From Haloglycomyces albus DSM 45210 (GTDB taxonomy: Bacteria; Actinomycetota; Actinomycetes; Mycobacteriales; Micromonosporaceae), in contig NZ_AZUQ01000001.1 in assembly GCF_000527155.1 (NCBI RefSeq), positions 545,891-609,890 on the forward strand: a DNA stretch of 64,000 bases, read 5' to 3'. The first letter of the stretch is position 1. Every line of letters starts with the position of its first letter. Below are positions 1 to 64,000 of the stretch, piece after piece. Made by a program: the position numbers and the translations under genes. The notes under the pieces are model-generated. The model did not search any database and had not been told where the DNA came from. It saw nothing but the letters and a program-made list of their open reading frames with translations.

Positions 1-183
1 GATGCCGGGCCCGGCATGCTCCACACCGCACCCGACGGTCGATTCTCCCGCGAGTTCACCGCCGAAGAAGCCGACGATACTCTGCGCACCAATGGATTCG
101 AACCGATCGGTTCGGCCGTGCTGCCCCGGCACCGGCCGCAGTGGCGCTATCTGCACCTCATCTGCCGGACGACGGAAGGGTGA
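1..183 (+). CDS. C-terminal fragment of unknown enzyme (possibly a methyltransferase)
   Basis: The first reading frame is open from base 1 to a TGA at 181-183, giving the last 60 residues of a protein whose start lies outside the window. The fragment ends in a pattern (PQWRYLHLICR) that resembles the last beta strand of class I SAM-dependent methyltransferases, but there is too little sequence to be sure. It sits directly upstream of two ATP-grasp genes, with the next start codon only 2 bp after its stop (or overlapping it as GTGA). It was therefore probably the preceding gene of the same biosynthetic operon. Confidence 0.6.
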   Translation, partial: DAGPGMLHTAPDGRFSREFTAEEADDTLRTNGFEPIGSAVLPRHRPQWRYLHLICRTTEG

Positions 184-185
184 CC

Positions 186-1427
186 GTGGCACATATCGTC
201 ATCGCCGAGTCGCCGTCCTTCGATCCCTTCGGTCTCGCGGCGACCGCGAAACGGCTCGGCCACGAGGTCACCGTCGCCGTCGGTTCCCTCGACCCTTATC
301 GACCGGAACGGCACCAGTCCGTCCTAGACCAGGTGGACCACGTCCTGACAGGAGTCGAGACCGCCGATGGGAGCGCGCTGGCGAAGACCGTGCGCGGCAT
401 TCCGGGGGCGCGACCAGCGGACGGCATCGTCACGCTCAGCTCGGCGCACGCCGAAGCGGTGGCTCACGCCGCCGCCGAACTTGGGCTCCCGGGCGAAGAC
501 CCCACGGCCGTGAACCGAGCCCACAACAAGGAGGCCATGCGCCGCCGGCTGGAAGACGCGGGGATTCACCAGCCGCTTTTCGCCGCCGCCTCCACCGCGA
601 ACGGTGCCGTGTCGGCAGCCGAGGGCCTGGGTTTTCCCGTCGTCATCAAACCCGTTGACGGCTACGGCAACCGTGGAGTGGGAATCGCTCATCACGCCGA
701 GGAGACCCGAAACCTGGCCTCCGCGGCCCTCGCGGTATCCGACGACGGGCGATCGGCCCGCACCGCGACAAGGGTGCTTGTCGAGCAATACGTGCCAGGG
801 CCCATCGTCAGCTGCGAGATGTACGTCTGTGACGGAGTGGCTCACGTCTTCGGCTGCGCCGACCGGATCACCGCTCCCCCACCGCACCCGGTGGAACTGG
901 GCGGCACGTTCCCCGCCCGGCTGGCACCGCCCGTGGCCGACAAGATCGCCGAAGCCGCGATGACCGCCGTACAGGCCGTGGGGCTGCGCCGTTCTCACCT
1001 GCACGTGGAGCTCGTCCTTAGCGAGGACGGTCCACAGATCATCGAGATCAACCCACGGCTCGTCGGAGGTCCGGTGCCTCGCGAGATGAGCCTCGTCCTC
1101 GACGCCGACGTCCACGACGGCGTCGTCGCGATGGCGCTCGGCGACACTCCCGAACCTCTCACCCCCAGCCGGTTCGCCTGCCTGCGCAGCATAGTGGCCC
1201 CGACAGCCGGTGTACTCACCGCCGTGGACACCACCGAGGCCCGCCACCTCCCGGGCGTCCACGACATCGTCCTCGACGCCGACGTCGGCGCACCTGTGAG
1301 CGGACCACGCTCCAACAGCGACCGCGTCGGCTTCATCTACACCGTTTCCGAGTCCTCCGATGGGGCCGCCCGGGCCGCGGACGAGGCCGCGCGCCTTGTC
1401 CGCGTTGCCGTCCATCCCGCCACCTGA
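186..1427 (+). CDS. ATP-grasp ligase (L-amino-acid ligase type)
   Basis: A 413-aa single ATP-grasp protein. An N-terminal Rossmann-like pre-ATP-grasp region leads into the ATP-binding loop KPVDGYGNRGVG (residues 155-166). The strand VLVEQYVPG follows at about 197-205, then the Mg/ATP-binding pair HVELVL (272-277) and EINPRLVGG (286-294). This layout matches the BacD/RizB-like amino-acid ligases (PF13535), which make an acyl-phosphate and join it to an amine, usually forming a dipeptide. A GTG at 186 was chosen because the GGAAGGG just upstream is well spaced; a GTG at 180 would overlap the upstream stop. The next gene adds two more ATP-grasp modules and the third is an exporter, so a peptide-like product is inferred. 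Substrates cannot be read from sequence. Confidence 0.85.
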   Translation: MAHIVIAESPSFDPFGLAATAKRLGHEVTVAVGSLDPYRPERHQSVLDQVDHVLTGVETADGSALAKTVRGIPGARPADGIVTLSSAHAEAVAHAAAELGLPGEDPTAVNRAHNKEAMRRRLEDAGIHQPLFAAASTANGAVSAAEGLGFPVVIKPVDGYGNRGVGIAHHAEETRNLASAALAVSDDGRSARTATRVLVEQYVPGPIVSCEMYVCDGVAHVFGCADRITAPPPHPVELGGTFPARLAPPVADKIAEAAMTAVQAVGLRRSHLHVELVLSEDGPQIIEINPRLVGGPVPREMSLVLDADVHDGVVAMALGDTPEPLTPSRFACLRSIVAPTAGVLTAVDTTEARHLPGVHDIVLDADVGAPVSGPRSNSDRVGFIYTVSESSDGAARAADEAARLVRVAVHPAT

Positions 1428-1448
1428 CCTCCGAAAGGAGAAGCTGCA

Positions 1449-3992
1449 GTGTCCAACGTCGAGAACGTTCCACCCGGTCGAGGCCGAGGTCCGCACCTAC
1501 TCGCTCTGGCCGGAGCCGGAGGCCACCCCCTACCGGGGACCTTCGACTCGGCCGAGGCCGTCACCGGGCGACTCAGCGTCGTCTACATCCACTCGTGGGG
1601 CCCGGTCGACACCGAGTCCATGAAGGCCACCTGGTCCGAACGATTCGAGGGAACCTGGACCGACTGCGGCACCGTCGAGGAGCTGTACGAGGCAGTCCGC
1701 ACCGCACACCGCATCGAACCGCTGGACGGTATCGCCGCGTTCTCCGAACTGCTCATCCAGCCACAGGCCGATCTGGCCGCCGAGTTCGGGCTGCCCGGAA
1801 ACCCGCCCGAAGCCGTCCGAATCGCGCAGAACAAACTCCTCCAGCGTCGCACGCTCATCGATTCCGGTGTGCTCGATATGCGCTGCCACCCGATCGCGGG
1901 ACCGGACGACCTCGAGACGGCCGCCGCGCAGGTCGGATTCCCGGCCGTCTTCAAACCGGTCAACGGAGCGGCCAGCTTCAGTGTCCGAAAAGTCCGCGAC
2001 CTTGACGACCTACGCGCCGTATATGAGACGGCCGTGGCCGACGCGGACCGCAATGCCTTCCTCGTCCGCGAAGACCTCTATACCCTGGAGACCCTCTTGG
2101 AGGGTGCACAGTGGCATAGCGATCCGCGCCTAGGCGATTACGCCAGTGTCGAGTCACTCGTCTCGCACGGCGAGATACACCACCTGGCCGTGGTCGACCG
2201 CCTCGCCCTCGGCGAGACGTTCATAGAAGAAGGCCTGCTCTACCCCTCATCGCTGTCCGGCGAAAAGCAGCGGACGGTCCTTGACCACGCCACCGACGTC
2301 ATCCGCGCCGTCGGGCTGACCGACAGCGCCGTCCACACCGAAATCAAGCTGACCCCGAACGGTCCGGTGTGCATCGAGGTCAACGCACGCCTCGGCGGCC
2401 CCATCGGCCGCATGTTCCTGGCCGCGAGCGATCACGACATCATCGAGTCCATCTACCGCATCGCCGCCGGGTTGAAGATACGCGGCGACGCGACACCCCG
2501 CAACGCCGTATGTGGGCGGATGAGACCGTTGCCGTCACGTCCGGTCAGGTTGGCACACATCGCCGACACGAACCAGATCATGGAGGAGGAGACCCACCGG
2601 CTCAAGACCATGGCCCTGCGCGCCAGACCGGGAGACATCGCCGACCCCAGGCGCTACCCACACCTGCTCAGTATGACCGTCACCGGCGCGACACCCGCCG
2701 AATGCCTGGACAACGTGCAGGACATCGAAAAGCGGCTCGACATCCGCTTCGAAGCCGTCGGGCGCGAGAGGGTGGTCTTCCTCGACTACGCCGGCTACGA
2801 CCTCTACCGGACGCCGGTCGGGGCCCCGGTGTTCGATCCCGACCGTTACGACGTCACTCTCTTGACCACGCCGGAAAAGGCAGGGCAGCCGCGCTCTGGA
2901 GAGTGCTCGGCGGTCCTCGGGATCGATTTGGCCGACTCCGCGCTGAGAGACTCGCTTATCGCCACGATCCGGCGCGTCAAGGGAATCGACCGACTGGAGG
3001 TCTTCACCGAGACGCTCCTCGACGACGGTGCCCGCCTTCGGGAGGAACTGGGTATCCTCGGGCCGATGCCGGCCCAGGTGGCGCCCTTCCGCCACAAGCC
3101 CGCAATGAAGGCCACCGCCGAGAGGGCGGGCCTTCCCGTCGCTCCGTGGGCCGCCGTGGCTACCGCCGATGAGGCCGCGGACTTCGCCGCCGAGCACGGT
3201 AAGACGGTACTCAAACCCTGCGGCGGCACCGGCTCCCGGGGAATCCACATCGTCTCCGACGCGAAGGAGGCGGCCAAGACCTTCGCCGAGATCGACGGCG
3301 AGCCGGACGGATACCAGGCCGAGAAGTTCCTTCCCCACCGGCTCTTCCACATCGACGTCGCCGTTCGCGACAGGACGCCGATCGCGAGCGTCACCTCCGA
3401 GTACCTGGCCAGCACCCTCTCCTTCACCACCGGCGATACGCTGCTGTCGGTCACCGTCGACGACCCGGTCATCCTGGACCGGGCGAACAACCTGCTGGAA
3501 CACGTCATTGACGCATTCGGCGTCGAGAACCGCGTCCTGCACTTGGAAGCGTTCCTCGACGACAACGGCGAGTTCATCTTCAACGAGGTGGCCGCCCGCG
3601 CCGGCGGCGGTGGAATAGTACCTCTGGTCGAGTCCGTTACCGGGGTCAACCTCTTCAACGCCATGGTCGCCCTGTCGCAGGACACCCGTCCCGACGACGG
3701 ATACAAGCGCCGGGGACCGCACGGCGGATTCGCCATGTTCTACTCGCCGCCCGGCCGTCTGGAGACCGTCCACGACCGTGACATCCCGGCCGACTGGATC
3801 GTCCAGCGCCGCTTGAGAGTCCAGCCGGGAGAGGTCTACCGCCCAGTCGGCATGGCGGGCGGGTGCATCGCCTGCTACACCATCACGGCCGGCAGCACCG
3901 CCGAAGCGATCGAGCGGTTGGAATTCGTCAACGACGCCGTGTCCTTCACCGTCACACCGCTCGACGCCGGCGACCACGAGGACTCCGCATGA
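1449..3992 (+). CDS. Tandem double ATP-grasp ligase
   Basis: An 847-aa protein with two complete ATP-grasp modules. Module 1 has its ATP loop at about 168-183 (FKPVNGAASFSVRKV) and the metal-binding segment EVNARLGGP at about 310-318. Module 2 starts near residue 450, with the loop KPCGGTGSRG at about 589-598 and NEVAARAGGG near 711. Both modules look like amino-acid ligases, so the protein could perform two successive condensations, or one module could be structural. The GTG at 1449 follows an AAAGGAG at the right distance. It lies 21 bp after the single-module ligase and overlaps the MFS gene by ATGA. Module 1 has a Ser/Phe-containing loop in place of the usual Gly-rich one, so its catalytic competence is uncertain. 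Confidence 0.85.
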   Translation: MSNVENVPPGRGRGPHLLALAGAGGHPLPGTFDSAEAVTGRLSVVYIHSWGPVDTESMKATWSERFEGTWTDCGTVEELYEAVRTAHRIEPLDGIAAFSELLIQPQADLAAEFGLPGNPPEAVRIAQNKLLQRRTLIDSGVLDMRCHPIAGPDDLETAAAQVGFPAVFKPVNGAASFSVRKVRDLDDLRAVYETAVADADRNAFLVREDLYTLETLLEGAQWHSDPRLGDYASVESLVSHGEIHHLAVVDRLALGETFIEEGLLYPSSLSGEKQRTVLDHATDVIRAVGLTDSAVHTEIKLTPNGPVCIEVNARLGGPIGRMFLAASDHDIIESIYRIAAGLKIRGDATPRNAVCGRMRPLPSRPVRLAHIADTNQIMEEETHRLKTMALRARPGDIADPRRYPHLLSMTVTGATPAECLDNVQDIEKRLDIRFEAVGRERVVFLDYAGYDLYRTPVGAPVFDPDRYDVTLLTTPEKAGQPRSGECSAVLGIDLADSALRDSLIATIRRVKGIDRLEVFTETLLDDGARLREELGILGPMPAQVAPFRHKPAMKATAERAGLPVAPWAAVATADEAADFAAEHGKTVLKPCGGTGSRGIHIVSDAKEAAKTFAEIDGEPDGYQAEKFLPHRLFHIDVAVRDRTPIASVTSEYLASTLSFTTGDTLLSVTVDDPVILDRANNLLEHVIDAFGVENRVLHLEAFLDDNGEFIFNEVAARAGGGGIVPLVESVTGVNLFNAMVALSQDTRPDDGYKRRGPHGGFAMFYSPPGRLETVHDRDIPADWIVQRRLRVQPGEVYRPVGMAGGCIACYTITAGSTAEAIERLEFVNDAVSFTVTPLDAGDHEDSA

Positions 3993-5266
3993 CCGCCAAC
4001 TCGCACAAGGAGACCGGCACGACGTCCGAGCGCGCGCCGTCTGCCCTGCGGAGAACCGCCGACGACCTCCGAGGCGTCTTCCACAGCGGACCCGACCTGC
4101 GCCGCCTCTACCTCGCCATCGCGACCGACTCGATCGGTCTAGGCGTCTACCTCGCCTTCTCGGCGCTCTACCTCGGACTGGCCGTGAAACTGCCGCCCGC
4201 CCAGGTCGGCATCGCGCTGTCGGTGGCCGGAGTGGCTTCCCTCGTCGGACTCCTCCCCTTGGGCGCCGTGGCCGACCGGATGGGCGCGGCGCGGGCGCTG
4301 ACGGTGTTCTTCGTCTACCGGGCGCTGTCGTTCGCCGCCCTGCTCCTCGCCTGGGACTTCGTCTCCGCTGTCGTGGCCGTGGCTCTCGCGGGCCTGGTCA
4401 GCAGGGCCACCGGACCGGTCACCCAGGCCCTCGTCCTCCAGCTGACGCCCAGCGAGAAAGACCGAGTCAACGCCATGGCGGCCCTGCGCAGCCTGCGCAA
4501 CGCGGGCTTCGCGCTCGGTGCCGCCCCGGCCGCACTCGCCGCCGCGGTCGGCACCCCGACGGCCTACCGCTCCGTCCTGGGCATCACCGTTGTCGCCTTC
4601 TTCGCCACCGCCCTGATCGTCCGGGGACTCCCCAATGTTCCCGTGCCGCGCAAGGAACGTGTCAAGGCCCGCGCGGTCGCCCGCGACCGCTGGTTCATGG
4701 TTCTGACAGTCCTCCATGGTGCGTTCTCCCTGCACGCCTTCGTGCTAGGGATCGGAATGCCCCTGTGGCTGGCACGCGAAACCGGCGCGCCCGAATGGGT
4801 CTCACCACTGCTCCTGGTCGTCAACACCGTCATGGTCGTGCTCTTCCAGATTCCCTTCAGCCGGGGCACGGAAGACCCCGCGACGGCGCGAGCCCGCCTG
4901 GCACTGGCAGGACTCGTCCTCACTGCCGTGTGCGCGCTGATCCCGTTCTCCGCCCTGCTACCGCCGATCGCCGCTGTCGCCGTCTTGTTGGCACTGCTCA
5001 TCGCACTCAGCGGGGCTGAACTGTGGCACACGGCCGGCACCTGGGGACTCGCCCAGTCGCGCATACCCGACAACGGGGCCGGAATATACCTGGCCTTCTT
5101 CAACTTCGGGTTCGCCGCCGCCACCGTCGCCGGACCCGCCGCCATCGGCCTCGTCCTCGAGGCCGGAACCTGGGGGTGGGCCGCGCTCGCGGTCTGGTTC
5201 CTGCTCCTTGCCGGGGCCACCCTGCTCCTCCCCCTCCGACCACAATCCCGTCCCGACCCCACCTGA
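3989..5266 (+). CDS. MFS transporter, probable product exporter
   Basis: A 425-aa integral membrane protein with about 12 hydrophobic segments. It has a major-facilitator loop 2-3 motif of the form GAVADRMGAARAL near residue 90. The start ATG overlaps the stop of the tandem ATP-grasp gene (ATGA), so the two are translationally coupled. As the only transporter in the biosynthetic operon, it is inferred to export the ligase product or confer self-resistance. The family assignment is from membrane topology and the motif; no substrate can be deduced. Confidence 0.85.
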   Translation: MTANSHKETGTTSERAPSALRRTADDLRGVFHSGPDLRRLYLAIATDSIGLGVYLAFSALYLGLAVKLPPAQVGIALSVAGVASLVGLLPLGAVADRMGAARALTVFFVYRALSFAALLLAWDFVSAVVAVALAGLVSRATGPVTQALVLQLTPSEKDRVNAMAALRSLRNAGFALGAAPAALAAAVGTPTAYRSVLGITVVAFFATALIVRGLPNVPVPRKERVKARAVARDRWFMVLTVLHGAFSLHAFVLGIGMPLWLARETGAPEWVSPLLLVVNTVMVVLFQIPFSRGTEDPATARARLALAGLVLTAVCALIPFSALLPPIAAVAVLLALLIALSGAELWHTAGTWGLAQSRIPDNGAGIYLAFFNFGFAAATVAGPAAIGLVLEAGTWGWAALAVWFLLLAGATLLLPLRPQSRPDPT

Positions 5267-5286
5267 ACGGAAGGAACGGGTACACC

Positions 5287-5508
5287 ATGGGCAATACGAT
5301 GAAACTGGTCGTCAATGCGGCCGGCGCCGGAAGGCGCAGCGATCCGGATCGTCGTTCCCGCTTGCCACTCGAATATTTCCGTCCGTCAGGCAGGGAACAG
5401 CACGGTAAGCGGGTCAGCGCCACCATGATTCACAGTCACGCTGACCCGCTCTCTCCACTGCCCGTGGATCATTCTCACGTCGACGGGCCTCGGTACCGGC
5501 ACTCCTGA
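5287..5508 (+). CDS. Possible 73-aa peptide at end of ATP-grasp operon
   Basis: An ATG 20 bp after the MFS stop, preceded by GGAAGGAACGG, opens a 73-aa frame. The product is basic in its first half (GRRSDPDRRSRLPLEYFRP). The second half is rich in His, Ser, Asp and Pro, with two HSH motifs (IHSHADP and DHSHVDG). Position, strand and ribosome site would fit a peptide substrate for the ATP-grasp enzymes. Against it, the frame runs through a perfect 12-bp inverted repeat that looks like the operon terminator, and third-position GC (about two thirds) is lower than in the neighbours. I recognise no family. Confidence 0.35.
   Translation: MGNTMKLVVNAAGAGRRSDPDRRSRLPLEYFRPSGREQHGKRVSATMIHSHADPLSPLPVDHSHVDGPRYRHS
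5408..5450 (+). terminator. Perfect 12-bp stem-loop after MFS gene
   Basis: AGCGGGTCAGCG (5408-5419) pairs exactly with CGCTGACCCGCT (5439-5450) around a 19-nt loop. There is no T-run, which is common for actinobacterial intrinsic terminators. It lies about 140 bp past the MFS stop and inside the possible 73-aa ORF. Confidence 0.6.
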
Positions 5509-5554
5509 TATGCGCCACGGAAATGGCCCTGCACTCATAGGCGAGACCTCTCAA

Positions 5555-5588
5555 CTCGCGGCGGCCCCGCAAGCTATGAGGCCGCGAG
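5555..5588 (-). terminator. Weak stem-loop at 3' end of MacB-like operon
   Basis: CTCGCGGC (5555-5562) and GCCGCGAG (5581-5588) form an 8-bp stem overlapping the last codons and stop of the permease gene on the - strand. No T-tract follows, so this is only a candidate. Confidence 0.3.
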
Positions 5589-6782
5589 CGCTTCGGTCGG
5601 AGGCAGTCGCGCCGCCCGCATGGCGGGATAGAAGCCCGCGAAGGCCCCGATCACGACGGTCGCACCCAGTCCTGCGCCGATCGCCCACGGCGGCACCGTG
5701 ATCGGCCATCCCTGCGCCAGTGCGAACGCCGCCGTGGCTCCCGCACCGAGGGCCGCTCCCCCGATCCCTCCGAGAACGGAGAGGAGCAGGGATTCGGTGA
5801 TGAACTGGAGCCTGACTCGGCCTCGGGTGGCGCCCAGAGCTCGACGCAGTCCGATTTCGGACCGTCTCTCCAGCACGGAGATCACCATCGTATTGGCCAC
5901 GCCCACGCCGCCCACCAGAAGCGACACGCCGCCGAGTCCCAAGAGCATGGCCGTCAGCGCGTCGTCGGTGGCCTCCTGCGCCGCAAGCGCGTCGGAGGGG
6001 CGGGAGACTTCCGTACCGACCGGATCGGAGGGGTTGATCGCGTCGGCGAGGATGTCGCGGACGTCGACGACGTGGTCGGGATCGGCCTCGACGTACAGGC
6101 GGCTGGGGTTCCTTTCCAGATCGAAGGCCTCTTCGGCGGAGTCCCAGCCCATCAGCAGTGCTCCGTCCAGTTCGGGTGCCAGTTCGTTGCGGTCGAGGAT
6201 CCCGATAACACTATAGGTCTCTCCGTCGATCACCACGCTGGTGTCGGGTTGGACGGCACCGATGCCGAGGCGGTCGGCGGCCGAGGCCCCGAGCACGACG
6301 GCCGGATACGATCCGGTGGCCTCGTTGAGCCAAGTGCCGGCGCGGAGATCTCCGCCGATCACGTCGAGCAGGTTGAGGTCCGTGCCGTAGACCGACAGGC
6401 CGTTGGTCTCCTGTTCGGGGATCTTGTCACTGCGGTAAGCCTTCGCTCCGACCGCCTGACCGACCGACGCGGCGTCGTCGATGAGCCCGTGCCGCTTCGC
6501 CATTCCCGCCGCGTCGGCGGGGAGAACTCCGGGCTTGCCGAAGAGGTTGGTACCGGGCTCGGCGGTGAGCAGGTTCGTGCCCAATGTCTGGAGGCGCTGC
6601 TCCACCTCCGCTTTAGAGGACGCGGAAATGCCCACGACCGCGACGACGGCGGCTATGCCGATGGCGATGCCTATCGCGGAGAGGAAGGCGCGCAGGGGCC
6701 GCGTGTAGAGGCCCTCGGCACCGGTGCGGATAACGTCCGGGGCGGGCATGCGCTTCGGGCGCGGTGGGGTCGCGGTGTTCAT
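5574..6782 (-). CDS. MacB/FtsX-type ABC transporter permease
   Basis: 402 aa. One N-terminal membrane segment (about residues 30-52) is followed by a large extracytoplasmic MacB_PCD-like domain. Three C-terminal membrane segments (about 275-400) contain the FtsX-family stretch VISVLERRSEIGLRRALGATR. Such permeases couple to a dimer of the cognate ATPase and drive mechanotransmission or export of peptides and antibiotics at the cell envelope. The start overlaps the ATPase stop (ATGA). The full set adaptor-ATPase-permease next to a two-component system suggests a stress-inducible export or resistance module. Confidence 0.9.
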   Translation of the reverse strand: MNTATPPRPKRMPAPDVIRTGAEGLYTRPLRAFLSAIGIAIGIAAVVAVVGISASSKAEVEQRLQTLGTNLLTAEPGTNLFGKPGVLPADAAGMAKRHGLIDDAASVGQAVGAKAYRSDKIPEQETNGLSVYGTDLNLLDVIGGDLRAGTWLNEATGSYPAVVLGASAADRLGIGAVQPDTSVVIDGETYSVIGILDRNELAPELDGALLMGWDSAEEAFDLERNPSRLYVEADPDHVVDVRDILADAINPSDPVGTEVSRPSDALAAQEATDDALTAMLLGLGGVSLLVGGVGVANTMVISVLERRSEIGLRRALGATRGRVRLQFITESLLLSVLGGIGGAALGAGATAAFALAQGWPITVPPWAIGAGLGATVVIGAFAGFYPAMRAARLPPTEALAAS

Positions 6783-7480
6783 ACGTCCACGCCCCTTCCA
6801 ACGGTGGTTTCGGCGGTCGCGGCGCTGTCGGCCACGATCCGTCCGTCCCGCATCCGCACCTGCCGGGGCAGGCGGTCGGCAAGGTCCGGGTCGTGGGTGA
6901 TGACGACGACGGCCGTGCCTGCGGCGTTGAGGTTGTGGAGAAGTTCGACCACGCCCTCTCCGGACGCCGAGTCGAGGTTGCCCGTCGGCTCGTCGGCCAG
7001 CAGCAGTGGCGGCCGCGCGACCGCGGCTCGGGCGATGGCGACACGTTGGCGCTGTCCGCCGGACAGTTCATGCGGCAGGTAGCCCTTGCGGTCGACTAGG
7101 CCGACGCGGTCAAGGGCCTCGGCAGCGAGCCCGCGACGGTCGGGACGCCGCCGGCCCGAGTAGAGGAGGCCGGTGGCGACGTTGTCGAGCGCCGTCAATC
7201 GTGGCGAGAGGTGGAAGGACTGGAACACGAAACCGATCCACTGTTCACGCAGGGCCGACAGTGCGCGGTCGTCGAGCTTCGCGACGTCCAGTCCGCGAAT
7301 CCGGACCGTGCCCTCGTCGGGTCGGTCGAGCGTGCCCAGCATGTTGAGCATGGTGGACTTTCCCGAACCGGAGGGGCCGACGACAGCGGTGAACTCACCT
7401 TCGGAGACGGCCAGGGAGACTCCGTCGAGAGCGCGGACGTGCCCCTGGTAGGTCTTGGTGATCTCGTCGACGACGATCAT
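6779..7480 (-). CDS. MacB/LolD-type ABC transporter ATPase
   Basis: 233 aa. Walker [10 protein letters not shown] lies at residues 35-43, the signature LSGGQRQR and Walker B LLLADEPTGNLD follow, and the H-loop reads ITHD. The EPTGNLDS pattern is typical of the LolD/MacB/FtsE subgroup. It overlaps the adaptor gene upstream and the permease gene downstream by ATGA on both sides, so the three subunits are coupled. It powers the permease encoded next to it. Confidence 0.93.
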   Translation of the reverse strand: MIVVDEITKTYQGHVRALDGVSLAVSEGEFTAVVGPSGSGKSTMLNMLGTLDRPDEGTVRIRGLDVAKLDDRALSALREQWIGFVFQSFHLSPRLTALDNVATGLLYSGRRRPDRRGLAAEALDRVGLVDRKGYLPHELSGGQRQRVAIARAAVARPPLLLADEPTGNLDSASGEGVVELLHNLNAAGTAVVVITHDPDLADRLPRQVRMRDGRIVADSAATAETTVGRGVDV

Positions 7481-8577
7481 GTCGGGACTCCGACTCGGAG
7501 GCCCTCTTCGACGCCCTCTCCGGAGATCTCCACGTTCCCGTCGGCGAACAGCCCGGTCTCGACCGGCAGATACTCCGCCTTTCCCTCTCTTACCGCCTCG
7601 ACGCCGTAGCCGTTGCCGGGGAGGACGACCAGGGCGGAAACGGGCACGGTGAGGACGTCCTCCCTCACTCGGCCGGCGAAGTCCACGTCCACTCCCGCCG
7701 TTTCGACGTCGGTCACGGCCGAGGGGTCGTCCAGATCGATACCGATCTCGACACGGGTGGTCTTCTCTCCGGTGTCGGGGTCGGTGGTGTCGGCCATGGA
7801 GACGGAAGAGACAACGCCCTTCAAGGGGTCGCTCCCCGGTACCGAAACGGTGACCTCGTCTTCCTCGGCGATACCGGAGGCCTTGTTCTCGGCCAGCTCG
7901 ACTATGACCTTGCGTTCTCTGCCGCTGTAGGTGAGTACCTCTTCGCCGCCGGCGAGCTTCTGTCCTTTGTCAACCTCGACGGCATTGACTCGGATATCGC
8001 TCTCGGCTACGGCGACAGTGCCGGGATCGAAGGTTCCCGAGTCGTCGAGGCCGTTGTCCTTCTGCCACTGTGCGAGCGCCGTTCCCGTGTAATAGGTGAA
8101 GGAATCGTCCGCCTCGAAGCCGTCGTAGCCCAGCTCGGTTAGATTTCGTTCCAGCTGCCGGACGTCATCGCCCCGGTCACCGGGCCCCAGTTCCCGGTAG
8201 AAGGGCAGCTTGCCTTGGAACAACAGCACCGGCTTATCGTCGACGCGGTACAGTTCTCCGCCCTGCTCGACGGAAGTACCCGGTTCCGGCACCTTGGTCA
8301 CCGTGCCGATACCGGCGGCCGTCAGGACTGCCGAGTGCTCGTAGACGAGGTCCCCTTCCTCCGTGCGGGTTTCCTTGAGCGTCTCGCGCGTCACGTCGAC
8401 GGTTTCGGGAGGGAGCGACCGCTCCTCGGCCGCTCCCTCGTCGGAGCGCGGGTACAGGGAGGCCGCGGCCAATCCGCCGGCCGCCGCGACGCCTCCCAGC
8501 GCGGCCAGGACGTAGCGCCTGGTGCGACGGTGCCGGGCGGGCTTCACATGGCGTGGTTCTTCTTCGTTGTCGGTCAT
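7477..8577 (-). CDS. Periplasmic-adaptor-like protein with peptidoglycan-binding domain
   Basis: 366 aa. A short cytoplasmic N-terminus and one membrane anchor (about residues 24-42) precede an extracytoplasmic part. It carries a PG_binding_1-like repeat (DDVRQLERNLTELGYDG, then TALAQWQKDNGL) near residues 130-175. The rest, with a beta-barrel-like VTVSVPGSDPLKG segment, resembles HlyD/RND membrane-fusion adaptors. In Gram-positive MacB-like systems this adaptor links the ABC pump to the wall. It is the second gene of the lipoprotein-adaptor-ATPase-permease operon. Confidence 0.85.
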   Translation of the reverse strand: MTDNEEEPRHVKPARHRRTRRYVLAALGGVAAAGGLAAASLYPRSDEGAAEERSLPPETVDVTRETLKETRTEEGDLVYEHSAVLTAAGIGTVTKVPEPGTSVEQGGELYRVDDKPVLLFQGKLPFYRELGPGDRGDDVRQLERNLTELGYDGFEADDSFTYYTGTALAQWQKDNGLDDSGTFDPGTVAVAESDIRVNAVEVDKGQKLAGGEEVLTYSGRERKVIVELAENKASGIAEEDEVTVSVPGSDPLKGVVSSVSMADTTDPDTGEKTTRVEIGIDLDDPSAVTDVETAGVDVDFAGRVREDVLTVPVSALVVLPGNGYGVEAVREGKAEYLPVETGLFADGNVEISGEGVEEGLRVGVPT

Positions 8578-8584
8578 GGGTGCC

Positions 8585-9052
8585 CTATTCCTCGAAGACC
8601 TTCTCGCAGGTTTCCATGGCCGCCTGGAATGTTGGATCGTCCATCATCTCCTGCGGCATGGCCTGCATCGAACCGCCCGGTTCGGGGTCCTCGAAGTCAT
8701 CGACGCCGTTCTCCCGCATGCACTCGGCGTAGGCGAGCATCTGCTGATAGGCCTCCTCGTCGGACTGCGGATCGCCTTCAACGGGCTCGGGTTCGAACTC
8801 CTCGCAGGCCTCCTTTGCCTCGCCGAAGGCCTCCATGTCACCCTCGTCAAGCGTCACCGAGCCCATGCCGCCTTCCGAGTCCTGCACGTCGATTCCGTTT
8901 TCCCGCAGGCATTCGTTGTATTTGACCCGCTTGTCCTCCTCGGTCATGCCTTCGGCGCCGTTGTCGCCCTCGCCGTCCCCTCCGCAGGCGGCGAGAACCA
9001 TCGCCAAGGCGGCGGGGAGGGCCAGTAGGGAAGTCCGTGTCGTCTTCTGCAT
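8585..9052 (-). CDS. Secreted lipoprotein with repeated CxRENG motif
   Basis: 155 aa. A lipoprotein signal peptide ends at lipobox LAAC (about residues 19-22), followed by an acidic Gly/Glu linker. Two internal copies of the same motif are visible, NECLRENGID and AECMRENGVD, each followed by acidic residues; two more Cys (ACEEF, TCEKV) could form disulfides. It is the first gene of the MacB-like operon, 7 bp before the adaptor gene, so it probably acts at the outer membrane face as a sensor or substrate-binding accessory. That role is inferred. Confidence 0.8.
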   Translation of the reverse strand: MQKTTRTSLLALPAALAMVLAACGGDGEGDNGAEGMTEEDKRVKYNECLRENGIDVQDSEGGMGSVTLDEGDMEAFGEAKEACEEFEPEPVEGDPQSDEEAYQQMLAYAECMRENGVDDFEDPEPGGSMQAMPQEMMDDPTFQAAMETCEKVFEE

Positions 9053-9218
9053 GATCTGCCTTTCTCGAATTGCGTTCGGCGTCCAATAAAGCAGAAGAGG
9101 GTTTTCTGATCCGTTTCCAATTCGCTTAACGGCGCAGAAACAGGGTCTCTGGTAACAATGGCTCCGCCGTCCCGGATCGGGATCAGCTCAATAGACTATT
9201 ACCTGGGGATATAAGACA

Positions 9219-9872
9219 ATGAAAATTCTTCTCGCGGAAGACGAGGAATTGCTCGCCGAATCGATCGCCGAGTGGCTCCGTGGCGAGGATCATGCCGTGG
9301 ACGTCGTTCTCGACGGCGATACAGCCCTCGACAAGGCCTGCGCCAACCACTACGACGTGATCGTCCTCGACCGCGACCTGCCGGTCGTCCACGGGGACGA
9401 TGTGTGCCGCTCAGTGGTGCTCTCCGGATTCAACGCCCGCATCCTCATGCTCACCGCCGCGGCCGGACTCGACGACCGCGTCGCCGGACTGGAGATCGGC
9501 GCCGACGATTACCTGGCCAAACCCTTTGCCTTCAAAGAGCTCTCCGCGCGGGTCTTCGCCCTGGGACGGCGCTCCCGCCCGGCCGCGCCGCCAACCCTCC
9601 GACGCCGGGGCGTCACCCTCGACATGGCCCACCGCCAGGCTTTCTACCAAGGGCGCTATCTGAACCTTTCCAAGAAGGAGTACGGCCTCCTCCGCGAACT
9701 GATGCTCGCCGAAGGCGCACCGGTCTCCTCCGAGCACCTGCTGGAGAAAGTCTGGGACGAGAACGCCGACCCCTTCACGTCCGCCGTCCGCATCGCACTA
9801 CACAAACTGCGTCGCAAACTCGACGCCGACCTGATCGAGACCGTCCCGGGCCTCGGATACCGCATCGCATGA
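9219..9872 (+). CDS. OmpR-family response regulator
   Basis: 217 aa. The receiver domain has acidic pair E7-D8, phospho-acceptor D51 (VIVLDRDLP), Thr in LTAAAG and Lys in AKPF. The C-terminal winged helix (about 125-217) ends with the typical LIETVPGLGYRIA. It is followed by its histidine kinase with an ATGA overlap and diverges from the MacB-like operon across a 166-bp spacer. It most likely controls that exporter operon, by analogy with other linked systems. Confidence 0.93.
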   Translation: MKILLAEDEELLAESIAEWLRGEDHAVDVVLDGDTALDKACANHYDVIVLDRDLPVVHGDDVCRSVVLSGFNARILMLTAAAGLDDRVAGLEIGADDYLAKPFAFKELSARVFALGRRSRPAAPPTLRRRGVTLDMAHRQAFYQGRYLNLSKKEYGLLRELMLAEGAPVSSEHLLEKVWDENADPFTSAVRIALHKLRRKLDADLIETVPGLGYRIA

Positions 9873-11131
9873 AGATGCCACGACTCAGCGGATGGAGCCT
9901 CCGAGCACGACTCACCGCCCTCTACAGCGGCCTCTTCGTCCTGGCCGGGGCGGTCCTCATCGTCCTCATCTACCTCCTGATCCAATCGCAGAGCATCACC
10001 AGCGTTGCCGCACAGCAAGCCGAGAACGCCGCTCCCCTCCCCGAAGCCGCCACCGAGGCCGTCCCCGGAGAGAACCCGGACTACACAACCGTGACCGTCG
10101 CCAGGCTGGTCGAGGACAGCTTCATGACCGAACTGCTGACTCAGGGCGCGCTCGCGCTGCTCGTCACCGGCCTGATCGCCGGCCTCCTCGGATGGTGGAT
10201 CACCGGACGACAACTGCGGCCGCTCGCAATGGTCACCGGAGCCGCCCGATCCCTGGCCACCGCCGGGCGAGCCGACCCCGGACGGGCCGAGAAGGTCGGC
10301 CTCTCCGGACCGGGCAACGAGGTCAAGGAACTGGCCGACACTTTTGACACCATGATCGACCGCCTACGCGATTCCTTCGACGACCAGAAGCGGTTCATCG
10401 CCAACGCCTCTCACGAACTGCGCACCCCCGTCGCCGTCTCCCGCGGGCTGGCCGAAGTCGCCATGAACCGGCCCACCGCCACCCCAGAGATGAAAGAGCT
10501 TGGTGAGAAGCTACTCCAGGTCAGCGACCGCCAGGAGCGCCTGATAGGCGCCCTGCTCCAACTCGCCCAGTCCGACCGTCCCGTAGCCGAACCCGAATCG
10601 GTCGACCTAGAGCCGGTGCTCGAACACCTCACCGCAGAGTACGAAGACGCGTATCCGCAGGTGCGTTGGGTGCTCGACACCGATCCGGGACGGGTCGCCG
10701 GAGATCCGGTCATGATCGAACAGCTCCTACGCAATCTGCTCGACAACGCCGGCCGCCACAACTCCCCCGACGGCGGGCTGGTGGAAGTCTCCCTTACCGC
10801 CTCCGACCGGACGGTCCTCACCGTCTCCAACACCGGTGCGCCCTTCACCAACGGGGAGGCCGCCGACCTTCTCAAACCCTTCTACCGCGGCCGTCTCGAC
10901 CGCGTCGCCGGTCCACGCGGATCCGGACTTGGGCTCTCGATCACCGAAGCGGTCGTTCACAGCCACAACGGAACCCTCCAGGTCGAACCTCGCGTTGGCG
11001 GTGGCCTGACCATTTCGGCGGACTTCCCCTCACACGAAACCGGAGTCACGCCTCCGGCAATCGACCAGGACCACATCCATGGAACCCACGACCATCGGGC
11101 AGCTCACGACACTGTCCGGTCCTTCGATTAA
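9869..11131 (+). CDS. Sensor histidine kinase
   Basis: 420 aa when started at the ATG overlapping the regulator stop. Two membrane segments (about 16-38 and 86-108) flank a short extracytoplasmic loop, followed by HAMP. The H-box is FIANASHELRTPVAVSRG, the N-box LLRNLLDNAGRHNS and the G2-box GPRGSGLGLSIT. The first G-box reads SNTGAPF, an Asn variant common among actinobacterial kinases. The small sensor loop and coupling to the MacB-like operon resemble envelope-stress or antimicrobial-sensing systems. Confidence 0.92.
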   Translation: MKMPRLSGWSLRARLTALYSGLFVLAGAVLIVLIYLLIQSQSITSVAAQQAENAAPLPEAATEAVPGENPDYTTVTVARLVEDSFMTELLTQGALALLVTGLIAGLLGWWITGRQLRPLAMVTGAARSLATAGRADPGRAEKVGLSGPGNEVKELADTFDTMIDRLRDSFDDQKRFIANASHELRTPVAVSRGLAEVAMNRPTATPEMKELGEKLLQVSDRQERLIGALLQLAQSDRPVAEPESVDLEPVLEHLTAEYEDAYPQVRWVLDTDPGRVAGDPVMIEQLLRNLLDNAGRHNSPDGGLVEVSLTASDRTVLTVSNTGAPFTNGEAADLLKPFYRGRLDRVAGPRGSGLGLSITEAVVHSHNGTLQVEPRVGGGLTISADFPSHETGVTPPAIDQDHIHGTHDHRAAHDTVRSFD

Positions 11132-11177
11132 GCTGAGCGGGCCGACCAGTTACCGACAAGAGCCGTAAGCGAGATCC

Positions 11178-11915
11178 ATGGAAGCCGTTTCAGACTTCGT
11201 CGACACACTGACCTCGACGCTCACCCCGCCCACCCGCTGGGTCCTCTACGCATGCCTCGGCGCGGCAGCGGTCATCGTCCTCTACCAGCCTGTATGGCGC
11301 TGGGTTCGCAACCTGGTCACCATCGCCCACGAAGGAGGACACGCCCTCACCGCAGTCCTCACGCGCCGACGCTTGACAGGCATCCGACTGCATTCCGACA
11401 CCTCGGGACTGACCTTCACCAAAGGACGTCCGACCGGACCGGGCGCCGTCCTGACCGCGTTCTTCGGCTATCCCGCCCCCGCGCTGCTCGGCCTCGGCGC
11501 CGCCGCGCTCATCGGCGGCGGCTACATCGTCGCCTTCCTCTGGATCGCCGTCCTCATCACCGCTGTCATGCTCATTTTCATCCGCAACTGGTTCGGTGCG
11601 CTCGCTTTGGTCATCGTCGGTGGTGGTGCCTTCGCCGCCACCTGGTACGGGTCCGCGGAGGTCCAGATCGGCGCCGCATACATCGCCGTGTTCGTCATCC
11701 TCCTCGGCTCGGTCAAGGCCGTCTTCGAACTGGCTGGGCAGCGCCAGGCCGCGCGCCGGACGGGCAACGTCGCCTCGGATGCCGACCAGCTGGCCAACCT
11801 GACCCGCCTGCCCGCCGGATTCTGGATGTTCGTCTTCTTCCTAATCAACGGTGCCTGCGCGGTTTACGGGCTCTGGCTCCTCCTGCCCGAGCAGGAGTTC
11901 TGGTCCACGCTCTGA
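11178..11915 (+). CDS. M50B-like integral membrane metalloprotease
   Basis: 245 aa with about six hydrophobic segments. The zinc-binding motif HEGGH is at residues 51-55, just after the first membrane segment, as in the peptidase M50B-like family (PF13398). Such proteins may cleave membrane substrates or act in envelope maintenance; the substrate is unknown. It starts 46 bp after the kinase gene on the same strand and may be cotranscribed. Confidence 0.82.
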   Translation: MEAVSDFVDTLTSTLTPPTRWVLYACLGAAAVIVLYQPVWRWVRNLVTIAHEGGHALTAVLTRRRLTGIRLHSDTSGLTFTKGRPTGPGAVLTAFFGYPAPALLGLGAAALIGGGYIVAFLWIAVLITAVMLIFIRNWFGALALVIVGGGAFAATWYGSAEVQIGAAYIAVFVILLGSVKAVFELAGQRQAARRTGNVASDADQLANLTRLPAGFWMFVFFLINGACAVYGLWLLLPEQEFWSTL

Positions 11916-12232
11916 AGGTGATCCCGCAACTCGGCTGCAGCCGTGAACTGCTCGCTACCGTTGCCCGTGCCCGAGTCACACCCAACGTATCCACTACGCC
12001 CGACCGTCACGACGGACGAACACCGTTCTCACCGCCGGTCAACCTCTCCTTGTGCCGTGTCACGCAGGCCTATCAGCTCGAGACGGCTCATGTCGTCCCT
12101 GGCGCTCCAATGCCTCTGAACCCAAACCGTCCGGGTGCAATTTCCAGGCATAGAGGCCCGCACGGAGAGTTCCGTCCCAATCGGCTCGTGCCCGAACATA
12201 GGGCCCGAGGCGAATCCCGCACACTCCCCAGC
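11916..12232 (+). other. Intergenic region without recognisable gene
   Basis: About 317 bp between the protease gene and the recombinase remnant. Open frames exist but show no recognisable protein. The interval may hold eroded 5' sequence of the recombinase pseudogene, whose N-terminal half I cannot find. Confidence 0.5.
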
Positions 12233-12588
12233 TCGCCATGTTTGGTCGACTACCTCACCAGACACATTGAACGATTCGGCACTGCCAAAGACGCTCGGGC
12301 CTTCCACTGCGAGCGCACGAATACTCGTATCGATTCTGCGGCGTTTCGGCAGGTGTGGATGCGAGCGTATGAGGAGGCATTGAGTGACGGGGAGTTGGTT
12401 TCTCCTCGTGTGCGTCGTCCGTATGATTTGCGGGCGTCGGGGTGTCGTTGCGTCGTACTGCCGGGGTTCCTTCTCGGCAAGTTACCGAGTGGGCGGGGAA
12501 TTCAGTGGAGGTTTGCGAACGGGTGTATTCGCGTGTGTTGGATAGTTTCGACGACACGTGGAAAAGCCGCGTGGACGGATTCTTTTAA
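12233..12588 (+). pseudogene. Frameshifted fragment of a tyrosine site-specific recombinase
   Basis: The frame from 12233 encodes a stretch typical of actinomycete phage/ICE integrases: LVDYLTRHIERFGTA, then a VWMRAYEEAL helix and RRPYDLR (the second catalytic Arg box). Right after this, a run of four G at 12439-12442 shifts the frame. Removing one G restores VSLRRTAGVPSRQVTEWAGNSVEV and the tyrosine box ERVYSRVLDSF, ending at TAA 12586-12588. The expected GHS histidine is replaced by Asn (GNS), and the N-terminal core-binding half is missing. It is therefore an inactive relic, not just a sequencing error. It lies 366 bp from the 3' end of tRNA-Trp, a common integration target. Confidence 0.78.
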
Positions 12589-12954
12589 ATTACTTCTTTA
12601 TTGATACTGGATAGTGCATACTCCCTCTGGTGGGTGCACACCTCAAGCAGATTTCCGTCGCTTTTAACCACAAGAAAACGACCAACGGTTGCAAGACCAA
12701 TGGTCAAAAAATCATGTTGAATCGAGGCGATGCGGCCCCTGAAGGGCCCCTGGACGAGGCCTATTTATAGGACACCTGTCTGACCACAAGGTACTGTCTA
12801 CAATCGACGGGGGTATTCCCACCGCCTCCACACAGCCGAAAACCGGTTTTACGGAATTGCAGGTCAGGTAACGCATCGAACGAATGAGCTAAAATAGATG
12901 ATTCTGAAAATCGAAAACCAGTACTAAATACCGATTGTTTTCGCAGGTCAAATG
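12589..12954 (+). other. AT-richer intergenic region between recombinase relic and tRNA-Trp
   Basis: 366 bp with visibly lower GC than the genes around it and no supported ORF. It contains the perfect palindrome AAAACCGGTTTT (12839-12850) and a short direct repeat GCAGGTCA (about 12862 and 12943). I see no clear second copy of the tRNA 3' end, so attachment-site repeats are not demonstrated. It is plausibly leftover mobile-element sequence. Confidence 0.45.
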
Positions 12955-13030
12955 TGGCAGGGGTGACAGGACTCGAACCTGCAACCTACGGTTTTGGAGA
13001 CCGTTGCGCTGCCAATTGCGCCACACCCCT
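12955..13030 (-). tRNA. tRNA-Trp (anticodon CCA)
   Basis: On the - strand the 76-nt sequence begins AGGGGTG and ends CACCCCT-G-CCA, giving a 7-bp acceptor stem with discriminator G and an encoded CCA. The anticodon loop CTCCAAA carries CCA. The T-loop is GGTTCGAGTC. It forms a complete cloverleaf for tryptophan tRNA. Confidence 0.95.
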
Positions 13031-13223
13031 AAATCAACCCGCAATGACTTTCGCCAAACGGATCAACGCCCAATATCTTACTTGTTCGCTTTCCGGCTCT
13101 GCAACCGGGGCCCTCGACTCACGTCACACCGACTCCATCGATGTCGCAACGGTGGGCACCGCCTGCCTCGGCAACCCGCTTGAACAGCGATACCGCTTGG
13201 AGAAGCCCTGGCTCCAACCCCGT

Positions 13224-13970
13224 CTACCTCGCCTCCAGCACTCGGCTCAAGAAGTCTCGCGCTCGCTGAGTCGACGGCCGTTCCAGAACATCCAGTGGAT
13301 TTCCTTCCTCCACAATCCGCCCCTCGTCCATGAACACCACACGGTCGGCGACTTCCTTGGCAAAGGTCATCTCGTGCGTCACCACGATCATAGTCATGCC
13401 GTCGTCGGCCAACCGGCGCATCACGGTCAACACGTCCCCCACCAATTCGGGGTCGAGCGCCGACGTCGGCTCGTCAAACAACATCAGGTCGGGGTTCATC
13501 GCCAACGCCCGGGCAATGGCCACACGCTGTTGCTGACCGCCCGACAGCTTCGAAGGAAAGACGTCGGCCTTATCGGCGACCCCCACCTTCTCCAGCTGTT
13601 CCATGGCGACCTGTTCCGCCTTGTCCCGATTGCGCCGCAGCACTTTCTCCTGTGCGATCGTCACGTTCCGCAACACGTTCATGTGTGGGAACAGGTTGAA
13701 GTGCTGAAACACCATACCGATCTGTTGCCTGGCGAGGTCGAGGTTGGCGTCGGGGTGGGTCAAGTCGAAGTCGTCCACCACGATCCGTCCCTCAGTGGGC
13801 GGCTCGAGCAGGTTAACGCAGCGCAGCAGGGTGGACTTACCCGATCCCGACGGACCGATGATGCAGACCACCTCGCCCGACTCAATCGTCAGGTCGATAC
13901 CCTGCAAAACCTTCAACTTACCGAATTGTTTGTGGAGGCTCTGAATGTCTACTTGAGGTGTCGGCATCAT
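13224..13970 (-). CDS. Polar amino-acid ABC transporter ATPase
   Basis: 248 aa. Walker [10 protein letters not shown], signature [16 protein letters not shown] and Walker [15 protein letters not shown] are present, together with the family hallmark [14 protein letters not shown]. These define the GlnQ/HisP/ArtP class that energises uptake of polar amino acids. The ATG at 13968-13970 overlaps the permease stop (ATGA). It is the last gene of a binding protein-permease-ATPase operon. Confidence 0.93.
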
Positions 13971-14788
13971 CGCGCTTTCAGTTGTTTGGCTTCGAGTCGC
14001 CGGACTATGACGCTCAACGGCACGGTGATCAGGAGATAGGCAAGGCCGGCCAGGATGTATGGAGTGGAGTTGGCGTGTTTGGTCGCCAGGTCCGAACCGA
14101 ACTTGGTGAGTTCCGACGTGGCCATCGTGACCCCCATGACGTACACCAGTGAGGAATCCTTGCACAGCAGGATCAGCTCGTTGGTCAGGGGCGGGATGAC
14201 GATTCGGATGGCCTGGGGCAGAACCACGGTGATCGTCGCCCGGCTTTGGCTCATGCCGAGAGAACGTGCCGCTTCGACCTGTCCCTTGGGCACTGCCTGT
14301 ATCCCCGCCCGGAAGGTTTCGGCCAGGTAGGCGGCGGCCACGAGGCCGAGCCCCACCGCTACGGTTCCGTAAGTCCCGAACGGAAACGCGAACCCGGGGA
14401 ACGCGGTGGGAAGACCGAAGGCAAGCAGGAGAAATACGATGATGGCGGGCAGACCACGGAAGATCTCGACATACGTCATGGCGAGCCAACGATTGACCGC
14501 CACCGACGACATCTGCATGACCGCTAGAATCAGCCCGAGCACGAACCCGACCGTGTATCCCGACAACGTATATACGACGGTGTTGACCAATGCAACCGTC
14601 AAGAGGTCGGGAAACAGGTATGGGAACATGTCCGCGTTGAGGAACGACTCGCGGATCGTATCCCACTGCGCGAAGTAGACAAGCGCCAGAGCCAAACCGA
14701 CAAGTACCACGTACTGAACGGCTTGGCCGAGGCGTTGCTTCTTCCGGGGGCTCATCCCGGGGTGGAGCCGATATTGTTCAGTGCTCAT
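13967..14788 (-). CDS. Polar amino-acid ABC transporter permease
   Basis: 273 aa from the ATG that overlaps the binding-protein stop. Several membrane segments are visible. The EAA-type cytoplasmic loop contains [22 protein letters not shown], typical of the HisM/GlnP family. A single permease gene implies a homodimeric membrane channel. Substrate class is inferred from the linked GlnH-like protein. Confidence 0.9.
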
Positions 14789-15606
14789 GATTCGCCTGAT
14801 TCGGCTCCGAACCACTGCTCGTATAGTTCGTCGTACGTGCCGTCCGATCGCGCGGCGGAAATGGTGTCGTTGACGACCTCGACGAGCGTTTCATCGGCGT
14901 CTTTCTTGAACGCGAAACCGTACTGCTCGCCGGTCTCCACGGTGCCGCCGACCTCGAAGGCGTCCGCATTGTCGGAGTCGCTCATCCATTCATTGATGAC
15001 GGGCTCATCCTGCAAGATCACGTCGATGGTGCCCGATCGGAGCGCCTGGAGCTGCTTACCGGAGTCTTCGAACTGGGTCGGATCCATTCCATTGTCAACG
15101 GCATGGTTGAAGCTGGTGGTGGCACTCTGCACGCCGAGTGTGAGGTCGCGTTCCTTGACCTCGTCGATCGAATCGATCGTCTCGCCGTCGGCGGTAAGGA
15201 AGGCAAGCGTCTCCTCGAAGTAGGGTTCCGAGAACGTCAAGTTCGGTTTCCGATCGTCGGTAATGGTGATACCGGCGGCCGCGAGGTCGCATTTGTCTCC
15301 GGTCATCGCCGCCCCGGATTCGATGGAGTCGAACTTGAGGTCGACGATTTCCTGTTCGACCCCGAGTTCGTCGGCCACAAGGTCCATAAGGTCCACATCA
15401 AAGCCCACGATGTCGCCGTCCTCTTCGTATTGGAAGGGAACGTAGGGAAGGTTGGTGCAGACGGTGAGTTTCTCTTCGTCGACCAGCGTGACGGTGTATC
15501 CACCGGAAGTGGTGGTGGAGGTGGCTCCGCCGCCACAGGCGCTCAGCGCAACGGTAAGTGTCGCCGTCGCTACTATTCCAGTGACATAGGTGAATCTGTG
15601 GTTCAC
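14785..15606 (-). CDS. Polar amino-acid-binding lipoprotein
   Basis: 273 aa. The signal peptide ends in lipobox LSAC (about residues 21-24). The mature part is a type-2 periplasmic binding fold of the GlnH/ArtJ class, with signatures VGFDVDLMDLVADELG and KCDLAAAGITITDDR. It captures an amino acid (Glu, Gln, Arg or similar) outside the membrane for the ABC permease encoded next. A TTGTGAATCACAA dyad sits about 45 bp upstream of its start and may control the operon. Confidence 0.92.
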   Translation of the reverse strand: MNHRFTYVTGIVATATLTVALSACGGGATSTTTSGGYTVTLVDEEKLTVCTNLPYVPFQYEEDGDIVGFDVDLMDLVADELGVEQEIVDLKFDSIESGAAMTGDKCDLAAAGITITDDRKPNLTFSEPYFEETLAFLTADGETIDSIDEVKERDLTLGVQSATTSFNHAVDNGMDPTQFEDSGKQLQALRSGTIDVILQDEPVINEWMSDSDNADAFEVGGTVETGEQYGFAFKKDADETLVEVVNDTISAARSDGTYDELYEQWFGAESGES

Positions 15607-15649
15607 TGTTACTCCTCAACTCGAAATCCAATGGACCCATCATTCCGAG

Positions 15650-15662
15650 TTGTGAATCACAA
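15650..15662. promoter_or_regulatory. TTGTGA-A-TCACAA dyad upstream of amino-acid ABC operon
   Basis: A perfect 13-bp inverted repeat with a single central base, 44 bp upstream of the binding-protein start in an AT-rich promoter region. Its position suits a repressor or activator operator. The arms resemble GntR/CRP-type half-sites, but I cannot name the regulator. Confidence 0.4.
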
Positions 15663-15806
15663 TACAACCCACGACTTGATCTCAATCATATAACGTTACA
15701 TTTAGTCATTATTATATCGTCTACATTAGTTACTAAGGGAAACAACGCAATACGATAAACATGAATTCAATATCCGTAGCGCTCTTCGTTAATCCCCGAG
15801 TGTTCG

Positions 15807-15840
15807 GCGAGCATGGACCGCACTCGGCGGCCATGCTCGC
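15807..15840 (-). terminator. 10-bp stem-loop downstream of RIO-kinase gene
   Basis: GCGAGCATGG (15807-15816) pairs perfectly with CCATGCTCGC (15831-15840) around a 14-nt loop. It lies 16 bp past the stop of the - strand kinase gene. No T-run follows. Confidence 0.6.
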
Positions 15841-15855
15841 TCCACGAAGAAACAC

Positions 15856-16833
15856 TTATACGACGGCCATGACGCGAGCGCGACATTCCTCGACCGCTTC
15901 CGGATCAAGCCCCTTGGAAATAAACCATCGTCCGATATTATCGATATCGCGATTGAGGAATTCGAACCCCTTCGGATTAGCGTAGACGTCGACGATTTGC
16001 GGTAGATCCACGAATAGAATGTCATCGTTTTCGTCGACGACGATGTTGTAGGCGGACAGGTCACCGTGGGCGTACCCGGTGTGGGCGAGGAGTTCGACGT
16101 TGTCGTCGACTTGTTCCCATAGTGCTTCGGCGCGTTCGGGTGTCATGGCCAGATCGGCGAGGCGGGGCGCACATTGGCGTTCGTCGCCGATGTATTCCAT
16201 GATCAGTTCACGGCCGTGTACTTGGACGGGGTAGGGCACCGCGATTCCTTCCTCGTAGCAGAGGCAGAGGGCGGCGAATTCGGCGTTGGCCCAGCGCCCG
16301 GCCGCCAGTTCACGACCGAATCGGCTTTTGCGTTCCAGTGCCCGTTTTTCGCGGGATTTCTTGACGCCTCGGGCGACGGTGTAATCGTTCGAGCGGTGGA
16401 ACAGGGAGTGGTCGCTGGTTCGATATCGTTTGGAGGCCATGAGGGTGGAGTCGTTGGCGTGGGGTATGGCTCGTTCGATGAGGTGCACGTCGGCCTCTTT
16501 TCCGGTTTTGAGAACGCCGAGTTCGTGGTCGACTGCTCCGGTGGCGGTGATGACCCAGTCAGGCAAGGGTTCGGGACCGCGTTGCATTGGTGGGGTGTCG
16601 GCCCATGTGCTCCAACGTTGTGCACCGTCGGGCGGGAGGTCGGGGTCGCCTTCCAGGGCGATGTCGGTGGTGCGGAGGGATTCGTAGTGGGCGTGTTCGG
16701 CTGCGCTAAAGGGATCGCCGGGGGTTGATCGGCGGGTTTTCTTCAAAGGAGTGTCTCCTGTGTGCGGGGCGATGATTGGCTGTGTCATCGCCGGTTGCTG
16801 TGGTCCGGTGGTTGGGTTCGGCGTCGTTCGCAA
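15856..16833 (-). CDS. RIO1-family protein kinase
   Basis: 325 aa. Kinase motifs are lexGKEADVHLI (ATP loop region), MASKRYR (catalytic Lys), HGDLSAYNIVV (catalytic loop) and FVDLPQIVD (metal-binding Asp). This is the RIO pattern with a shortened C-lobe. Bacterial RIO proteins are little studied; archaeal/eukaryotic relatives act in ribosome maturation. The start is uncertain: a TTG at 16833 lies 9 nt after a strong AAAGGAGG (16843-16850). The ATG at 16837, which has the ideal spacing, opens a different 43-codon frame. The next in-frame ATG is at 16788. Confidence 0.85.
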   Translation of the reverse strand: MRTTPNPTTGPQQPAMTQPIIAPHTGDTPLKKTRRSTPGDPFSAAEHAHYESLRTTDIALEGDPDLPPDGAQRWSTWADTPPMQRGPEPLPDWVITATGAVDHELGVLKTGKEADVHLIERAIPHANDSTLMASKRYRTSDHSLFHRSNDYTVARGVKKSREKRALERKSRFGRELAAGRWANAEFAALCLCYEEGIAVPYPVQVHGRELIMEYIGDERQCAPRLADLAMTPERAEALWEQVDDNVELLAHTGYAHGDLSAYNIVVDENDDILFVDLPQIVDVYANPKGFEFLNRDIDNIGRWFISKGLDPEAVEECRARVMAVV

Positions 16834-16906
16834 TCATCGCTACCTCCTTTGGTCGGTGTGGTTTCAATCTAGGTGGGTGACGTTGGGGGCGCAAGTTCTT
16901 TTTGAG

Positions 16907-17347
16907 TCATGTGCCCGGTTGGGTGGGGAGGGTCAGAGTTATCGGTGAATTTTTGGTGTGGGTGAGGGTGTCGATGGTGATGGGGTCGAGGGTGGCCATG
17001 AAGGCTTCGCGGGCTGCGGCGAGCGCGTGGCGCAGGGAGCAGTTGTGACGTAGTGGGCAGGGGGTGTCGCCTTCGCATCCGGCGACGTCTTCGGTTCCTT
17101 CGAGCATTCTGACGATGGTGCCGACGGAGACGTTTCTCCCGGCGTCGGTGAGGCGTAGTCCGCCTCCGCGTCCTCGTTTGGTTTCGATCCACCCGTGGCT
17201 GCCGAGCATGGCCACCGCTTTGGCGGCGTGGGTGTAGGGAATCGCGGTGGCTTCGGCCACTTCTCGGGAGGTGAGGCTTTTTTGATCGGTGTAGGCGAGT
17301 TGGATGAGGATGCGCAAGGATACGTCGGTGAATGCTTTCAGCCGCAT
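16907..17347 (-). CDS. nsrR: NsrR-like Rrf2-family Fe-S regulator
   Basis: 146 aa. An Rrf2 winged helix (residues 1-75, starting MRLKAFTDVSLRILIQLAY) is followed by three cysteines C91, C97 and C103 spaced C-x5-C-x5-C. That spacing is characteristic of the [4Fe-4S] NO sensor NsrR; IscR spacing differs slightly. NsrR normally represses NO-detoxifying flavohaemoglobin and itself. No hmp gene is present in the window, so its targets are elsewhere. The symbol is by family resemblance. Confidence 0.82.
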   Translation of the reverse strand: MRLKAFTDVSLRILIQLAYTDQKSLTSREVAEATAIPYTHAAKAVAMLGSHGWIETKRGRGGGLRLTDAGRNVSVGTIVRMLEGTEDVAGCEGDTPCPLRHNCSLRHALAAAREAFMATLDPITIDTLTHTKNSPITLTLPTQPGT

Positions 17348-17482
17348 AGGAAAATACTAGTCCTTGGGCCGTTGGGCGCGTCGGCTCTCGTGGTTGAGTG
17401 CTAGGCGTGTCGCAGAGGGATTGTTGACGGAGGGTGTCGTGGTGGGTTTGCGGTGCGGATGTTTAGGGTGGGGCCGCTTTGG

Positions 17483-17503
17483 AAATATGCATCTTAGAGT
17501 AGT
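17483..17503. promoter_or_regulatory. Possible NsrR-type half-dyad
   Basis: The sequence AAATATGCATCTTAGAGTAG lies between nsrR and the + strand small gene. GCATCTnAGA resembles NsrR sites as I recall them from Streptomyces, and the complement AAGATGCAT matches the enterobacterial half-site. Match quality is from memory only. Confidence 0.25.
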
Positions 17504-17620
17504 CAATACATTACGATAACGGTTTATGTCGTTTCAATAACGTGGGAGTTCAAGTTCCGTATCCGCGTTTATCATTGCCGCAGATGGCATATTAACGCAG
17601 TTGAACGAGTTGGGGACACC

Positions 17621-17887
17621 ATGTGTGACAGCAGAGGCCGGTGGTCTTTGGGAAGCATCCTGTTGTCCATGATGTTCGTTCTCGTTTCTCCCTCGTCCCC
17701 GGCGTTCGCCGCGGGTGGAGCGGAACGCCCGGATGACGCACCGGGCGATTCCCCTCCGAGCGGCGACCAATTGATCAATACCGGAAATCCGTATACCCTG
17801 GCGATCGCCATCTCGGTCATTTCGCTGTTGGCCGGTATCATCCTGTTGATCATTATTCGCCGCAACAACCGTTCCGACGAGGGTTGA
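17621..17887 (+). CDS. Small secreted/membrane protein with LINTG-TM-tail
   Basis: 88 aa. An N-terminal signal peptide (hydrophobic core SILLSMMFVLV, likely cleavage after AFA) precedes a Pro/Asp/Gly linker of about 25 residues. LINTG (about residues 51-55), a hydrophobic segment (about 58-79) and the basic tail RRNNR follow. This order resembles a sortase sorting signal with a degenerate motif, although a plain type I membrane protein is equally possible. A GGGGA lies 5 nt before the ATG. Its stop abuts the stop of the convergent acyltransferase gene with no spacer. Confidence 0.6.
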   Translation: MCDSRGRWSLGSILLSMMFVLVSPSSPAFAAGGAERPDDAPGDSPPSGDQLINTGNPYTLAIAISVISLLAGIILLIIIRRNNRSDEG

Positions 17888-19963
17888 TCAGCTCCGATCG
17901 GCGTCCCATTGCTTGGGGAACGGCAGGGCTCCCGCCAGTTCCGTCTCGAGTGACTCGGCGTATTTCGCGGTCATGTGGTTGGTGTCGCGGTATACGAGGA
18001 GGTCGCCGACGATTGCCGGACAGACTCGGGACTCCACGTCACATAGCCACGGGAGCGGGTCGATGACCTGGACGCCCATGTCTTCGCTTTGCCGGAGGGT
18101 CTCTTCCCGAAGGTCGAAGTCATAGCCGGATTCGTCGAGCTCGAAGGCGCAGCGGGTCGCCTGGTCGAGGTTCTCCGACAGGCAGGTGGGTATGTTTTCG
18201 CTGAACGTCGGGGTGGAGGCCATCTGTACGACGTTTCCATCGGTGGCCGACATCAGACGATCGTGCGTGTACTCCCAGCCGTCCAACCAGGCTTGGTCGG
18301 GGTCGTCCTCGAGGATCTCATTGTCGTCGGTACTGGATACGACGGTCATGTCGGGCTCGATCTCGTCAATATGGTCCAACGCACTGGAGCGCCATTCGGT
18401 GCACTCGTGGTATTCGCGTTCCAGGGTTTTATTGCGTTCCTTTATTTTGGCCGGGGAGCAGCCGGCCTTGGTTTCGACCAGCAGTTTCCAGTCGTTTTGC
18501 TGCGCGATGTTCTCCAACGGCGGGAACCACTGAGCCGCGTGCGAGTCTCCGAACACGACCACCGTCGTCTCCCCTTCGGAGTCTCCGAACCAACAGTCGT
18601 CGTTCAGTTCCGACTTTTTCTTTCCGACGAGGCAGCTGCGTTCATAGAGGTCGGGTTTGTCCTCTCCGGCCGTTTCGATCGAGGGTGTCAGGTCTTCGGG
18701 AACGTCTTCGATCTCAACGGCCGCTTCAAGAGACATCGCGCTGTCGTCGACCTCTTCGGTACCGGCGATCGGTTGCGACACGATGACGAACGCACCGGCC
18801 AGCGTCACCGTGGCAAGTCCCGACCCCATGGCCAAGGCACGCGACGGCCGCTGTATCAGCGAGCGCTGCTTACGGATGGGGTCTTCGATGAGATGGAAAC
18901 TCAAGGCCGCCAGAATGAAGGCGCCGACCATCAAAACCAGGTTATTGCGGGTCGAATCGGCGATCCCGAGTCCAATGGGGCCGATCAGAAGAATCGGCCA
19001 GTGCCAAAGGTAAAGCCCATAGGAAATCGAACCGACGTACTGCATGGGTTTGAGTTCGAGGAACGGCTGCGGTCCCCATTCGCCGGGTGCGGTTCCGGAG
19101 ACGATGACGGCTATCGTCCCCAGTACGGGCAATAGTGCGGCCAGGCCCGGGAAGGTGGTGGATTCGGTGAAGCTCAGGGAGGCGTACGCAATGGTTACCA
19201 AACCACCCCAACCGATCAGGGCTGCAACAGTGGTGTTCAATCGCACGCGGTGAATGACAAGAGCCACGAGCGCACCGGCGGCCAGCTCCCACGCTCGGGT
19301 GTGAATACCGTAGTAGGACCAGACCGGATTGTCGGCGGTGTTCAAGGCGCTCAACGCCAGTGAAACGGCAATGACTCCGATCAAGATCGTGCCGACGACT
19401 CGTGTCACGGTGTGAGCCGTGGCTCGACGCAAGAGGCGATGAACGATCCATGCGGTGGCCACGATCAGCAACGGCCATACGAGATAGAATTGTTCTTCCA
19501 CCGCAAGGGACCAGAAATGCTGCAGAGGTGATGGTTCAGCGTCGGCGTTCATGTAATCGGTACCGACGACCGAAAGGCGGATATTCATGACATTCAGCGC
19601 GGACGCTACGGCGTCGGCGGCGATGTCACGCAGCCGAAGTGGCGCCAACCAAATCCACGAGGCGATCAGTGTTCCGATGAGTACGGTCATCGCGGCAGGC
19701 AGCAGGCGTGTGGCCCGACGGGCGTAAAAACTGCGTAGATCGATGCGGCCCTTCTGCTGATACTGCCTCATCAACAGGCCGGTAATGAGAAAACCGGAAA
19801 TGACGAAGAAGACGTCCACTCCGATGAAACCGCCTTCGAGCCGCGAAATACCGGCGTGGGCGGCGATGACGAGCCCCACCGCGATCGTCCGTAGACCCTC
19901 GATGTCAGTACGCCAATGGCGTACCCGTTGCTGATCCATGTCCCCCATAAATCCCTTACTCAT
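17888..19963 (-). CDS. OafA/YrhL-type acyltransferase with SGNH domain
   Basis: About 691 aa. The N-terminal half is an acyltransferase-3 membrane domain (about ten segments). It carries the family signature R-DIEGLRTIAV near the start, HAGIS, GGFIGVDVFFVISGFLI and FYARRATRLLPA. The C-terminal extracytoplasmic half is an SGNH hydrolase-like domain with VVVFGDSHAAQW (catalytic Ser block) and DTNHMTAKYA (Asp-His block). Such proteins O-acetylate cell-surface polysaccharides or peptidoglycan. Start codons at 19963, 19948 or 19939 are all possible; only 19948 has an AAGGGA nearby. Confidence 0.9.
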   Translation of the reverse strand: MSKGFMGDMDQQRVRHWRTDIEGLRTIAVGLVIAAHAGISRLEGGFIGVDVFFVISGFLITGLLMRQYQQKGRIDLRSFYARRATRLLPAAMTVLIGTLIASWIWLAPLRLRDIAADAVASALNVMNIRLSVVGTDYMNADAEPSPLQHFWSLAVEEQFYLVWPLLIVATAWIVHRLLRRATAHTVTRVVGTILIGVIAVSLALSALNTADNPVWSYYGIHTRAWELAAGALVALVIHRVRLNTTVAALIGWGGLVTIAYASLSFTESTTFPGLAALLPVLGTIAVIVSGTAPGEWGPQPFLELKPMQYVGSISYGLYLWHWPILLIGPIGLGIADSTRNNLVLMVGAFILAALSFHLIEDPIRKQRSLIQRPSRALAMGSGLATVTLAGAFVIVSQPIAGTEEVDDSAMSLEAAVEIEDVPEDLTPSIETAGEDKPDLYERSCLVGKKKSELNDDCWFGDSEGETTVVVFGDSHAAQWFPPLENIAQQNDWKLLVETKAGCSPAKIKERNKTLEREYHECTEWRSSALDHIDEIEPDMTVVSSTDDNEILEDDPDQAWLDGWEYTHDRLMSATDGNVVQMASTPTFSENIPTCLSENLDQATRCAFELDESGYDFDLREETLRQSEDMGVQVIDPLPWLCDVESRVCPAIVGDLLVYRDTNHMTAKYAESLETELAGALPFPKQWDADRS

Positions 19964-20193
19964 GATTGTGCACCGGTTACTCGTACGTCCTGCCACCGAT
20001 GAATCTCGGCTCGACGCAGGGAAGGGTATGGGCACTTATCGGGGTTTTCGGGCAAGACGTCGCCGCATGGCACAGCAGTGGCCACGCGGGCAACGTTGTA
20101 GGAGCCTAGCACAGCGCCCACTACCGTGACGTTGGACCGAACGACGGGTGTTGGCAAGCCTCGTTCGCGACGATGAAGCTCGGTCGCTCCGCT

Positions 20194-21375
20194 TTACCGG
20201 GACATCGCCGAGCTTGCCGGAGCCAAGGCGGATACGGCCTCGACCAACTGCTGATCGCTCAAATACGGCGCGGGCCCGAATCGGAGGAAGTCTCCACGGG
20301 CGTCGGTGAGAATTCCCATGGCGCGAAGCTCCTGCTGCAGTTGAACGGCATGAGGGCTGCGTAGCGCCAGGAAGCCCGCCACACCGTCCAGTGCGACCTC
20401 GTGGTCGCGCTCGACGACGGCGCGGGGAAGATCGAGATCATCGAACGTATCGGCCAGGATTCCCACCTGCCTACGATAGTTCTCCGCAAGAAGGGGCGGA
20501 GTCAACCCTTGCCGCGTAAAGAAATCGGCGACGGCCGCGGCGCGATAATGGCTCGTGGGATCGTAAGTCGAACCCGCCCACCGGGCATGACCGTCGGCAT
20601 ACGCCGTTTCGCCTGACCGACCTTCCGATTCCAGCAGACCGAACATCGCATACCACCCGGTATTGACCGGTCGCAGTCGATCCGAGTGAGGAGGCAACCG
20701 AAGATAGCAGGCTCCTTCGCCCCACTGTAGATATTTGTATCCTCCGCCCACGATCCAGGCATTGCCGATCCCTTGATCGCGAACGGACATCAAGGCGGGC
20801 CCGACATGGTGATAGACGTCGATGATCGTTTCCACACCGCGTGCGAACACCGTCCGCACCAACTCACCGAGATGCGGAACGATCTGCGAGGTCTGAAACA
20901 GCACGCTGGAGACGTACACTGCAGCGGTCTTCTCTCCACAGGCGGCCGCGAGTCGCTCCGCCAAGGTGTCGACCGGTTGGGCCGGAACGACGGTGACATC
21001 CACCCCAGTCTCGTTCAGACGTCCCAGTTGCCGGGCCGCCGAATGGAACTCGGTGTCGGTGGTGACGATATGCGGACGCCGATTCATATCGAGCGCCGAC
21101 AGGACGCGCATGAGAAGTTCGTGAGTGTTGGCTCCGAACGCGATCTCGCCTTCGGGATCGTCGAGCCACCGGCGGAGATGCGAGCGCAATCGCTCGGCTT
21201 TCGCAAAAGCCGCTTCCCATTTGTCGTCCACGTGTGCGGCAGCGTCGTCGAAGGCCTCCAAGAGCGCCTCGCGCGCCACGTCCGGCCAGGCTTGATGCGA
21301 GTGCCCGGTCAGAAGCAGACGTTCGGAGACGTGAAACCGGCGGTAATGTTCGGCCAAGCGTGCTGCGTCGATCAT
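20194..21375 (-). CDS. kynU: Kynureninase (PLP-dependent)
   Basis: 393 aa, class V aminotransferase fold. The PLP-binding Asp lies in IIDVYHHVG (D186) and the Schiff-base Lys in GGYKYLQWGEG (K214). It starts with an ATGA overlap on the tryptophan dioxygenase stop, so the pair forms one catabolic unit: tryptophan to N-formylkynurenine, then kynurenine to anthranilate plus alanine. The residues around the Lys differ from the textbook SYKYLNAG, so this is a divergent family member. No kynurenine formamidase gene is in the window. Confidence 0.8.
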   Translation of the reverse strand: MIDAARLAEHYRRFHVSERLLLTGHSHQAWPDVAREALLEAFDDAAAHVDDKWEAAFAKAERLRSHLRRWLDDPEGEIAFGANTHELLMRVLSALDMNRRPHIVTTDTEFHSAARQLGRLNETGVDVTVVPAQPVDTLAERLAAACGEKTAAVYVSSVLFQTSQIVPHLGELVRTVFARGVETIIDVYHHVGPALMSVRDQGIGNAWIVGGGYKYLQWGEGACYLRLPPHSDRLRPVNTGWYAMFGLLESEGRSGETAYADGHARWAGSTYDPTSHYRAAAVADFFTRQGLTPPLLAENYRRQVGILADTFDDLDLPRAVVERDHEVALDGVAGFLALRSPHAVQLQQELRAMGILTDARGDFLRFGPAPYLSDQQLVEAVSALAPASSAMSR

Positions 21376-22154
21376 AGTTGACTGCGCACCGCCCAAAGGT
21401 CGGGGAAGGCGGAGTTGAAGATGGTGGAACGGAGGTAGTCCACTCCGGAGGAACCACCCGTCCCGGTTTTGTCACCGATGGTGCGTTTCACCATCATGAC
21501 GTGGCGATAGCGCCACTCCTGAAAACCCTCGTCGAGATCGACCAACTGTTCGGTGACCAGTGAGGGACCGCCGTCGTCTTCGTAGACGCGACCTAGAGCG
21601 TCCTGTACGTGCGAATTCGGTTCGATCGGGGCGCCAAGGTCGTCGCGGACCGGCACTTGATAGCCGTGAGCGTTCAAATAGTTGAGAAAATGGTCCCACA
21701 GACCCGGTGACGTCAAGGCGGTGTTGATGCGTCGGAGCTCCTCCCCGTCTGGGGAGTAGAAACCAAGAACCTTCCGGTCGCGACGCCCCAAAACGGCTTC
21801 CAGTTCACGGAACTGTGCGGACTGGAAACCCGACGACGAGTCCAGCCGGGAACGGAAGCTGTTGAACTGGGTGGGCGTCATGGTTTCCAGCACGTCGATA
21901 TTGGCGACGGCGACCTTGAGAATCGACAGAGAACGTCGCAGAGTGCGTAGGACATGGTGTGTATCGCCGTTGTCCAGGCGTCGTCCCGCTTCGTTCAGCT
22001 CATGCAACATCTGCTTGAACCACAGCTCGTAAACCTGGTGGATGACGATGAACAACATCTCGTCATGCTCGTCACTACGCGGGTGCTGCGCAGCGAGGAC
22101 CTCATCCAGCGCCAGGTAGGAGCTGTAGGTCAGTTCGTTCTCCGAGTCGCTCAT
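21372..22154 (-). CDS. kynA: Tryptophan 2,3-dioxygenase
   Basis: 260 aa from ATG 22154 (MSDSENELTYSSYL). The family signature IHQVYELWFKQMLHEL, containing the active-site His, is near residue 45. The C-terminal RYRHVMMVKRTIGDKTGTGGSSG matches the substrate/haem-binding loop. This haem enzyme inserts O2 into tryptophan as the first step of the kynurenine pathway. It is coupled to kynU. The longer upstream frame has no family similarity, so the internal ATG was preferred. Confidence 0.93.
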   Translation of the reverse strand: MSDSENELTYSSYLALDEVLAAQHPRSDEHDEMLFIVIHQVYELWFKQMLHELNEAGRRLDNGDTHHVLRTLRRSLSILKVAVANIDVLETMTPTQFNSFRSRLDSSSGFQSAQFRELEAVLGRRDRKVLGFYSPDGEELRRINTALTSPGLWDHFLNYLNAHGYQVPVRDDLGAPIEPNSHVQDALGRVYEDDGGPSLVTEQLVDLDEGFQEWRYRHVMMVKRTIGDKTGTGGSSGVDYLRSTIFNSAFPDLWAVRSQL

Positions 22155-22272
22155 GGGTTCGGTTATACACCAGAACTCGGGCCCGCGCGGGTCCACGTGC
22201 TGAGACGGTTCGAAAGACAACATCCGGCGGATCCACACCCACCGAGGCGGGTGCAACGTGCACAATTACCGT

Positions 22273-22542
22273 ATGGAGTCTTCGGATCGACGCGGCATGA
22301 TCATGAGCCGCCCCGTATCGCTCTTTCTGCTGCTGTTCGGCGTCTGGTCGTGGTACCTGTGGATCACCTTTGTGCGAAACCTGGTGCAGGACGCCTCCGG
22401 CCTGGCCTTTGACGATTCCGGCGATCCCACGTCGTATTTCTGGGTGCACTTGACCCTGGCGGTCGTATCGTTCGTGCTGGGCACGATCATCGGCGTCCTC
22501 GGCTGGCGCGGATGGCGCGCCACACGGAAACACCGACCTTAA
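22273..22542 (+). CDS. SCO4848-type small membrane protein
   Basis: About 89 aa. Two membrane segments, FLLLFGVWSWYLWITFV and LAVVSFVLGTIIGVLGW, are separated by an acidic loop; the tail is basic. The first segment matches the conserved actinobacterial SCO4848 family, whose function is unknown. The start may be ATG 22273, 22297 or 22303; family members are usually shorter, favouring the later ones. Its TAA shares TTAA with the stop of the convergent gene, a 4-bp tail overlap. Confidence 0.7.
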   Translation: MESSDRRGMIMSRPVSLFLLLFGVWSWYLWITFVRNLVQDASGLAFDDSGDPTSYFWVHLTLAVVSFVLGTIIGVLGWRGWRATRKHRP

Positions 22543-23108
22543 GACCAGGGGAAGATCTTCGGGTCGATGACGCCGAGCAGTAGTGGACTGCACAGTACGA
22601 CGGGTACCCAATCCCAATGGCTCGGTTCCATCCGAGACCACTCACGGCCGTCGGGCCGTGTTGCGGGACTGTCCGTGCGCCAACCGTTTGTGGCGGCACG
22701 ATCAAACCTGTTCGCCCGCTTGATATAGGCCATCATCAGGACGAGCAAAGAGGCGAGGGCGAATAGAAACAGATGAAACAGCCGGGAGTCGGGCACCGGA
22801 ACGAAATATCCGGCGACGCACAGCGCGACCACCCCGTAGAGAAGCAGACTGATGCAGGTCGCTCGACGTAGGTAGATGGCAACCTGTAGTTCGGCCCGCG
22901 TTTCCGGCTTTTTAAAGGCTTTGGCACGTACCTCGACCAAGCTCATCTTCTCCGGTTTCGGCGATTTGCCGGAGTTGCGAACTCTCGCATGTCTTTCCGT
23001 CTCATTTCGCACATGAAGGTTCCAGCCGTACATCGCGATGGGAGTGAACGCCCAGATCAACAGCGCGCCAGGGTCGTACATTCTCGTTTGGGATCGGGAG
23101 GAAGCCAT
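22539..23108 (-). CDS. Hypothetical membrane protein, paralogue A
   Basis: 189 aa, no family recognised. The N-terminus MYDPGALLIWAFTPIAMYGW is followed by a charged cytoplasmic stretch and two membrane helices (about 85-125). The end reads WVPVVLCSPLLLGVIDPKIFPW. The same framework (DPGA-IW-AF-PI at the start, W-PVV...VIDP..PW at the end) recurs in the adjacent gene, so the two arose by duplication. AAAGGACGGT precedes the ATG. Confidence 0.6.
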   Translation of the reverse strand: MASSRSQTRMYDPGALLIWAFTPIAMYGWNLHVRNETERHARVRNSGKSPKPEKMSLVEVRAKAFKKPETRAELQVAIYLRRATCISLLLYGVVALCVAGYFVPVPDSRLFHLFLFALASLLVLMMAYIKRANRFDRAATNGWRTDSPATRPDGREWSRMEPSHWDWVPVVLCSPLLLGVIDPKIFPWS

Positions 23109-23239
23109 ACCGTCCTTTTCGGGTTTCGTATCGTCACATTACGGTCACATACGGCGACGCCGTTTTGCTCGCGCCTCAGGGCATCTACGGCCGCCCTTCG
23201 GCGATCGTACTCGAACTGAACACCTCTCCGCGTACATCA

Positions 23240-23815
23240 CTACTTGGCCCAGGGAAGAACAGCCGGGTCAATGACGGCGACGAGGAACGGTATTGCGACG
23301 ACCACCGGAATCCAGTCGTACACGCTTGGACACGCGCGTGACCACCAGGGACGGCTCGGTTTATGCGGTACTCCTCGCTTGCCGGCGTTGTTTCGATCCG
23401 AGTTTTCGAATATCGAATCACGGACGTAGCTGACAATGGTCAGTACAAAGCTCGGTATGAACACGAAGGCCAAAAATGCGAAGATACGCGATTCGAAGAA
23501 CCACGGCACGGTGTCCATGATGATGAAACCAAACAGCGCCGTAAGAACCGACGTTACCGCATAGAACGATCTGCGCATTCTCACGATGATGGCGACGTCG
23601 TCGGCCGATTCGGGGTTCAGAAACGCGTACCGCCGAACGTCGACGGGTGTGAGGTGAACCGGGACGGCACGGCTGCGCGTATCGGGTTCGTTCGGGTTCC
23701 CGCCGACCGGGTTGGATTCCAGAGCCGTACTCCACTGCGAACTGATGATCGGCGCGAACGCCCATATTCCGATCGCCCCGGGGTCGATGATTTTTTTACG
23801 TTGTGTCTCTGTCAT
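23240..23815 (-). CDS. Hypothetical membrane protein, paralogue B
   Basis: 191 aa from ATG 23815 (MTETQRKKIIDPGAIGIW). It has the same plan as the neighbouring paralogue: an N-terminal DPGAIGIWAFAPI, a central pair of membrane helices, and a C-terminal DWIPVVVAIPFLVAVIDPAVLPW. Overall identity looks low outside these ends. Function is unknown; the tandem arrangement on the same strand, 131 bp apart, suggests separate or read-through transcription. Confidence 0.6.
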   Translation of the reverse strand: MTETQRKKIIDPGAIGIWAFAPIISSQWSTALESNPVGGNPNEPDTRSRAVPVHLTPVDVRRYAFLNPESADDVAIIVRMRRSFYAVTSVLTALFGFIIMDTVPWFFESRIFAFLAFVFIPSFVLTIVSYVRDSIFENSDRNNAGKRGVPHKPSRPWWSRACPSVYDWIPVVVAIPFLVAVIDPAVLPWAK

Positions 23816-24194
23816 TGAGATACCTGATCCGAGAGTCGCGTTATCGGAAGGCGACCACGGGAGCACGAGGACCGAATCCACCGGCCGTAGCCGCTGCCAT
23901 GAAAAATGACACGGTTGTTCATGATACGACATCACGACGAGAACGTATCGATAGCCGATGGGTAAGCGACGCTTGACAATGGGTACGGGCCCGGACGGTT
24001 CTCGCACGGACCTGGGTTCGTCATCCTTTGCGGGGCCGGGAAACAGATTTTACGACGACAGAAAGAGCTCGGGCCCGCCCTCAACAGAGAGCGGGCCCGA
24101 GCTCCGTAAACCACACGGTGACCGGAGTGCACCGGGAATCGTCATGGTCGGCCGGAACGTTTGTTTACGCCCCTGGCCGACCGACGTTCCGAGT
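23816..24194. other. Intergenic region between paralogue B and groEL
   Basis: 379 bp without a supported gene. It includes the promoter region of the paralogue-B gene and the groEL terminator at 24065-24104. I see nothing else. Confidence 0.5.
24065..24104 (-). terminator. groEL terminator
   Basis: A perfect 14-bp stem, GAGCTCGGGCCCGC (24065-24078) with GCGGGCCCGAGCTC (24091-24104), and a 12-nt loop. On the - strand it is followed by TTTC. It lies about 90 bp past the groEL stop. Confidence 0.8.
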
Positions 24195-25907
<1,713 letters not shown>

Positions 25908-25929
25908 TTACACGGCCTTGTCCTTCGAC

Positions 25930-26229
25930 TTACTTCTCGACGACGGCGAGAACGTCACGCGAGGAGAGGATCAGGTACTCGTCACCGGCGTACTTGACTT
26001 CGGTGCCTCCGTACTTGGAGTAGATGACGACGTCACCGACGTTGACGTCGACGGGGACGCGGTTGCCCTTTTCGTCGATGTTGCCGGGCCCCACGGCGAG
26101 GACGGTGCCCTCCTGCGGCTTCTCTTTGGCGGTGTCGGGGATGACGATGCCGGAAGCCGTCGTGGTTTCCGCTTCGTTGGTCTGGACGACAATGCGGTCA
26201 CCCAGCGGCTTGATAGCAGCCTCACTCAT
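25930..26229 (-). CDS. groES: GroES co-chaperonin
   Basis: 99 aa from the ATG giving [15 protein letters not shown]. It contains the mobile loop segment ([25 protein letters not shown]) and [24 protein letters not shown], as in all chaperonin-10 proteins. It caps the GroEL ring. It is the first gene of the operon, with groEL 124 bp downstream. Confidence 0.97.
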
Positions 26230-26348
26230 TTGGATCTCCAAACTTGACAGGTCTATATTGTATGCCGCCACGTTCGCGGGTCTTGTCGTCGCGGGAGCAA
26301 GACCACGGTGGCAATGTAGAGGTGGATTTCCGTACCGGAAAACCTCTC

Positions 26349-26375
26349 TTAGCACTCTAACATCGAGAGTGCCAA
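26349..26375. promoter_or_regulatory. CIRCE element 1 (HrcA operator)
   Basis: TTAGCACTC-N9-GAGTGCCAA against the known CIRCE consensus TTAGCACTC-N9-GAGTGCTAA: 17 of 18 arm positions match. It lies 120 bp upstream of groES. Confidence 0.92.
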
Positions 26376-26389
26376 ACCGGAAAGTCCGG

Positions 26390-26416
26390 TTGGCAATCTC
26401 GTGGCACGAGTGCTAA
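26390..26416. promoter_or_regulatory. CIRCE element 2 (HrcA operator)
   Basis: TTGGCAATC-N9-GAGTGCTAA: the right arm is perfect and the left arm matches 7 of 9. It lies 14 bp from CIRCE element 1, giving a tandem operator upstream of groES. Confidence 0.8.
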
Positions 26417-26492
26417 TCGTAAAATTATTATCGCAGTTCAATGCGCTTTGTTGCGAGTTTTTGTGGCGAAGAAATCATTTCTGGAGTGGGGC

Positions 26493-27683
26493 ATGTCGGA
26501 GGCAGTGGAACGTTGGGAGGCCGTGGCGGCCGATTCACAACTGCAGGAGCGGGCGGAGCGCGCCTGGCGGGAGTTCGGTCATAACGCGACGGTGAAGTTG
26601 CGTCGCCACTACTCCGATCCCGGTGTGGTGGCCGCGGCCGTCGGGCTCGCACAGCTGCGCGAACGCGCCCGGTCGAAATTCGGAGCGGACGCCGCATCCA
26701 TGTTCTTCACCCGTGCGACCTTGGAGCAGGCGACACGTCCCGCCGTCGCACGGCGACGAGCCGAACGACTGGCGGCCTACGGCGGTGACCGTTCGGCCGT
26801 CAGTGATCTGTGCGCGGGACTGGGCACGGAATCTCTCGCTCTGGCCCGAGCGGGACTGCGGGTGAGGGCCGTGGAGTGGGATCCGGAGACGGCGTGGTTG
26901 ACGCGCGCCAATGCCGCCGCGCTGGGATGGAGTCACTCCATCTCGGTCGAGCGGGCCGATGCTTTGGAGGTGCCGCTCGACGACATCGCCGTCGCCGACC
27001 CGGCCCGCCGCGACGGGGTGGGCCGACGCTTCGACCCGGCTCACTATTCCCCCGCCTTGGACGAACTGTTGCGCCGTCTCACCCCGTTGCGCGCCTCCGC
27101 GGTCAAGGTCGGCCCGGGCATCGATCACGCCTGGATCGACTCGGTCCACGCCGAGGGGGAGTGGGTCTCGTACGACGGCACGGTGGTGGAGGCGTGTCTC
27201 TGGGTGGGGGACGCGGCCGCCGCACCGCGGAGGGCGTCGGTGTGGGACGGCACGTCCTGGCACGAGCTGTCCGGCACGGGAGGAGAAACCGCCCCCACGT
27301 CCACTCGCGCGGGAGACTTCCTGATCGAGCCCGACGGAGCGGTGATTCGTTCCGGTCTCGTGTCCGATCTGGCGCGTTCCTGCGACGCGTGGACCGGGCA
27401 TCCTTCGATCGCCTACCTGTACGCCGACCGCCCCGCTGTGACTCCGCTGGCACGCTGTTGGAGGATCGCCGAGCGACTGCCCTTCAAAACCAAGTCTCTG
27501 GCACGGGCGCTGCGTGAACGCCGAATCGGCGCCTTGACGATCAAACAGCGGGGAACCGGAATCGACCCGCAGAAGTTGCGTCGCGAGCTACGCCTCCAGG
27601 GAGACCGGTCGGCAACCGTTGCCTTGACGCGAGTGGGCGACGAGCACGTAACGTGGCTTCTCGAATACCCGACGTCGGCCTAG
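26493..27683 (+). CDS. Class I SAM-dependent methyltransferase with THUMP-like domain
   Basis: 396 aa from ATG 26493, which has GGAG 7 nt upstream. A helical N-terminal part is followed by the SAM-binding region VSDLCAGLGTESLALARAG (about residues 100-118) and the acidic strand VRAVEWDPETAW. DDIAVADPARRDGVGRR replaces the catalytic NPPY-type loop. The C-terminal part, ending GIDPQKLRRELRLQGD, resembles the THUMP-like domain found in these actinobacterial proteins. An RNA (or protein) methyltransferase is likely; the target is unknown. It is divergent from groESL. Confidence 0.82.
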   Translation: MSEAVERWEAVAADSQLQERAERAWREFGHNATVKLRRHYSDPGVVAAAVGLAQLRERARSKFGADAASMFFTRATLEQATRPAVARRRAERLAAYGGDRSAVSDLCAGLGTESLALARAGLRVRAVEWDPETAWLTRANAAALGWSHSISVERADALEVPLDDIAVADPARRDGVGRRFDPAHYSPALDELLRRLTPLRASAVKVGPGIDHAWIDSVHAEGEWVSYDGTVVEACLWVGDAAAAPRRASVWDGTSWHELSGTGGETAPTSTRAGDFLIEPDGAVIRSGLVSDLARSCDAWTGHPSIAYLYADRPAVTPLARCWRIAERLPFKTKSLARALRERRIGALTIKQRGTGIDPQKLRRELRLQGDRSATVALTRVGDEHVTWLLEYPTSA

Positions 27684-28055
27684 TCACCCGACCGAGGGAG
27701 GCCGTCCGAATCGCCCGTTTCCCAGTGCAACCGAGCGTGTCGGTGAGGTGTTTAGCTAACGAAGGCAATGTTCGACTTCCACACTGCCGCGCCTGCGACG
27801 ACCGAACTCCGAAAGCACCGTGTCATGTCCACGACCCTGATGGCCGACCCCGTTCGGCAGAACGATACGACGCGCTCGGCGCACCGCCGACGACACCGAG
27901 GAGGCCCGCTTGAACCGCATTTTCCACCGAGGCGGCAAGTGGGAGAGACCGCAATCGACACCCCAGATGTGAAGGACTTTTCAACACCAGTGACAATGGG
28001 GACTACGACTCAGCCGTCGATGTTCGTCGCGTCCCCAAGAGCCCGTGGAGTGTCC
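27684..28055 (+). other. Leader/intergenic region of sigma-factor gene
   Basis: 372 bp between the methyltransferase and the assigned sigma start. The sigma frame stays open upstream to 27768, with ATG codons at 27996 and 28020, so the protein could be longer. The upstream translation has no sigma-like sequence. No other gene is supported. Confidence 0.45.
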
Positions 28056-28595
28056 GTGCGCACCGAATCCGACTTTATTGACCTTTACGAGGATCACTAT
28101 TCGGATCTGGCCGGTCAAGTATCCGCGTATTTGGGCGATGCCAGTGAAGCGCAGGACATGGTGCAGGAGGCGTTCCTCCGCGCGTGGCAGCGATGGGACC
28201 GGATCGGGGTTTACGACCAGCCCTTGGCGTGGGTTCGCCGCGTGGCCTGGAACCTCGCCACCAACCGCCACCGCCGCAATCAGGTGGCCCGTCGATTTCT
28301 CTTGAAACAACGTGATCCCGAAGGCGTTCCGGCCGTCAATCCCGATCACATCGCCCTTCACGAAGCTCTCCAGAAGGTCGGTGCCCGGCAACGGAAAGCC
28401 ATCGTCATGCATTACATGGGCGACATGTCGGTCGCCGATATAGCCGAGGTGTGCGGCGTCAGAGCCGGAACGGTGAAGTCATGGCTGCATCGGGGACGAA
28501 AAGAACTGGCGGGACTCCTAGGCGACGATCCGAGACCACCGGCCGATAAAACACCGACAAGACAACGGACGTTTGAAGGGGGGAACCACTCATGA
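28056..28595 (+). CDS. SigE-family ECF-type sigma factor
   Basis: 179 aa from GTG 28056 (GGAG 5 nt upstream). Region 2 contains DFIDLYEDHYSDLAGQV and the helix QDMVQEAFLRAWQRW; region 4 is an HTH with VADIAEVCGVRAGTVKSWLHRGRKEL. The spacing and the short linker are those of the actinobacterial SigE-like (SACE_RS) sigma subgroup. It redirects RNA polymerase. It overlaps the next gene, a membrane protein with a cytoplasmic N-terminus, by ATGA, suggesting a sigma/anti-sigma pair. Confidence 0.88.
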   Translation: MRTESDFIDLYEDHYSDLAGQVSAYLGDASEAQDMVQEAFLRAWQRWDRIGVYDQPLAWVRRVAWNLATNRHRRNQVARRFLLKQRDPEGVPAVNPDHIALHEALQKVGARQRKAIVMHYMGDMSVADIAEVCGVRAGTVKSWLHRGRKELAGLLGDDPRPPADKTPTRQRTFEGGNHS

Positions 28596-29416
28596 ACGAA
28601 AATGAAGTCCACGACGACCGGATCCGTGAGGCGTTCCAGTCGTATCGTGACGAGACTGCGAGGTTCTTCCCCACCCCCGATGTCAACGACATCCTCTATG
28701 CCGCTCCCAATCAGCGCCGACGCCGCATCGTGTCCATCAGTGCCGCGCTCGGTACGGCCGGGTTGGTGACCGCGGGCAGTTTCGCCGTCGCCCAGACGGT
28801 GGGAGAACCGGAGGAGGTCGCCGACACCCCACCGGTGGTCGAAAACTCTGAAACCACCACTCCCAGCGAAGAGCCCCTGTGGCCGCCGGACAACGAAGAG
28901 CCCAACGCCGAGATGACCGAGGAGCCGGGCACCGAACCCACTACCGACGTCGATACCGACGTCCTCACTCTGAACGGCTGGCCGCAACCCGGATGCGAGG
29001 GCGGCGAACTGCCGTTCGACGCGGAGAACGGTGCCATCGCCGCCGAATCCGAGGCGAACTGGGCGGTACGGGAGTCCACCTACCTCGATGTCACCGGCGA
29101 CGGCAACGCCGATCGCCTTATGACACTGTCGTGTAACGGGCAGCAGGCGGTCGGCCTGTTCAGCAACGGTTCCTCCCCCCAACAACGGGCGTGGGCGTGG
29201 CAGGGAGCCGAGGGAACCGCGGTCGAAGACGTCGCCGTCGACGACGCACACCTCACCATCGACGTCCGTAACGGTGATGATCTCCACACTGTGACTCTGG
29301 CGTGGGACGGTTCGGCCTTTCAACCGGTGGAACCCGGCGATGAAGAGGACGACGACCCCTCCACCGACGAACCGAGCGACGATCCGTCCTCCACACCCGA
29401 CGAACCGGACGAGTAA
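28592..29416 (+). CDS. Membrane-anchored partner of SigE-like factor
   Basis: 274 aa. The N-terminus (about 45 residues, cytoplasmic) is charged. One membrane segment follows at about 48-66, then an acidic Pro/Thr/Glu linker and an extracytoplasmic domain with C-G-E-L and an LDVTGDGNADRL calcium-loop/FG-GAP-like motif. The acidic tail is DEEDDDPSTDEPSDD. The ATGA overlap with the sigma gene and the topology fit an anti-sigma or signal-sensing partner. It lacks an obvious zinc-binding HxxxCxxC anti-sigma motif, so the role is inferred. Confidence 0.7.
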   Translation: MNENEVHDDRIREAFQSYRDETARFFPTPDVNDILYAAPNQRRRRIVSISAALGTAGLVTAGSFAVAQTVGEPEEVADTPPVVENSETTTPSEEPLWPPDNEEPNAEMTEEPGTEPTTDVDTDVLTLNGWPQPGCEGGELPFDAENGAIAAESEANWAVRESTYLDVTGDGNADRLMTLSCNGQQAVGLFSNGSSPQQRAWAWQGAEGTAVEDVAVDDAHLTIDVRNGDDLHTVTLAWDGSAFQPVEPGDEEDDDPSTDEPSDDPSSTPDEPDE

Positions 29417-29672
29417 GTTCCCTGATCACGCCAGAGATGCGGCCATGACCAGAGCATTCCCACGGAACGGAATTCAGCGTCCCACAATGAAGGAATGCCC
29501 TATGTGTTCACTGGGTCACACCTTCACGCCGGTTATTCTTGGTGAATTGCGTGCCAATCGCAACGCCGGTACTGGGCAGGACGTCCACGACGACGTAGCA
29601 TCGCAATAACGTAATAATCATGTTGTAAAAATCGGCGTCACTGTGGCGCTTTACCCGCTTAAGGAGCCTTTG

Positions 29673-31526
29673 GTGAATACCGTCCGGCAGCTCGACCGGG
29701 TCGTCATCCGCTTTGCAGGGGACTCTGGTGACGGGATGCAGTTGACAGGCGATCGCTTCACTGCCGAAACCGCCAAACTAGGCAACGACCTTTCCACCCT
29801 CCCTAACTATCCTGCCGAAATCCGGGCTCCAGCCGGAACCCTTCCCGGCGTGTCGAGTTTCCAAATCCACTTCGCCGACACCGACATTCTCACGCCCGGC
29901 GACACCCCCGAAGTCCTCGTCGCCATGAACCCCGCGGCCCTCAAGGCCAACCTGGGCGACCTCAAACCCGGCGGCATCATCGTCGTCAATTCCGATGAGT
30001 TCGGACGCCGGAACCTCACCAAGGTCGGCTACGAATCCAACCCCCTCGAGGATGGCAGCCTCGAGTCCTATCAACTCCATGAGGTTCCCCTAACCTCACT
30101 CACCATCGCCGCGCTCGACGAATTCGAGATCGGTAAAAAGGACGCCGCTCGCTCCAAGAACATGTTCGCTCTCGGTCTGGTTTCGTGGATGTACTCCCGT
30201 TCCACCGAGGTGACGGAAGAATTCCTCCGTAAGAAGTTCTCCGCCAAGCCCGACATCGCCGAAGCCAACATCGCGGCCCTGCGGTCGGGATGGAATTACG
30301 GGGAGACGGCCGAAGCCTTCGCCGTACGCTACGAAGTGCCGCCGGCAACGCTGCGACCGGGGACCTACCGCAACATCACGGGTAACACCGCGTTGGCGTG
30401 GGGCGTCGTCGCCTCGGGCATAGCGACCGACCTACCGGTGTTCCTGGGGGCCTATCCCATCACTCCCGCTTCGGACGTGCTTCACGAGCTGTCCAAGCAC
30501 AAACGCTTCGGGGTCACCACCGCGCAGATGGAAGACGAGATCGCCGCCGCCGGAGCCGCACTGGGCGCTTCCTGGGGCGGGGCGCTCGGAATGACGACCT
30601 CCTCGGGCCCCGGGGTGGCGTTGAAATCCGAGACGGTCTCGCTGGCGGTGTCATTGGAGCTGCCCTTGGTGGTCATCGACGTGCAGCGCGCCGGCCCCAG
30701 CACGGGAATGCCGACCAAGACCGAACAGGCCGACCTGCTGATGGCCTTCAACGGCCGCCACGGCGAGGCCCCGGTCGCCATCGTCGCTCCGCAATCGCCC
30801 TCGGACTGCTACAACGCGGCCTTGGAGGCGACTCGGATCGCCGTCACCTACCGCACTCCGGTCATGCTTCTGTCGGACGGCTACCTGGCCAACGGTTCCG
30901 AACCGTGGAACCTCCCCGACCTGAACGACCTCCCCGACCTCACCGTCGCCTTCGCCGACGAGCCCAACGCCGTCGACGACAAGGGCGAACCGGTCTTCCT
31001 TCCCTTCCAACGGGACCCCGAGACCCTCGCCCGCCCCTGGGCCATTCCGGGTACCAAGGGTCTGGAACACCGCGTCGGGGGAATCGAAAAGGCCGACGGC
31101 ACCGGAAACATATCCTACGACCCGGCCAACCACGACCACATGGTCCGCACCCGGGCGGCCAAGATCGCCGGAATCGACGTCCCCGACCTCGAGGTCGACG
31201 ATCCCGACAACGCCGACGTTCTCGTGCTCGGGTGGGGATCGACCTGGGGACCGATCGGAGCGGCCGTACGCAGCCTGCGCAATGACGGTCTCCCGATCGC
31301 TCGCGCCCACCTGAGGTACCTCAATCCCATGCCCGCCAATACCGAGAAGGTCCTCCGCGGTTACCGCAAGGTCATCGTTCCCGAAATGAACCTCGGTCAG
31401 CTGTCGTTCCTCCTGCGGGGAATGTTCAGCGATGTGGACGTTGTCGGATACAACCAGGTGCGCGGACTTCCGTTCACCTCGACCGAACTGGTAGATGCGT
31501 TTAAAGAGGTAATCAGCAATGACTGA
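29673..31526 (+). CDS. korA: 2-oxoglutarate:ferredoxin oxidoreductase alpha subunit
   Basis: 617 aa from GTG 29673, with AAGGAG 7 nt upstream. The gamma domain comes first (RFAGDSGDGMQLTG, then APAGTLPGVSSFQIHF). The alpha domain follows (GAYPITPASDVLHEL, TTSSGPGVALKSE, QRAGPSTGMPTKTEQADL). This gamma-alpha fusion is the KorA arrangement of actinobacterial CoA-dependent 2-oxoacid:ferredoxin oxidoreductases. It oxidises 2-oxoglutarate to succinyl-CoA while reducing ferredoxin. It overlaps korB by 8 bp. Confidence 0.95.
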   Translation: MNTVRQLDRVVIRFAGDSGDGMQLTGDRFTAETAKLGNDLSTLPNYPAEIRAPAGTLPGVSSFQIHFADTDILTPGDTPEVLVAMNPAALKANLGDLKPGGIIVVNSDEFGRRNLTKVGYESNPLEDGSLESYQLHEVPLTSLTIAALDEFEIGKKDAARSKNMFALGLVSWMYSRSTEVTEEFLRKKFSAKPDIAEANIAALRSGWNYGETAEAFAVRYEVPPATLRPGTYRNITGNTALAWGVVASGIATDLPVFLGAYPITPASDVLHELSKHKRFGVTTAQMEDEIAAAGAALGASWGGALGMTTSSGPGVALKSETVSLAVSLELPLVVIDVQRAGPSTGMPTKTEQADLLMAFNGRHGEAPVAIVAPQSPSDCYNAALEATRIAVTYRTPVMLLSDGYLANGSEPWNLPDLNDLPDLTVAFADEPNAVDDKGEPVFLPFQRDPETLARPWAIPGTKGLEHRVGGIEKADGTGNISYDPANHDHMVRTRAAKIAGIDVPDLEVDDPDNADVLVLGWGSTWGPIGAAVRSLRNDGLPIARAHLRYLNPMPANTEKVLRGYRKVIVPEMNLGQLSFLLRGMFSDVDVVGYNQVRGLPFTSTELVDAFKEVISND

Positions 31527-32544
31527 ACCGGTAAGCCTGACGACCAAACCTCAATTGAAGGCCAAAGACTTCAAATCCGATCAGGAAGTCCGTTGGTGCC
31601 CCGGTTGTGGTGACTACGCCATCCTCGCCGCCATGCAGTCGTTCCTTCCCGAACTGGGCATCCCGCGAGAGGACATCGCCTTCATCTCGGGTATCGGCTG
31701 CTCGTCGCGGTTCCCCTACTACCTCAACACGTATGGGATGCACTCCATCCACGGGCGAGCGCCGTCGATCGCGACGGGCTTGGCCGCCAGCCGACCCGAC
31801 CTCTCCACCTGGGTGATCACCGGAGACGGTGACGCGCTGTCGATCGGTGGCAATCACCTGATTCACGCCCTGCGGCGCAATGTGAACTTCAAGATCCTGC
31901 TGTTCAACAACCGCATCTACGGTTTGACGAAGGGCCAGTACTCCCCGACGTCGGAATCGGGCAAGCTCACCAAGTCGTCTCCCGTCGGTTCCGTGGACGC
32001 GCCGTTCAACCCGCTCTCACTGGCGCTGGGGGCGGAAGCCACGTTTGTGGCCCGGACCTTGGATTCCGACCGGGCACACATGAAGTCGGTACTGAAAGCG
32101 GCGGCAGAGCACGAAGGCAGCGCTTTCGTCGAGATCTATCAGAACTGCCCGATCTTCAACGACGGCGCCTTCGAGACTCTCAAAAACCCGCAGACGCGCG
32201 ACGAGTCGCTGATCCGCCTCGACGACGGCAAGCCGATTGTTTTCGGCGACAAGGCCGTAGCGCGGGCAGGATACGGTCTCGAGGTCGTGAACTATTCCGA
32301 CGTCTCCGAGGACGACATCGTAGTCCACCGCGAAGACATTCCCGACTCCGCCTATGCCTATTCGCTGTCGCGGCTGTCGGGGTCCTCGCTCGACCACACG
32401 CCCATCGGGGTATTCCGCAGTGTGGAGCGCCCCACTTACGATCAGCTGGTGCGTCAGCAGGTCGATGAGGCCTCGGCGGACGTCGATAAGCGTGCCGCTC
32501 TCGACCAGCTGATGCATTCGGGCGACACCTGGACGGTTCTTTAA
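31519..32544 (+). CDS. korB: 2-oxoglutarate:ferredoxin oxidoreductase beta subunit
   Basis: 341 aa. The TPP-binding domain has WCPGCGDYAIL at about residues 27-37 (Fe-S and TPP ligands), the Gly-rich SGIGCSSRFPYY, and the metal-binding GDGDALSIGGNH. No ferredoxin-type 4Fe-4S insert is present, as expected for KorB. With KorA it links 2-oxoglutarate oxidation to ferredoxin, an oxygen-tolerant alternative to 2-oxoglutarate dehydrogenase in actinobacteria. The ATG lies within the korA tail. Confidence 0.95.
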   Translation: MTEPVSLTTKPQLKAKDFKSDQEVRWCPGCGDYAILAAMQSFLPELGIPREDIAFISGIGCSSRFPYYLNTYGMHSIHGRAPSIATGLAASRPDLSTWVITGDGDALSIGGNHLIHALRRNVNFKILLFNNRIYGLTKGQYSPTSESGKLTKSSPVGSVDAPFNPLSLALGAEATFVARTLDSDRAHMKSVLKAAAEHEGSAFVEIYQNCPIFNDGAFETLKNPQTRDESLIRLDDGKPIVFGDKAVARAGYGLEVVNYSDVSEDDIVVHREDIPDSAYAYSLSRLSGSSLDHTPIGVFRSVERPTYDQLVRQQVDEASADVDKRAALDQLMHSGDTWTVL

Positions 32545-32858
32545 GCGGTCCGACCGTTGCCGTCGTTTTCCCGGGCACGGCGACACTACGATCCGGCATC
32601 GTCGAGTGGGAACCACGGTCAACGACCGCCCACCCGGCGATGCCGGAGTCATTGACGTTCACCTGCGCCGAGTTACGGGGCTCCGCGAACTTCGCCTGCC
32701 GTCACGGAGATGGAGTGGGCGCCGGAAGGTCCGGAGAACGTGGCACGGGAAGCCGTTCAGCGCGTTTTCGCGATGATTATCGGCCGCCATCGCGCAATGG
32801 AAGCTTACGACGTGTCCCGGTTTCATTTACGCAGCCTTGCTTTGGCACTATTACAGTC
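32545..32858 (+). other. korB-to-holin-like intergenic region
   Basis: 314 bp with no supported gene. It holds the nested hairpin at 32592-32647 and the upstream region of the small membrane protein gene. I see nothing else. Confidence 0.5.
32592..32647 (+). terminator. Nested hairpin downstream of korB
   Basis: Three stacked stems share one axis. TCCGGCATCG (32592-32601) pairs with CGATGCCGGA (32638-32647). Inside it GTGGG pairs with CCCAC, and inside that CGGTC-AAC-GACCG. It begins 47 bp past the korB stop. No T-run follows; it probably terminates the korAB transcript. Confidence 0.65.
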
Positions 32859-33248
32859 ATGAAGATTCTCTCCAAAATAGCGGTCACCGCCATCGCGGTC
32901 GCCATTGTGGCCTGGTTGTTGCCGGGAATCGATCTGGAACTCACCGACGCCTCGCTCGTGGAAAAGATCCTCACCGTCGCCGTCATCGGTGCGATATTCG
33001 GGGTCGTCAACTCGGTTCTGAAGCCGCTGATCAAAATCGTGGGCTGTGGTTTCTACGTGTTGACCCTCGGGTTGATCTCGCTTCTGGTCAACGGTCTTCT
33101 CCTCATGTTGACCGCCTGGATAGCGGGCGAACTGAATCTGCCCTTCGAGGTGGACGGTATCGGGTCGGGGATCCTCGGCGCTCTCCTGATCGGCGTCATC
33201 TCCTGGGTCATCAACCTTCTGCTCCCCGACTCCGTCTCCGGAGATTAA
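32859..33248 (+). CDS. Phage-holin-family (PF04020-type) membrane protein
   Basis: 129 aa from ATG 32859 (MKILSKIAVTAIAVAIVAWL). Four hydrophobic helices carry the conserved IFGVVNSVLKPLIKI between helices 1 and 2. It belongs to the widespread YvlD-like family of unknown function, named after phage holins but usually chromosomal. It is a stand-alone gene, followed by the convergent IclR regulator. Confidence 0.8.
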   Translation: MKILSKIAVTAIAVAIVAWLLPGIDLELTDASLVEKILTVAVIGAIFGVVNSVLKPLIKIVGCGFYVLTLGLISLLVNGLLLMLTAWIAGELNLPFEVDGIGSGILGALLIGVISWVINLLLPDSVSGD

Positions 33249-33371
33249 CGAGGCTTGCGAAGGCGAGTGGAGGTGCGGCCGGGCACCTACGTTCCGGGGC
33301 ATCAGGTCGTTCTCCGCGGCTCTCGTGCCGTCCGGTCACCGGACTGGGGCGCGGGGGCCGCGGTCGATCGG

Positions 33372-34154
33372 TCAGCGGCCCACGAAAACCGACATTTCCC
33401 GTGCCGCTCGCGTCAGTCGCTTGGTGATCAGCGGTTTCCATCGGCTCATGTGTTCGGTGGGGACGGCGGTCGCGATCGAAATCGGGTTGCGCTGCTGATA
33501 CAGCGAGGGAACCAAGACCGCCGCACAGGAGATATCGGGCCGGTACTGTTCCATTTCGAGGTACACGCCGCGATTGCTCGACACCCGTAGGTCGTAGTCA
33601 AGATGCGGGTAATCGGTCACGGTGTTTCGGGTGAACGGACGCATGCCGTATTCGCCGACGTAGTTGAGTCGTTTTTCCTCCGGCAAGGTGGCCAGTAGGG
33701 CTTTGCCGAATGCGGTCGCGTGTGCGCCCTCGTCAAAGCCGACCACCAAATCCTCCACATGTGGACTGCGTTTACCTTCGATGACGTCAACCAGCGTGAC
33801 CTTTTCATCGATCATCGAAGCGAGGAAGACCGAGTATCCGGTTTCCGAGACCAAGCGATTGACCAGGCCGTTAATGTCACCCGGCCCCGACAGCGATCGG
33901 GTCAAATCGGAATACCGCTGAGTCACTTGGGTGCCCAGCATGAAACGACCGTCTTCGCCGTGCATGACGTATCGTTCCTTCACCATCGTGCGGAGCAGGT
34001 TGTAGGCGGTGGCTCTCCCCAGCTTGAACTCATGCGCCACTCGTTGTGCTGAAACTCCGTTCGGGTGGCGTCCGATGAATTCCATGATGCGCAGAGCGCG
34101 CTGTACGCTTTGAATGGTTCCGCCGGCACCACCTGGTTTCTTACTGTCCCCCAT
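33372..34154 (-). CDS. IclR-family transcriptional regulator
   Basis: 260 aa. The N-terminal winged helix (about 15-75) contains SVQRALRIMEFIGRHPNGVSAQRVAHEFKLGRATAYNLLRTM. The C-terminal IclR effector domain contains HATAFGKALLATLPEEKRLNYVG and the segment DISCAAVLVPSL near residue 215. It likely binds a small carboxylic ligand and may autoregulate. A GTGAACG...TCACGTTCAC dyad 150 bp upstream is a possible target. No adjacent catabolic operon identifies its ligand. Confidence 0.9.
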   Translation of the reverse strand: MGDSKKPGGAGGTIQSVQRALRIMEFIGRHPNGVSAQRVAHEFKLGRATAYNLLRTMVKERYVMHGEDGRFMLGTQVTQRYSDLTRSLSGPGDINGLVNRLVSETGYSVFLASMIDEKVTLVDVIEGKRSPHVEDLVVGFDEGAHATAFGKALLATLPEEKRLNYVGEYGMRPFTRNTVTDYPHLDYDLRVSSNRGVYLEMEQYRPDISCAAVLVPSLYQQRNPISIATAVPTEHMSRWKPLITKRLTRAAREMSVFVGR

Positions 34155-34303
34155 GTAAGTACACGTCCTTTTAGCCTTATAGGTTGCGCGCCGTTGGCAA
34201 TGGTCGGCTGCCCCACCGCAGCTGGAAACTCGTTCTACGGCGTCTAACTATATAAACAACTCCGGTTTGTGTTGTCCGTGAGACGGGTGCACCATAGATA
34301 TCA

Positions 34304-34336
34304 GTGAACGCGTGACTGCAATTCAATCACGTTCAC
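34304..34336. promoter_or_regulatory. GTGAACG-C-GTGA...TCACGTTCAC dyad
   Basis: Ten-bp arms with a one-base bulge around an 11-nt centre, 150 bp upstream of the IclR gene and at the start of the hairpin cluster. It could be an operator or the first stem of a structured transcript. Confidence 0.4.
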
Positions 34337-34391
34337 ACCGATCAACTCAACTCACATGGTTCGACCTCCCACCTGGTCGTTCCTCCAAGGG

Positions 34392-34526
34392 AGTTGGTTT
34401 CCGTTTCTGCGAGTGTCGGTTCAGCAGAGGCGGAAACCAACTTTTCCCATAGAGCTGTGGTGGTGGCTCCGAGTCCCCACCCATATCGCATTCCACCACC
34501 ACAGCTCATCTCCCGCATTCGCGGGA
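34392..34526 (+). ncRNA. Candidate structured RNA (three consecutive hairpins)
   Basis: Hairpin I: AGTTGGTTTCCGTTTCTGC (34392-34410) pairs with GCAGAGGCGGAAACCAACT (34424-34442). On the + strand its two non-Watson-Crick positions are U-G wobbles; on the - strand they would be A-C mismatches. Hairpin II: GAGCTGTGGTGGTGG (34452-34466) pairs perfectly with CCACCACCACAGCTC (34493-34507). Hairpin III: TCCCGC (34511-34516) pairs with GCGGGA (34521-34526). TTTTCCC follows hairpin I. No known RNA family was recognised, and promoter and ends are unknown. The wobble bias points to a + strand transcript. Confidence 0.4.
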
Positions 34527-34917
34527 TCTCTCCCTTTGCCGGGGAAAGTCCAATTTCAGCCGCGGTCGTCCACGGTACGGGTCGAAGGGGCACGTTCCCC
34601 AATCACCGGTCACTACACGACAACAGTCAATGTGGTTAAGAGGACACTATACAGGAACGAATCCCCGTAAACCAGCCCTGAGCGGCCTCCTCCCCCCATG
34701 TCCACAGACATTGGTCCACGGTGCCCGGCTCCCGACCGACCTTGATCCGGCCGCTTGCGGATAACGGGAGTTTCCACAGCGCTCGGGCACCTCGCACCCA
34801 CCGGTACATGTCTTGATGCGAATTTCCCTCTGTTGGCTGAACCGGGGCCTTATCACCGACCTCCCTGAATCGCTGATGCGTTACGACATGCGCGCGAACA
34901 CAGGTTAAGGTAGGGGG

Positions 34918-35913
34918 GTGGCAACCACGGAGCAAGCCCAGAACACACCCATGTTCACCGACCCCGAGTTCGCGCAATCGGTGAGCGCCGCGCTGAGCGA
35001 CATCGAAGACGGCCTTCTACGCGCGGTGGACACCGAACATCCGCTACTCCGCGAGACCGGTGCGCACCTCATCAACGCGGGTGGTAAGCGATTCCGCCCC
35101 CTTCTGACCCTGACCGCCGCGCAGCTGGGAGACCCGGAGGCCCCCGGCGTTCACGACGCCGCCGTCGCCCTCGAACTCACTCACCTCGCCACGCTTTACC
35201 ACGATGACGTCATGGACGAGGCCAGCAAACGACGCGGGGGTCCAAGCGCCAATCAACGTTGGACGAATTCCGTGGCGATCCTGACCGGCGACCACCTGTT
35301 CAGCTTGGCCGCACAGATCATGGCCACGTTGGGGCCACGCGCGGTGCGCTACCAAGCCGAAACCTTTGCCCGACTGGTTCGTGGCCAGATCAATGAGACG
35401 ATCCCGCAGCCGGACGCCACCAACCCCATCGACTGGCACCTGGATATTCTGGCCGAAAAGACCGGTTCGCTCATCGCCTGCTGTGCGCATTTCGGGGCCT
35501 GGCTGTCGGGAGCCCCCGAGTCGCAGGTCAAAACGGTCGGATCCTTCGGCGAAACGGTCGGAGTGGCCTTTCAGATCGCCGACGACATCATCGACGTCTC
35601 CTCCGACAACTCCGGTAAGACTCCGGGAACCGACCTTATGGAAGGGATACCGACCCTGCCGGTGCTGTACGCCCTGCAAGGCACCGACCCGCACGAGGCC
35701 CGCCTGCGCGAACTGGTGTCCAAACCCGTCGCCGCACAGGACTTGGACGAGGCGCTGTCGTTGCTTCGCCGTTCGGAAGGTCTGCGACAGGCCCGCAAGA
35801 CCCTGGACGGATATCTGAACCGAGCACGGGAGCTGGCCGATTCGCTTCCGAAGGGGCACACGCAACGTGCATTCTGGGACATCTGCGATTACATGGCCGA
35901 CCGCCAGACGTGA
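34918..35913 (+). CDS. Trans-polyprenyl diphosphate synthase
   Basis: 331 aa from a GTG with AGGTAGGGGG just upstream. The first Asp-rich motif DDVMD is at residues 96-100 and the second, DDIID, at about 222-226; GGKRFRP binds IPP. These all-alpha enzymes extend an allylic diphosphate with IPP. Its neighbours (nuo operon, MenJ-like reductase) indicate that the chain is the menaquinone side chain, probably C40-C45. Chain length cannot be set from motifs alone. Confidence 0.9.
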   Translation: MATTEQAQNTPMFTDPEFAQSVSAALSDIEDGLLRAVDTEHPLLRETGAHLINAGGKRFRPLLTLTAAQLGDPEAPGVHDAAVALELTHLATLYHDDVMDEASKRRGGPSANQRWTNSVAILTGDHLFSLAAQIMATLGPRAVRYQAETFARLVRGQINETIPQPDATNPIDWHLDILAEKTGSLIACCAHFGAWLSGAPESQVKTVGSFGETVGVAFQIADDIIDVSSDNSGKTPGTDLMEGIPTLPVLYALQGTDPHEARLRELVSKPVAAQDLDEALSLLRRSEGLRQARKTLDGYLNRARELADSLPKGHTQRAFWDICDYMADRQT

Positions 35914-36015
35914 TCGATTACCGTTCCCGACCTCCGGCCATCTCGGTACCACCCGGGGATGTCCGGCCTCATTACACTGAATTGGAAACAATTCGCAGTG
36001 AGAAAGGGCGTTGAC

Positions 36016-36480
36016 GTGCGCGTACGATACCGCCGTTCCTGGGCATGGCTCTTCATCGGGCTCGGTGTCTTCTCCGCAGTATGGGTGACGTGGCTGATGT
36101 TTACGACGCTGGAAAACATTCTTGTCGTACAGTTGTTCGTTTCCGTCATACCCGTCGTGGTCGGCATACTCATGCTGAACCGCCCGTACTTTTATTACCA
36201 TCCGCACGACAACCAGATCATCATGGCCGGTCTCGGGTTCGTAGCGTATAAATACCCGCAGTTGACCTGTCGATGTCAGCGCCTCGACATCGTCAACGGA
36301 CGCATCGTGTTGGTATACCTCGACGGTGAGGTTGAGAAGACACCGATTGCGAGTACCATGGCCAATCCGGAGGACTTCAAGCGATTTACCGATCAACTGG
36401 GCCGCAAACAAAACGCGGAGAACGCCGACTACCGGTCCCACGACCGGTGGATAGAGCGGGTTGTCGGCAACGATGGCTGA
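36016..36480 (+). CDS. Small membrane protein of unknown function
   Basis: About 154 aa from GTG 36016, chosen for the GAAAGGG 7 nt upstream; an ATG at 35959 is also in frame. Two membrane segments (WAWLFIGLGVFSAVWVTWLM and VVQLFVSVIPVVVGILML) precede a cytoplasmic beta-rich part, resembling PH-like membrane proteins. It lies 102 bp after the polyprenyl synthase and 47 bp before the TPR gene on the same strand. Confidence 0.65.
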   Translation: MRVRYRRSWAWLFIGLGVFSAVWVTWLMFTTLENILVVQLFVSVIPVVVGILMLNRPYFYYHPHDNQIIMAGLGFVAYKYPQLTCRCQRLDIVNGRIVLVYLDGEVEKTPIASTMANPEDFKRFTDQLGRKQNAENADYRSHDRWIERVVGNDG

Positions 36481-36527
36481 ATTCCGGCCCCCAATCGCCG
36501 CTACCCCAGCCGTTTTGAGGAAACAGC

Positions 36528-39467
36528 ATGATTTTCAACAGTGACGATGAGATTTGGAATCTGATCTGGACGGTCGACGAACACCCTGACGGCGAGGATA
36601 AAATCGCAGTCCTCGGGGACGCGCTGGAGTCGGCCGAGCGTTCCCACAACGACGAGCTGATCAATTACTGTCTCGTCGACCTGATGGTGGCCTATGTCTG
36701 CTCACCGGACGCGACCCGATTGGTGGACACCTTTCGCCGCCTTCAGCAACGCTGGACCGAGCAGCCCTCCTCCTTCGACAGCTACCTCACACATCGCTAC
36801 CTCTGGGGACACAAGTGGGTCCTCAACGCCCTGCGCGACAATCCGGACGTCCCTTGGCCGGAAGTGGAAGAGGCCTGGCACGATCTCAAGGAGGCCTATA
36901 AGGCCAACGGCCACTCACTGAACGCCGTTTACCTGGAGGAAGCCAAGATCGCCCATCACATCGGTGACGGCGACCGCGTCAACGCGGCGCTGGAGCAGGC
37001 CGACCTCCACGAGCCGGACGAACTCAGCGATTGCCACGCGTGCCGCATGAAACAGCTCGCCGATCTTCTGTGGGATTCCGACGCGCCCGCCGACACCATC
37101 ACCCCGCATCTACGCTCGGCCCTGGAAGGTTCCGACGCCTGCAGTTCACAGCCACAGGGCGCACTGGCGGCTGCGATGTTCGCCCATGCCCTGACCGAGG
37201 AACCGGACCAGGCCCGCAACGCGCATCTGGAAGGCTACGCCCTCACTCGAGGTCGCGGCGACCTGCTGGACTACGTTATCGAGCACCTCCAATTCTGCGT
37301 GGTGTCGGGCAATGAGTCCCGCGCCGTCGACATTCTTACCGAACACGCCCGACTGCTCTTCGGTCCCCTGAATCCGGCCGTGGAACTGAGCCTGTACAAC
37401 GTCCTGTCTCTCCTCTGCCGCCGGCTCATTGAACTCGGGCACAAGGAATACCGGATACCCGGTCCGTACGAGAAATCCTGGAGCGCCCTCGATCTGCTCC
37501 CCTTCGCCGACGAACGGCGCTACGAACTGTCGCACCGCTTCGACCGCCGCAATGGAAACGCGCACCGTACCGTGGCGTCGGACGACGTGGCGAACTTCGG
37601 CCGCCTTCCCATCGCCGTCCCACTCGGATTCAAAAACGTGCGGCCCACCTCCGACAGCGCGGTGAAAACCGAGACGTCTCCACCCGAATACTCCGAAGAC
37701 GACCTCGACGAGGCGATACTCGAAGCGCAACAACGCACCGACCAGTTTCTGCCCCGACAGACCGTCGCCTGGGAAAAGGTCGGCGAAATCTCCCATCGGC
37801 TGGGCGTCGAACTGCACGGATCCCTGGAAGCACAGGTGGCCTACGCCAAAACCCACACTCTCTACGAACCGCACGAGACCCTACCGGAGCTGGAGCGGAT
37901 CTTCGAGCTTTTCACCGAGGCCGACCTACCCGGACGAGCGCTCGCTCTGCAGGTGGAGATTCTCTCCGAATCGTTCCATCAATCGCCCCATCAGGTCTTG
38001 GAGGCGCTGGAACTGGTTCGCAAGCGGGCCGAGGAACTGTACAGTGACGGACGCATCGACGAGCGCGATTACTACTCGGTGCGTGCGACGACGTTGCGGG
38101 TCGAAGCGGGGCGGATTCATCAACTGGTGATGTCCGAGGAAGAGGAACCGGCGCGGCTGCTGGCTCTCTACGATCGAGCCACGGAACTCGATTCGATTCT
38201 GGAGACCTTCGCACACCGGTGGGCCTACTTCCGTCGCTGCGACGTCCTTGACCTCGCGGCAGGGTTGACCGAAGACCACGACCGGCGAGTGGAGATTCTG
38301 CGAAAGGCCTATGACCTTGCCCTGCTGTCGGAGAACCCGGGTGTGCTGAACCGTATTTGCATGAACCTCTCCACCACGTACATGGGGTTGGAACAACCGG
38401 TCAACGCCGTTGCCATCGCCGAAAAGGGCGTCGAGGAGATCGGCCCGTACATCCACCCCGGTATCGTGATCACCCTCTACAACGTTCTGGCCGAGGCGCA
38501 CGGATGGCTGGACGACGAGGACGAGTGCCAGCGCGCCTGCCTGAAGATGGCCGAATGGGGCGACGAGCACGACATTCCCAGCGGCGGCCTGGTCGCTCGC
38601 CACATGATGGCGTTGTCTCTCCGGCGTCAAGGTCGGCACCGCGAGGCGATCGACTATTTCGAAGCCGTTCTACCCGAGGTCGATGAGGAAGACGTGGGGC
38701 ATCTGATCAATCTCAACGCCCACTTGGCCGAGATCTACGAGGAGATCGGCCAGGCCGAATCGGGGCTGTACCACGCGAACCGAGCGTTGGCGATTATGGA
38801 GGAGAACCCCGAGCTGCAGGTCGAAACGCTGTGGGCCAATAGCCTGTGGACGGCAGCGCAGCTGTTGCAGTCGGCGCAGCGCTACGACGAGGCACTGGAG
38901 ATGTTTCCTCGCGCCGCTCAAGCCTTTGAGCGCGACGGGGCCTTTCAACTGTGGGCTCGGGCGTCCCGTTCGGTGGCGTGGCTGTTGGTAGAGCCGCCCG
39001 GACTCCCGATCGAGGCGATGCCCACCGCGTCCGAGGACGAATTCACCAAGGCGCTGTCCACCATGGCCTACATCGCCGAACGTCTGTTGGAGGAGGCTCG
39101 CGACGAATCGGCCGCGGAGGCCTATCGGATTCAATGCCGCGTCGAGTTGGGCCACACCTATCGGCAGCACGCACAGTTGCTGTATCGCTCGTTGACCAAG
39201 CAATTGGGGCGCACCCCCGCCGATCGAGAGGAGATCGCTCCTCTCTTGGAATTGGAGCTCAAGGCCCGGGACGCCTATTTGGAGGATCCGGCGTTTCCCA
39301 CTCAGGCGGTTGAAGCGGTGGAGAACGCCATGATCCTCCTGTACTCGGCCGGTTCGACGTCGGAGGCCGACAATCTCGGTAAACAGATGTTGAGTCGACT
39401 GTCGGGGGAACACGCGGCGGCCGGATCGGCCATCGAAGAGTGGTTGACTCAGGGTTTCGACAGTTGA
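36528..39467 (+). CDS. Large TPR-repeat protein
   Basis: 979 aa, almost wholly helical, acidic and without signal peptide or membrane segment, so cytoplasmic. Helix pairs with TPR-like spacing are clearest at about residues 560-800 (for example ALLSENPGVLNRICMNLSTTYMGLEQPVNAVAIAEKG and INLNAHLAEIYEEIGQAESGLYHANRAL). A central linker (about 370-410) is less ordered and separates two superhelical halves. GAGGAAACAGC precedes the ATG. TPR arrays scaffold protein complexes; the partner is unknown. It converges with nuoN across a strong terminator. Confidence 0.8.
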   Translation: MIFNSDDEIWNLIWTVDEHPDGEDKIAVLGDALESAERSHNDELINYCLVDLMVAYVCSPDATRLVDTFRRLQQRWTEQPSSFDSYLTHRYLWGHKWVLNALRDNPDVPWPEVEEAWHDLKEAYKANGHSLNAVYLEEAKIAHHIGDGDRVNAALEQADLHEPDELSDCHACRMKQLADLLWDSDAPADTITPHLRSALEGSDACSSQPQGALAAAMFAHALTEEPDQARNAHLEGYALTRGRGDLLDYVIEHLQFCVVSGNESRAVDILTEHARLLFGPLNPAVELSLYNVLSLLCRRLIELGHKEYRIPGPYEKSWSALDLLPFADERRYELSHRFDRRNGNAHRTVASDDVANFGRLPIAVPLGFKNVRPTSDSAVKTETSPPEYSEDDLDEAILEAQQRTDQFLPRQTVAWEKVGEISHRLGVELHGSLEAQVAYAKTHTLYEPHETLPELERIFELFTEADLPGRALALQVEILSESFHQSPHQVLEALELVRKRAEELYSDGRIDERDYYSVRATTLRVEAGRIHQLVMSEEEEPARLLALYDRATELDSILETFAHRWAYFRRCDVLDLAAGLTEDHDRRVEILRKAYDLALLSENPGVLNRICMNLSTTYMGLEQPVNAVAIAEKGVEEIGPYIHPGIVITLYNVLAEAHGWLDDEDECQRACLKMAEWGDEHDIPSGGLVARHMMALSLRRQGRHREAIDYFEAVLPEVDEEDVGHLINLNAHLAEIYEEIGQAESGLYHANRALAIMEENPELQVETLWANSLWTAAQLLQSAQRYDEALEMFPRAAQAFERDGAFQLWARASRSVAWLLVEPPGLPIEAMPTASEDEFTKALSTMAYIAERLLEEARDESAAEAYRIQCRVELGHTYRQHAQLLYRSLTKQLGRTPADREEIAPLLELELKARDAYLEDPAFPTQAVEAVENAMILLYSAGSTSEADNLGKQMLSRLSGEHAAAGSAIEEWLTQGFDS

Positions 39468-39507
39468 CGGTCATGCGGACCGCATCGCGGCGGCCCGCAT
39501 GACCGTC
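39466..39507. terminator. Bidirectional terminator between TPR gene and nuoN
   Basis: GACGGTCATGCGG (39466-39478) and CCGCATGACCGTC (39495-39507) form a perfect 13-bp stem. It starts within the TPR stop codon and ends 11 bp before the nuoN stop, so it can serve both convergent transcripts. Confidence 0.8.
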
Positions 39508-39517
39508 TCACGGTGAA

Positions 39518-41104
39518 CTATTGGGCCCTGGCGAGTTCGATGAACTGCCCCGCGCCATCGGCAAGGTCGATGAGCAGGCCCGGAGCCACTCCGAGCAGGA
39601 GGGTCGCCATGACGCCCATGGCCACCACGGAACCGGCCATCGGACTGGGCATACTGATGTGCGGGGCGTCGGGTGCGGGCTCGTTGAGCCAAATCAACAC
39701 GACGATTCGCAGATACGGGAACGCCAGTATCGCCGAGGACACGATTCCCACGATCACCAGGGTCATCTCCCCCGCCGACACGCCGGCGGCGAACAGCCCG
39801 AATTTGGCGGTGAATCCACTGGTGAAGGGTATGCCCGCCAGGGCCAGCATGAGGACGGTGACCACCAGTGCCAGCAAGGGATTGTGTTTACCCAAACCGG
39901 CCCAGCGGGACAGGTCGGTCGCTTCGTTGTCTCCGTCGCGCACCAGCGAGATGACGGCGAAGGCGGCGATCACCGTGAATCCGTAGGCGACCAGGTAGAA
40001 CATGGTCGCTCCAACGGCGTCTCCGAGGGCGATGACTCCAATGAGGAGGTAGCCCGCGTTGGCGATCGACGAGTAGGCCAGCAGCCGTTTGATATTGCGT
40101 TGCGTGACCGCCCACAGCGCGCCACCCAGCATCGTCGCCACGGCGACGACGGTGAGAATGAAGTGCCAACTGGCCACCGAATCGGCAAAGGCCATATTGA
40201 AGACGCGCAACAGGCCTCCGATGGCGGCGACCTTCACGCAGGAGGCCATGAGCGCCGTAATGGCACTCGGCGCCCCGGTGTAGACGTCGGGCGTCCACAT
40301 GTGGAACGGCACTGCGGCGGCCTTGAACAACAGGGCCACCGCCAGCATCGCGACACCGATGTAGAGGATCGCGCTGGGCTGTTCGCTCACTTCGGCCGCA
40401 CCCGCGATTCCGGGCAGGGCCACGTTGCCGGCGAATCCGTAGACCATGGCCATGCCGTAGACGAAGAACGCCGAGGCGAAAGCTCCCAGAAGGAAGTACT
40501 TGAAGGCCGCCTCTTGACTGATGAGCCGCCGCCGTTTCGACAGGCCGCACAAGAGGTAAAGCGGAATGGACATGATTTCCAGGCCCACGAACATGGTCAG
40601 GAGGTCTCCGGCGACGACGAAGATCATCATTCCGGACAGCGCGAACAGCGTCAGCGGGTAAATCTCGGTCGCCCCCACCAGACGACGTTGCTCGATGTCG
40701 GCGGGTGAATCGGCCACCACCGCGGCCTGGGCGACGAAGTCCCCGCCTTTCACCGTGCGTTGTTCGGCGATGAACAGGGTGGCCACCGCCGCCAATACGA
40801 CCAGGGTGGCCTGCAAGAACAGCCCGGGCCCATCGATGAGGATGGGAGCCAGGAACTCCTCCTGACCCGTGGGACCCCATACGGTGAAGGCCGCGCCTTC
40901 CGTTCCCCACAGTCGCACGATGGAGAACAGTGACAGGGCCATGGCCGCCAAGCTCAGAGCCAGATGCAGTCGCGAACGCAGTTCGGCGGTGGGTTCGGGA
41001 TGTGTGTTGCTGCGTATGAAGGTTTCAACGAGCAAGCCGATGAACGCCGCCGCGAAGATGATGGCGATGGGCGCGAGCCCATTCCAGTGGATTATTGTCT
41101 CCAT
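39518..41104 (-). CDS. nuoN: NADH-quinone oxidoreductase subunit N
   Basis: 528 aa, about 14 membrane helices, in the proton-translocating antiporter-like family. Conserved segments include SIPLYLLCGLSKRRRLISQEAAFKYFLLGAFASAF, AVPFHMWTPDVYTGAPSAITALMASCVK and LLAYSSIANAGYLLIG. It is the last gene of the nuoA-N operon and forms part of the membrane arm that couples quinone reduction to proton pumping. Confidence 0.95.
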   Translation of the reverse strand: METIIHWNGLAPIAIIFAAAFIGLLVETFIRSNTHPEPTAELRSRLHLALSLAAMALSLFSIVRLWGTEGAAFTVWGPTGQEEFLAPILIDGPGLFLQATLVVLAAVATLFIAEQRTVKGGDFVAQAAVVADSPADIEQRRLVGATEIYPLTLFALSGMMIFVVAGDLLTMFVGLEIMSIPLYLLCGLSKRRRLISQEAAFKYFLLGAFASAFFVYGMAMVYGFAGNVALPGIAGAAEVSEQPSAILYIGVAMLAVALLFKAAAVPFHMWTPDVYTGAPSAITALMASCVKVAAIGGLLRVFNMAFADSVASWHFILTVVAVATMLGGALWAVTQRNIKRLLAYSSIANAGYLLIGVIALGDAVGATMFYLVAYGFTVIAAFAVISLVRDGDNEATDLSRWAGLGKHNPLLALVVTVLMLALAGIPFTSGFTAKFGLFAAGVSAGEMTLVIVGIVSSAILAFPYLRIVVLIWLNEPAPDAPHISMPSPMAGSVVAMGVMATLLLGVAPGLLIDLADGAGQFIELARAQ

Positions 41105-41116
41105 GAGGCACTTGTC

Positions 41117-42670
41117 CTAATCTTGGTTCGATTCGGCTTGGGCCGTGTCGGTGTCGGCCGTGTCCACGTCGACGTAGGTCAGGGTGTGGTTCACTGCCGG
41201 TTCAACCATGTTGACCAAGGGTTGTGGAAAGAATCCAAAACCGAGTATTGCCACGACCAGGGGCGTGACCAGAGCTTTTTCCCGGATCGTGAGGTCCCGG
41301 CGCATGGCGGGGATGTCGTCGAGCGCGATGTTGCGCTCCCCCTGCATGGTCCGCTGATACATCCACAGCACATAGGCCGCGGCGAGGATGATGCCGAGGG
41401 TGGATATGACCGCCACCGGTTTACTGGCGGTGAAGGCTCCCAGCAGCACCATGAATTCGCTGATGAACGGTGCCGTTCCGGGAAGGGACAGGGACGCCAG
41501 TCCGGCGAATAGGAAGATCCCCGCCAAGAGCGGCAGTGTCTTGGCGGCGCCTCCGTAGTCGCCGATGCTCGCCGACTTGCGGCGCAGCGTCAACATACCG
41601 ACCACGATGAACAGCAGTCCGGTGGCGAGGCCGTGGTTGAACATGTAGAGGACCGCGCCGGTGGCCGCCGAGGTGGTGAATACGAAGATTCCCACGCCGA
41701 TGAATCCGAAGTGGGCTATCGACGTGTAGGCGACGAGGCGCTTCAGGTCGCGTTGTCCGATGGCGACGAAGGCCGCGTATACGATACCGATGACGCTCAT
41801 GGCGATGACCCACGGCGCGAAGGTTTCCACCGCATCGGGGAACATCGGGAGCGCGTAACGCAGAATGGCGAAGGTGCCGATCTTGTCCATGACTCCCACC
41901 AGGAGTGCGGCAATCGCGGCCGGGGCGGCACCGCCGGCGTCGGGAAGCCACGTGTGGAAGGGGAAGAAGGGCGCCTTGATCGCGAAGGCGAGGAAGAAGC
42001 CGAGGAACAGCCAGTTCTGCAGGCTTCCGGCACCGAGCTGTAGGGCGGCGTCGTTACCGTCGGCTCCGACCAGGGCGGCCCACTCGAAGACGCCTCCGGA
42101 CTGTACCCATACTCCGATCACGGCGACGAGCATGAACAGCCCGCCGATGAAGGAGTAGAGAAAGAACTTGACCGCGGCGTATTGCCGACGGGGTCCACTG
42201 CCGTAGGAGCCGATGAGGAAGTACATCGGGACCAGCATGACTTCGAAGAAGATGTAGAACAGTAGGACGTTGGCGGCCAGGAAGGTCGCCAGCATGCTCG
42301 CTTCCAGCGCCAGTATGAGCCCGAAGAACGCCGGTACGGATCGGTGCACGGCGTTGAGATCGCGCCAGGCGGCCAGGACGGCGATCGGAGTGAGCCCGGC
42401 CGTCAGGAGTACGAGCATGAGTGCGATGCCGTCTATGCCCCAGGAGAAGTTCAAATCCCAGGCCGGTATCCACGCGTACGATTCGGTCAGCTGCAGCCAG
42501 GCGGCGTTGCCGCCGTAGTCGAATTGGAATGCCGCGATCGCGGCGAGCGCGGCGGTGGCCATCGCCACCGCAAGCGCGGTCCATTTGGCGACGTCGGCTT
42601 TGGCACGTGGCACGAGGGCCACGGCGAGCGCCCCCAAGGCGGGGAGCGCGACGATGCTAGTGAGTATCAT
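41117..42670 (-). CDS. nuoM: NADH-quinone oxidoreductase subunit M
   Basis: 517 aa, multi-spanning. Signatures are ANVLLFYIFFEVMLVPMYFLIG (with the conserved Glu of the pumping channel), APFFPFHTWLPDAGGAAPAA and LKRLVAYTSIAHFGFIGVG. It overlaps the nuoL stop by ATGA and lies 12 bp before nuoN. It is an antiporter-like proton-pumping subunit. Confidence 0.95.
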   Translation of the reverse strand: MILTSIVALPALGALAVALVPRAKADVAKWTALAVAMATAALAAIAAFQFDYGGNAAWLQLTESYAWIPAWDLNFSWGIDGIALMLVLLTAGLTPIAVLAAWRDLNAVHRSVPAFFGLILALEASMLATFLAANVLLFYIFFEVMLVPMYFLIGSYGSGPRRQYAAVKFFLYSFIGGLFMLVAVIGVWVQSGGVFEWAALVGADGNDAALQLGAGSLQNWLFLGFFLAFAIKAPFFPFHTWLPDAGGAAPAAIAALLVGVMDKIGTFAILRYALPMFPDAVETFAPWVIAMSVIGIVYAAFVAIGQRDLKRLVAYTSIAHFGFIGVGIFVFTTSAATGAVLYMFNHGLATGLLFIVVGMLTLRRKSASIGDYGGAAKTLPLLAGIFLFAGLASLSLPGTAPFISEFMVLLGAFTASKPVAVISTLGIILAAAYVLWMYQRTMQGERNIALDDIPAMRRDLTIREKALVTPLVVAILGFGFFPQPLVNMVEPAVNHTLTYVDVDTADTDTAQAESNQD

Positions 42671-44571
42671 TGGAACACCACCACGAAGATGCTGGCGAGG
42701 AGAATGACCGCACCAGACAGGACGGACAGGGCATAGGATCGGACGTAGCCGGTCTGGAGGTTCAAGGCACGACGTGAGAGTCCTCCGACGGTGGCGGACA
42801 GTCCATTGACGACTCCGTCGACTCCGCGTGCGTCGAAGGCGACGGAGGCTCGGGCGGCGAAGACGCTGGGGCGTTCGAAGACCGCCTTGTTGACGAGTTC
42901 TCCCCCGAGGTCGGCGCGTGCGGCGCGGACGGGGAAGGCGGCCGCCTGTGGTGCTTCATCGGTTCCGCTGCGGAAGAACCACCAGGCGAGTGCGGTGGAG
43001 GCGACGACGGCGACCAGCGTCATCACGGTGACCTCCATATGGCTGAGCGACCCGTGGATGGCTTTCGGATCGGCGGTGACGACCGGCTCCAGCCAGCCGG
43101 GCAGGCGAGTGTAGAGGAGGTAGCCGCCGGCAAGTGATCCGATGGCCAGGAGGACGAGGGGGCCGACCATGATCGGTCCGCTCTCATGTGGTTTGACGTC
43201 GTCGTCCCAGCGTTTGGGCCCGTGGAAGGTGAGGATGAACAGGCGGGTCATGTAGAAGGCGGTGAGGGCGGCCCCGAGAAGTGCCGCCGACCCGAGTATC
43301 CAGCCTTGGGCTCCTTCTTTGGCGAAGGCGGCGTGGATGATCGGGTCCTTCGAGAAGAAACCGGACGCGGGCCACATTCCGATGATGGCCAGCCATCCTG
43401 TTGCGAAGGTGCCGTAGGTCCAGGGCATGACCTTCCAGAGTCCTCCGAAGCGCCGGATGTCGGTCTGGTTGTTCATGGCGTGCATGATCGACCCGGAGCC
43501 GAGGAACAGGTTGGCTTTGAAGAAACCGTGGGCGAACAGGTGTATGAGGCCGAGGATGATCGCTCCGCCGCCGAGTCCGACGGCGAGGAACATGTATCCG
43601 ATCTGGCTGACGGTCGACCAGGCCAGAATGCGTTTGATGTCGTCCTTGGCGCAACCGATGATCGCCCCGAACAGCAGCGTGAAGGCGCCGATGGCGACGA
43701 CGGCGGTCTGCACGGTGTCGTTGAGGCTGAACAGCACATGGCTGCGGGCGATGAGGTAAACCCCGGCCGTCACCATGGTGGCGGCGTGGATCAGAGCCGA
43801 TACCGGAGTGGGGCCTTCCATGGCGTCGGGCAACCACGATTGGAACGGGAATTGGCCGCTCTTACCGCAGGCGGCCGCCAGGAGGCACAATCCGATGAGA
43901 ACGGTCATGCCGGTGCTGAGTCCGTCGGCGTTGGCCGTGACGGTGGCGAAGTCCAAGGAGCCGATCGTGGCGATGAGCGCGAAGATGGCGATGAGAAAGC
44001 CGACGTCGGCCACTCGATTCACCAGGAAGGCCTTTTTACCGGCGGTGGCGGCCGACGGTTTCAACTGCCAGAAGGAGATCAGCAGGTAGGAGGCAAGTCC
44101 GACGCCTTCCCAGCCGATGAACGTCATCATGTAGTTCCCGCCGAGCACGAGAATCAACATGGCGGCGACGAACAGGTTGAAGTAGGCGAAGAACTTGCGG
44201 CGGTCCGGATCGTGGGCCATGTATCCCACCGCGTAGATGTGGATGAGCGATCCGACTCCGGTAATGAGCAGGACGAATGCCGCACTGAGCGGGTCGAGTA
44301 GAAGACTCGCCTGAATGTCGACGTCGCCGACGGTCAGGAACGTGTAGAGCTCGCTGAACACCGCCGTCTCGCTGAGACCGGCGAGGGCAATGGTCTGGGC
44401 CAATCCCAGTCCGAACGCCGCCGCCACGGTGGCGACTCCGAGCCAGTGGCCCCATTTATCGGCGGCCTTTCCGGCCAACAGCAGCGCGATCGCCCCTGCG
44501 GCCGGTAGAGCGATGAGCAGCCAGGTGAGGGACAGTATCCCGGTCGGGCTGGCATAGATTACGTCGTCCAC
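42667..44571 (-). CDS. nuoL: NADH-quinone oxidoreductase subunit L
   Basis: 634 aa, started at a GTG preceded by GAGGATAGACC. It carries NYMMTFIGWEGVGLASYLLISFW (the conserved channel Glu), FPFQSWLPDAMEGPTPVSALIHAATMVTAGVYLI and DIKRILAWSTVSQIGYMFLA. The long C-terminal part includes the lateral amphipathic helix region. It is the distal proton-pumping subunit of complex I. Confidence 0.95.
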   Translation of the reverse strand: MDDVIYASPTGILSLTWLLIALPAAGAIALLLAGKAADKWGHWLGVATVAAAFGLGLAQTIALAGLSETAVFSELYTFLTVGDVDIQASLLLDPLSAAFVLLITGVGSLIHIYAVGYMAHDPDRRKFFAYFNLFVAAMLILVLGGNYMMTFIGWEGVGLASYLLISFWQLKPSAATAGKKAFLVNRVADVGFLIAIFALIATIGSLDFATVTANADGLSTGMTVLIGLCLLAAACGKSGQFPFQSWLPDAMEGPTPVSALIHAATMVTAGVYLIARSHVLFSLNDTVQTAVVAIGAFTLLFGAIIGCAKDDIKRILAWSTVSQIGYMFLAVGLGGGAIILGLIHLFAHGFFKANLFLGSGSIMHAMNNQTDIRRFGGLWKVMPWTYGTFATGWLAIIGMWPASGFFSKDPIIHAAFAKEGAQGWILGSAALLGAALTAFYMTRLFILTFHGPKRWDDDVKPHESGPIMVGPLVLLAIGSLAGGYLLYTRLPGWLEPVVTADPKAIHGSLSHMEVTVMTLVAVVASTALAWWFFRSGTDEAPQAAAFPVRAARADLGGELVNKAVFERPSVFAARASVAFDARGVDGVVNGLSATVGGLSRRALNLQTGYVRSYALSVLSGAVILLASIFVVVFQ

Positions 44572-44585
44572 GGTCTATCCTCGCA

Positions 44586-44885
44586 TTAAGCTTTCAGTAG
44601 ATTGGCGTCGTCAATGGAGGCGGATCGGCGGGAACGATAGATCGCCATGATGATCGCGAGTCCGACGACGACTTCGGCTGCGGCGACGGCCATGACGAAG
44701 AACGCCATGACCTGTCCGTCGATGGTTCCGGTGGTGCGGGAGAAGGTGACCAAGCTCAGGTTGGCGGCGTTGAGCATGAGCTCCACACACATGAACACCA
44801 CGATGGCGTTGCGCCGCACCAGAACTCCCACAGCTCCAATGGAGAACAGTGCGGCGGACAGGATCAGGTAGTACTCGGGATTCAC
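44586..44885 (-). CDS. nuoK: NADH-quinone oxidoreductase subunit K
   Basis: 99 aa, three membrane helices. [20 protein letters not shown] contains the conserved Glu of helix 2, and [17 protein letters not shown] the second conserved Glu. The GTG start overlaps the nuoJ stop (GTGA). It is the MrpC-like core subunit of the membrane arm. Confidence 0.95.
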
Positions 44886-45667
44886 TTGGAACTTCCTTGC
44901 GTATTCTTCGGGGCCGCTTCGGTGTCGCTCAGTTGCCGTTGAGGCACGTGTTCCGATATCGAGGAACCGGCAACGGAGCCGTCCGGCAGGAGCGCCGGCG
45001 TGGCCGTCGAGGACGAGGTGGCGAACACCCCGGGACCCGACTGTGGCCCGGGATAATTGCCTTCGGCGAAGCGCTCGCGACTGTTCTCTTTTTGAGTCTT
45101 GGCCGGCCCGTACTTCGTGACATGGGCGAACATCAAGGCGCCCATGGCGGCCACTGTGAGCAGACCGGCGATGATTTCGAAGGCGAACACGTAGGTGCCG
45201 AAGAGACTGTGCGCGATGGCGGCGATGTTGGACGGGTTCCCGGCCGACGTCACGACTTCCGGTGGACCGGTGGGTGAGACGACCAAGCCGGACACCGCGT
45301 GTGCGATACCTCCCGACAGGAGGAACGACAGTCCGATGCCGAGGCTGACGGCGGCGAGACGCTGTCCCCGCAACGTCTCCATAACCGAATCACGACTACC
45401 GCGACCGAAGAGCATGAGCACGAACAAAAACAGCATCATGATCGCGCCGGTGTACACCATGATCTGGGTAAATCCCAGGAACGGGGCCGACTGCATTATG
45501 TAGAACACGCCCATGCACAACATGGTGCTGACCAGCATGAGGGCGGCATGGATGGCCGAGCGGGCGAGGACAAGGCCAATGGCTCCGCCGAGGGCGATCG
45601 GCGCGAGAATCCAAAACGCCACGGCTTCCCCGCCGGACGCGGCCATCAAGCTTGCGGTGTCATACAT
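44882..45667 (-). CDS. nuoJ: NADH-quinone oxidoreductase subunit J
   Basis: 261 aa from ATG 45667 ([21 protein letters not shown]). Five membrane helices carry the conserved [20 protein letters not shown]. The polar C-terminal tail of about 80 residues (after [11 protein letters not shown]) is longer than in enterobacteria, as in other actinobacteria. The start lies within the nuoI tail (8-bp overlap). A longer upstream frame was rejected because it lacks any NuoJ similarity. Confidence 0.94.
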
Positions 45668-46274
45668 TTTCGGCGCTCCGTTCGCCGTCGGTGTGCTGGT
45701 CGTCGGCGGAACTCTTCCGTTGCCGCAGCATTTCGCTGAGCTCGACGGGCGAGTACTCGGCCCCCTGGGAGGCTCCCGGATTGTCGGTCCCGGTCCCGTA
45801 ATACGCCTTTTCACTGTCGCCCAAACGCATCGGGTGAGGCGGCTCCTCCATCGATTCGGACAGCGGAGCAAGCAGTTGCTCTTTGGTGTAAATCAGTTCA
45901 CGCCGGTCGTCGGAAGCCAGCTCGTACTCGTTGCTCATGGTGAGCGAGCGGGTCGGGCAGGCTTCGACGCAGAGTCCGCAGAAAATGCAGCGGGCGTAGT
46001 TGATCTGATAGTCCTTGGCGTAACGTTCTCCGGGCGAATACCGTTCGGCCTCGGTGTTGTCCGCACCTTCGACGTAAATCGCGTCGGCCGGGCAGGCCCA
46101 GGCGCACAATTCACATCCGATGCACTTCTCGAGCCCGTCGGGATGCCGGTTGAGGACGTGACGTCCGTGGTAGCGAGCCGCCACCTTCGGAGGCCGGTCG
46201 GGATAATCCTCCGTCACCTGCTTTTTGAACATGTGTTTAAAGGTGACGGTGAAACTCTTCAGTGAACCCCACAT
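45660..46274 (-). CDS. nuoI: NADH-quinone oxidoreductase subunit I
   Basis: 204 aa. Two ferredoxin-type [4Fe-4S] motifs are visible: C51-x2-C54-x2-C57-x3-C61P and C96-x2-C99-x2-C102-x3-C106P. The clusters N6a and N6b pass electrons from NuoG to NuoB. The acidic C-terminal extension after about residue 150 is typical of actinobacteria. It begins 1 bp after the nuoH stop. Confidence 0.96.
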
Positions 46275-46275
46275 G

Positions 46276-47589
46276 TCAGTTGTCCTTCCTATCGGAGGAT
46301 TCCTCCAGCTCGGCGGAGTCTTTCTCGCGGAGTTCGGTCATGCCGCGGGGCGTGGGCGGTACCGCGAGATCGACGGGTGGGACGGGATAGCCGCCCACGC
46401 CGGTATCGGGTTCCTCTGGCGGCGTGTACGGCTTACGGCTGGGCCAGAACATGATCAGCAGAGCGACTCCGAGAGACGCCACTCCCACGAAGGCGACGCG
46501 GGTCGCCTGCGTCTGTTCGGCTCCGCCACCGATGTTGATCGCCGCCAAGGCCATCAACCAGACCAGCGAGACCGGAACCAGAACCTTCCAGCCCAGGCGC
46601 ATGAACTGGTCGTAGCGTAGACGCGGCAGGGTACCGCGCAGCCATACGTAGACGAACAGCATGAGGAGTACTTTTCCGAAGAACCACACCAGCGGTAGGT
46701 ATCCCTCCGACGCCGCCGGCCACCACGATTCGGGGAAGGGAGGCCGCCAACCGCCCAGGAAAAGGGTGGTGGCCAGGGCCGACATGGTGACCATATTGAC
46801 GTATTCGGCGAGGAAGAAAGAGGCGTACTTGAGGCTGGAGTACTCGGTGGCGAACCCCGACACCAACTCCGATTCCGCCTCCGGAAGGTCGAACGGCGCG
46901 CGGTTGGTCTCCCCGACCATGCTGATCAAGAAGATCACGAACGACGGTGCCAGGATCAGGAAGTACCAGCCGGGTAGATTGACGTTCGCTCCGAAGATAT
47001 TGAGCTGCAACGGCTCTGATTGACTGTTGACGATCGCCGACATGGACGTCAGCTGGGACTGGAAGAACACCGTCAACACCGCCAGCCCCAAGGCGATCTC
47101 GTACGAAATCACCTGTGCGGCGGCGCGCAGAGAACCCAGTACCGAATACGCCGACCCCGACGACCAACCGGCCAGCACGAGACCGTACACCCCAACGGCC
47201 GACGTGGCCAGAATCAACAGCACCGACACCTCGAAGTCGGTCAGCTGCAAGGGCGTGGCATGGCCCAGCATGTTCACCTCGGGCCCCATCGGTATCACCG
47301 CAAAGGCGGTGAACGCACAGGTGACCGCAATGAGCGGAGCGAGCAGGAAGGTCCATTTGTCGGCGGTACGCGGAGTGATGTCCTCCTTGAACGCCAGCTT
47401 CAAGCCGTCGGCCAGTGACTGGAGAAGCCCGAAGGGCCCGTTGCGGTTCGGCCCCGGCCGCACCTGCATGAAGGCGACCACACGGCGTTCGAACCAGATG
47501 GTGAACAGAACCAACACCACCAGCACCACAAAGGTGCCCAGAGCCTTCAGCGCAGTAAGCCAGAACGGAATCTCGGGGAAGGTGCTCAT
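46276..47589 (-). CDS. nuoH: NADH-quinone oxidoreductase subunit H
   Basis: 437 aa, about eight membrane helices. The quinone-site loops are conserved: [26 protein letters not shown] and [22 protein letters not shown]. The hydrophilic C-terminus rich in Pro is longer than in E. coli. It overlaps the nuoG stop (ATGA). It forms the bottom of the quinone chamber with NuoB and NuoD. Confidence 0.96.
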
Positions 47590-50033
47590 AGGGTCCTCTC
47601 CTTCACGTCGACGCGTTGCGCGGGAGTGGAGTGGTTATAGCTGGATATCGATACCACTTGGCCGTTTCCGGCCCCCAGATGACGGAAGATGCCCCGCCCG
47701 GGCGCGTTCGTCGGGAGCCACACCACGTCGTCGGGCATGGCGGTGACGCGCAGCGGCAGCGTGATCGAACCGATCGTGGTGCCCACGGTGACGCCGCTAC
47801 CCTCCTCGGCTCCAATGGAAGCGGCGGTATGGCGCGACAACCGCACCACCGGATCGGGAGCACACTCGGCCAGGTGCCGATTGTTCTCCTGCAGGCTACC
47901 GCCGTCCAACAGCTGCCGCCACGTGCCCAGAACGGCCTTGCCGGCACCCGGACTCGGCAGCGAGGCCGGCTCCACTTCGGGAGCGGGTTGCCGTGTCATG
48001 GGATCGGGCAACCCGGCGACCTCGGCACGAACCTCATGCACATCGGCCAGACCGAGCTTGTAGCCCATGGTCTCGGCCAGAGCATCGAGAATCTCGTGAT
48101 CCGATTTGTACTCGGTGTCGAAGGTGGCTTCAAAACCGCGCAGGCGCCCTTCCCAGTTGAAGAACGCACCGGCCTTGTCGCTCACCGGGGCGACCGGTAG
48201 CACGACATTGGCCACCCGAGTCACCGCGGAGTGACGGATTTCGAGGCTCACAATGAATCGTGTAGCGTACAGAGCCGCCTCGATGGCCGGAGCGTCCACG
48301 AAGTCGTAGGGATCCACCCCGCCCAACAGCAAACCTCCCAGATCCGCCTCGGCAGCGGTGGCCAGGAGATCGAAGGCATTGCGTCCGTTCTTTTCCGGTA
48401 GAGAATCGACGTCCCAATAACGGGCCAACAGGTCACGGTCGGCGGGATATTCGCTCAGTCCGCCACCGGGCAACATGCCGGGAAGGCAACCGGCCTCCAC
48501 GGCACCGCGGTCGCCGGCCCGTCGCGGGACCCAGGCCAGGGTCGCGCCCGTCTCGCGGGCCAAACGCACGGCAGAGCTCAAGGCGCCTTCCACCGTCGCC
48601 AACCTCTCCCCGAGGAGAATCACGGCCCCTTCTTCAGACAAGGCCTCGCGGACGGGGCCTTCCCGCGTCCATTCGGCCAAGAGTTGCGCTTCTCCGCCCG
48701 GGGCGCAGTCGACCAGTTCGGCGCCCATCTTGCGGGTTCCGTTCGTCGCGTAGGGTGCCACCACCTTGACGTTAAGGCCGTGCTTTTCCGCGGCTTTACG
48801 CAGCCGCAGGAACAGGATGGGACATTCCTCCTCGGCCTCCAGACCGACGGAGACGACCGTACCGGCGCTTTCCAAGGCCTCATAGGTCACCGCCCCATTC
48901 GCCGGGAAGCGCCCGGCCACCGCATTGGCCAAGAATTCCGCCTCCTCCGAGGAGTGCGGCCGCGAACGAAAGTCGATGTCGTTGGTGTTCAACGCGATAC
49001 GGGCGAACTTCGAGTAAGCGTAGGAATCCTCCACGGTGAGACGACCACCGGGAAGTACTCCGACTCCGGCCTCGTCACGGGCCTGCCGCAAACCGTCGGC
49101 CGCCGCCCGCAACGCCTCCGGCCACGAGGTCGGCTGCAGGCGGCCGTTCTCGTCACGCACCAAGGGTTCGGTAATACGGTCGGTGGCCTCGATGTAATCG
49201 CTGGCCCAACGCCCCTTGTCACAGTTCCATTCCTCATTGACCGCCGGGTCCTCACCCGCCAGGCGACGCAGAGTCTTACCCCGACGATGGTCGGTTCGTT
49301 GCGCGCAACCCGCGGAGCAGTGCTCACAGATGGAATCCGACGACACCAGGTCGAACGGGCGCGCTTGAAAGCGGTACTGCGTACTGGTCAACGCTCCGAC
49401 CGGACAGATCTGAACGGTGTTTCCGCTGAAATAGGAATCGAACGGTTCGTCCTCATAGATCCCCACCTGCTCCAGCGCGCTTCGCTCCATGAGCTCGATG
49501 AACGGGTCACCGGCGATCTCATCGGAAAAACGCGTACAGCGAGCGCACAACACACAGCGTTCCCTATCCAACAGCACCTGCGGGGAAATCGGCAGGGCCT
49601 TCTTGTAGGTGCGCTTGTCGCTCGCCTCCATCCGGGTTTCGGTTCGCCCGGCGGACATGGCCTGGTTCTGCAGCGGGCATTCGCCGCCCTTGTCGCAGAC
49701 CGGGCAGTCCAAGGGGTGGTTGATGAGAAGGAATTCCATGATTCCCTCTTGAGCATCGCGCGCCGTCTCACTGGTGTGCTGGGTTTTCACCACCATGCCG
49801 GGCATGGCGGTGGTCGTGCAGGAGGCGGCGGGCTTGGGCATGCCGCGCCCGTTCCCCATGTCGGGGACGTCCACGAGACACTGCCGACAGGCACCGGCCG
49901 GCTTCAGCAGAGGATGGTCGCAGAAACGCGGGATCTCGATGCCAAGTTGTTCGGCGGCACGGATCAACAGGGTCCCTTGAGGGACGGTGATCTCGTGACC
50001 GTCAATGGTGAAGGTGACTGTCTCTTCCACCAT
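47586..50033 (-). CDS. nuoG: NADH-quinone oxidoreductase subunit G
   Basis: 815 aa from ATG 50033, chosen for GGAG about 9 nt upstream; the 5-codon longer frame would need a TTG. N-terminal [2Fe-2S] ligands are C38, C49 and C52; the His/Cys set H106, C110, C113 and C119 follows. Next come CVLCARC with ICPVGAL and the extra CEHCSAGC...CDKGRW set (N7-type). The rest is a molybdopterin-oxidoreductase-like domain that is structural in complex I. It feeds electrons from NuoF toward NuoI. Confidence 0.95.
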
Positions 50034-50034
50034 G

Positions 50035-51369
50035 TCAGTGGGCTCCAATCATGTCAGCGTGGAACAACGGCTGTTTATTACCTTCGATGTAATCCACGTA
50101 GTCTTGGCGGAAGTATTTGAGAGAGGACGTCACGCACGAGGTGGCTCCGTCTCCGAGTCCGCAGAAGGACCGTCCCAGCAGGTTCTTACACGCGTCGGTG
50201 AGCAGTTTCAAATCGTCCATCGAGCCTTGTCCCGACAGGATGCGCTCATAGACGTGGATCATCCAGAAATTGCCCTCGCGACACGGGGTGCACTTTCCGC
50301 AGGACTCGTGGTGATAGAACTTGATCCACCTCCAGGAGGCCACCACGGGACAATCCTGATCGGAGTAGATCATGATCGCCGTCGTACCCAGAATCGAACC
50401 CGCCTGCGCCACATTGTCGAAGTCCAGAGGCGTATCGAGATGTTCGGCGGTCAGCAGGGGCGTGGACGAGCCTCCGGGAGTGAAGAACTTGACCTCGTGG
50501 CCTTCCTCCATGCCTCCCGCCAGTTCGATCAACTCGCGGAGCGTGGTTCCCAGTGCGCATTCGTACTGCCCCGGTCGGCGAACCCTGCCCGACAGGGAGT
50601 AGATCATGGTCCCGGCGGCGTTCTCACTGCCGAGGCTCTTCCACCATTCGGCCCCGCCCAGCACGATGTGCGGGACGCACGCGATCGAACCGACGTTGTT
50701 GATGCACGACGGTTTCTGGTAGAGCCCGTGGGTGGCGGGGAAGGGCGGACGCAGACGCGGCTGACCGCGATATCCCTCCAGGGAGTCCAAGAGCGCGGTC
50801 TCTTCACCACAGATGTAGGCACCGGCTCCCGAATGCACATGGATCTGTAGATCGAATCCGCTGCCCAGGATGTCGTCTCCCAAGTATCCCGCCGCGCGCG
50901 CTTCCGCGGCCGCACGACGCAGGCGACGTGCGGCGTGAACGGCTTCCCCACGAATGTAGATATAGGCGCGGGAGGCGCGAATGGCGTAGGAGGCGATGAT
51001 GACGCCTTCGATGACCGAATGCGGGTCGTTCATCATCAGCGGCAGGTCTTTGCAGGTTCCCGGTTCGCCTTCATCGGCATTGACGACCATGTAGTGCTCT
51101 TGGTCGTCGTTGGGAACGAACTGCCATTTCATTCCGACTGGAAAGCCCGCTCCCCCACGTCCGCGGTGGCCGGACTCCTTCATGAACTCCACCAACTGAT
51201 CGGGGGTGTACCGCAGAGCTTTACGGAGGGCCTTGTAGCCGTCCAACTCCTCGTACACGTCGATCTTCCATGCCGATGGGGACAGCCACCGTTTGGTCAG
51301 GACGGGTTTCAGTTTCGCTAGGACGTTATCGCTAGGCTGACGTGGACTGGGCACTACGGTTCTACTCAC
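50035..51369 (-). CDS. nuoF: NADH-quinone oxidoreductase subunit F
   Basis: 444 aa. The NADH/FMN site motif GRGGAGFP lies at residues 70-77, with [14 protein letters not shown] and [19 protein letters not shown] after it. The N3 [4Fe-4S] ligands are in [12 protein letters not shown] (about 353-364), with a fourth Cys in FCGLGDGA. It accepts hydride from NADH. The start lies in the nuoE tail; the 3' end is 1 bp before nuoG. Confidence 0.96.
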
Positions 51370-52093
51370 TTACGGCCTCTTCGGTTTCGGAAAGGAGAGG
51401 AGAGTCGGGGTCGCCATACGACACCGACTGACCGGCCTCGGCGGCAAGGCGAGCCCCGGCCAACGTGGCATCTCCCTGCGCATTCGCCTCGATCGCCGGG
51501 GTGCGATCATCATCGAACCCCGCCAGAATCAATTGAGTCTCCTTAAGCGTGCAGAGGGGCGCACCCCGACTGGGGAAGGGACGGTTGCCTTCTCGCAATT
51601 CCCGCACCAGGTCGACGGCGGACTCTTCGTCCATGTCATCGAAGAATTCGTAGTTGACCGTCACCACCGGCGCGTAATCGCATGCGGCCAGGCATTCGGC
51701 GTGTTCGAGGGTGAACTTGCCGTCGGCGGTGGATTCGTCGTGCCCTACTCCCAGCTCGGTAGACAGACGGTCGTAGATCGACTGCCCGCCTTTGGAACGG
51801 CAGAGGGTATTGGTACAGACGCTGACCAGCCAGTCGCCAGTCGGTTGACGCTTGTACATGGTGTAAAACGTCGATACCGCCATGACCTGAGCCTTGGTAA
51901 TGCCGAGTTGTTCGGCGCAGAATGAGATTCCGTCGTCGGATACGTACCCTTCGACCGACTGCACCAAATGCAACAGCGGCAGGAGCGCCGAGCGCTCGCG
52001 GCCCGGTGGATAGCGGTCGATGATCTCCGCCGCCTGCTCCCGCAGTTTTTCGGAACGAACTATGTCCGACACGGCCTTGTCCGACTGTGGCAT
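51362..52093 (-). CDS. nuoE: NADH-quinone oxidoreductase subunit E
   Basis: 243 aa. Thioredoxin-like [2Fe-2S] ligands are C93, C98, C134 and C138 (VCTNTLCRSKGG and ECLAACDYAP). A C-terminal extension of about 70 residues after the core makes it longer than the E. coli protein, as in other actinobacteria. It shares a single base with nuoD (stop-start overlap). Confidence 0.95.
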   Translation of the reverse strand: MPQSDKAVSDIVRSEKLREQAAEIIDRYPPGRERSALLPLLHLVQSVEGYVSDDGISFCAEQLGITKAQVMAVSTFYTMYKRQPTGDWLVSVCTNTLCRSKGGQSIYDRLSTELGVGHDESTADGKFTLEHAECLAACDYAPVVTVNYEFFDDMDEESAVDLVRELREGNRPFPSRGAPLCTLKETQLILAGFDDDRTPAIEANAQGDATLAGARLAAEAGQSVSYGDPDSPLLSETEEAVSE

Positions 52094-53412
52094 TACCGGT
52101 CACACCCTCCCATGACTGGATCGAGCGAGGCGCCCCCGGCGATCACGTCGGCCAAGAGTCCTCCCTCCGCAAGCGCAGGTATCGCCTGCAGGTTGATAAA
52201 CGACGGGTCCCGCATGTGGATGCGGAACGGTCTGGTTCCTCCATCGGAGACAGCGTGTACGCCGAATTCACCGCGCGGGGCCTCCACGTTGCAGTACACC
52301 TGTCCGGGAGGTACCCGGAATCCTTCGGTCACCAATTTAAAGTGGTGAATGAGAGCTTCCATCGACTGGCTCATGATATGGCGAATGTGGTTGAGGCTGT
52401 TGCCCATTCCGTCCGCACCGACGGCCAACTGAGCCGGCCAGGCGATCTTCTTGTCCTCCACCATCACCGGTCCGGGCTCGAGCTTGTCAAGCGCCTGGCG
52501 CACGATCGACAGTGACTCGCGGATTTCATCGATGCGCACCAGGTAGCGCGCCCAGGCGTCGGCTCCGGTGTGGACGGGCACCTCGAAGTCGTAATCCTCG
52601 TAGCCGCAGTACGGCTGCGTCTTACGCAGGTCCCACGGCAATCCGGCGGCACGCAGGACCGGACCGGTCACTCCCATGGCGAGGCAGCCGGAAACGTCGA
52701 GGTACCCCACGCCCTGCGTGCGTTCCTGCCAGATGGAGTTGCCCGTGAGGAGGTCGTCGTAATCGTCGAGCGCCTTGGGCATGTACTCCAGGAAGTCCTT
52801 GATCAGACTGATGGCTTCGTCGTTGATGTCCTGGGCCAGACCGCCGGGGCGAATGTAGGCCATGTTCATCCGCAGTCCGCTCGCGGCTTCGAAGATGTCG
52901 AGAACCTTCTCGCGATCACGGAATCCGTAGATCATCATCGACAGCGCCCCGAGCTCCATACCCATGGTGGCCAAAGCGACCAGGTGGCTGGCGATGCGGT
53001 TGAGCTCCATCATGAGAACTCGAATGGTCTGCGCCCGTTGCGGGACGGTGATGTCAAGCAGCTTCTCCACGGCCATGCAGTAGCCGGTCTCGTTGAAGAT
53101 CGGGGCGAGATAGTCGGCCCGGGTCACGAAAGTGGTTCCCTGCGTCCAGTTACGGTACTCCAGGTTCTTTTCGATACCGGTGTGGAGATAGCCGATCACG
53201 GGTCGGATCGAGCGAACGATCTCGCCTTCCAGCTCGACGACGAGTCGCAATACTCCGTGTGTCGAGGGGTGCTGCGGCCCCATGTTGACAATCAGGCGGT
53301 CCTCACCGACCGGGTCCACCTCGGTGACCAGGTCGTCCCAATCTCCACCGGTGACGGTGAAAACCTTCCCTTCGGTGGTGTGACGCTCGGAGGCGTACGA
53401 TTCGGCAGTCAC
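52093..53412 (-). CDS. nuoD: NADH-quinone oxidoreductase subunit D
   Basis: 439 aa from a GTG overlapping the nuoC stop. Conserved 49-kDa-type motifs are [37 protein letters not shown] and the C-terminal [24 protein letters not shown]. It lines the quinone-binding pocket, with the catalytic His in QHPSTHG. NuoC and NuoD are separate genes, not a fusion as in E. coli. Confidence 0.96.
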
Positions 53413-54047
53413 TTATAAGACCTCCGTTGATCAGGTGGGGCAATGTGCGCGTCTTTGTATTCCACATCGATGCCGCCGAGGGGATAGTCCTTCCTTTGCG
53501 GATATCCCTCCCAGTCGTCGGGCATGAGAATTCTGGTGAGAGCGGGGTGTCCGTCGAAGATGACGCCGAACATGTCGTAGGTTTCGCGTTCCTGCCAGTC
53601 CGCGGTGGGATACACGCCGGTGACCGACGCGACCACCGGATTGTCGGCCCCCACCGAGGTCTCCACTCGAATCCGGCGCCGATAGGTCATCGACGTCAGG
53701 TGGTAGGCGACGTGCAGGTGGTGTTGTTGGTCGGGATAGTCCACTCCCGACAGGGAGTTGCAGAACTCGAACTTGAGATTCTCATCGTCCCGCAGCACCT
53801 TACAGAATTCGGCGGTACGGTCGGGAGCGATGTGCACGGTGAGTTCGCCGTGCTCCACCACCACCGCGCGAAGGGACTCCCCACCGAGTCGTTCGCGTAG
53901 TACGTCGACGACCTCGTCGAAGTATTCCCCGTACGGCGCCGGGCTCGATATGATCTCGTCGGGGTGGGCCGGTTGCCGCACCAGGCCCGAAAAGCCCGAG
54001 GTGTCACCCGAGCCGGATACCCCGAAAAGTCCCTTTTGCTCACTCAT
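53409..54047 (-). CDS. nuoC: NADH-quinone oxidoreductase subunit C
   Basis: 212 aa. The 30-kDa-subunit signature [43 protein letters not shown] spans about residues 150-192. The N-terminal part is variable. It overlaps nuoB by ATGA. It is a peripheral-arm subunit that binds NuoD. Confidence 0.95.
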
Positions 54048-54679
54048 TTCCGGACCACCGCCTTCTTGATGCGCAGTTGCTCCTGCTCACCCTTTTCCGC
54101 CGCTTCCGTCCATTCCTTCTTGCGCTGCTTGTTAAAGCGATAGGACGAGGGCATTTCCCCAGGACGCACGGTCGGCTGCTCTTCTTCCTTCTGCTCCAGA
54201 CGGCGCTTTTCTCCCAGCGGCTCGTGCTGGATCTTGTCGTGCAGCTTCAAAATGGCGTCGAGCAGCATCTCCGGCCGAGGTGGGCAACCAGGTAGATACA
54301 TATCCACCGGGACAACATGATCGACGCCCTGAACGATCGCGTAATTGTTGAACATGCCGCCCGAAGAGGCACAGACGCCCATGGACAGCACCCATTTGGG
54401 GTCGGCCATTTGGTCATAGATCTGTCGGACCACGGGAGCCATCTTCTGACTTACCCGGCCCGCCACGATCATGAGATCGGCCTGACGCGGCGAAGCGCGG
54501 AACACCTCCATGCCGAAACGACCGGTGTCGTAACGGGCCGCGCCGGTCGCCATCATCTCGATGGCACAACAGGCCAGCCCGAACGTGGCCGGCCACAGCG
54601 AAGCGCGACGTGTCCAGTTGACGATGCCTTCAACGCTGGTCAAAATAATTCCGGAGGGCAGTTTTTCTTCAACACCCAT
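54044..54679 (-). CDS. nuoB: NADH-quinone oxidoreductase subunit B
   Basis: 211 aa. Cluster N2 ligands are C37, C38 ([10 protein letters not shown]), C103 ([10 protein letters not shown]) and C132 (PGCPPRPE), the last cluster before the quinone. A polar C-terminal extension of about 50 residues contains [16 protein letters not shown]. It starts 3 bp after nuoA. Confidence 0.96.
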
Positions 54680-54682
54680 TGC

Positions 54683-55048
54683 TTAATCCCATTCCAATCC
54701 GCCACGACGCCATTCGTAGGCGTAGGCGATGAAGAGCGCGGAAATGAACATTGCGACGGCCCAGAAGCCGAAGAGCCCCAAAACATCGTGATACACAGCC
54801 CACGGAATGAGGAACATGATCTCTATGTCGAAGACGATAAAGAGCATTGCGGTCAGATAGAACTTAATCGGAAACCGTTTCGGTGCGGACCCTTCCGGTG
54901 GCGGCTCGATACCGCACTCATAGGGATCGATTTTGGCCCTGTTCACGCGGCGCGGGCCGATGATGCGCGAACCTATCAGGCTCACCACACCGAATCCCAG
55001 GCCAATGGCGAACATAAGCACCAGCGGCACATACACTTCCGTCCCCAT
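54683..55048 (-). CDS. nuoA: NADH-quinone oxidoreductase subunit A
   Basis: 121 aa, three membrane helices. The conserved YECGIEPPPEGSAPKRFPIKFYLTAMLFIVFDIE segment includes the loop Cys next to the quinone entry. Its ATG directly abuts the stop of the upstream reductase gene (no spacer), so the reductase is cotranscribed with nuo. Confidence 0.96.
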   Translation of the reverse strand: MGTEVYVPLVLMFAIGLGFGVVSLIGSRIIGPRRVNRAKIDPYECGIEPPPEGSAPKRFPIKFYLTAMLFIVFDIEIMFLIPWAVYHDVLGLFGFWAVAMFISALFIAYAYEWRRGGLEWD

Positions 55049-56335
55049 TCAGGCTCTCCTCGACAGGCGCGGGGTCAGTACTTCCAGGGTGTTGACTATG
55101 TAGTCAGAGGTGTTCTTCGCCGGCCAATCGGCCAGATTCGCCAGCAATTTCAACACCAGACGCATCAGACGCGGGTGGCGCAAGCCTCGCTCGGTACACA
55201 GCCTCATGATTTCGGGGCGGCCGATCAGATCCACGAATATTCCGCCCATCCGGTAATACGACCCGAGTCGGGTACTCATGACGTCCGGATAGGTCCGCAG
55301 GATCGCTTCTCTCGCGGGGACGGAACGTGCGCGTAGCGCTTGCGCGCTAATGCGAGCCGCCACCTCCCCGGCTTCCATGGCGTAGGCGATGCCTTCTCCG
55401 TTGAACGGATTGACCATCCCTCCAGAGTCCCCAACGAGCATCACCCCTCGGGAGTAATGGGGTTGTCGGCTGAATCCCATCGGCAGCGCCGCGCCGCCGA
55501 TACCGCCTTCGGCGTTGGACTCGTCGTTCAAGCCCCAGTGAGGATCGGTCGTCTCCAGCCAATCGTTCAGCAGGCGACGGTAATTGGTCTTTCCGTACGC
55601 GGTGGAGGAGTTCAATACCCCCAGACCCACGTTCACCCGTCCGTCTCCCAATCCGAAGATCCAGCCGTAGCCGGGTTGCAGTACATCGGGGTTCTGAGCC
55701 GAACGCAACTCCAACCACGACTCCAGGTAATCGTCGTGGGTGCGCTCGGGAGCGTGGTAGTAACGACGTACCGCGACTCCCATGGGACGTTTCTCGTCAC
55801 GCTTCAAGCCGAGCGACAGCGCAAACCGTCCGGCGACGCCGTCGGCGGCGATCACGACGGGCGCCCGGTACGACACCGGCTTACCGTCCCGTTTGGCGTT
55901 CACGCCGATAACCCGGCCGGCCAAGTCGAACTGCGGGCCGGTGACGTTGACACCGCATTCCATCCGGGCTCCATGGTGCTGTGCCTGCCGGGCGAGCATT
56001 TCATCGAAGTCCAGCCGAGTACGCGTCAGGCCGTAGTTGGGAAAGTGACGCAGATCGGGCCAGTCGAGCTCCAATTTGTAGTCGGTAGTCATAACGCGCA
56101 GCCCGCGATTGCGAATCCAACCGGCTTCGGGGGTGGTATCGATCCCCATGCGCAGCAAAGCCGCCACCGAACGGGGGGTGAGGCCGTCTCCGCAGACCTT
56201 TTCGCGCGGAAATCGGGTTTTCTCCAGTAGCAACACGTCAAGTCCGCGTCGGGCGAGGTGGTAGGCACTAGCCGCACCACCAGGACCGGCACCGACGACA
56301 ATGACATCCGCGTCTGAGGCACCGTGAGTGGTCAC
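55049..56335 (-). CDS. Geranylgeranyl-reductase-family flavoprotein (MenJ-like)
   Basis: 428 aa from GTG 56335 (GAGAGGA 6 nt upstream). FAD-binding VIVVGAGPGGAASAYHLARRG lies near the start, followed by EKTRFPREKVCGDGL (conserved substrate/flavin loop). The second FAD motif is GVMLVGDSGGMVNPFNGEGIAYAMEAG. Members reduce polyprenyl double bonds. Being the first gene of the nuo transcript, next to a polyprenyl synthase, favours reduction of one menaquinone isoprene unit (MenJ role). Archaeol-type or chlorophyll-type functions are unlikely here. Confidence 0.85.
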   Translation of the reverse strand: MTTHGASDADVIVVGAGPGGAASAYHLARRGLDVLLLEKTRFPREKVCGDGLTPRSVAALLRMGIDTTPEAGWIRNRGLRVMTTDYKLELDWPDLRHFPNYGLTRTRLDFDEMLARQAQHHGARMECGVNVTGPQFDLAGRVIGVNAKRDGKPVSYRAPVVIAADGVAGRFALSLGLKRDEKRPMGVAVRRYYHAPERTHDDYLESWLELRSAQNPDVLQPGYGWIFGLGDGRVNVGLGVLNSSTAYGKTNYRRLLNDWLETTDPHWGLNDESNAEGGIGGAALPMGFSRQPHYSRGVMLVGDSGGMVNPFNGEGIAYAMEAGEVAARISAQALRARSVPAREAILRTYPDVMSTRLGSYYRMGGIFVDLIGRPEIMRLCTERGLRHPRLMRLVLKLLANLADWPAKNTSDYIVNTLEVLTPRLSRRA

Positions 56336-56387
56336 CAATGATCCTCTCAACTGTTAAGACGGTGAGACGTTGTTAACTCATCACCTG

Positions 56388-56407
56388 CTTGTGAAGATAT
56401 TCACAAG
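56388..56407. promoter_or_regulatory. Rex-like operator upstream of the reductase-nuo operon
   Basis: CTTGTGAA-GATA-TTCACAAG is a perfect inverted repeat, 53 bp upstream of the MenJ-like start. TTGTGAA-N4-TTCACAA is the known binding pattern of the NADH-sensing repressor Rex. In Streptomyces Rex controls nuo and cyd, which supports the assignment. No rex gene is visible in the window. Confidence 0.75.
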
Positions 56408-56446
56408 ACCTACCCGCAGGGTAAACCTTCTCTCATAACAGCCTTC

Positions 56447-56464
56447 ACTTAGGTCCACCTAAGT
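56447..56464. promoter_or_regulatory. ACTTAGGT-CC-ACCTAAGT dyad with adjacent -10
   Basis: Perfect 8-bp arms around a 2-bp centre. On the - strand, TATAAA (complement of 56466-56471) directly precedes it, so the dyad would overlap the transcription start of the reductase-nuo operon. The TTAGGT arms recall DtxR-type half-sites, but the spacing differs, so the regulator is unknown. The rest of 56336-56678 holds no gene. Confidence 0.45.
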
Positions 56465-56678
56465 ATTTATAGATGCTGGTTAAGCGCCTCTTACTGGGAA
56501 GTAACCATAGATTCGCCCGTATTGGTCACCGCTCTACGTCCCCAATACGATGACGTAACGCCGATGTGCCAACAGAACACCAACGTGAGACAGCCTATAA
56601 ATCTCTCGGGTCGGCAACGGCACTGCCCACTCGGCATCTAGAGAAAAGCGAGCTCAGCGATTCGTTAGAATATGCGTC

Positions 56679-57536
56679 ATGGCCCCGGAAGATGCAAGAA
56701 CCAAACGATCCCGCGCCCCTTGGCCCGATCGCCTCCGTCAGTGGGAGCACAACACCACCGCGATCCTCATGGTCCTTGCCGTGTTGTTTCTACTGGCCTA
56801 CGCCACCCGCGTCCTGGCGCCCGGCCTGCCCGACACCGTCCGCCAGTCCCTCATCGCCGTCGACATCCTTATCTGGACGTTCTTCGCACTGGAATACCTC
56901 TGGAGGCTCCGTCTGGCCGGACGGGGACGACGTATCGAGTACATGGTCGCCACCCCGCTTGAGGCGGTCACCGTATTGTTGCCGCCGGCGCGACCGTTGC
57001 GACTCCTGCGCGCCACCATTCTGATCCTCGAACTCATCGCGCGACATACGCAACTGCTGGTGCGCACCCGGATGTCGTTTCTGGTCATCGGATCCATCGG
57101 CATGATGCTTTTTCTCTCGTCCCTGGCCGTTCTGGACGCCGAGCGTGACGCCAACAGCAATATCAACACTTGGACGGATGCCATGTGGTGGTCGTTCGTC
57201 ACCGTCACCACCGTGGGATACGGAGACTACACTCCGGTGACTCTCATGGGACGGATCATCGCCGTGGTCCTCATGGTGGTGGGAATCGGCCTCTTCGGTT
57301 TCGTCGCCGCCACTCTGGCGTCCTGGATCACCGACAAAATGAAGACTCTTGAGGCGCGGAATCACTCGGAGGACGAAGCGGGTCCGGGCGAACTGGAAGA
57401 CGAAGTTCACGCCCTCCGTAAAGAAATCGCGGAGCTACGAAAGGTCCTTTCCCAACAACAGCACAATTCTGCGGTACCCGACCAGAATCCGGGAACAAAC
57501 CCAACGACGACAGAAATCAGACGAACACAAGAATGA
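56679..57536 (+). CDS. Voltage-gated-type potassium channel
   Basis: 285 aa. Membrane segments lie at about 28-48, 60-80, 95-100 (weak), 135-153 and 198-220. An S4-like segment RPLRLLRATILI has Arg at every third residue (R105, R108, R111). The pore helix leads to the selectivity filter TVGYGD at 178-183. A cytoplasmic coiled coil (about 240-272, ELEDEVHALRKEIAELRKVL) probably tetramerises the channel. No RCK/TrkA domain is present. It is divergent from the nuo operon and ends at its own terminator. Confidence 0.93.
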   Translation: MAPEDARTKRSRAPWPDRLRQWEHNTTAILMVLAVLFLLAYATRVLAPGLPDTVRQSLIAVDILIWTFFALEYLWRLRLAGRGRRIEYMVATPLEAVTVLLPPARPLRLLRATILILELIARHTQLLVRTRMSFLVIGSIGMMLFLSSLAVLDAERDANSNINTWTDAMWWSFVTVTTVGYGDYTPVTLMGRIIAVVLMVVGIGLFGFVAATLASWITDKMKTLEARNHSEDEAGPGELEDEVHALRKEIAELRKVLSQQQHNSAVPDQNPGTNPTTTEIRRTQE

Positions 57537-57566
57537 GAGCTGACGGGAAAACCCCGTCAGCTCTCA
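57534..57566. terminator. Terminator after K+ channel gene
   Basis: A 14-bp stem, TGAGAGCTGACGGG (57534-57547) with CCCGTCAGCTCTCA (57553-57566), a 5-nt loop AAAAC, then TTTATT on the + strand. It starts inside the channel stop codon and also lies just past the convergent permease stop. Confidence 0.88.
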
Positions 57567-57592
57567 TTTATTGACAATTCCAATCCCTGCTT

Positions 57593-58570
57593 CTACAGAG
57601 CCTTGAGAACCTGTGGTTCCAGTTTGTAGAAAATCCACCGCCCCAGGAACATGACGATGATCGCGAAGAACGTCACCGACAGGATCGCGTACTGGTTGGG
57701 AGCCAAGCCGGGAATCCAGACCGCACGGTGCATCTGGAAGAGGACGACCAGAGGGTTGTATTCATACAGAAACCACAGGGTCGGATGGTTCTGCAGTGCG
57801 TTCTGCACTCGGCTCAAGGGAAACAGAATCGCAGAGGCGTAAAAGAGGATTCGCATGAACAGCGGAAGGAATCGCTGAACATCACGATATAGAACGTTCC
57901 CAGCAGCCAACATGAAGGCGAATCCGGTCAGTATCATCGCCTGCAGCAGGATGGCCGGAAAGATCCACAAGAGATTCCAGCCGAAGACTCCGTCCCCGAG
58001 TACGGCGGCAACGATAATGATGGGGAATCCCGCCAAGTACTCGGCAAACCGTGCCAATACCTTAGACAGTGGAAACACTTCTCTCGGTACCTTCATCACC
58101 GTGATCAACGCGCTTTGCCCGTTCAGAGATCCGGCTCCCTGCGAGACCGCGGAGCTGAACCATTGCCACACGAAAATACCCGAAATGATGTATACCACAA
58201 GATGGACGTCATTGGGAAGCTGTGTACCGCGCCCGAACACCAAGGCAAAGACGAAGTAGTACACCACCGCCATACCAAGAGGCTCCACCAGCGACCAAAA
58301 ATAGCCCATAACCGTGGACTGGTATTTGACCGCCAGGTCCCTACGCACAAGCGTGCTAAGGGCGTGACGGTGGCGAAAGACGGCGGTCAGACCGGTGGTC
58401 AGGGGGAACTGTCGTTGCATGCCGACCTGGGACGTGGTACCCGGGCCGCTTGGCTCATCTACATTGGATGAATCCAGGAAACGTGGCAGCTCGCCGGTCT
58501 CGTCCAAGGAAGGGCGGCGCTGCGGCGCTCCCGAGGCGTTCGAGGTCGGTGTCGGGTTATCCGAGCTCAT
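57593..58570 (-). CDS. TagG/Wzm-type ABC-2 exporter permease
   Basis: 325 aa from ATG 58570. A long disordered N-terminus (about 65 residues) precedes six membrane helices. TLVRRDLAVKYQSTVMGYFWSLVEPLGMAVVYYFVF and FPLSKVLARFAEYLAGFPI are typical of the TagG/RfbA/Wzm subunits that export wall teichoic acids or O-antigen-like glycans. The partner ATPase (TagH/Wzt) is not encoded in the window. It overlaps the dehydrogenase gene by 14 bp. Confidence 0.85.
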   Translation of the reverse strand: MSSDNPTPTSNASGAPQRRPSLDETGELPRFLDSSNVDEPSGPGTTSQVGMQRQFPLTTGLTAVFRHRHALSTLVRRDLAVKYQSTVMGYFWSLVEPLGMAVVYYFVFALVFGRGTQLPNDVHLVVYIISGIFVWQWFSSAVSQGAGSLNGQSALITVMKVPREVFPLSKVLARFAEYLAGFPIIIVAAVLGDGVFGWNLLWIFPAILLQAMILTGFAFMLAAGNVLYRDVQRFLPLFMRILFYASAILFPLSRVQNALQNHPTLWFLYEYNPLVVLFQMHRAVWIPGLAPNQYAILSVTFFAIIVMFLGRWIFYKLEPQVLKAL

Positions 58571-59609
58571 CAATCATCCCGTCCAAGTGGTGACGTATCT
58601 CGTGGGTATCCATATCACGGTGCTCAAGAATGGTATAACGCCCAGGGCGTGTCGCCGGTGCGTACGCGATGGCTTTTGTGAGGCGGTCCGGGGTGAGACC
58701 CAGTTCCGTAGGCGTCGTCGGCAGTCCATGACGACGATACGCGACGACGAGGTCATCCCACAATTGCCTGTCATCCCGTATCCAGGTGCAGTAAAGCGCT
58801 CCCAGAGCACCTTGCTGGCCGTGACTGCCGGAACCAGGATACAGGTGTTCAATCGCGTGTGCGATCTCATGGCATCCTCCCGAACACGGTCGCGACGATC
58901 CGGCCATCCCCATGGCCAAACCTCCCTGAACCAAGGCGCTCGCCAAGGTGTAGAGGAAATCCGGGTCGTCGATTCCCTTGGGATGCCGTAGCACCGCTTC
59001 GGCGCCGCTGTAGGCGAGCGCCGCTGCCAGGCCGTCGTATCGTTCCGCGGTGTGCCGGTGGGACAGCTGCCAATCCGCCACGGCCGAAAGGTTCGTCAGC
59101 ACGTCGCCGATACCGCTGAAACGCTGCACAGCAGGTGCGCGTAGGACACGATCCAGATCGACTGCGATCGCCAAGGGCGTATGGACGCCGTAGGACGTGG
59201 AGACGCCGTTTTCATTGCGAAGACTTGCCACTGGGGAGGCGATTCCGTCGTGGGCCAGGGAGGTGGCGACGGCGACCAATGGGGTCCCCAGTTCTGTGGC
59301 GGCGTATTTCGCGGTGTCGATCACTCGGCCTCCACCAAGGGCGACCAGTGCGTCGATGTCGCTGGTCTTCAACAGTCGGGCGAGATCGCGAGCATGTGAC
59401 AGATCGCCCGCCTCGATGACGTGTGTCGTGGCCTGCGGCAAATTTAGATCCGCGACCAGGTCGTGGCCTATACCGGTTCCGGCTACGACCGCGACCCGCC
59501 CGGTCGGGGCGATGTTCGTTTCCCGCAGGAGTGTGGGCAGGTGATCTATGGCATCGGATCGGATTTCCACTGCCAGTGGGGCGAGGACGGTCCGAGCTAG
59601 GAGCGGCAT
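58557..59609 (-). CDS. Glycerol-1-phosphate-dehydrogenase-like enzyme
   Basis: 350 aa from ATG 59609 (AAAGGA upstream), iron/zinc-dependent dehydrogenase family. NAD(P)-binding ALGGGRVIDTAKY and ATSLAHDGIASPVAS (metal-binding Asp) match the EgsA/AraM glycerol-1-phosphate dehydrogenases. SSRPCSGGCHEIAHAIEHL and GSHGQQGALG supply the metal-binding His residues. Those enzymes reduce DHAP to sn-glycerol 1-phosphate. It is sandwiched between a nucleotidyltransferase (13-bp overlap) and a TagG-like permease, suggesting a glycerol-phosphate or related polyol unit of a surface polymer. A dehydroquinate-synthase-like relative remains possible. Confidence 0.75.
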   Translation of the reverse strand: MPLLARTVLAPLAVEIRSDAIDHLPTLLRETNIAPTGRVAVVAGTGIGHDLVADLNLPQATTHVIEAGDLSHARDLARLLKTSDIDALVALGGGRVIDTAKYAATELGTPLVAVATSLAHDGIASPVASLRNENGVSTSYGVHTPLAIAVDLDRVLRAPAVQRFSGIGDVLTNLSAVADWQLSHRHTAERYDGLAAALAYSGAEAVLRHPKGIDDPDFLYTLASALVQGGLAMGMAGSSRPCSGGCHEIAHAIEHLYPGSGSHGQQGALGALYCTWIRDDRQLWDDLVVAYRRHGLPTTPTELGLTPDRLTKAIAYAPATRPGRYTILEHRDMDTHEIRHHLDGMIDELG

Positions 59610-60328
59610 GCGAGTTCCTTTGCGCGGTTCCAGTCGTCGTGATCGTCGACCTCGGTCCACTCGACGGCCCCAATGGGAACCTCGGCCACCAGGTGTTTTT
59701 CCGCCAGAATCTGGTAGGCGTCCTCGTAGTACAGGTCGGGGTTATTACGGAAGGTGGTTTCCAATGCGCTGGTCAGATCGTCCGCGCGAGCGGCGGGAAT
59801 GAGACTGACGCCGATGTATTCGCCGACCGCGTTGTCGCGAGGCTGCTGCTTATGTATCAGGTCGACCGTGCCGTCGGTGCCGAGCCGCACTTTCATCGCC
59901 TCGTCGGTCAGGTCGTGGTAGTCGTCCACCGCCAGAAGCAGCTGACGACCTTCGTCCACGTCCATGAGACGTTCTTCCACGCTGTGTGGATGGAACGTGT
60001 CCCCGTTGACCAAGACGGCTCCGTCGCGATAGTGCGCACGGGCGGTCCACAGCGAATAGGCGTTGTTCCATTCGGGATGGTCGTTGTCGACCAAAGTCAG
60101 TTTGACGTCGTGCCGTTCTTCCAAGATGTGTTGCCGTCGGCGGATCTCTTCGGCGGCATGGCCGACGGTGACGGCGATATCGGTGATTCCCACGGCGACG
60201 AGTCCGGACAGGATCGTATCCAGGATGGTTTCGCCCTGGTCGTTGAGAGGCAGAAGGGTCTTGGGGATGTCATCGGTGTCCGGACGGAGTCGTTGCCCTT
60301 GGCCCGCAGCTAGGATTATGCCTCTCAC
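59597..60328 (-). CDS. Sugar/polyol-phosphate nucleotidyltransferase
   Basis: 243 aa from GTG 60328 (AAAGG 7 nt upstream). N-terminal ILAAGQGQRLRPDTDDIPKTLLPL is the nucleotidyltransferase signature (GxGxR...K). LVNGDTFHP holds the metal-binding Asp. It belongs to the short GlmU-N/phosphocholine-cytidylyltransferase-like group, so a CDP- or NDP-activated product is likely. It is the first gene of the operon with the dehydrogenase and permease; together they fit activation and export of a surface glycopolymer building block. Confidence 0.8.
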   Translation of the reverse strand: MRGIILAAGQGQRLRPDTDDIPKTLLPLNDQGETILDTILSGLVAVGITDIAVTVGHAAEEIRRRQHILEERHDVKLTLVDNDHPEWNNAYSLWTARAHYRDGAVLVNGDTFHPHSVEERLMDVDEGRQLLLAVDDYHDLTDEAMKVRLGTDGTVDLIHKQQPRDNAVGEYIGVSLIPAARADDLTSALETTFRNNPDLYYEDAYQILAEKHLVAEVPIGAVEWTEVDDHDDWNRAKELACRS

Positions 60329-60454
60329 AATGCGCCTTTCTGATGGGTCGATTTCGTATCAAGAGTACCGCGTGACTCAATACTCAGCGGATTCACCGGT
60401 CCAATCAAAAAATTCCCGGCAATTCAACTCCAGAGCAAGCGAATCGAAATCCTC

Positions 60455-60706
60455 AGCGGCGACGAACCGGACCACCAGAGCACGGCGGAACGATGCTGCG
60501 GTAGAACACCCAATGCGTTCGACCAGGGCTCTGACCACCACACTCTCCCCAAGGAGGCGCCGACTCTCGAACCGCAACCACAGAAAAACTGCGACGCGGC
60601 GGTAGAGCTAACCGTGCGTTCGAAAGAGCGCTGCCATCACTCCATCCCCGGGGACGAGCCAACTGGCGAGCCGCAAGCACTGAAAGTGCGACGCGGCGGT
60701 AGAGCT
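60455..60706. repeat. About 100-bp tandem repeats (two full, one partial)
   Basis: The core TGCGACGCGGCGGTAGAGCT occurs exactly at 60590-60609 and 60687-60706 and in degenerate form at 60489-60508, at periods of 97 and 101 bp. Segments around it also repeat (TGCGTTCGA at the same offset after the first two cores; CGAACCGCAA-CAC before the second and CGAGCCGCAAGCAC before the third). The periods are not multiples of three, so this is not coding. It fills the nucleotidyltransferase-icd gap (60329-60826), where I support no gene. Confidence 0.75.
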
Positions 60707-60714
60707 GGAGAGGA

Positions 60715-60824
60715 GCTGAGATTGTTCCAGGTGCTTCAGATTTGCGCGCGGAGGACTCGTAGCGGCCTTATGGCCGCAAGAGGCCCCCACAGCGCAAATA
60801 TGGAGTGCCTGGGGCAATCTCAGC
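60715..60824. repeat. Long inverted repeat with 33-bp arms
   Basis: GCTGAGATTG... (60715-60747) pairs with ...CAATCTCAGC (60792-60824). As + strand RNA, 27 positions are Watson-Crick, five are G-U wobbles and one is a G-A mismatch. The same wobbles would be A-C mismatches on the - strand. The 44-nt loop contains its own hairpin GCGGCC-TTAT-GGCCGC. It ends 2 bp before the icd stop codon and may act as its terminator or be part of a mobile repeat. Confidence 0.75.
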
Positions 60825-60826
60825 GG

Positions 60827-62050
60827 TCAGCTCTCAACCCGCTTTTTGGCGAGGTTGTCCGCCAGCGCGTCGAGGAACTCGTCGGTGGTCAGCCAGTCTT
60901 GCTCGCCGCCGACCAGCAGGGCGAGGTCCTTGGTCATCTTGCCGCTTTCGACCGTTTCGATGACGGTTTTCTCGAGGTCGTCGGCGAACTGAGTGACCTC
61001 CGGGGTCTCGTCCAGCTTGCCACGGTGTGCCAGTCCCCGCGTCCAGGCGAAGATGGAGGCCACCGGGTTGGTGGAGGTTTGTTTACCGGCCTGCCATTGG
61101 CGGTAGTGCCGGGTGACCGTACCGTGCGCGGCTTCGGCCTCCATGGTCTTGCCGTCCGGGGTCATCAGCACCGACGTCATGAGTCCCAGCGATCCGAAAC
61201 CCTGGGCGACGGTGTCGGACTGGACGTCGCCGTCGTAGTTCTTGCAGGCCCATACGTACCCGCCTTCCCACTTCAGGGCGGCGGCGACCATGTCGTCGAT
61301 CAGGCGGTGCTCGTAGGTGAGGCCGCGTTCGTCGAACTCTGCCTTGAATTCGTTGTCGAAGACCTCTTGGAAGACGTCTTTGAACATGCCGTCGTAGGCT
61401 TTGAGGATGGTGTTCTTGGTGGACATGTACACCGGGTAGTTGCGAGCCAGGCCGTAGCGGAAGGAGGCCCGGGCGAAGTCCTCGATCGACTTGCGGAAGT
61501 TGTACATGCTCATGGCCACGCCGCCGCCTTCGGGGTAACGTGCCACTTCGAATTCAACCGGCTCGGAGTCGTCGTCGGGGGTGAAGGTGACCGTCAGCGT
61601 GCCGGGTCCGTCGACTTTGAAGTCCGTCGCCTTGTATTGGTCACCGTGGGCGTGACGTCCGATGATGATGGGCTGCGTCCAGCCCGGGACCAGGCGGGGG
61701 ACATTGCTCATGATGATCGGCTCGCGGAATACGACGCCGCCGAGGATGTTCCGGATGGTTCCGTTGGGCGAGCGCCACATTTTCTTGAGGCCGAATTCTT
61801 CGACGCGTGCCTCGTCAGGGGTGATGGTCGCGCACTTGACGCCGACGTTGTGCTCGGCGATCGCGTTGGCGGCGTCGACGGTGACCTGGTCGTCGGTGGC
61901 GTCGCGGTTCTGCACTGAGAGGTCGTAGTAACGCAGGTCCACGTCCAGATAGGGGTGGATGAGTTCGTCTTTGATCTTTTGCCAGATGATGCGGGTCATT
62001 TCGTCGCCGTCGAGCTCGACGACGGGACCGTTGACTTTGATCTTAGCCAT
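60827..62050 (-). CDS. icd: NADP-dependent isocitrate dehydrogenase
   Basis: 407 aa, homodimeric eukaryote-like type. It begins [19 protein letters not shown]; the substrate loop has [12 protein letters not shown] and the metal/substrate site [27 protein letters not shown]-binding [17 protein letters not shown] follows. It oxidises isocitrate to 2-oxoglutarate, the substrate of the KorAB enzyme encoded elsewhere in the window. AAGGAGG is 7 nt before the ATG. Confidence 0.96.
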
Positions 62051-62069
62051 CGTGGTGCCTCCTTATAGC

Positions 62070-62092
62070 TTTATAACAGTACAAGCGTACTG
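62070..62092 (-). promoter_or_regulatory. Probable icd promoter with dyad
   Basis: On the - strand TGTTATAAA (an extended -10) lies about 20 bp upstream of the icd start, directly preceded by CAGTAC-AAGC-GTACTG (62077-62092), a 6-bp inverted repeat. An adjacent CTGGA...TCCAG sits at 62090-62104. These could be operator sites; no -35 is obvious. Confidence 0.45.
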
Positions 62093-62157
62093 GATTTATT
62101 CCAGTGATGATCAATAGGCCGTTCGAGATGCCTGTCACGTCAAGTAGGCTGTAGGCC

Positions 62158-62163
62158 TATAAT
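62158..62163 (+). promoter_or_regulatory. Candidate -10 of peptide-binding lipoprotein gene
   Basis: A perfect TATAAT lies 83 bp upstream of the lipoprotein ATG, in AT-rich sequence. No clear -35 hexamer at 17 bp was found. Confidence 0.35.
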
Positions 62164-62246
62164 CTTTCAAGAAAGCTTATAGATCGCTTATGCCCCATAT
62201 CGCCATGTGACGATATATGGCGTCTCCCCAGGGAAGGAAGCTGCCC

Positions 62247-64000
62247 ATGCCTCAAGAAAGCCGTTCCTTGACCCGCCGCGGCATACTGCGGGCGGTCGGG
62301 ATAACGACCGTCGGCGGTACCGCGCTCGCGGCGTGCGGCTCGGAGGACGACTCCCCGACCGAATCGCTGTTCTCATTCGCCTATGGCTACGACTTGGATT
62401 CCTTTAATTTCAATACCTTGTTGGGTAGTCAGAGCCTGTTGGAACAAGCGGCGATCGTCGAGTTGTTCCGTCCCTCAATAGCCATGTTGAACTGGGACAA
62501 CTACCAATGGATTCCCCTAACCGCCGAAGAGGTTTCCTGGGAGTCGGATGACCTGATCATCAAGCTCCCGTCCGGCATGCAATGGTCGAACGGTGATCCG
62601 TTCACCGCCAAAGACATCGCCGGAAGTCTCAATGTCGAGCGGGTGATGAATTCCGACAGTGCGGTGGGATGGTCCGACATCACCGAGGTTCGTGTCGCCT
62701 CGGACCGCGAGCTCGTCATCTCGTTCACCCGCCGTTACCAGGGCATTGAAGTCGATGTGCTCCGCACCCGGATCAGTCCCTATTCCCTGTACCACGAGTG
62801 GATGGATCGAGCCGAAGCTCTCCTCGCAGAGGACAGGGGGTACGGCTCAAACGAGCAGAAGAAACTCGACGAGGAGCTCGGCGCCCACCGCCCCGGACAG
62901 GCGGACTTCCTCACCTACGGTCCTTATCGGCTCGAATCCACCGGCAACGACGTCATCAGGTTCGAACGCCACCCTGAGGGACGATTCGGTTCCCAGGTCA
63001 CCTTCGCCAAGTGCGAAGTGCGCAACGCCGACAACAAGGAGGCCACACGTCTCCTGCTCAAGCAGGAAATCGACTACTCCACCCACGTTCTCAGCGCCGA
63101 CAGTCGCGACATTCTCCATGACGTGGAGGGGATCGTGGAGCTCAATACCGAAGACCTCGTGGGTGTGGGACTCATGCTGAATCTCGAACGTCGTGAGGAA
63201 TACCAAGACCGTCGTTTCCGACAGGCGCTTCTCCATATTTTGGACCGGGAATTCATCGCCGAAGCGGCGCTGGGAATCAACGGCTACTACCTGCCCACCG
63301 CCGACTGTGGTCTACCCAATCGGCACATCGAACAGATCTATGACCCCGACGAGGTCGATTCGCTCATCCGCTACGACACCGATCACGAAGCCGCCAAACG
63401 ACTCTTGCGCGAGCTCGACTGGAGCGAAACCGAGGACGGCTGGATCGACGAGAACGGTAAGTTGGTCTCGGTGTCCGTCAGCGCCCCGGACGGATGGCAG
63501 GACTTCGAAGTCATCGCCAGGGAAGTCGCCGATCAACTCCGCTCGTTCGGGATAGACGCCGAGGACACGCGCATGGACGGAACCGATCCCTGGACGCAAT
63601 GGAACAAAGGTGATTTCGAAATATCCGTACGCCACTGGGGAAACCCGACCGTCCCCTATCACTACGGATCGTGGACGATGGCATGGTTTACCGACAACAA
63701 CCGCACCGATGCGGAACCCGGCATGTCGTTCCCCACCGATGAGGTCGACACCAGCGAATTCGGGCAGGTCGATTTGAATGAGCTCTATCGTCAAGCACGG
63801 GAAGGCGACACGGAGACGCAAGCGGAAGCCAATCGAAAGCTCGGCATCGTGTTCAACGAGACCCTGCCGCGAATCCCCATCGCGCTCAACGCGCGCATCA
63901 CCTACGGCATCGAAGGTGTCCGAGCCAAGGAAATCGATCCGGGCGAGTTCACCAACAACAACGTTTACGAGGACAACCCGATCATGTTGCGTCTCATGCG
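62247..64000 (+). CDS. Tat-type lipoprotein, peptide/nickel ABC binding protein (3' truncated)
   Basis: At least 584 residues, open to the window edge. The N-terminus LTRRGILRAV followed by ALAAC is a twin-Arg lipoprotein signal (lipobox near residues 26-29). The body is SBP_bac_5-like: WSNGDPFTAKDIAGSL (family signature), LTYGPYRLE, and MLNLERREEYQDRRFRQALLHILDREFIAEAAL. Such lipoproteins capture oligopeptides for a Dpp/Opp ABC importer, whose permeases probably lie downstream outside the window. GGAAGG is 8 nt before the ATG. Confidence 0.9.
   Translation, partial: MPQESRSLTRRGILRAVGITTVGGTALAACGSEDDSPTESLFSFAYGYDLDSFNFNTLLGSQSLLEQAAIVELFRPSIAMLNWDNYQWIPLTAEEVSWESDDLIIKLPSGMQWSNGDPFTAKDIAGSLNVERVMNSDSAVGWSDITEVRVASDRELVISFTRRYQGIEVDVLRTRISPYSLYHEWMDRAEALLAEDRGYGSNEQKKLDEELGAHRPGQADFLTYGPYRLESTGNDVIRFERHPEGRFGSQVTFAKCEVRNADNKEATRLLLKQEIDYSTHVLSADSRDILHDVEGIVELNTEDLVGVGLMLNLERREEYQDRRFRQALLHILDREFIAEAALGINGYYLPTADCGLPNRHIEQIYDPDEVDSLIRYDTDHEAAKRLLRELDWSETEDGWIDENGKLVSVSVSAPDGWQDFEVIAREVADQLRSFGIDAEDTRMDGTDPWTQWNKGDFEISVRHWGNPTVPYHYGSWTMAWFTDNNRTDAEPGMSFPTDEVDTSEFGQVDLNELYRQAREGDTETQAEANRKLGIVFNETLPRIPIALNARITYGIEGVRAKEIDPGEFTNNNVYEDNPIMLRLM

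Follow-up and report, generated by a model that had tools for sequence, protein, structure and literature searches.

Small dispersed repeats are common in bacteria, and to our knowledge the familiar kinds are bounded by inverted repeats or consist of simple palindromes. REP sequences and BIMEs, which occur together with RAYT transposases, are intergenic palindromes present in many copies at the 3' ends of genes and combined in composite arrays; the REP hairpin adjoins a GTAG-containing motif. The mycobacterial interspersed repetitive units (MIRUs) are actinobacterial tandem intergenic repeats located between co-directional genes of operons. They are not known to have a long terminal hairpin, and their ends may carry the TGA stop codon of the neighboring gene. 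The BOX elements of Streptococcus pneumoniae have a boxA-boxB(n)-boxC architecture (PMC3049150). The MITE-type mobile sequences RUP, CIR, and Correia are characterized as short, structured, non-coding, and dispersed sequences without an enzyme of their own (PMC2229807).

Here, a composite intergenic element next to icd was analyzed in a window of 64,000 nucleotides from the genome of Haloglycomyces albus (3,535,419 bases, one contig), which contains about 54 dispersed copies of it. We consider it probable that this family is a lineage-specific, non-autonomous mobile element whose copies, the one in the window included, entered gene ends with the hairpin end leading. A search of open-licence PMC papers retrieved no description of such a family.

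The element next to icd and its family in the genome

The tandem repeats with a conserved core and the stem-loop reported for this gap by the initial annotation are real. One repeat pair (24 nt at 60586-60609 and 60683-60706) is 96% identical with a spacing of 97, and a second pair (32 nt at 60491-60522 and 60592-60623) is 75% identical with a spacing of 101. The stem-loop begins 9 nt beyond the last core, as described; its arms, given as 33 bp, are 53 nt long each and 72% complementary. The element had been placed before icd. As this gene is located on the minus strand, the element follows icd, whose stop codon lies inside the last bases of the element (Table 1).

Table 1. Features of the composite element and of the adjacent genes (positions within the window)
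Feature	Position	Strand	Remarks
Nucleotidyltransferase-like gene (named by eye)	59597..60328	-	Start faces the 5' (unit) side of the element
Decayed older tandem unit	60500..60600	+	101 bp, GGTAGAAC anchor; ends in a degenerate inner hairpin, CCGC 60572-60575 / GCGGC 60596-60600
Hairpin-proximal unit	60601..60697	+	97 bp: GGTAGAGCT anchor, C-rich linker, inner hairpin GCCGC 60670-60674 / GCGGC 60693-60697; the inner helix covaries among copies
Conserved linker GGTAGAGCTGGAGAGGA preceding the long hairpin	60698..60714	+	
Terminal type A hairpin	60715..60824	+	Arms 60715-60767 and 60772-60824, loop 60768-60771 (4 nt)
Tail core AGCGGTCA, equal to TGACCGCT on the minus strand	60822..60829	+	Contains the TGA stop codon of icd
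icd, NADP isocitrate dehydrogenase	60827..62050	-	Faces the element; stop codon 60827-60829 within the tail

The region 60560-60835 folds with z-scores of −7.1 (plus strand) and −7.3 (minus strand), and none of 200 shuffled sequences was equally stable on either strand. The hairpin alone reaches −74.8 kcal/mol on the plus strand and −65.9 kcal/mol on the minus strand; the imperfections of the arms had nearly all been interpreted as G-U pairs on the plus strand, and such pairs are indeed added there. Beyond the hairpin, the plus strand reads GGTCAGCTCTC and the minus strand CTCCTCTCCAGC, with a T-run on neither. A present-day role as terminator of icd, one of the functions suggested before, is possible; a canonical intrinsic terminator would carry such a run behind a G+C-rich hairpin. 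A comparison of positions 60300-60900 with Rfam gave nothing above the gathering score, the sole entry being MIR1437 (26.9 bits vs. a threshold of 168). At 60702-60719, pairing between the linker's GAGCT and the AGCT that forms the base of the long hairpin is conceivable and would compete with the latter; the units might allow a similar GAGCT/AGCTC pairing.

The open reading frame 60614-61918 was not accepted as a gene because the unit lengths vary (76-111 bp, in low-scoring units up to 128 bp) and because the frame that is open across the hairpin of the window meets a stop codon in the A2 hairpins (by eye). An origin from tRNA was rejected as well: the motif GCGGTAGAGC resembles a tRNA D-arm, yet ARAGORN predicted 0 tRNAs in 50 copies.

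The search for further genomic copies was strongly positive. With blastn, 48 matches grouped into 41 sites were obtained in the genome itself. Using nhmmer, the sites were split into units and hairpins over the fetched stretches, and pattern scans (tail, linker, and inner hairpin) and a covariance model added further sites, among them a second hairpin type. The 54 copies comprise 41 of type A (E01-E40 and 991582), 12 of type B (B01-B10, 2011944, and 2083726), and a degenerate one (971185). The two hairpin types have their length and layout in common but diverge over much of the sequence. A model (R1) of 39 type A hairpins recovered the 11 type B copies supplied with E-values of 1e-18 to 3e-9 and found the twelfth in the genome search; types A and B thus form a single family despite the differing middle sequences. 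The covariance search scored 150 of 1884 candidates in the own genome, so that further decayed copies may exist, and one match (1498210, E 1e-4) was judged to be due to chance on reading. That the element consists of chance repeats next to an ordinary terminator can be practically dismissed: the intergenic location of the gap is the only point in favor, and about 54 copies and a folding z-score of about −7 rule it out.

The copies follow a common layout: head-to-tail units of about 100 bp, each with a small inner hairpin, the linker GGTAGAGCTGG / GGTAGAGCTGGAGARGA, the terminal hairpin, and a tail, GCGGTCACC(CACCAACCAAA) / AGCGGTCACC, which continues into CACC/AACC/AAA stretches of variable length. 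Among 50 copies, recognizable whole units number zero in 8, one in 20, two in 19, and three in 3, and most units are 84-111 bp long. The closing helix of the inner hairpin is CCGC/GCGGC in 33 of 59 cases, CTTC/GAAGC in 23, CCGC/GTGGC in 2, and mismatched in 1. The terminal hairpin spans 111-112 nt in 47 of the 50 copies measured (type A, 111 nt in 37 of 40; type B, 112 nt in 9 of 10). Units score progressively lower the farther they lie from the hairpin, with means of 46 bits for the nearest (n = 43), 30 bits for the second (n = 26), and 20 bits for the third (n = 7), so that the copies have a ragged 5' border and a sharp 3' border. Hairpins are also more uniform than units (median identity 87% vs. 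63%), and 38 of the 741 pairs of type A hairpins are at least 97% identical. This homogeneity could stem from gene conversion instead of recent insertion. Copy pairs that diverge from each other were considered as ends of a composite transposon and rejected, since the genes between them are ordinary-looking (superoxide dismutase-like, NlpC/P60-like, and carbohydrate-binding-like; by eye).

Strand preference of the folds

The plus strand was the more stable one in 48 of 50 terminal hairpins, by 17.7 kcal/mol on average. The 50 folds contain 279 G-U pairs on the plus strand vs. 54 on the minus strand; therefore, the plus strand, which runs from the units to the hairpin, is the strand that must fold. 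The two exceptions in stability are E29 (L017:2965-3096, minus strand), in which the interior of the hairpin is inverted, and 3212244 (L122:3045-3177, plus strand), in which one arm was apparently copied onto the other (both by eye). Such rearrangements are as expected of template switching within a palindrome.

In alignments from which E29, 3212244, and the shortened E41/B10 were excluded, 15 of 42 predicted pairs of type A (39 sequences) and 11 of 47 predicted pairs of type B (8 sequences) were altered on both sides. For the type A structure, 99.1% of the cells are paired, and 101 cells are doubly changed vs. 23 ± 4 after shuffling; many of the 101 reflect one switch common to about eight copies, so that the number of independent events is lower. 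A tandem U-G/G-U step (GTGC facing GTGC) is retained at equal height in both types. Selection acting on a plus-strand RNA would be expected to produce this pairing pattern, and single-stranded plus-strand DNA would be compatible with it as well, as G-U polarity does not separate RNA from single-stranded DNA with certainty.

The unit region behaves differently. The plus strand folds better in 19 of 51 units, and the minus strand is the more stable by 1.8 kcal/mol on average; RNAalifold retains the inner hairpin only. The lack of a plus-strand preference in this region speaks against the whole element as one plus-strand RNA. The ncRNA proposed by the initial annotation is half supported, namely by the conserved plus-strand structure of the long hairpin with its G-U polarity but not by the units.

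The same data bear on a bacterial SINE-like retroelement, in which a plus-strand RNA with a 3' hairpin and a simple-repeat tail would be copied into DNA at gene ends through target priming, so that its 3' ends would be fixed and its 5' ends ragged. The RNA-type covariation including G-U pairs, the sharp 3' side, where the C/A-rich tail varies in length, and the ragged 5' side all agree with this scheme. We nevertheless regard it as unlikely, as no PF00078 reverse transcriptase, the enzyme by which group II introns and retrons would likewise be recognized, was detected in the genome (3 of 14 control genomes were positive) and the copying enzyme would have to be lost, diverged past the profile, or acting from elsewhere.

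Gene ends and the origin of the copies

In 32 of 41 copies, the closest gene on the far side of the tail is oriented toward the element (48% expected). A facing stop codon is located −10 to +9 nt from the core TGACCG in 30 of 54 copies, whereas 7.1% of eligible placements, a null derived from the 64-kb window only, satisfy this measure (p about 1e-20). Genes were called by a codon model trained on the window and made for this analysis, not by a published tool. The 30 copies are 28 of 50 plus 991582 and 2083726; 971185 and 2011944 were unscored and counted as not adjacent, and B08 (with it, 29 of 50) was dropped since its stop codon belongs to a weak open reading frame antisense to a called gene. 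The remaining 24 of the 54 copies lie away from a stop codon by the same measure.

The TGA of the tail itself serves as the stop codon of 13 facing genes including icd (12 of 50 without B08, plus 991582). The other stop-adjacent genes end with TAG, TAA, or TGA, located within the tail, shortly before it, or, in E29, barely inside the hairpin. A lysozyme-like gene at E06 and a PNPase-like gene at E07 (by eye) read into the hairpin; in L024 and L032, the PNPase-like and the lysozyme-like gene extend about 20 and 37 codons into it, respectively, before they stop. At E10 and E27, it is an outer, duplicated copy of the tail that the gene adjoins; E21 and E28 closely follow a terminator-like hairpin with a T-run, and E40 begins about 14 nt past a tRNA-Met gene that points toward it. 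Further facing genes (by eye) include dnaA, recN, and clpC-like, sigma factor, and thioredoxin genes. The C-termini of L18, RecR, and RlmB match those of solved homologues last residue to last residue, and these stop codons are therefore in their native positions. NadE, UDP-glucose dehydrogenase, and Icd end within a few residues of solved homologues, so that all six proteins compared agree (facing proteins read: 35 plus L18).

With dnaA taken as the origin and the terminus assumed to be opposite it, 33 of 49 copies are directed against the replication fork (hand count), which could reflect co-directional facing genes. On one side of dnaA, 13 of the 49 listed copies are found within 0.41 Mb (0.79-1.20 Mb of the genome), and the copy density may be raised near the origin. 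At genome position 160530 (L110, about 3031-3044), a tail-like motif without a hairpin, GAGCGGTCACCCAC, is separated by about ten bases from the 3' terminus of a tRNA-Gln gene; it may be a lone tail, a remnant, or a product of chance.

The placement also bears on a free-standing regulatory RNA family transcribed from the plus strand and acting in trans. Such a family would account for a plus-strand structure kept in two diverged types, but we hold it to be very unlikely: the copies have no constant 5' end able to hold a promoter, the orientation of the upstream gene is about even (20 of 41 on the plus strand), Rfam gave nothing above its threshold, and the copies are tied to the ends of facing genes. 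A variant of the SINE-like scheme in which the RNA would be copied at stop codons, with gene ends being recognized via transcription or translation rather than by a DNA motif and the 3' ends of core genes being rewritten (icd, dnaA, recR, the L18 gene, nadE, and others; names partly by eye), appears improbable to us.

The main rival to a mobile element is a resident 3'-end module under selection, that is, bidirectional terminators or 3' stabilizers native to gene ends that gene conversion homogenizes and replaces, with mobility being ancient or slight. We regard it as possible, though clearly the weaker candidate. The share of copies at stop codons, the uniformity of the hairpins relative to the units, the arm inversion or arm-to-arm copying in E29 and 3212244, and the terminator-like hairpins that adjoin E21 and E28 all agree with it, as does what resembles the replacement of one hairpin by another: the gene ends upstream of E35 and E38 are paralogous (L043:3076-3717 and L049:3044-3689; 83% identical across 652 bp), yet the two copies carry different hairpins. 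At these loci, the gene pair was perhaps duplicated along with the repeat. The G-U polarity on the plus strand, however, is not explained by the needs of a terminator because the facing gene is read from the minus strand. Other hairpins following genes in the fetched stretches (30 of 132 genes) start a median of 27 nt after the stop codon (7 of 30 within 0-9 nt), whereas those of the stop-adjacent copies start about 2-14 nt after it. The missing T-run, the use of the tail's TGA by thirteen genes, and the failure to find copies in the relatives searched argue further against a resident module.

Some copies bear traces of each other. In E35, the right half of another hairpin stands behind a complete type A hairpin with its tail, and in E15, B07 (1996719), and B04 (696360) the tail is followed by fragments of another right arm (all by eye). 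A target-site duplication was not detected: the longest word shared by the flanks averages 5.78 vs. 5.67 ± 0.15 in swapped pairs (50 copies), and words of 8 or more occur in 12% of the copies vs. 5% in swapped pairs, both values being subject to an ill-defined 5' border. Since no second genome of the genus appeared among the searched sets and no empty site was seen, insertion is deduced from the copies and the gene ends. The tail of E30 is repeated four times in tandem (L025, about 2990-3095, on the minus strand) and passes into an AACC microsatellite with roughly ten units. Two copies of a segment no shorter than 4 kb, 95% identical to each other, are found in the genome (L118:5-4051 and L121:1-4045, near 1.61 and 2.63 Mb).

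The mobile element that we favor fits the sharp 3' side, the ragged 5' side, the outward decay of the units, the tails inside the arms of other copies, and the plus-strand folding. It would spread via a single-stranded plus-strand form, either RNA or DNA, which folds into the long hairpin. The hairpin and tail end would be joined first, at the 3' end of a gene, and the 5' end would be completed at variable points, often by homology to resident units; because this completion would use the units already there, arrays would grow on the gene-proximal side. Once seated, the hairpin would replace the 3' end of the gene, with the tail supplying the stop codon in about a quarter of the copies, and it probably acts as a transcript end or as a hairpin stabilizing the RNA. 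Stop codons might be favored because the RNA is free of ribosomes there, which could expose single-stranded DNA. Under both the mobile element and the resident module, the present 3' end of these genes is formed by the hairpin.

Relatives, enzymes, and described repeat families

A copy was found by blastn in 0 of 60 relatives (4-11 candidates scored per genome) and by the covariance model in 0 of 100 (stricter filters, 33 candidates scored per genome). In the two genomes with the closest icd (90%), nothing resembling the element follows this gene (by eye); the best named icd match returned was that of Glycomyces lechevalierae (88%). The gap is hence unconserved in the relatives searched. The initial annotation would have discarded the element given a lack of further copies and of a transcript together with an unconserved gap; further copies exist, although the gap is unconserved. 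The searches of relatives, three in all, had limited sensitivity. A loose two-part pattern with 43 matches in the own genome (reversed control, 1) had at least one match in 333 of 353 other genomes of the taxonomic family, at most 12 each and usually above the reversed control. The matches elsewhere are presumably background, as those listed resemble coding DNA by eye; the search excludes a rich family elsewhere, not single copies. An exact 22-base pattern gave 0 matches in a collection of 84,980 named species, in which the own or very near records may be absent. Plasmid and phage collections gave no match, and a pattern search of viral contigs gave 3 matches, all one unrelated-looking sequence.

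Neither the Y1 (RAYT) transposase PF01797, present in 5 of 14 control genomes, nor PF04986, the Y2 HUH transposase of IS91/Helitron-type rolling-circle elements, which had no match in the control genomes either, was detected in the genome. The mobile REP-like element was the best of the three initial guesses. Its mobile part accords with the many genomic copies, its REP part does not: no Y1/RAYT gene was found, and the units are arranged head-to-tail. REP/BIME arrays, which the family resembles in its many intergenic palindromes at the 3' ends of genes, its composite arrays, and a hairpin adjoining a GTAG-containing motif, differ further in that their short palindromes alternate in orientation, whereas direct units and a hairpin of about 111 nt at one end are present here. 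With MIRU, compared by description only, the family shares tandem intergenic repeats and a TGA at the repeat end that can serve the neighboring gene. In contrast to MIRU, the gene enters the element from the hairpin side.

With MITE-type sequences, the family shares its short, structured, non-coding, and dispersed nature and the lack of an own enzyme (PMC2229807). It differs from them in that terminal inverted repeats are not found at both ends, both hairpin arms being on the 3' side and the 5' side ragged, and in that no target duplication was detected, with the 5' border being ill defined. From intrinsic terminators, the hairpin of the window is set apart by the lack of a T-run on either strand.

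The nearest architecture, compared by layout and not by sequence, appears to be that of BOX. BOX is likewise a composite dispersed repeat with a variable count of tandem middle modules and a predicted RNA fold, with elements nested in one another and a proliferation inside one lineage (PMC3049150). Unlike BOX, the family described here ends in a single long hairpin, and its opposite end lacks a constant module; decay of the units runs one way, and stop codons adjoin the end with the hairpin.

What distinguishes the family from the familiar kinds of repeats is that one end is a hairpin of near-fixed length, in which the sequence was turned over while the plus-strand pairing was kept, and that this end meets a stop codon within about ten bases in more than half of the copies, core genes among them. 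If this results from insertion, some process marks the ends of translation for a mobile element; if it results from selection, dozens of genes in one genome have been equipped with a shared 3'-end module. The tails also show how the stop codon of a gene can be taken over by an element with the end of the protein apparently preserved.
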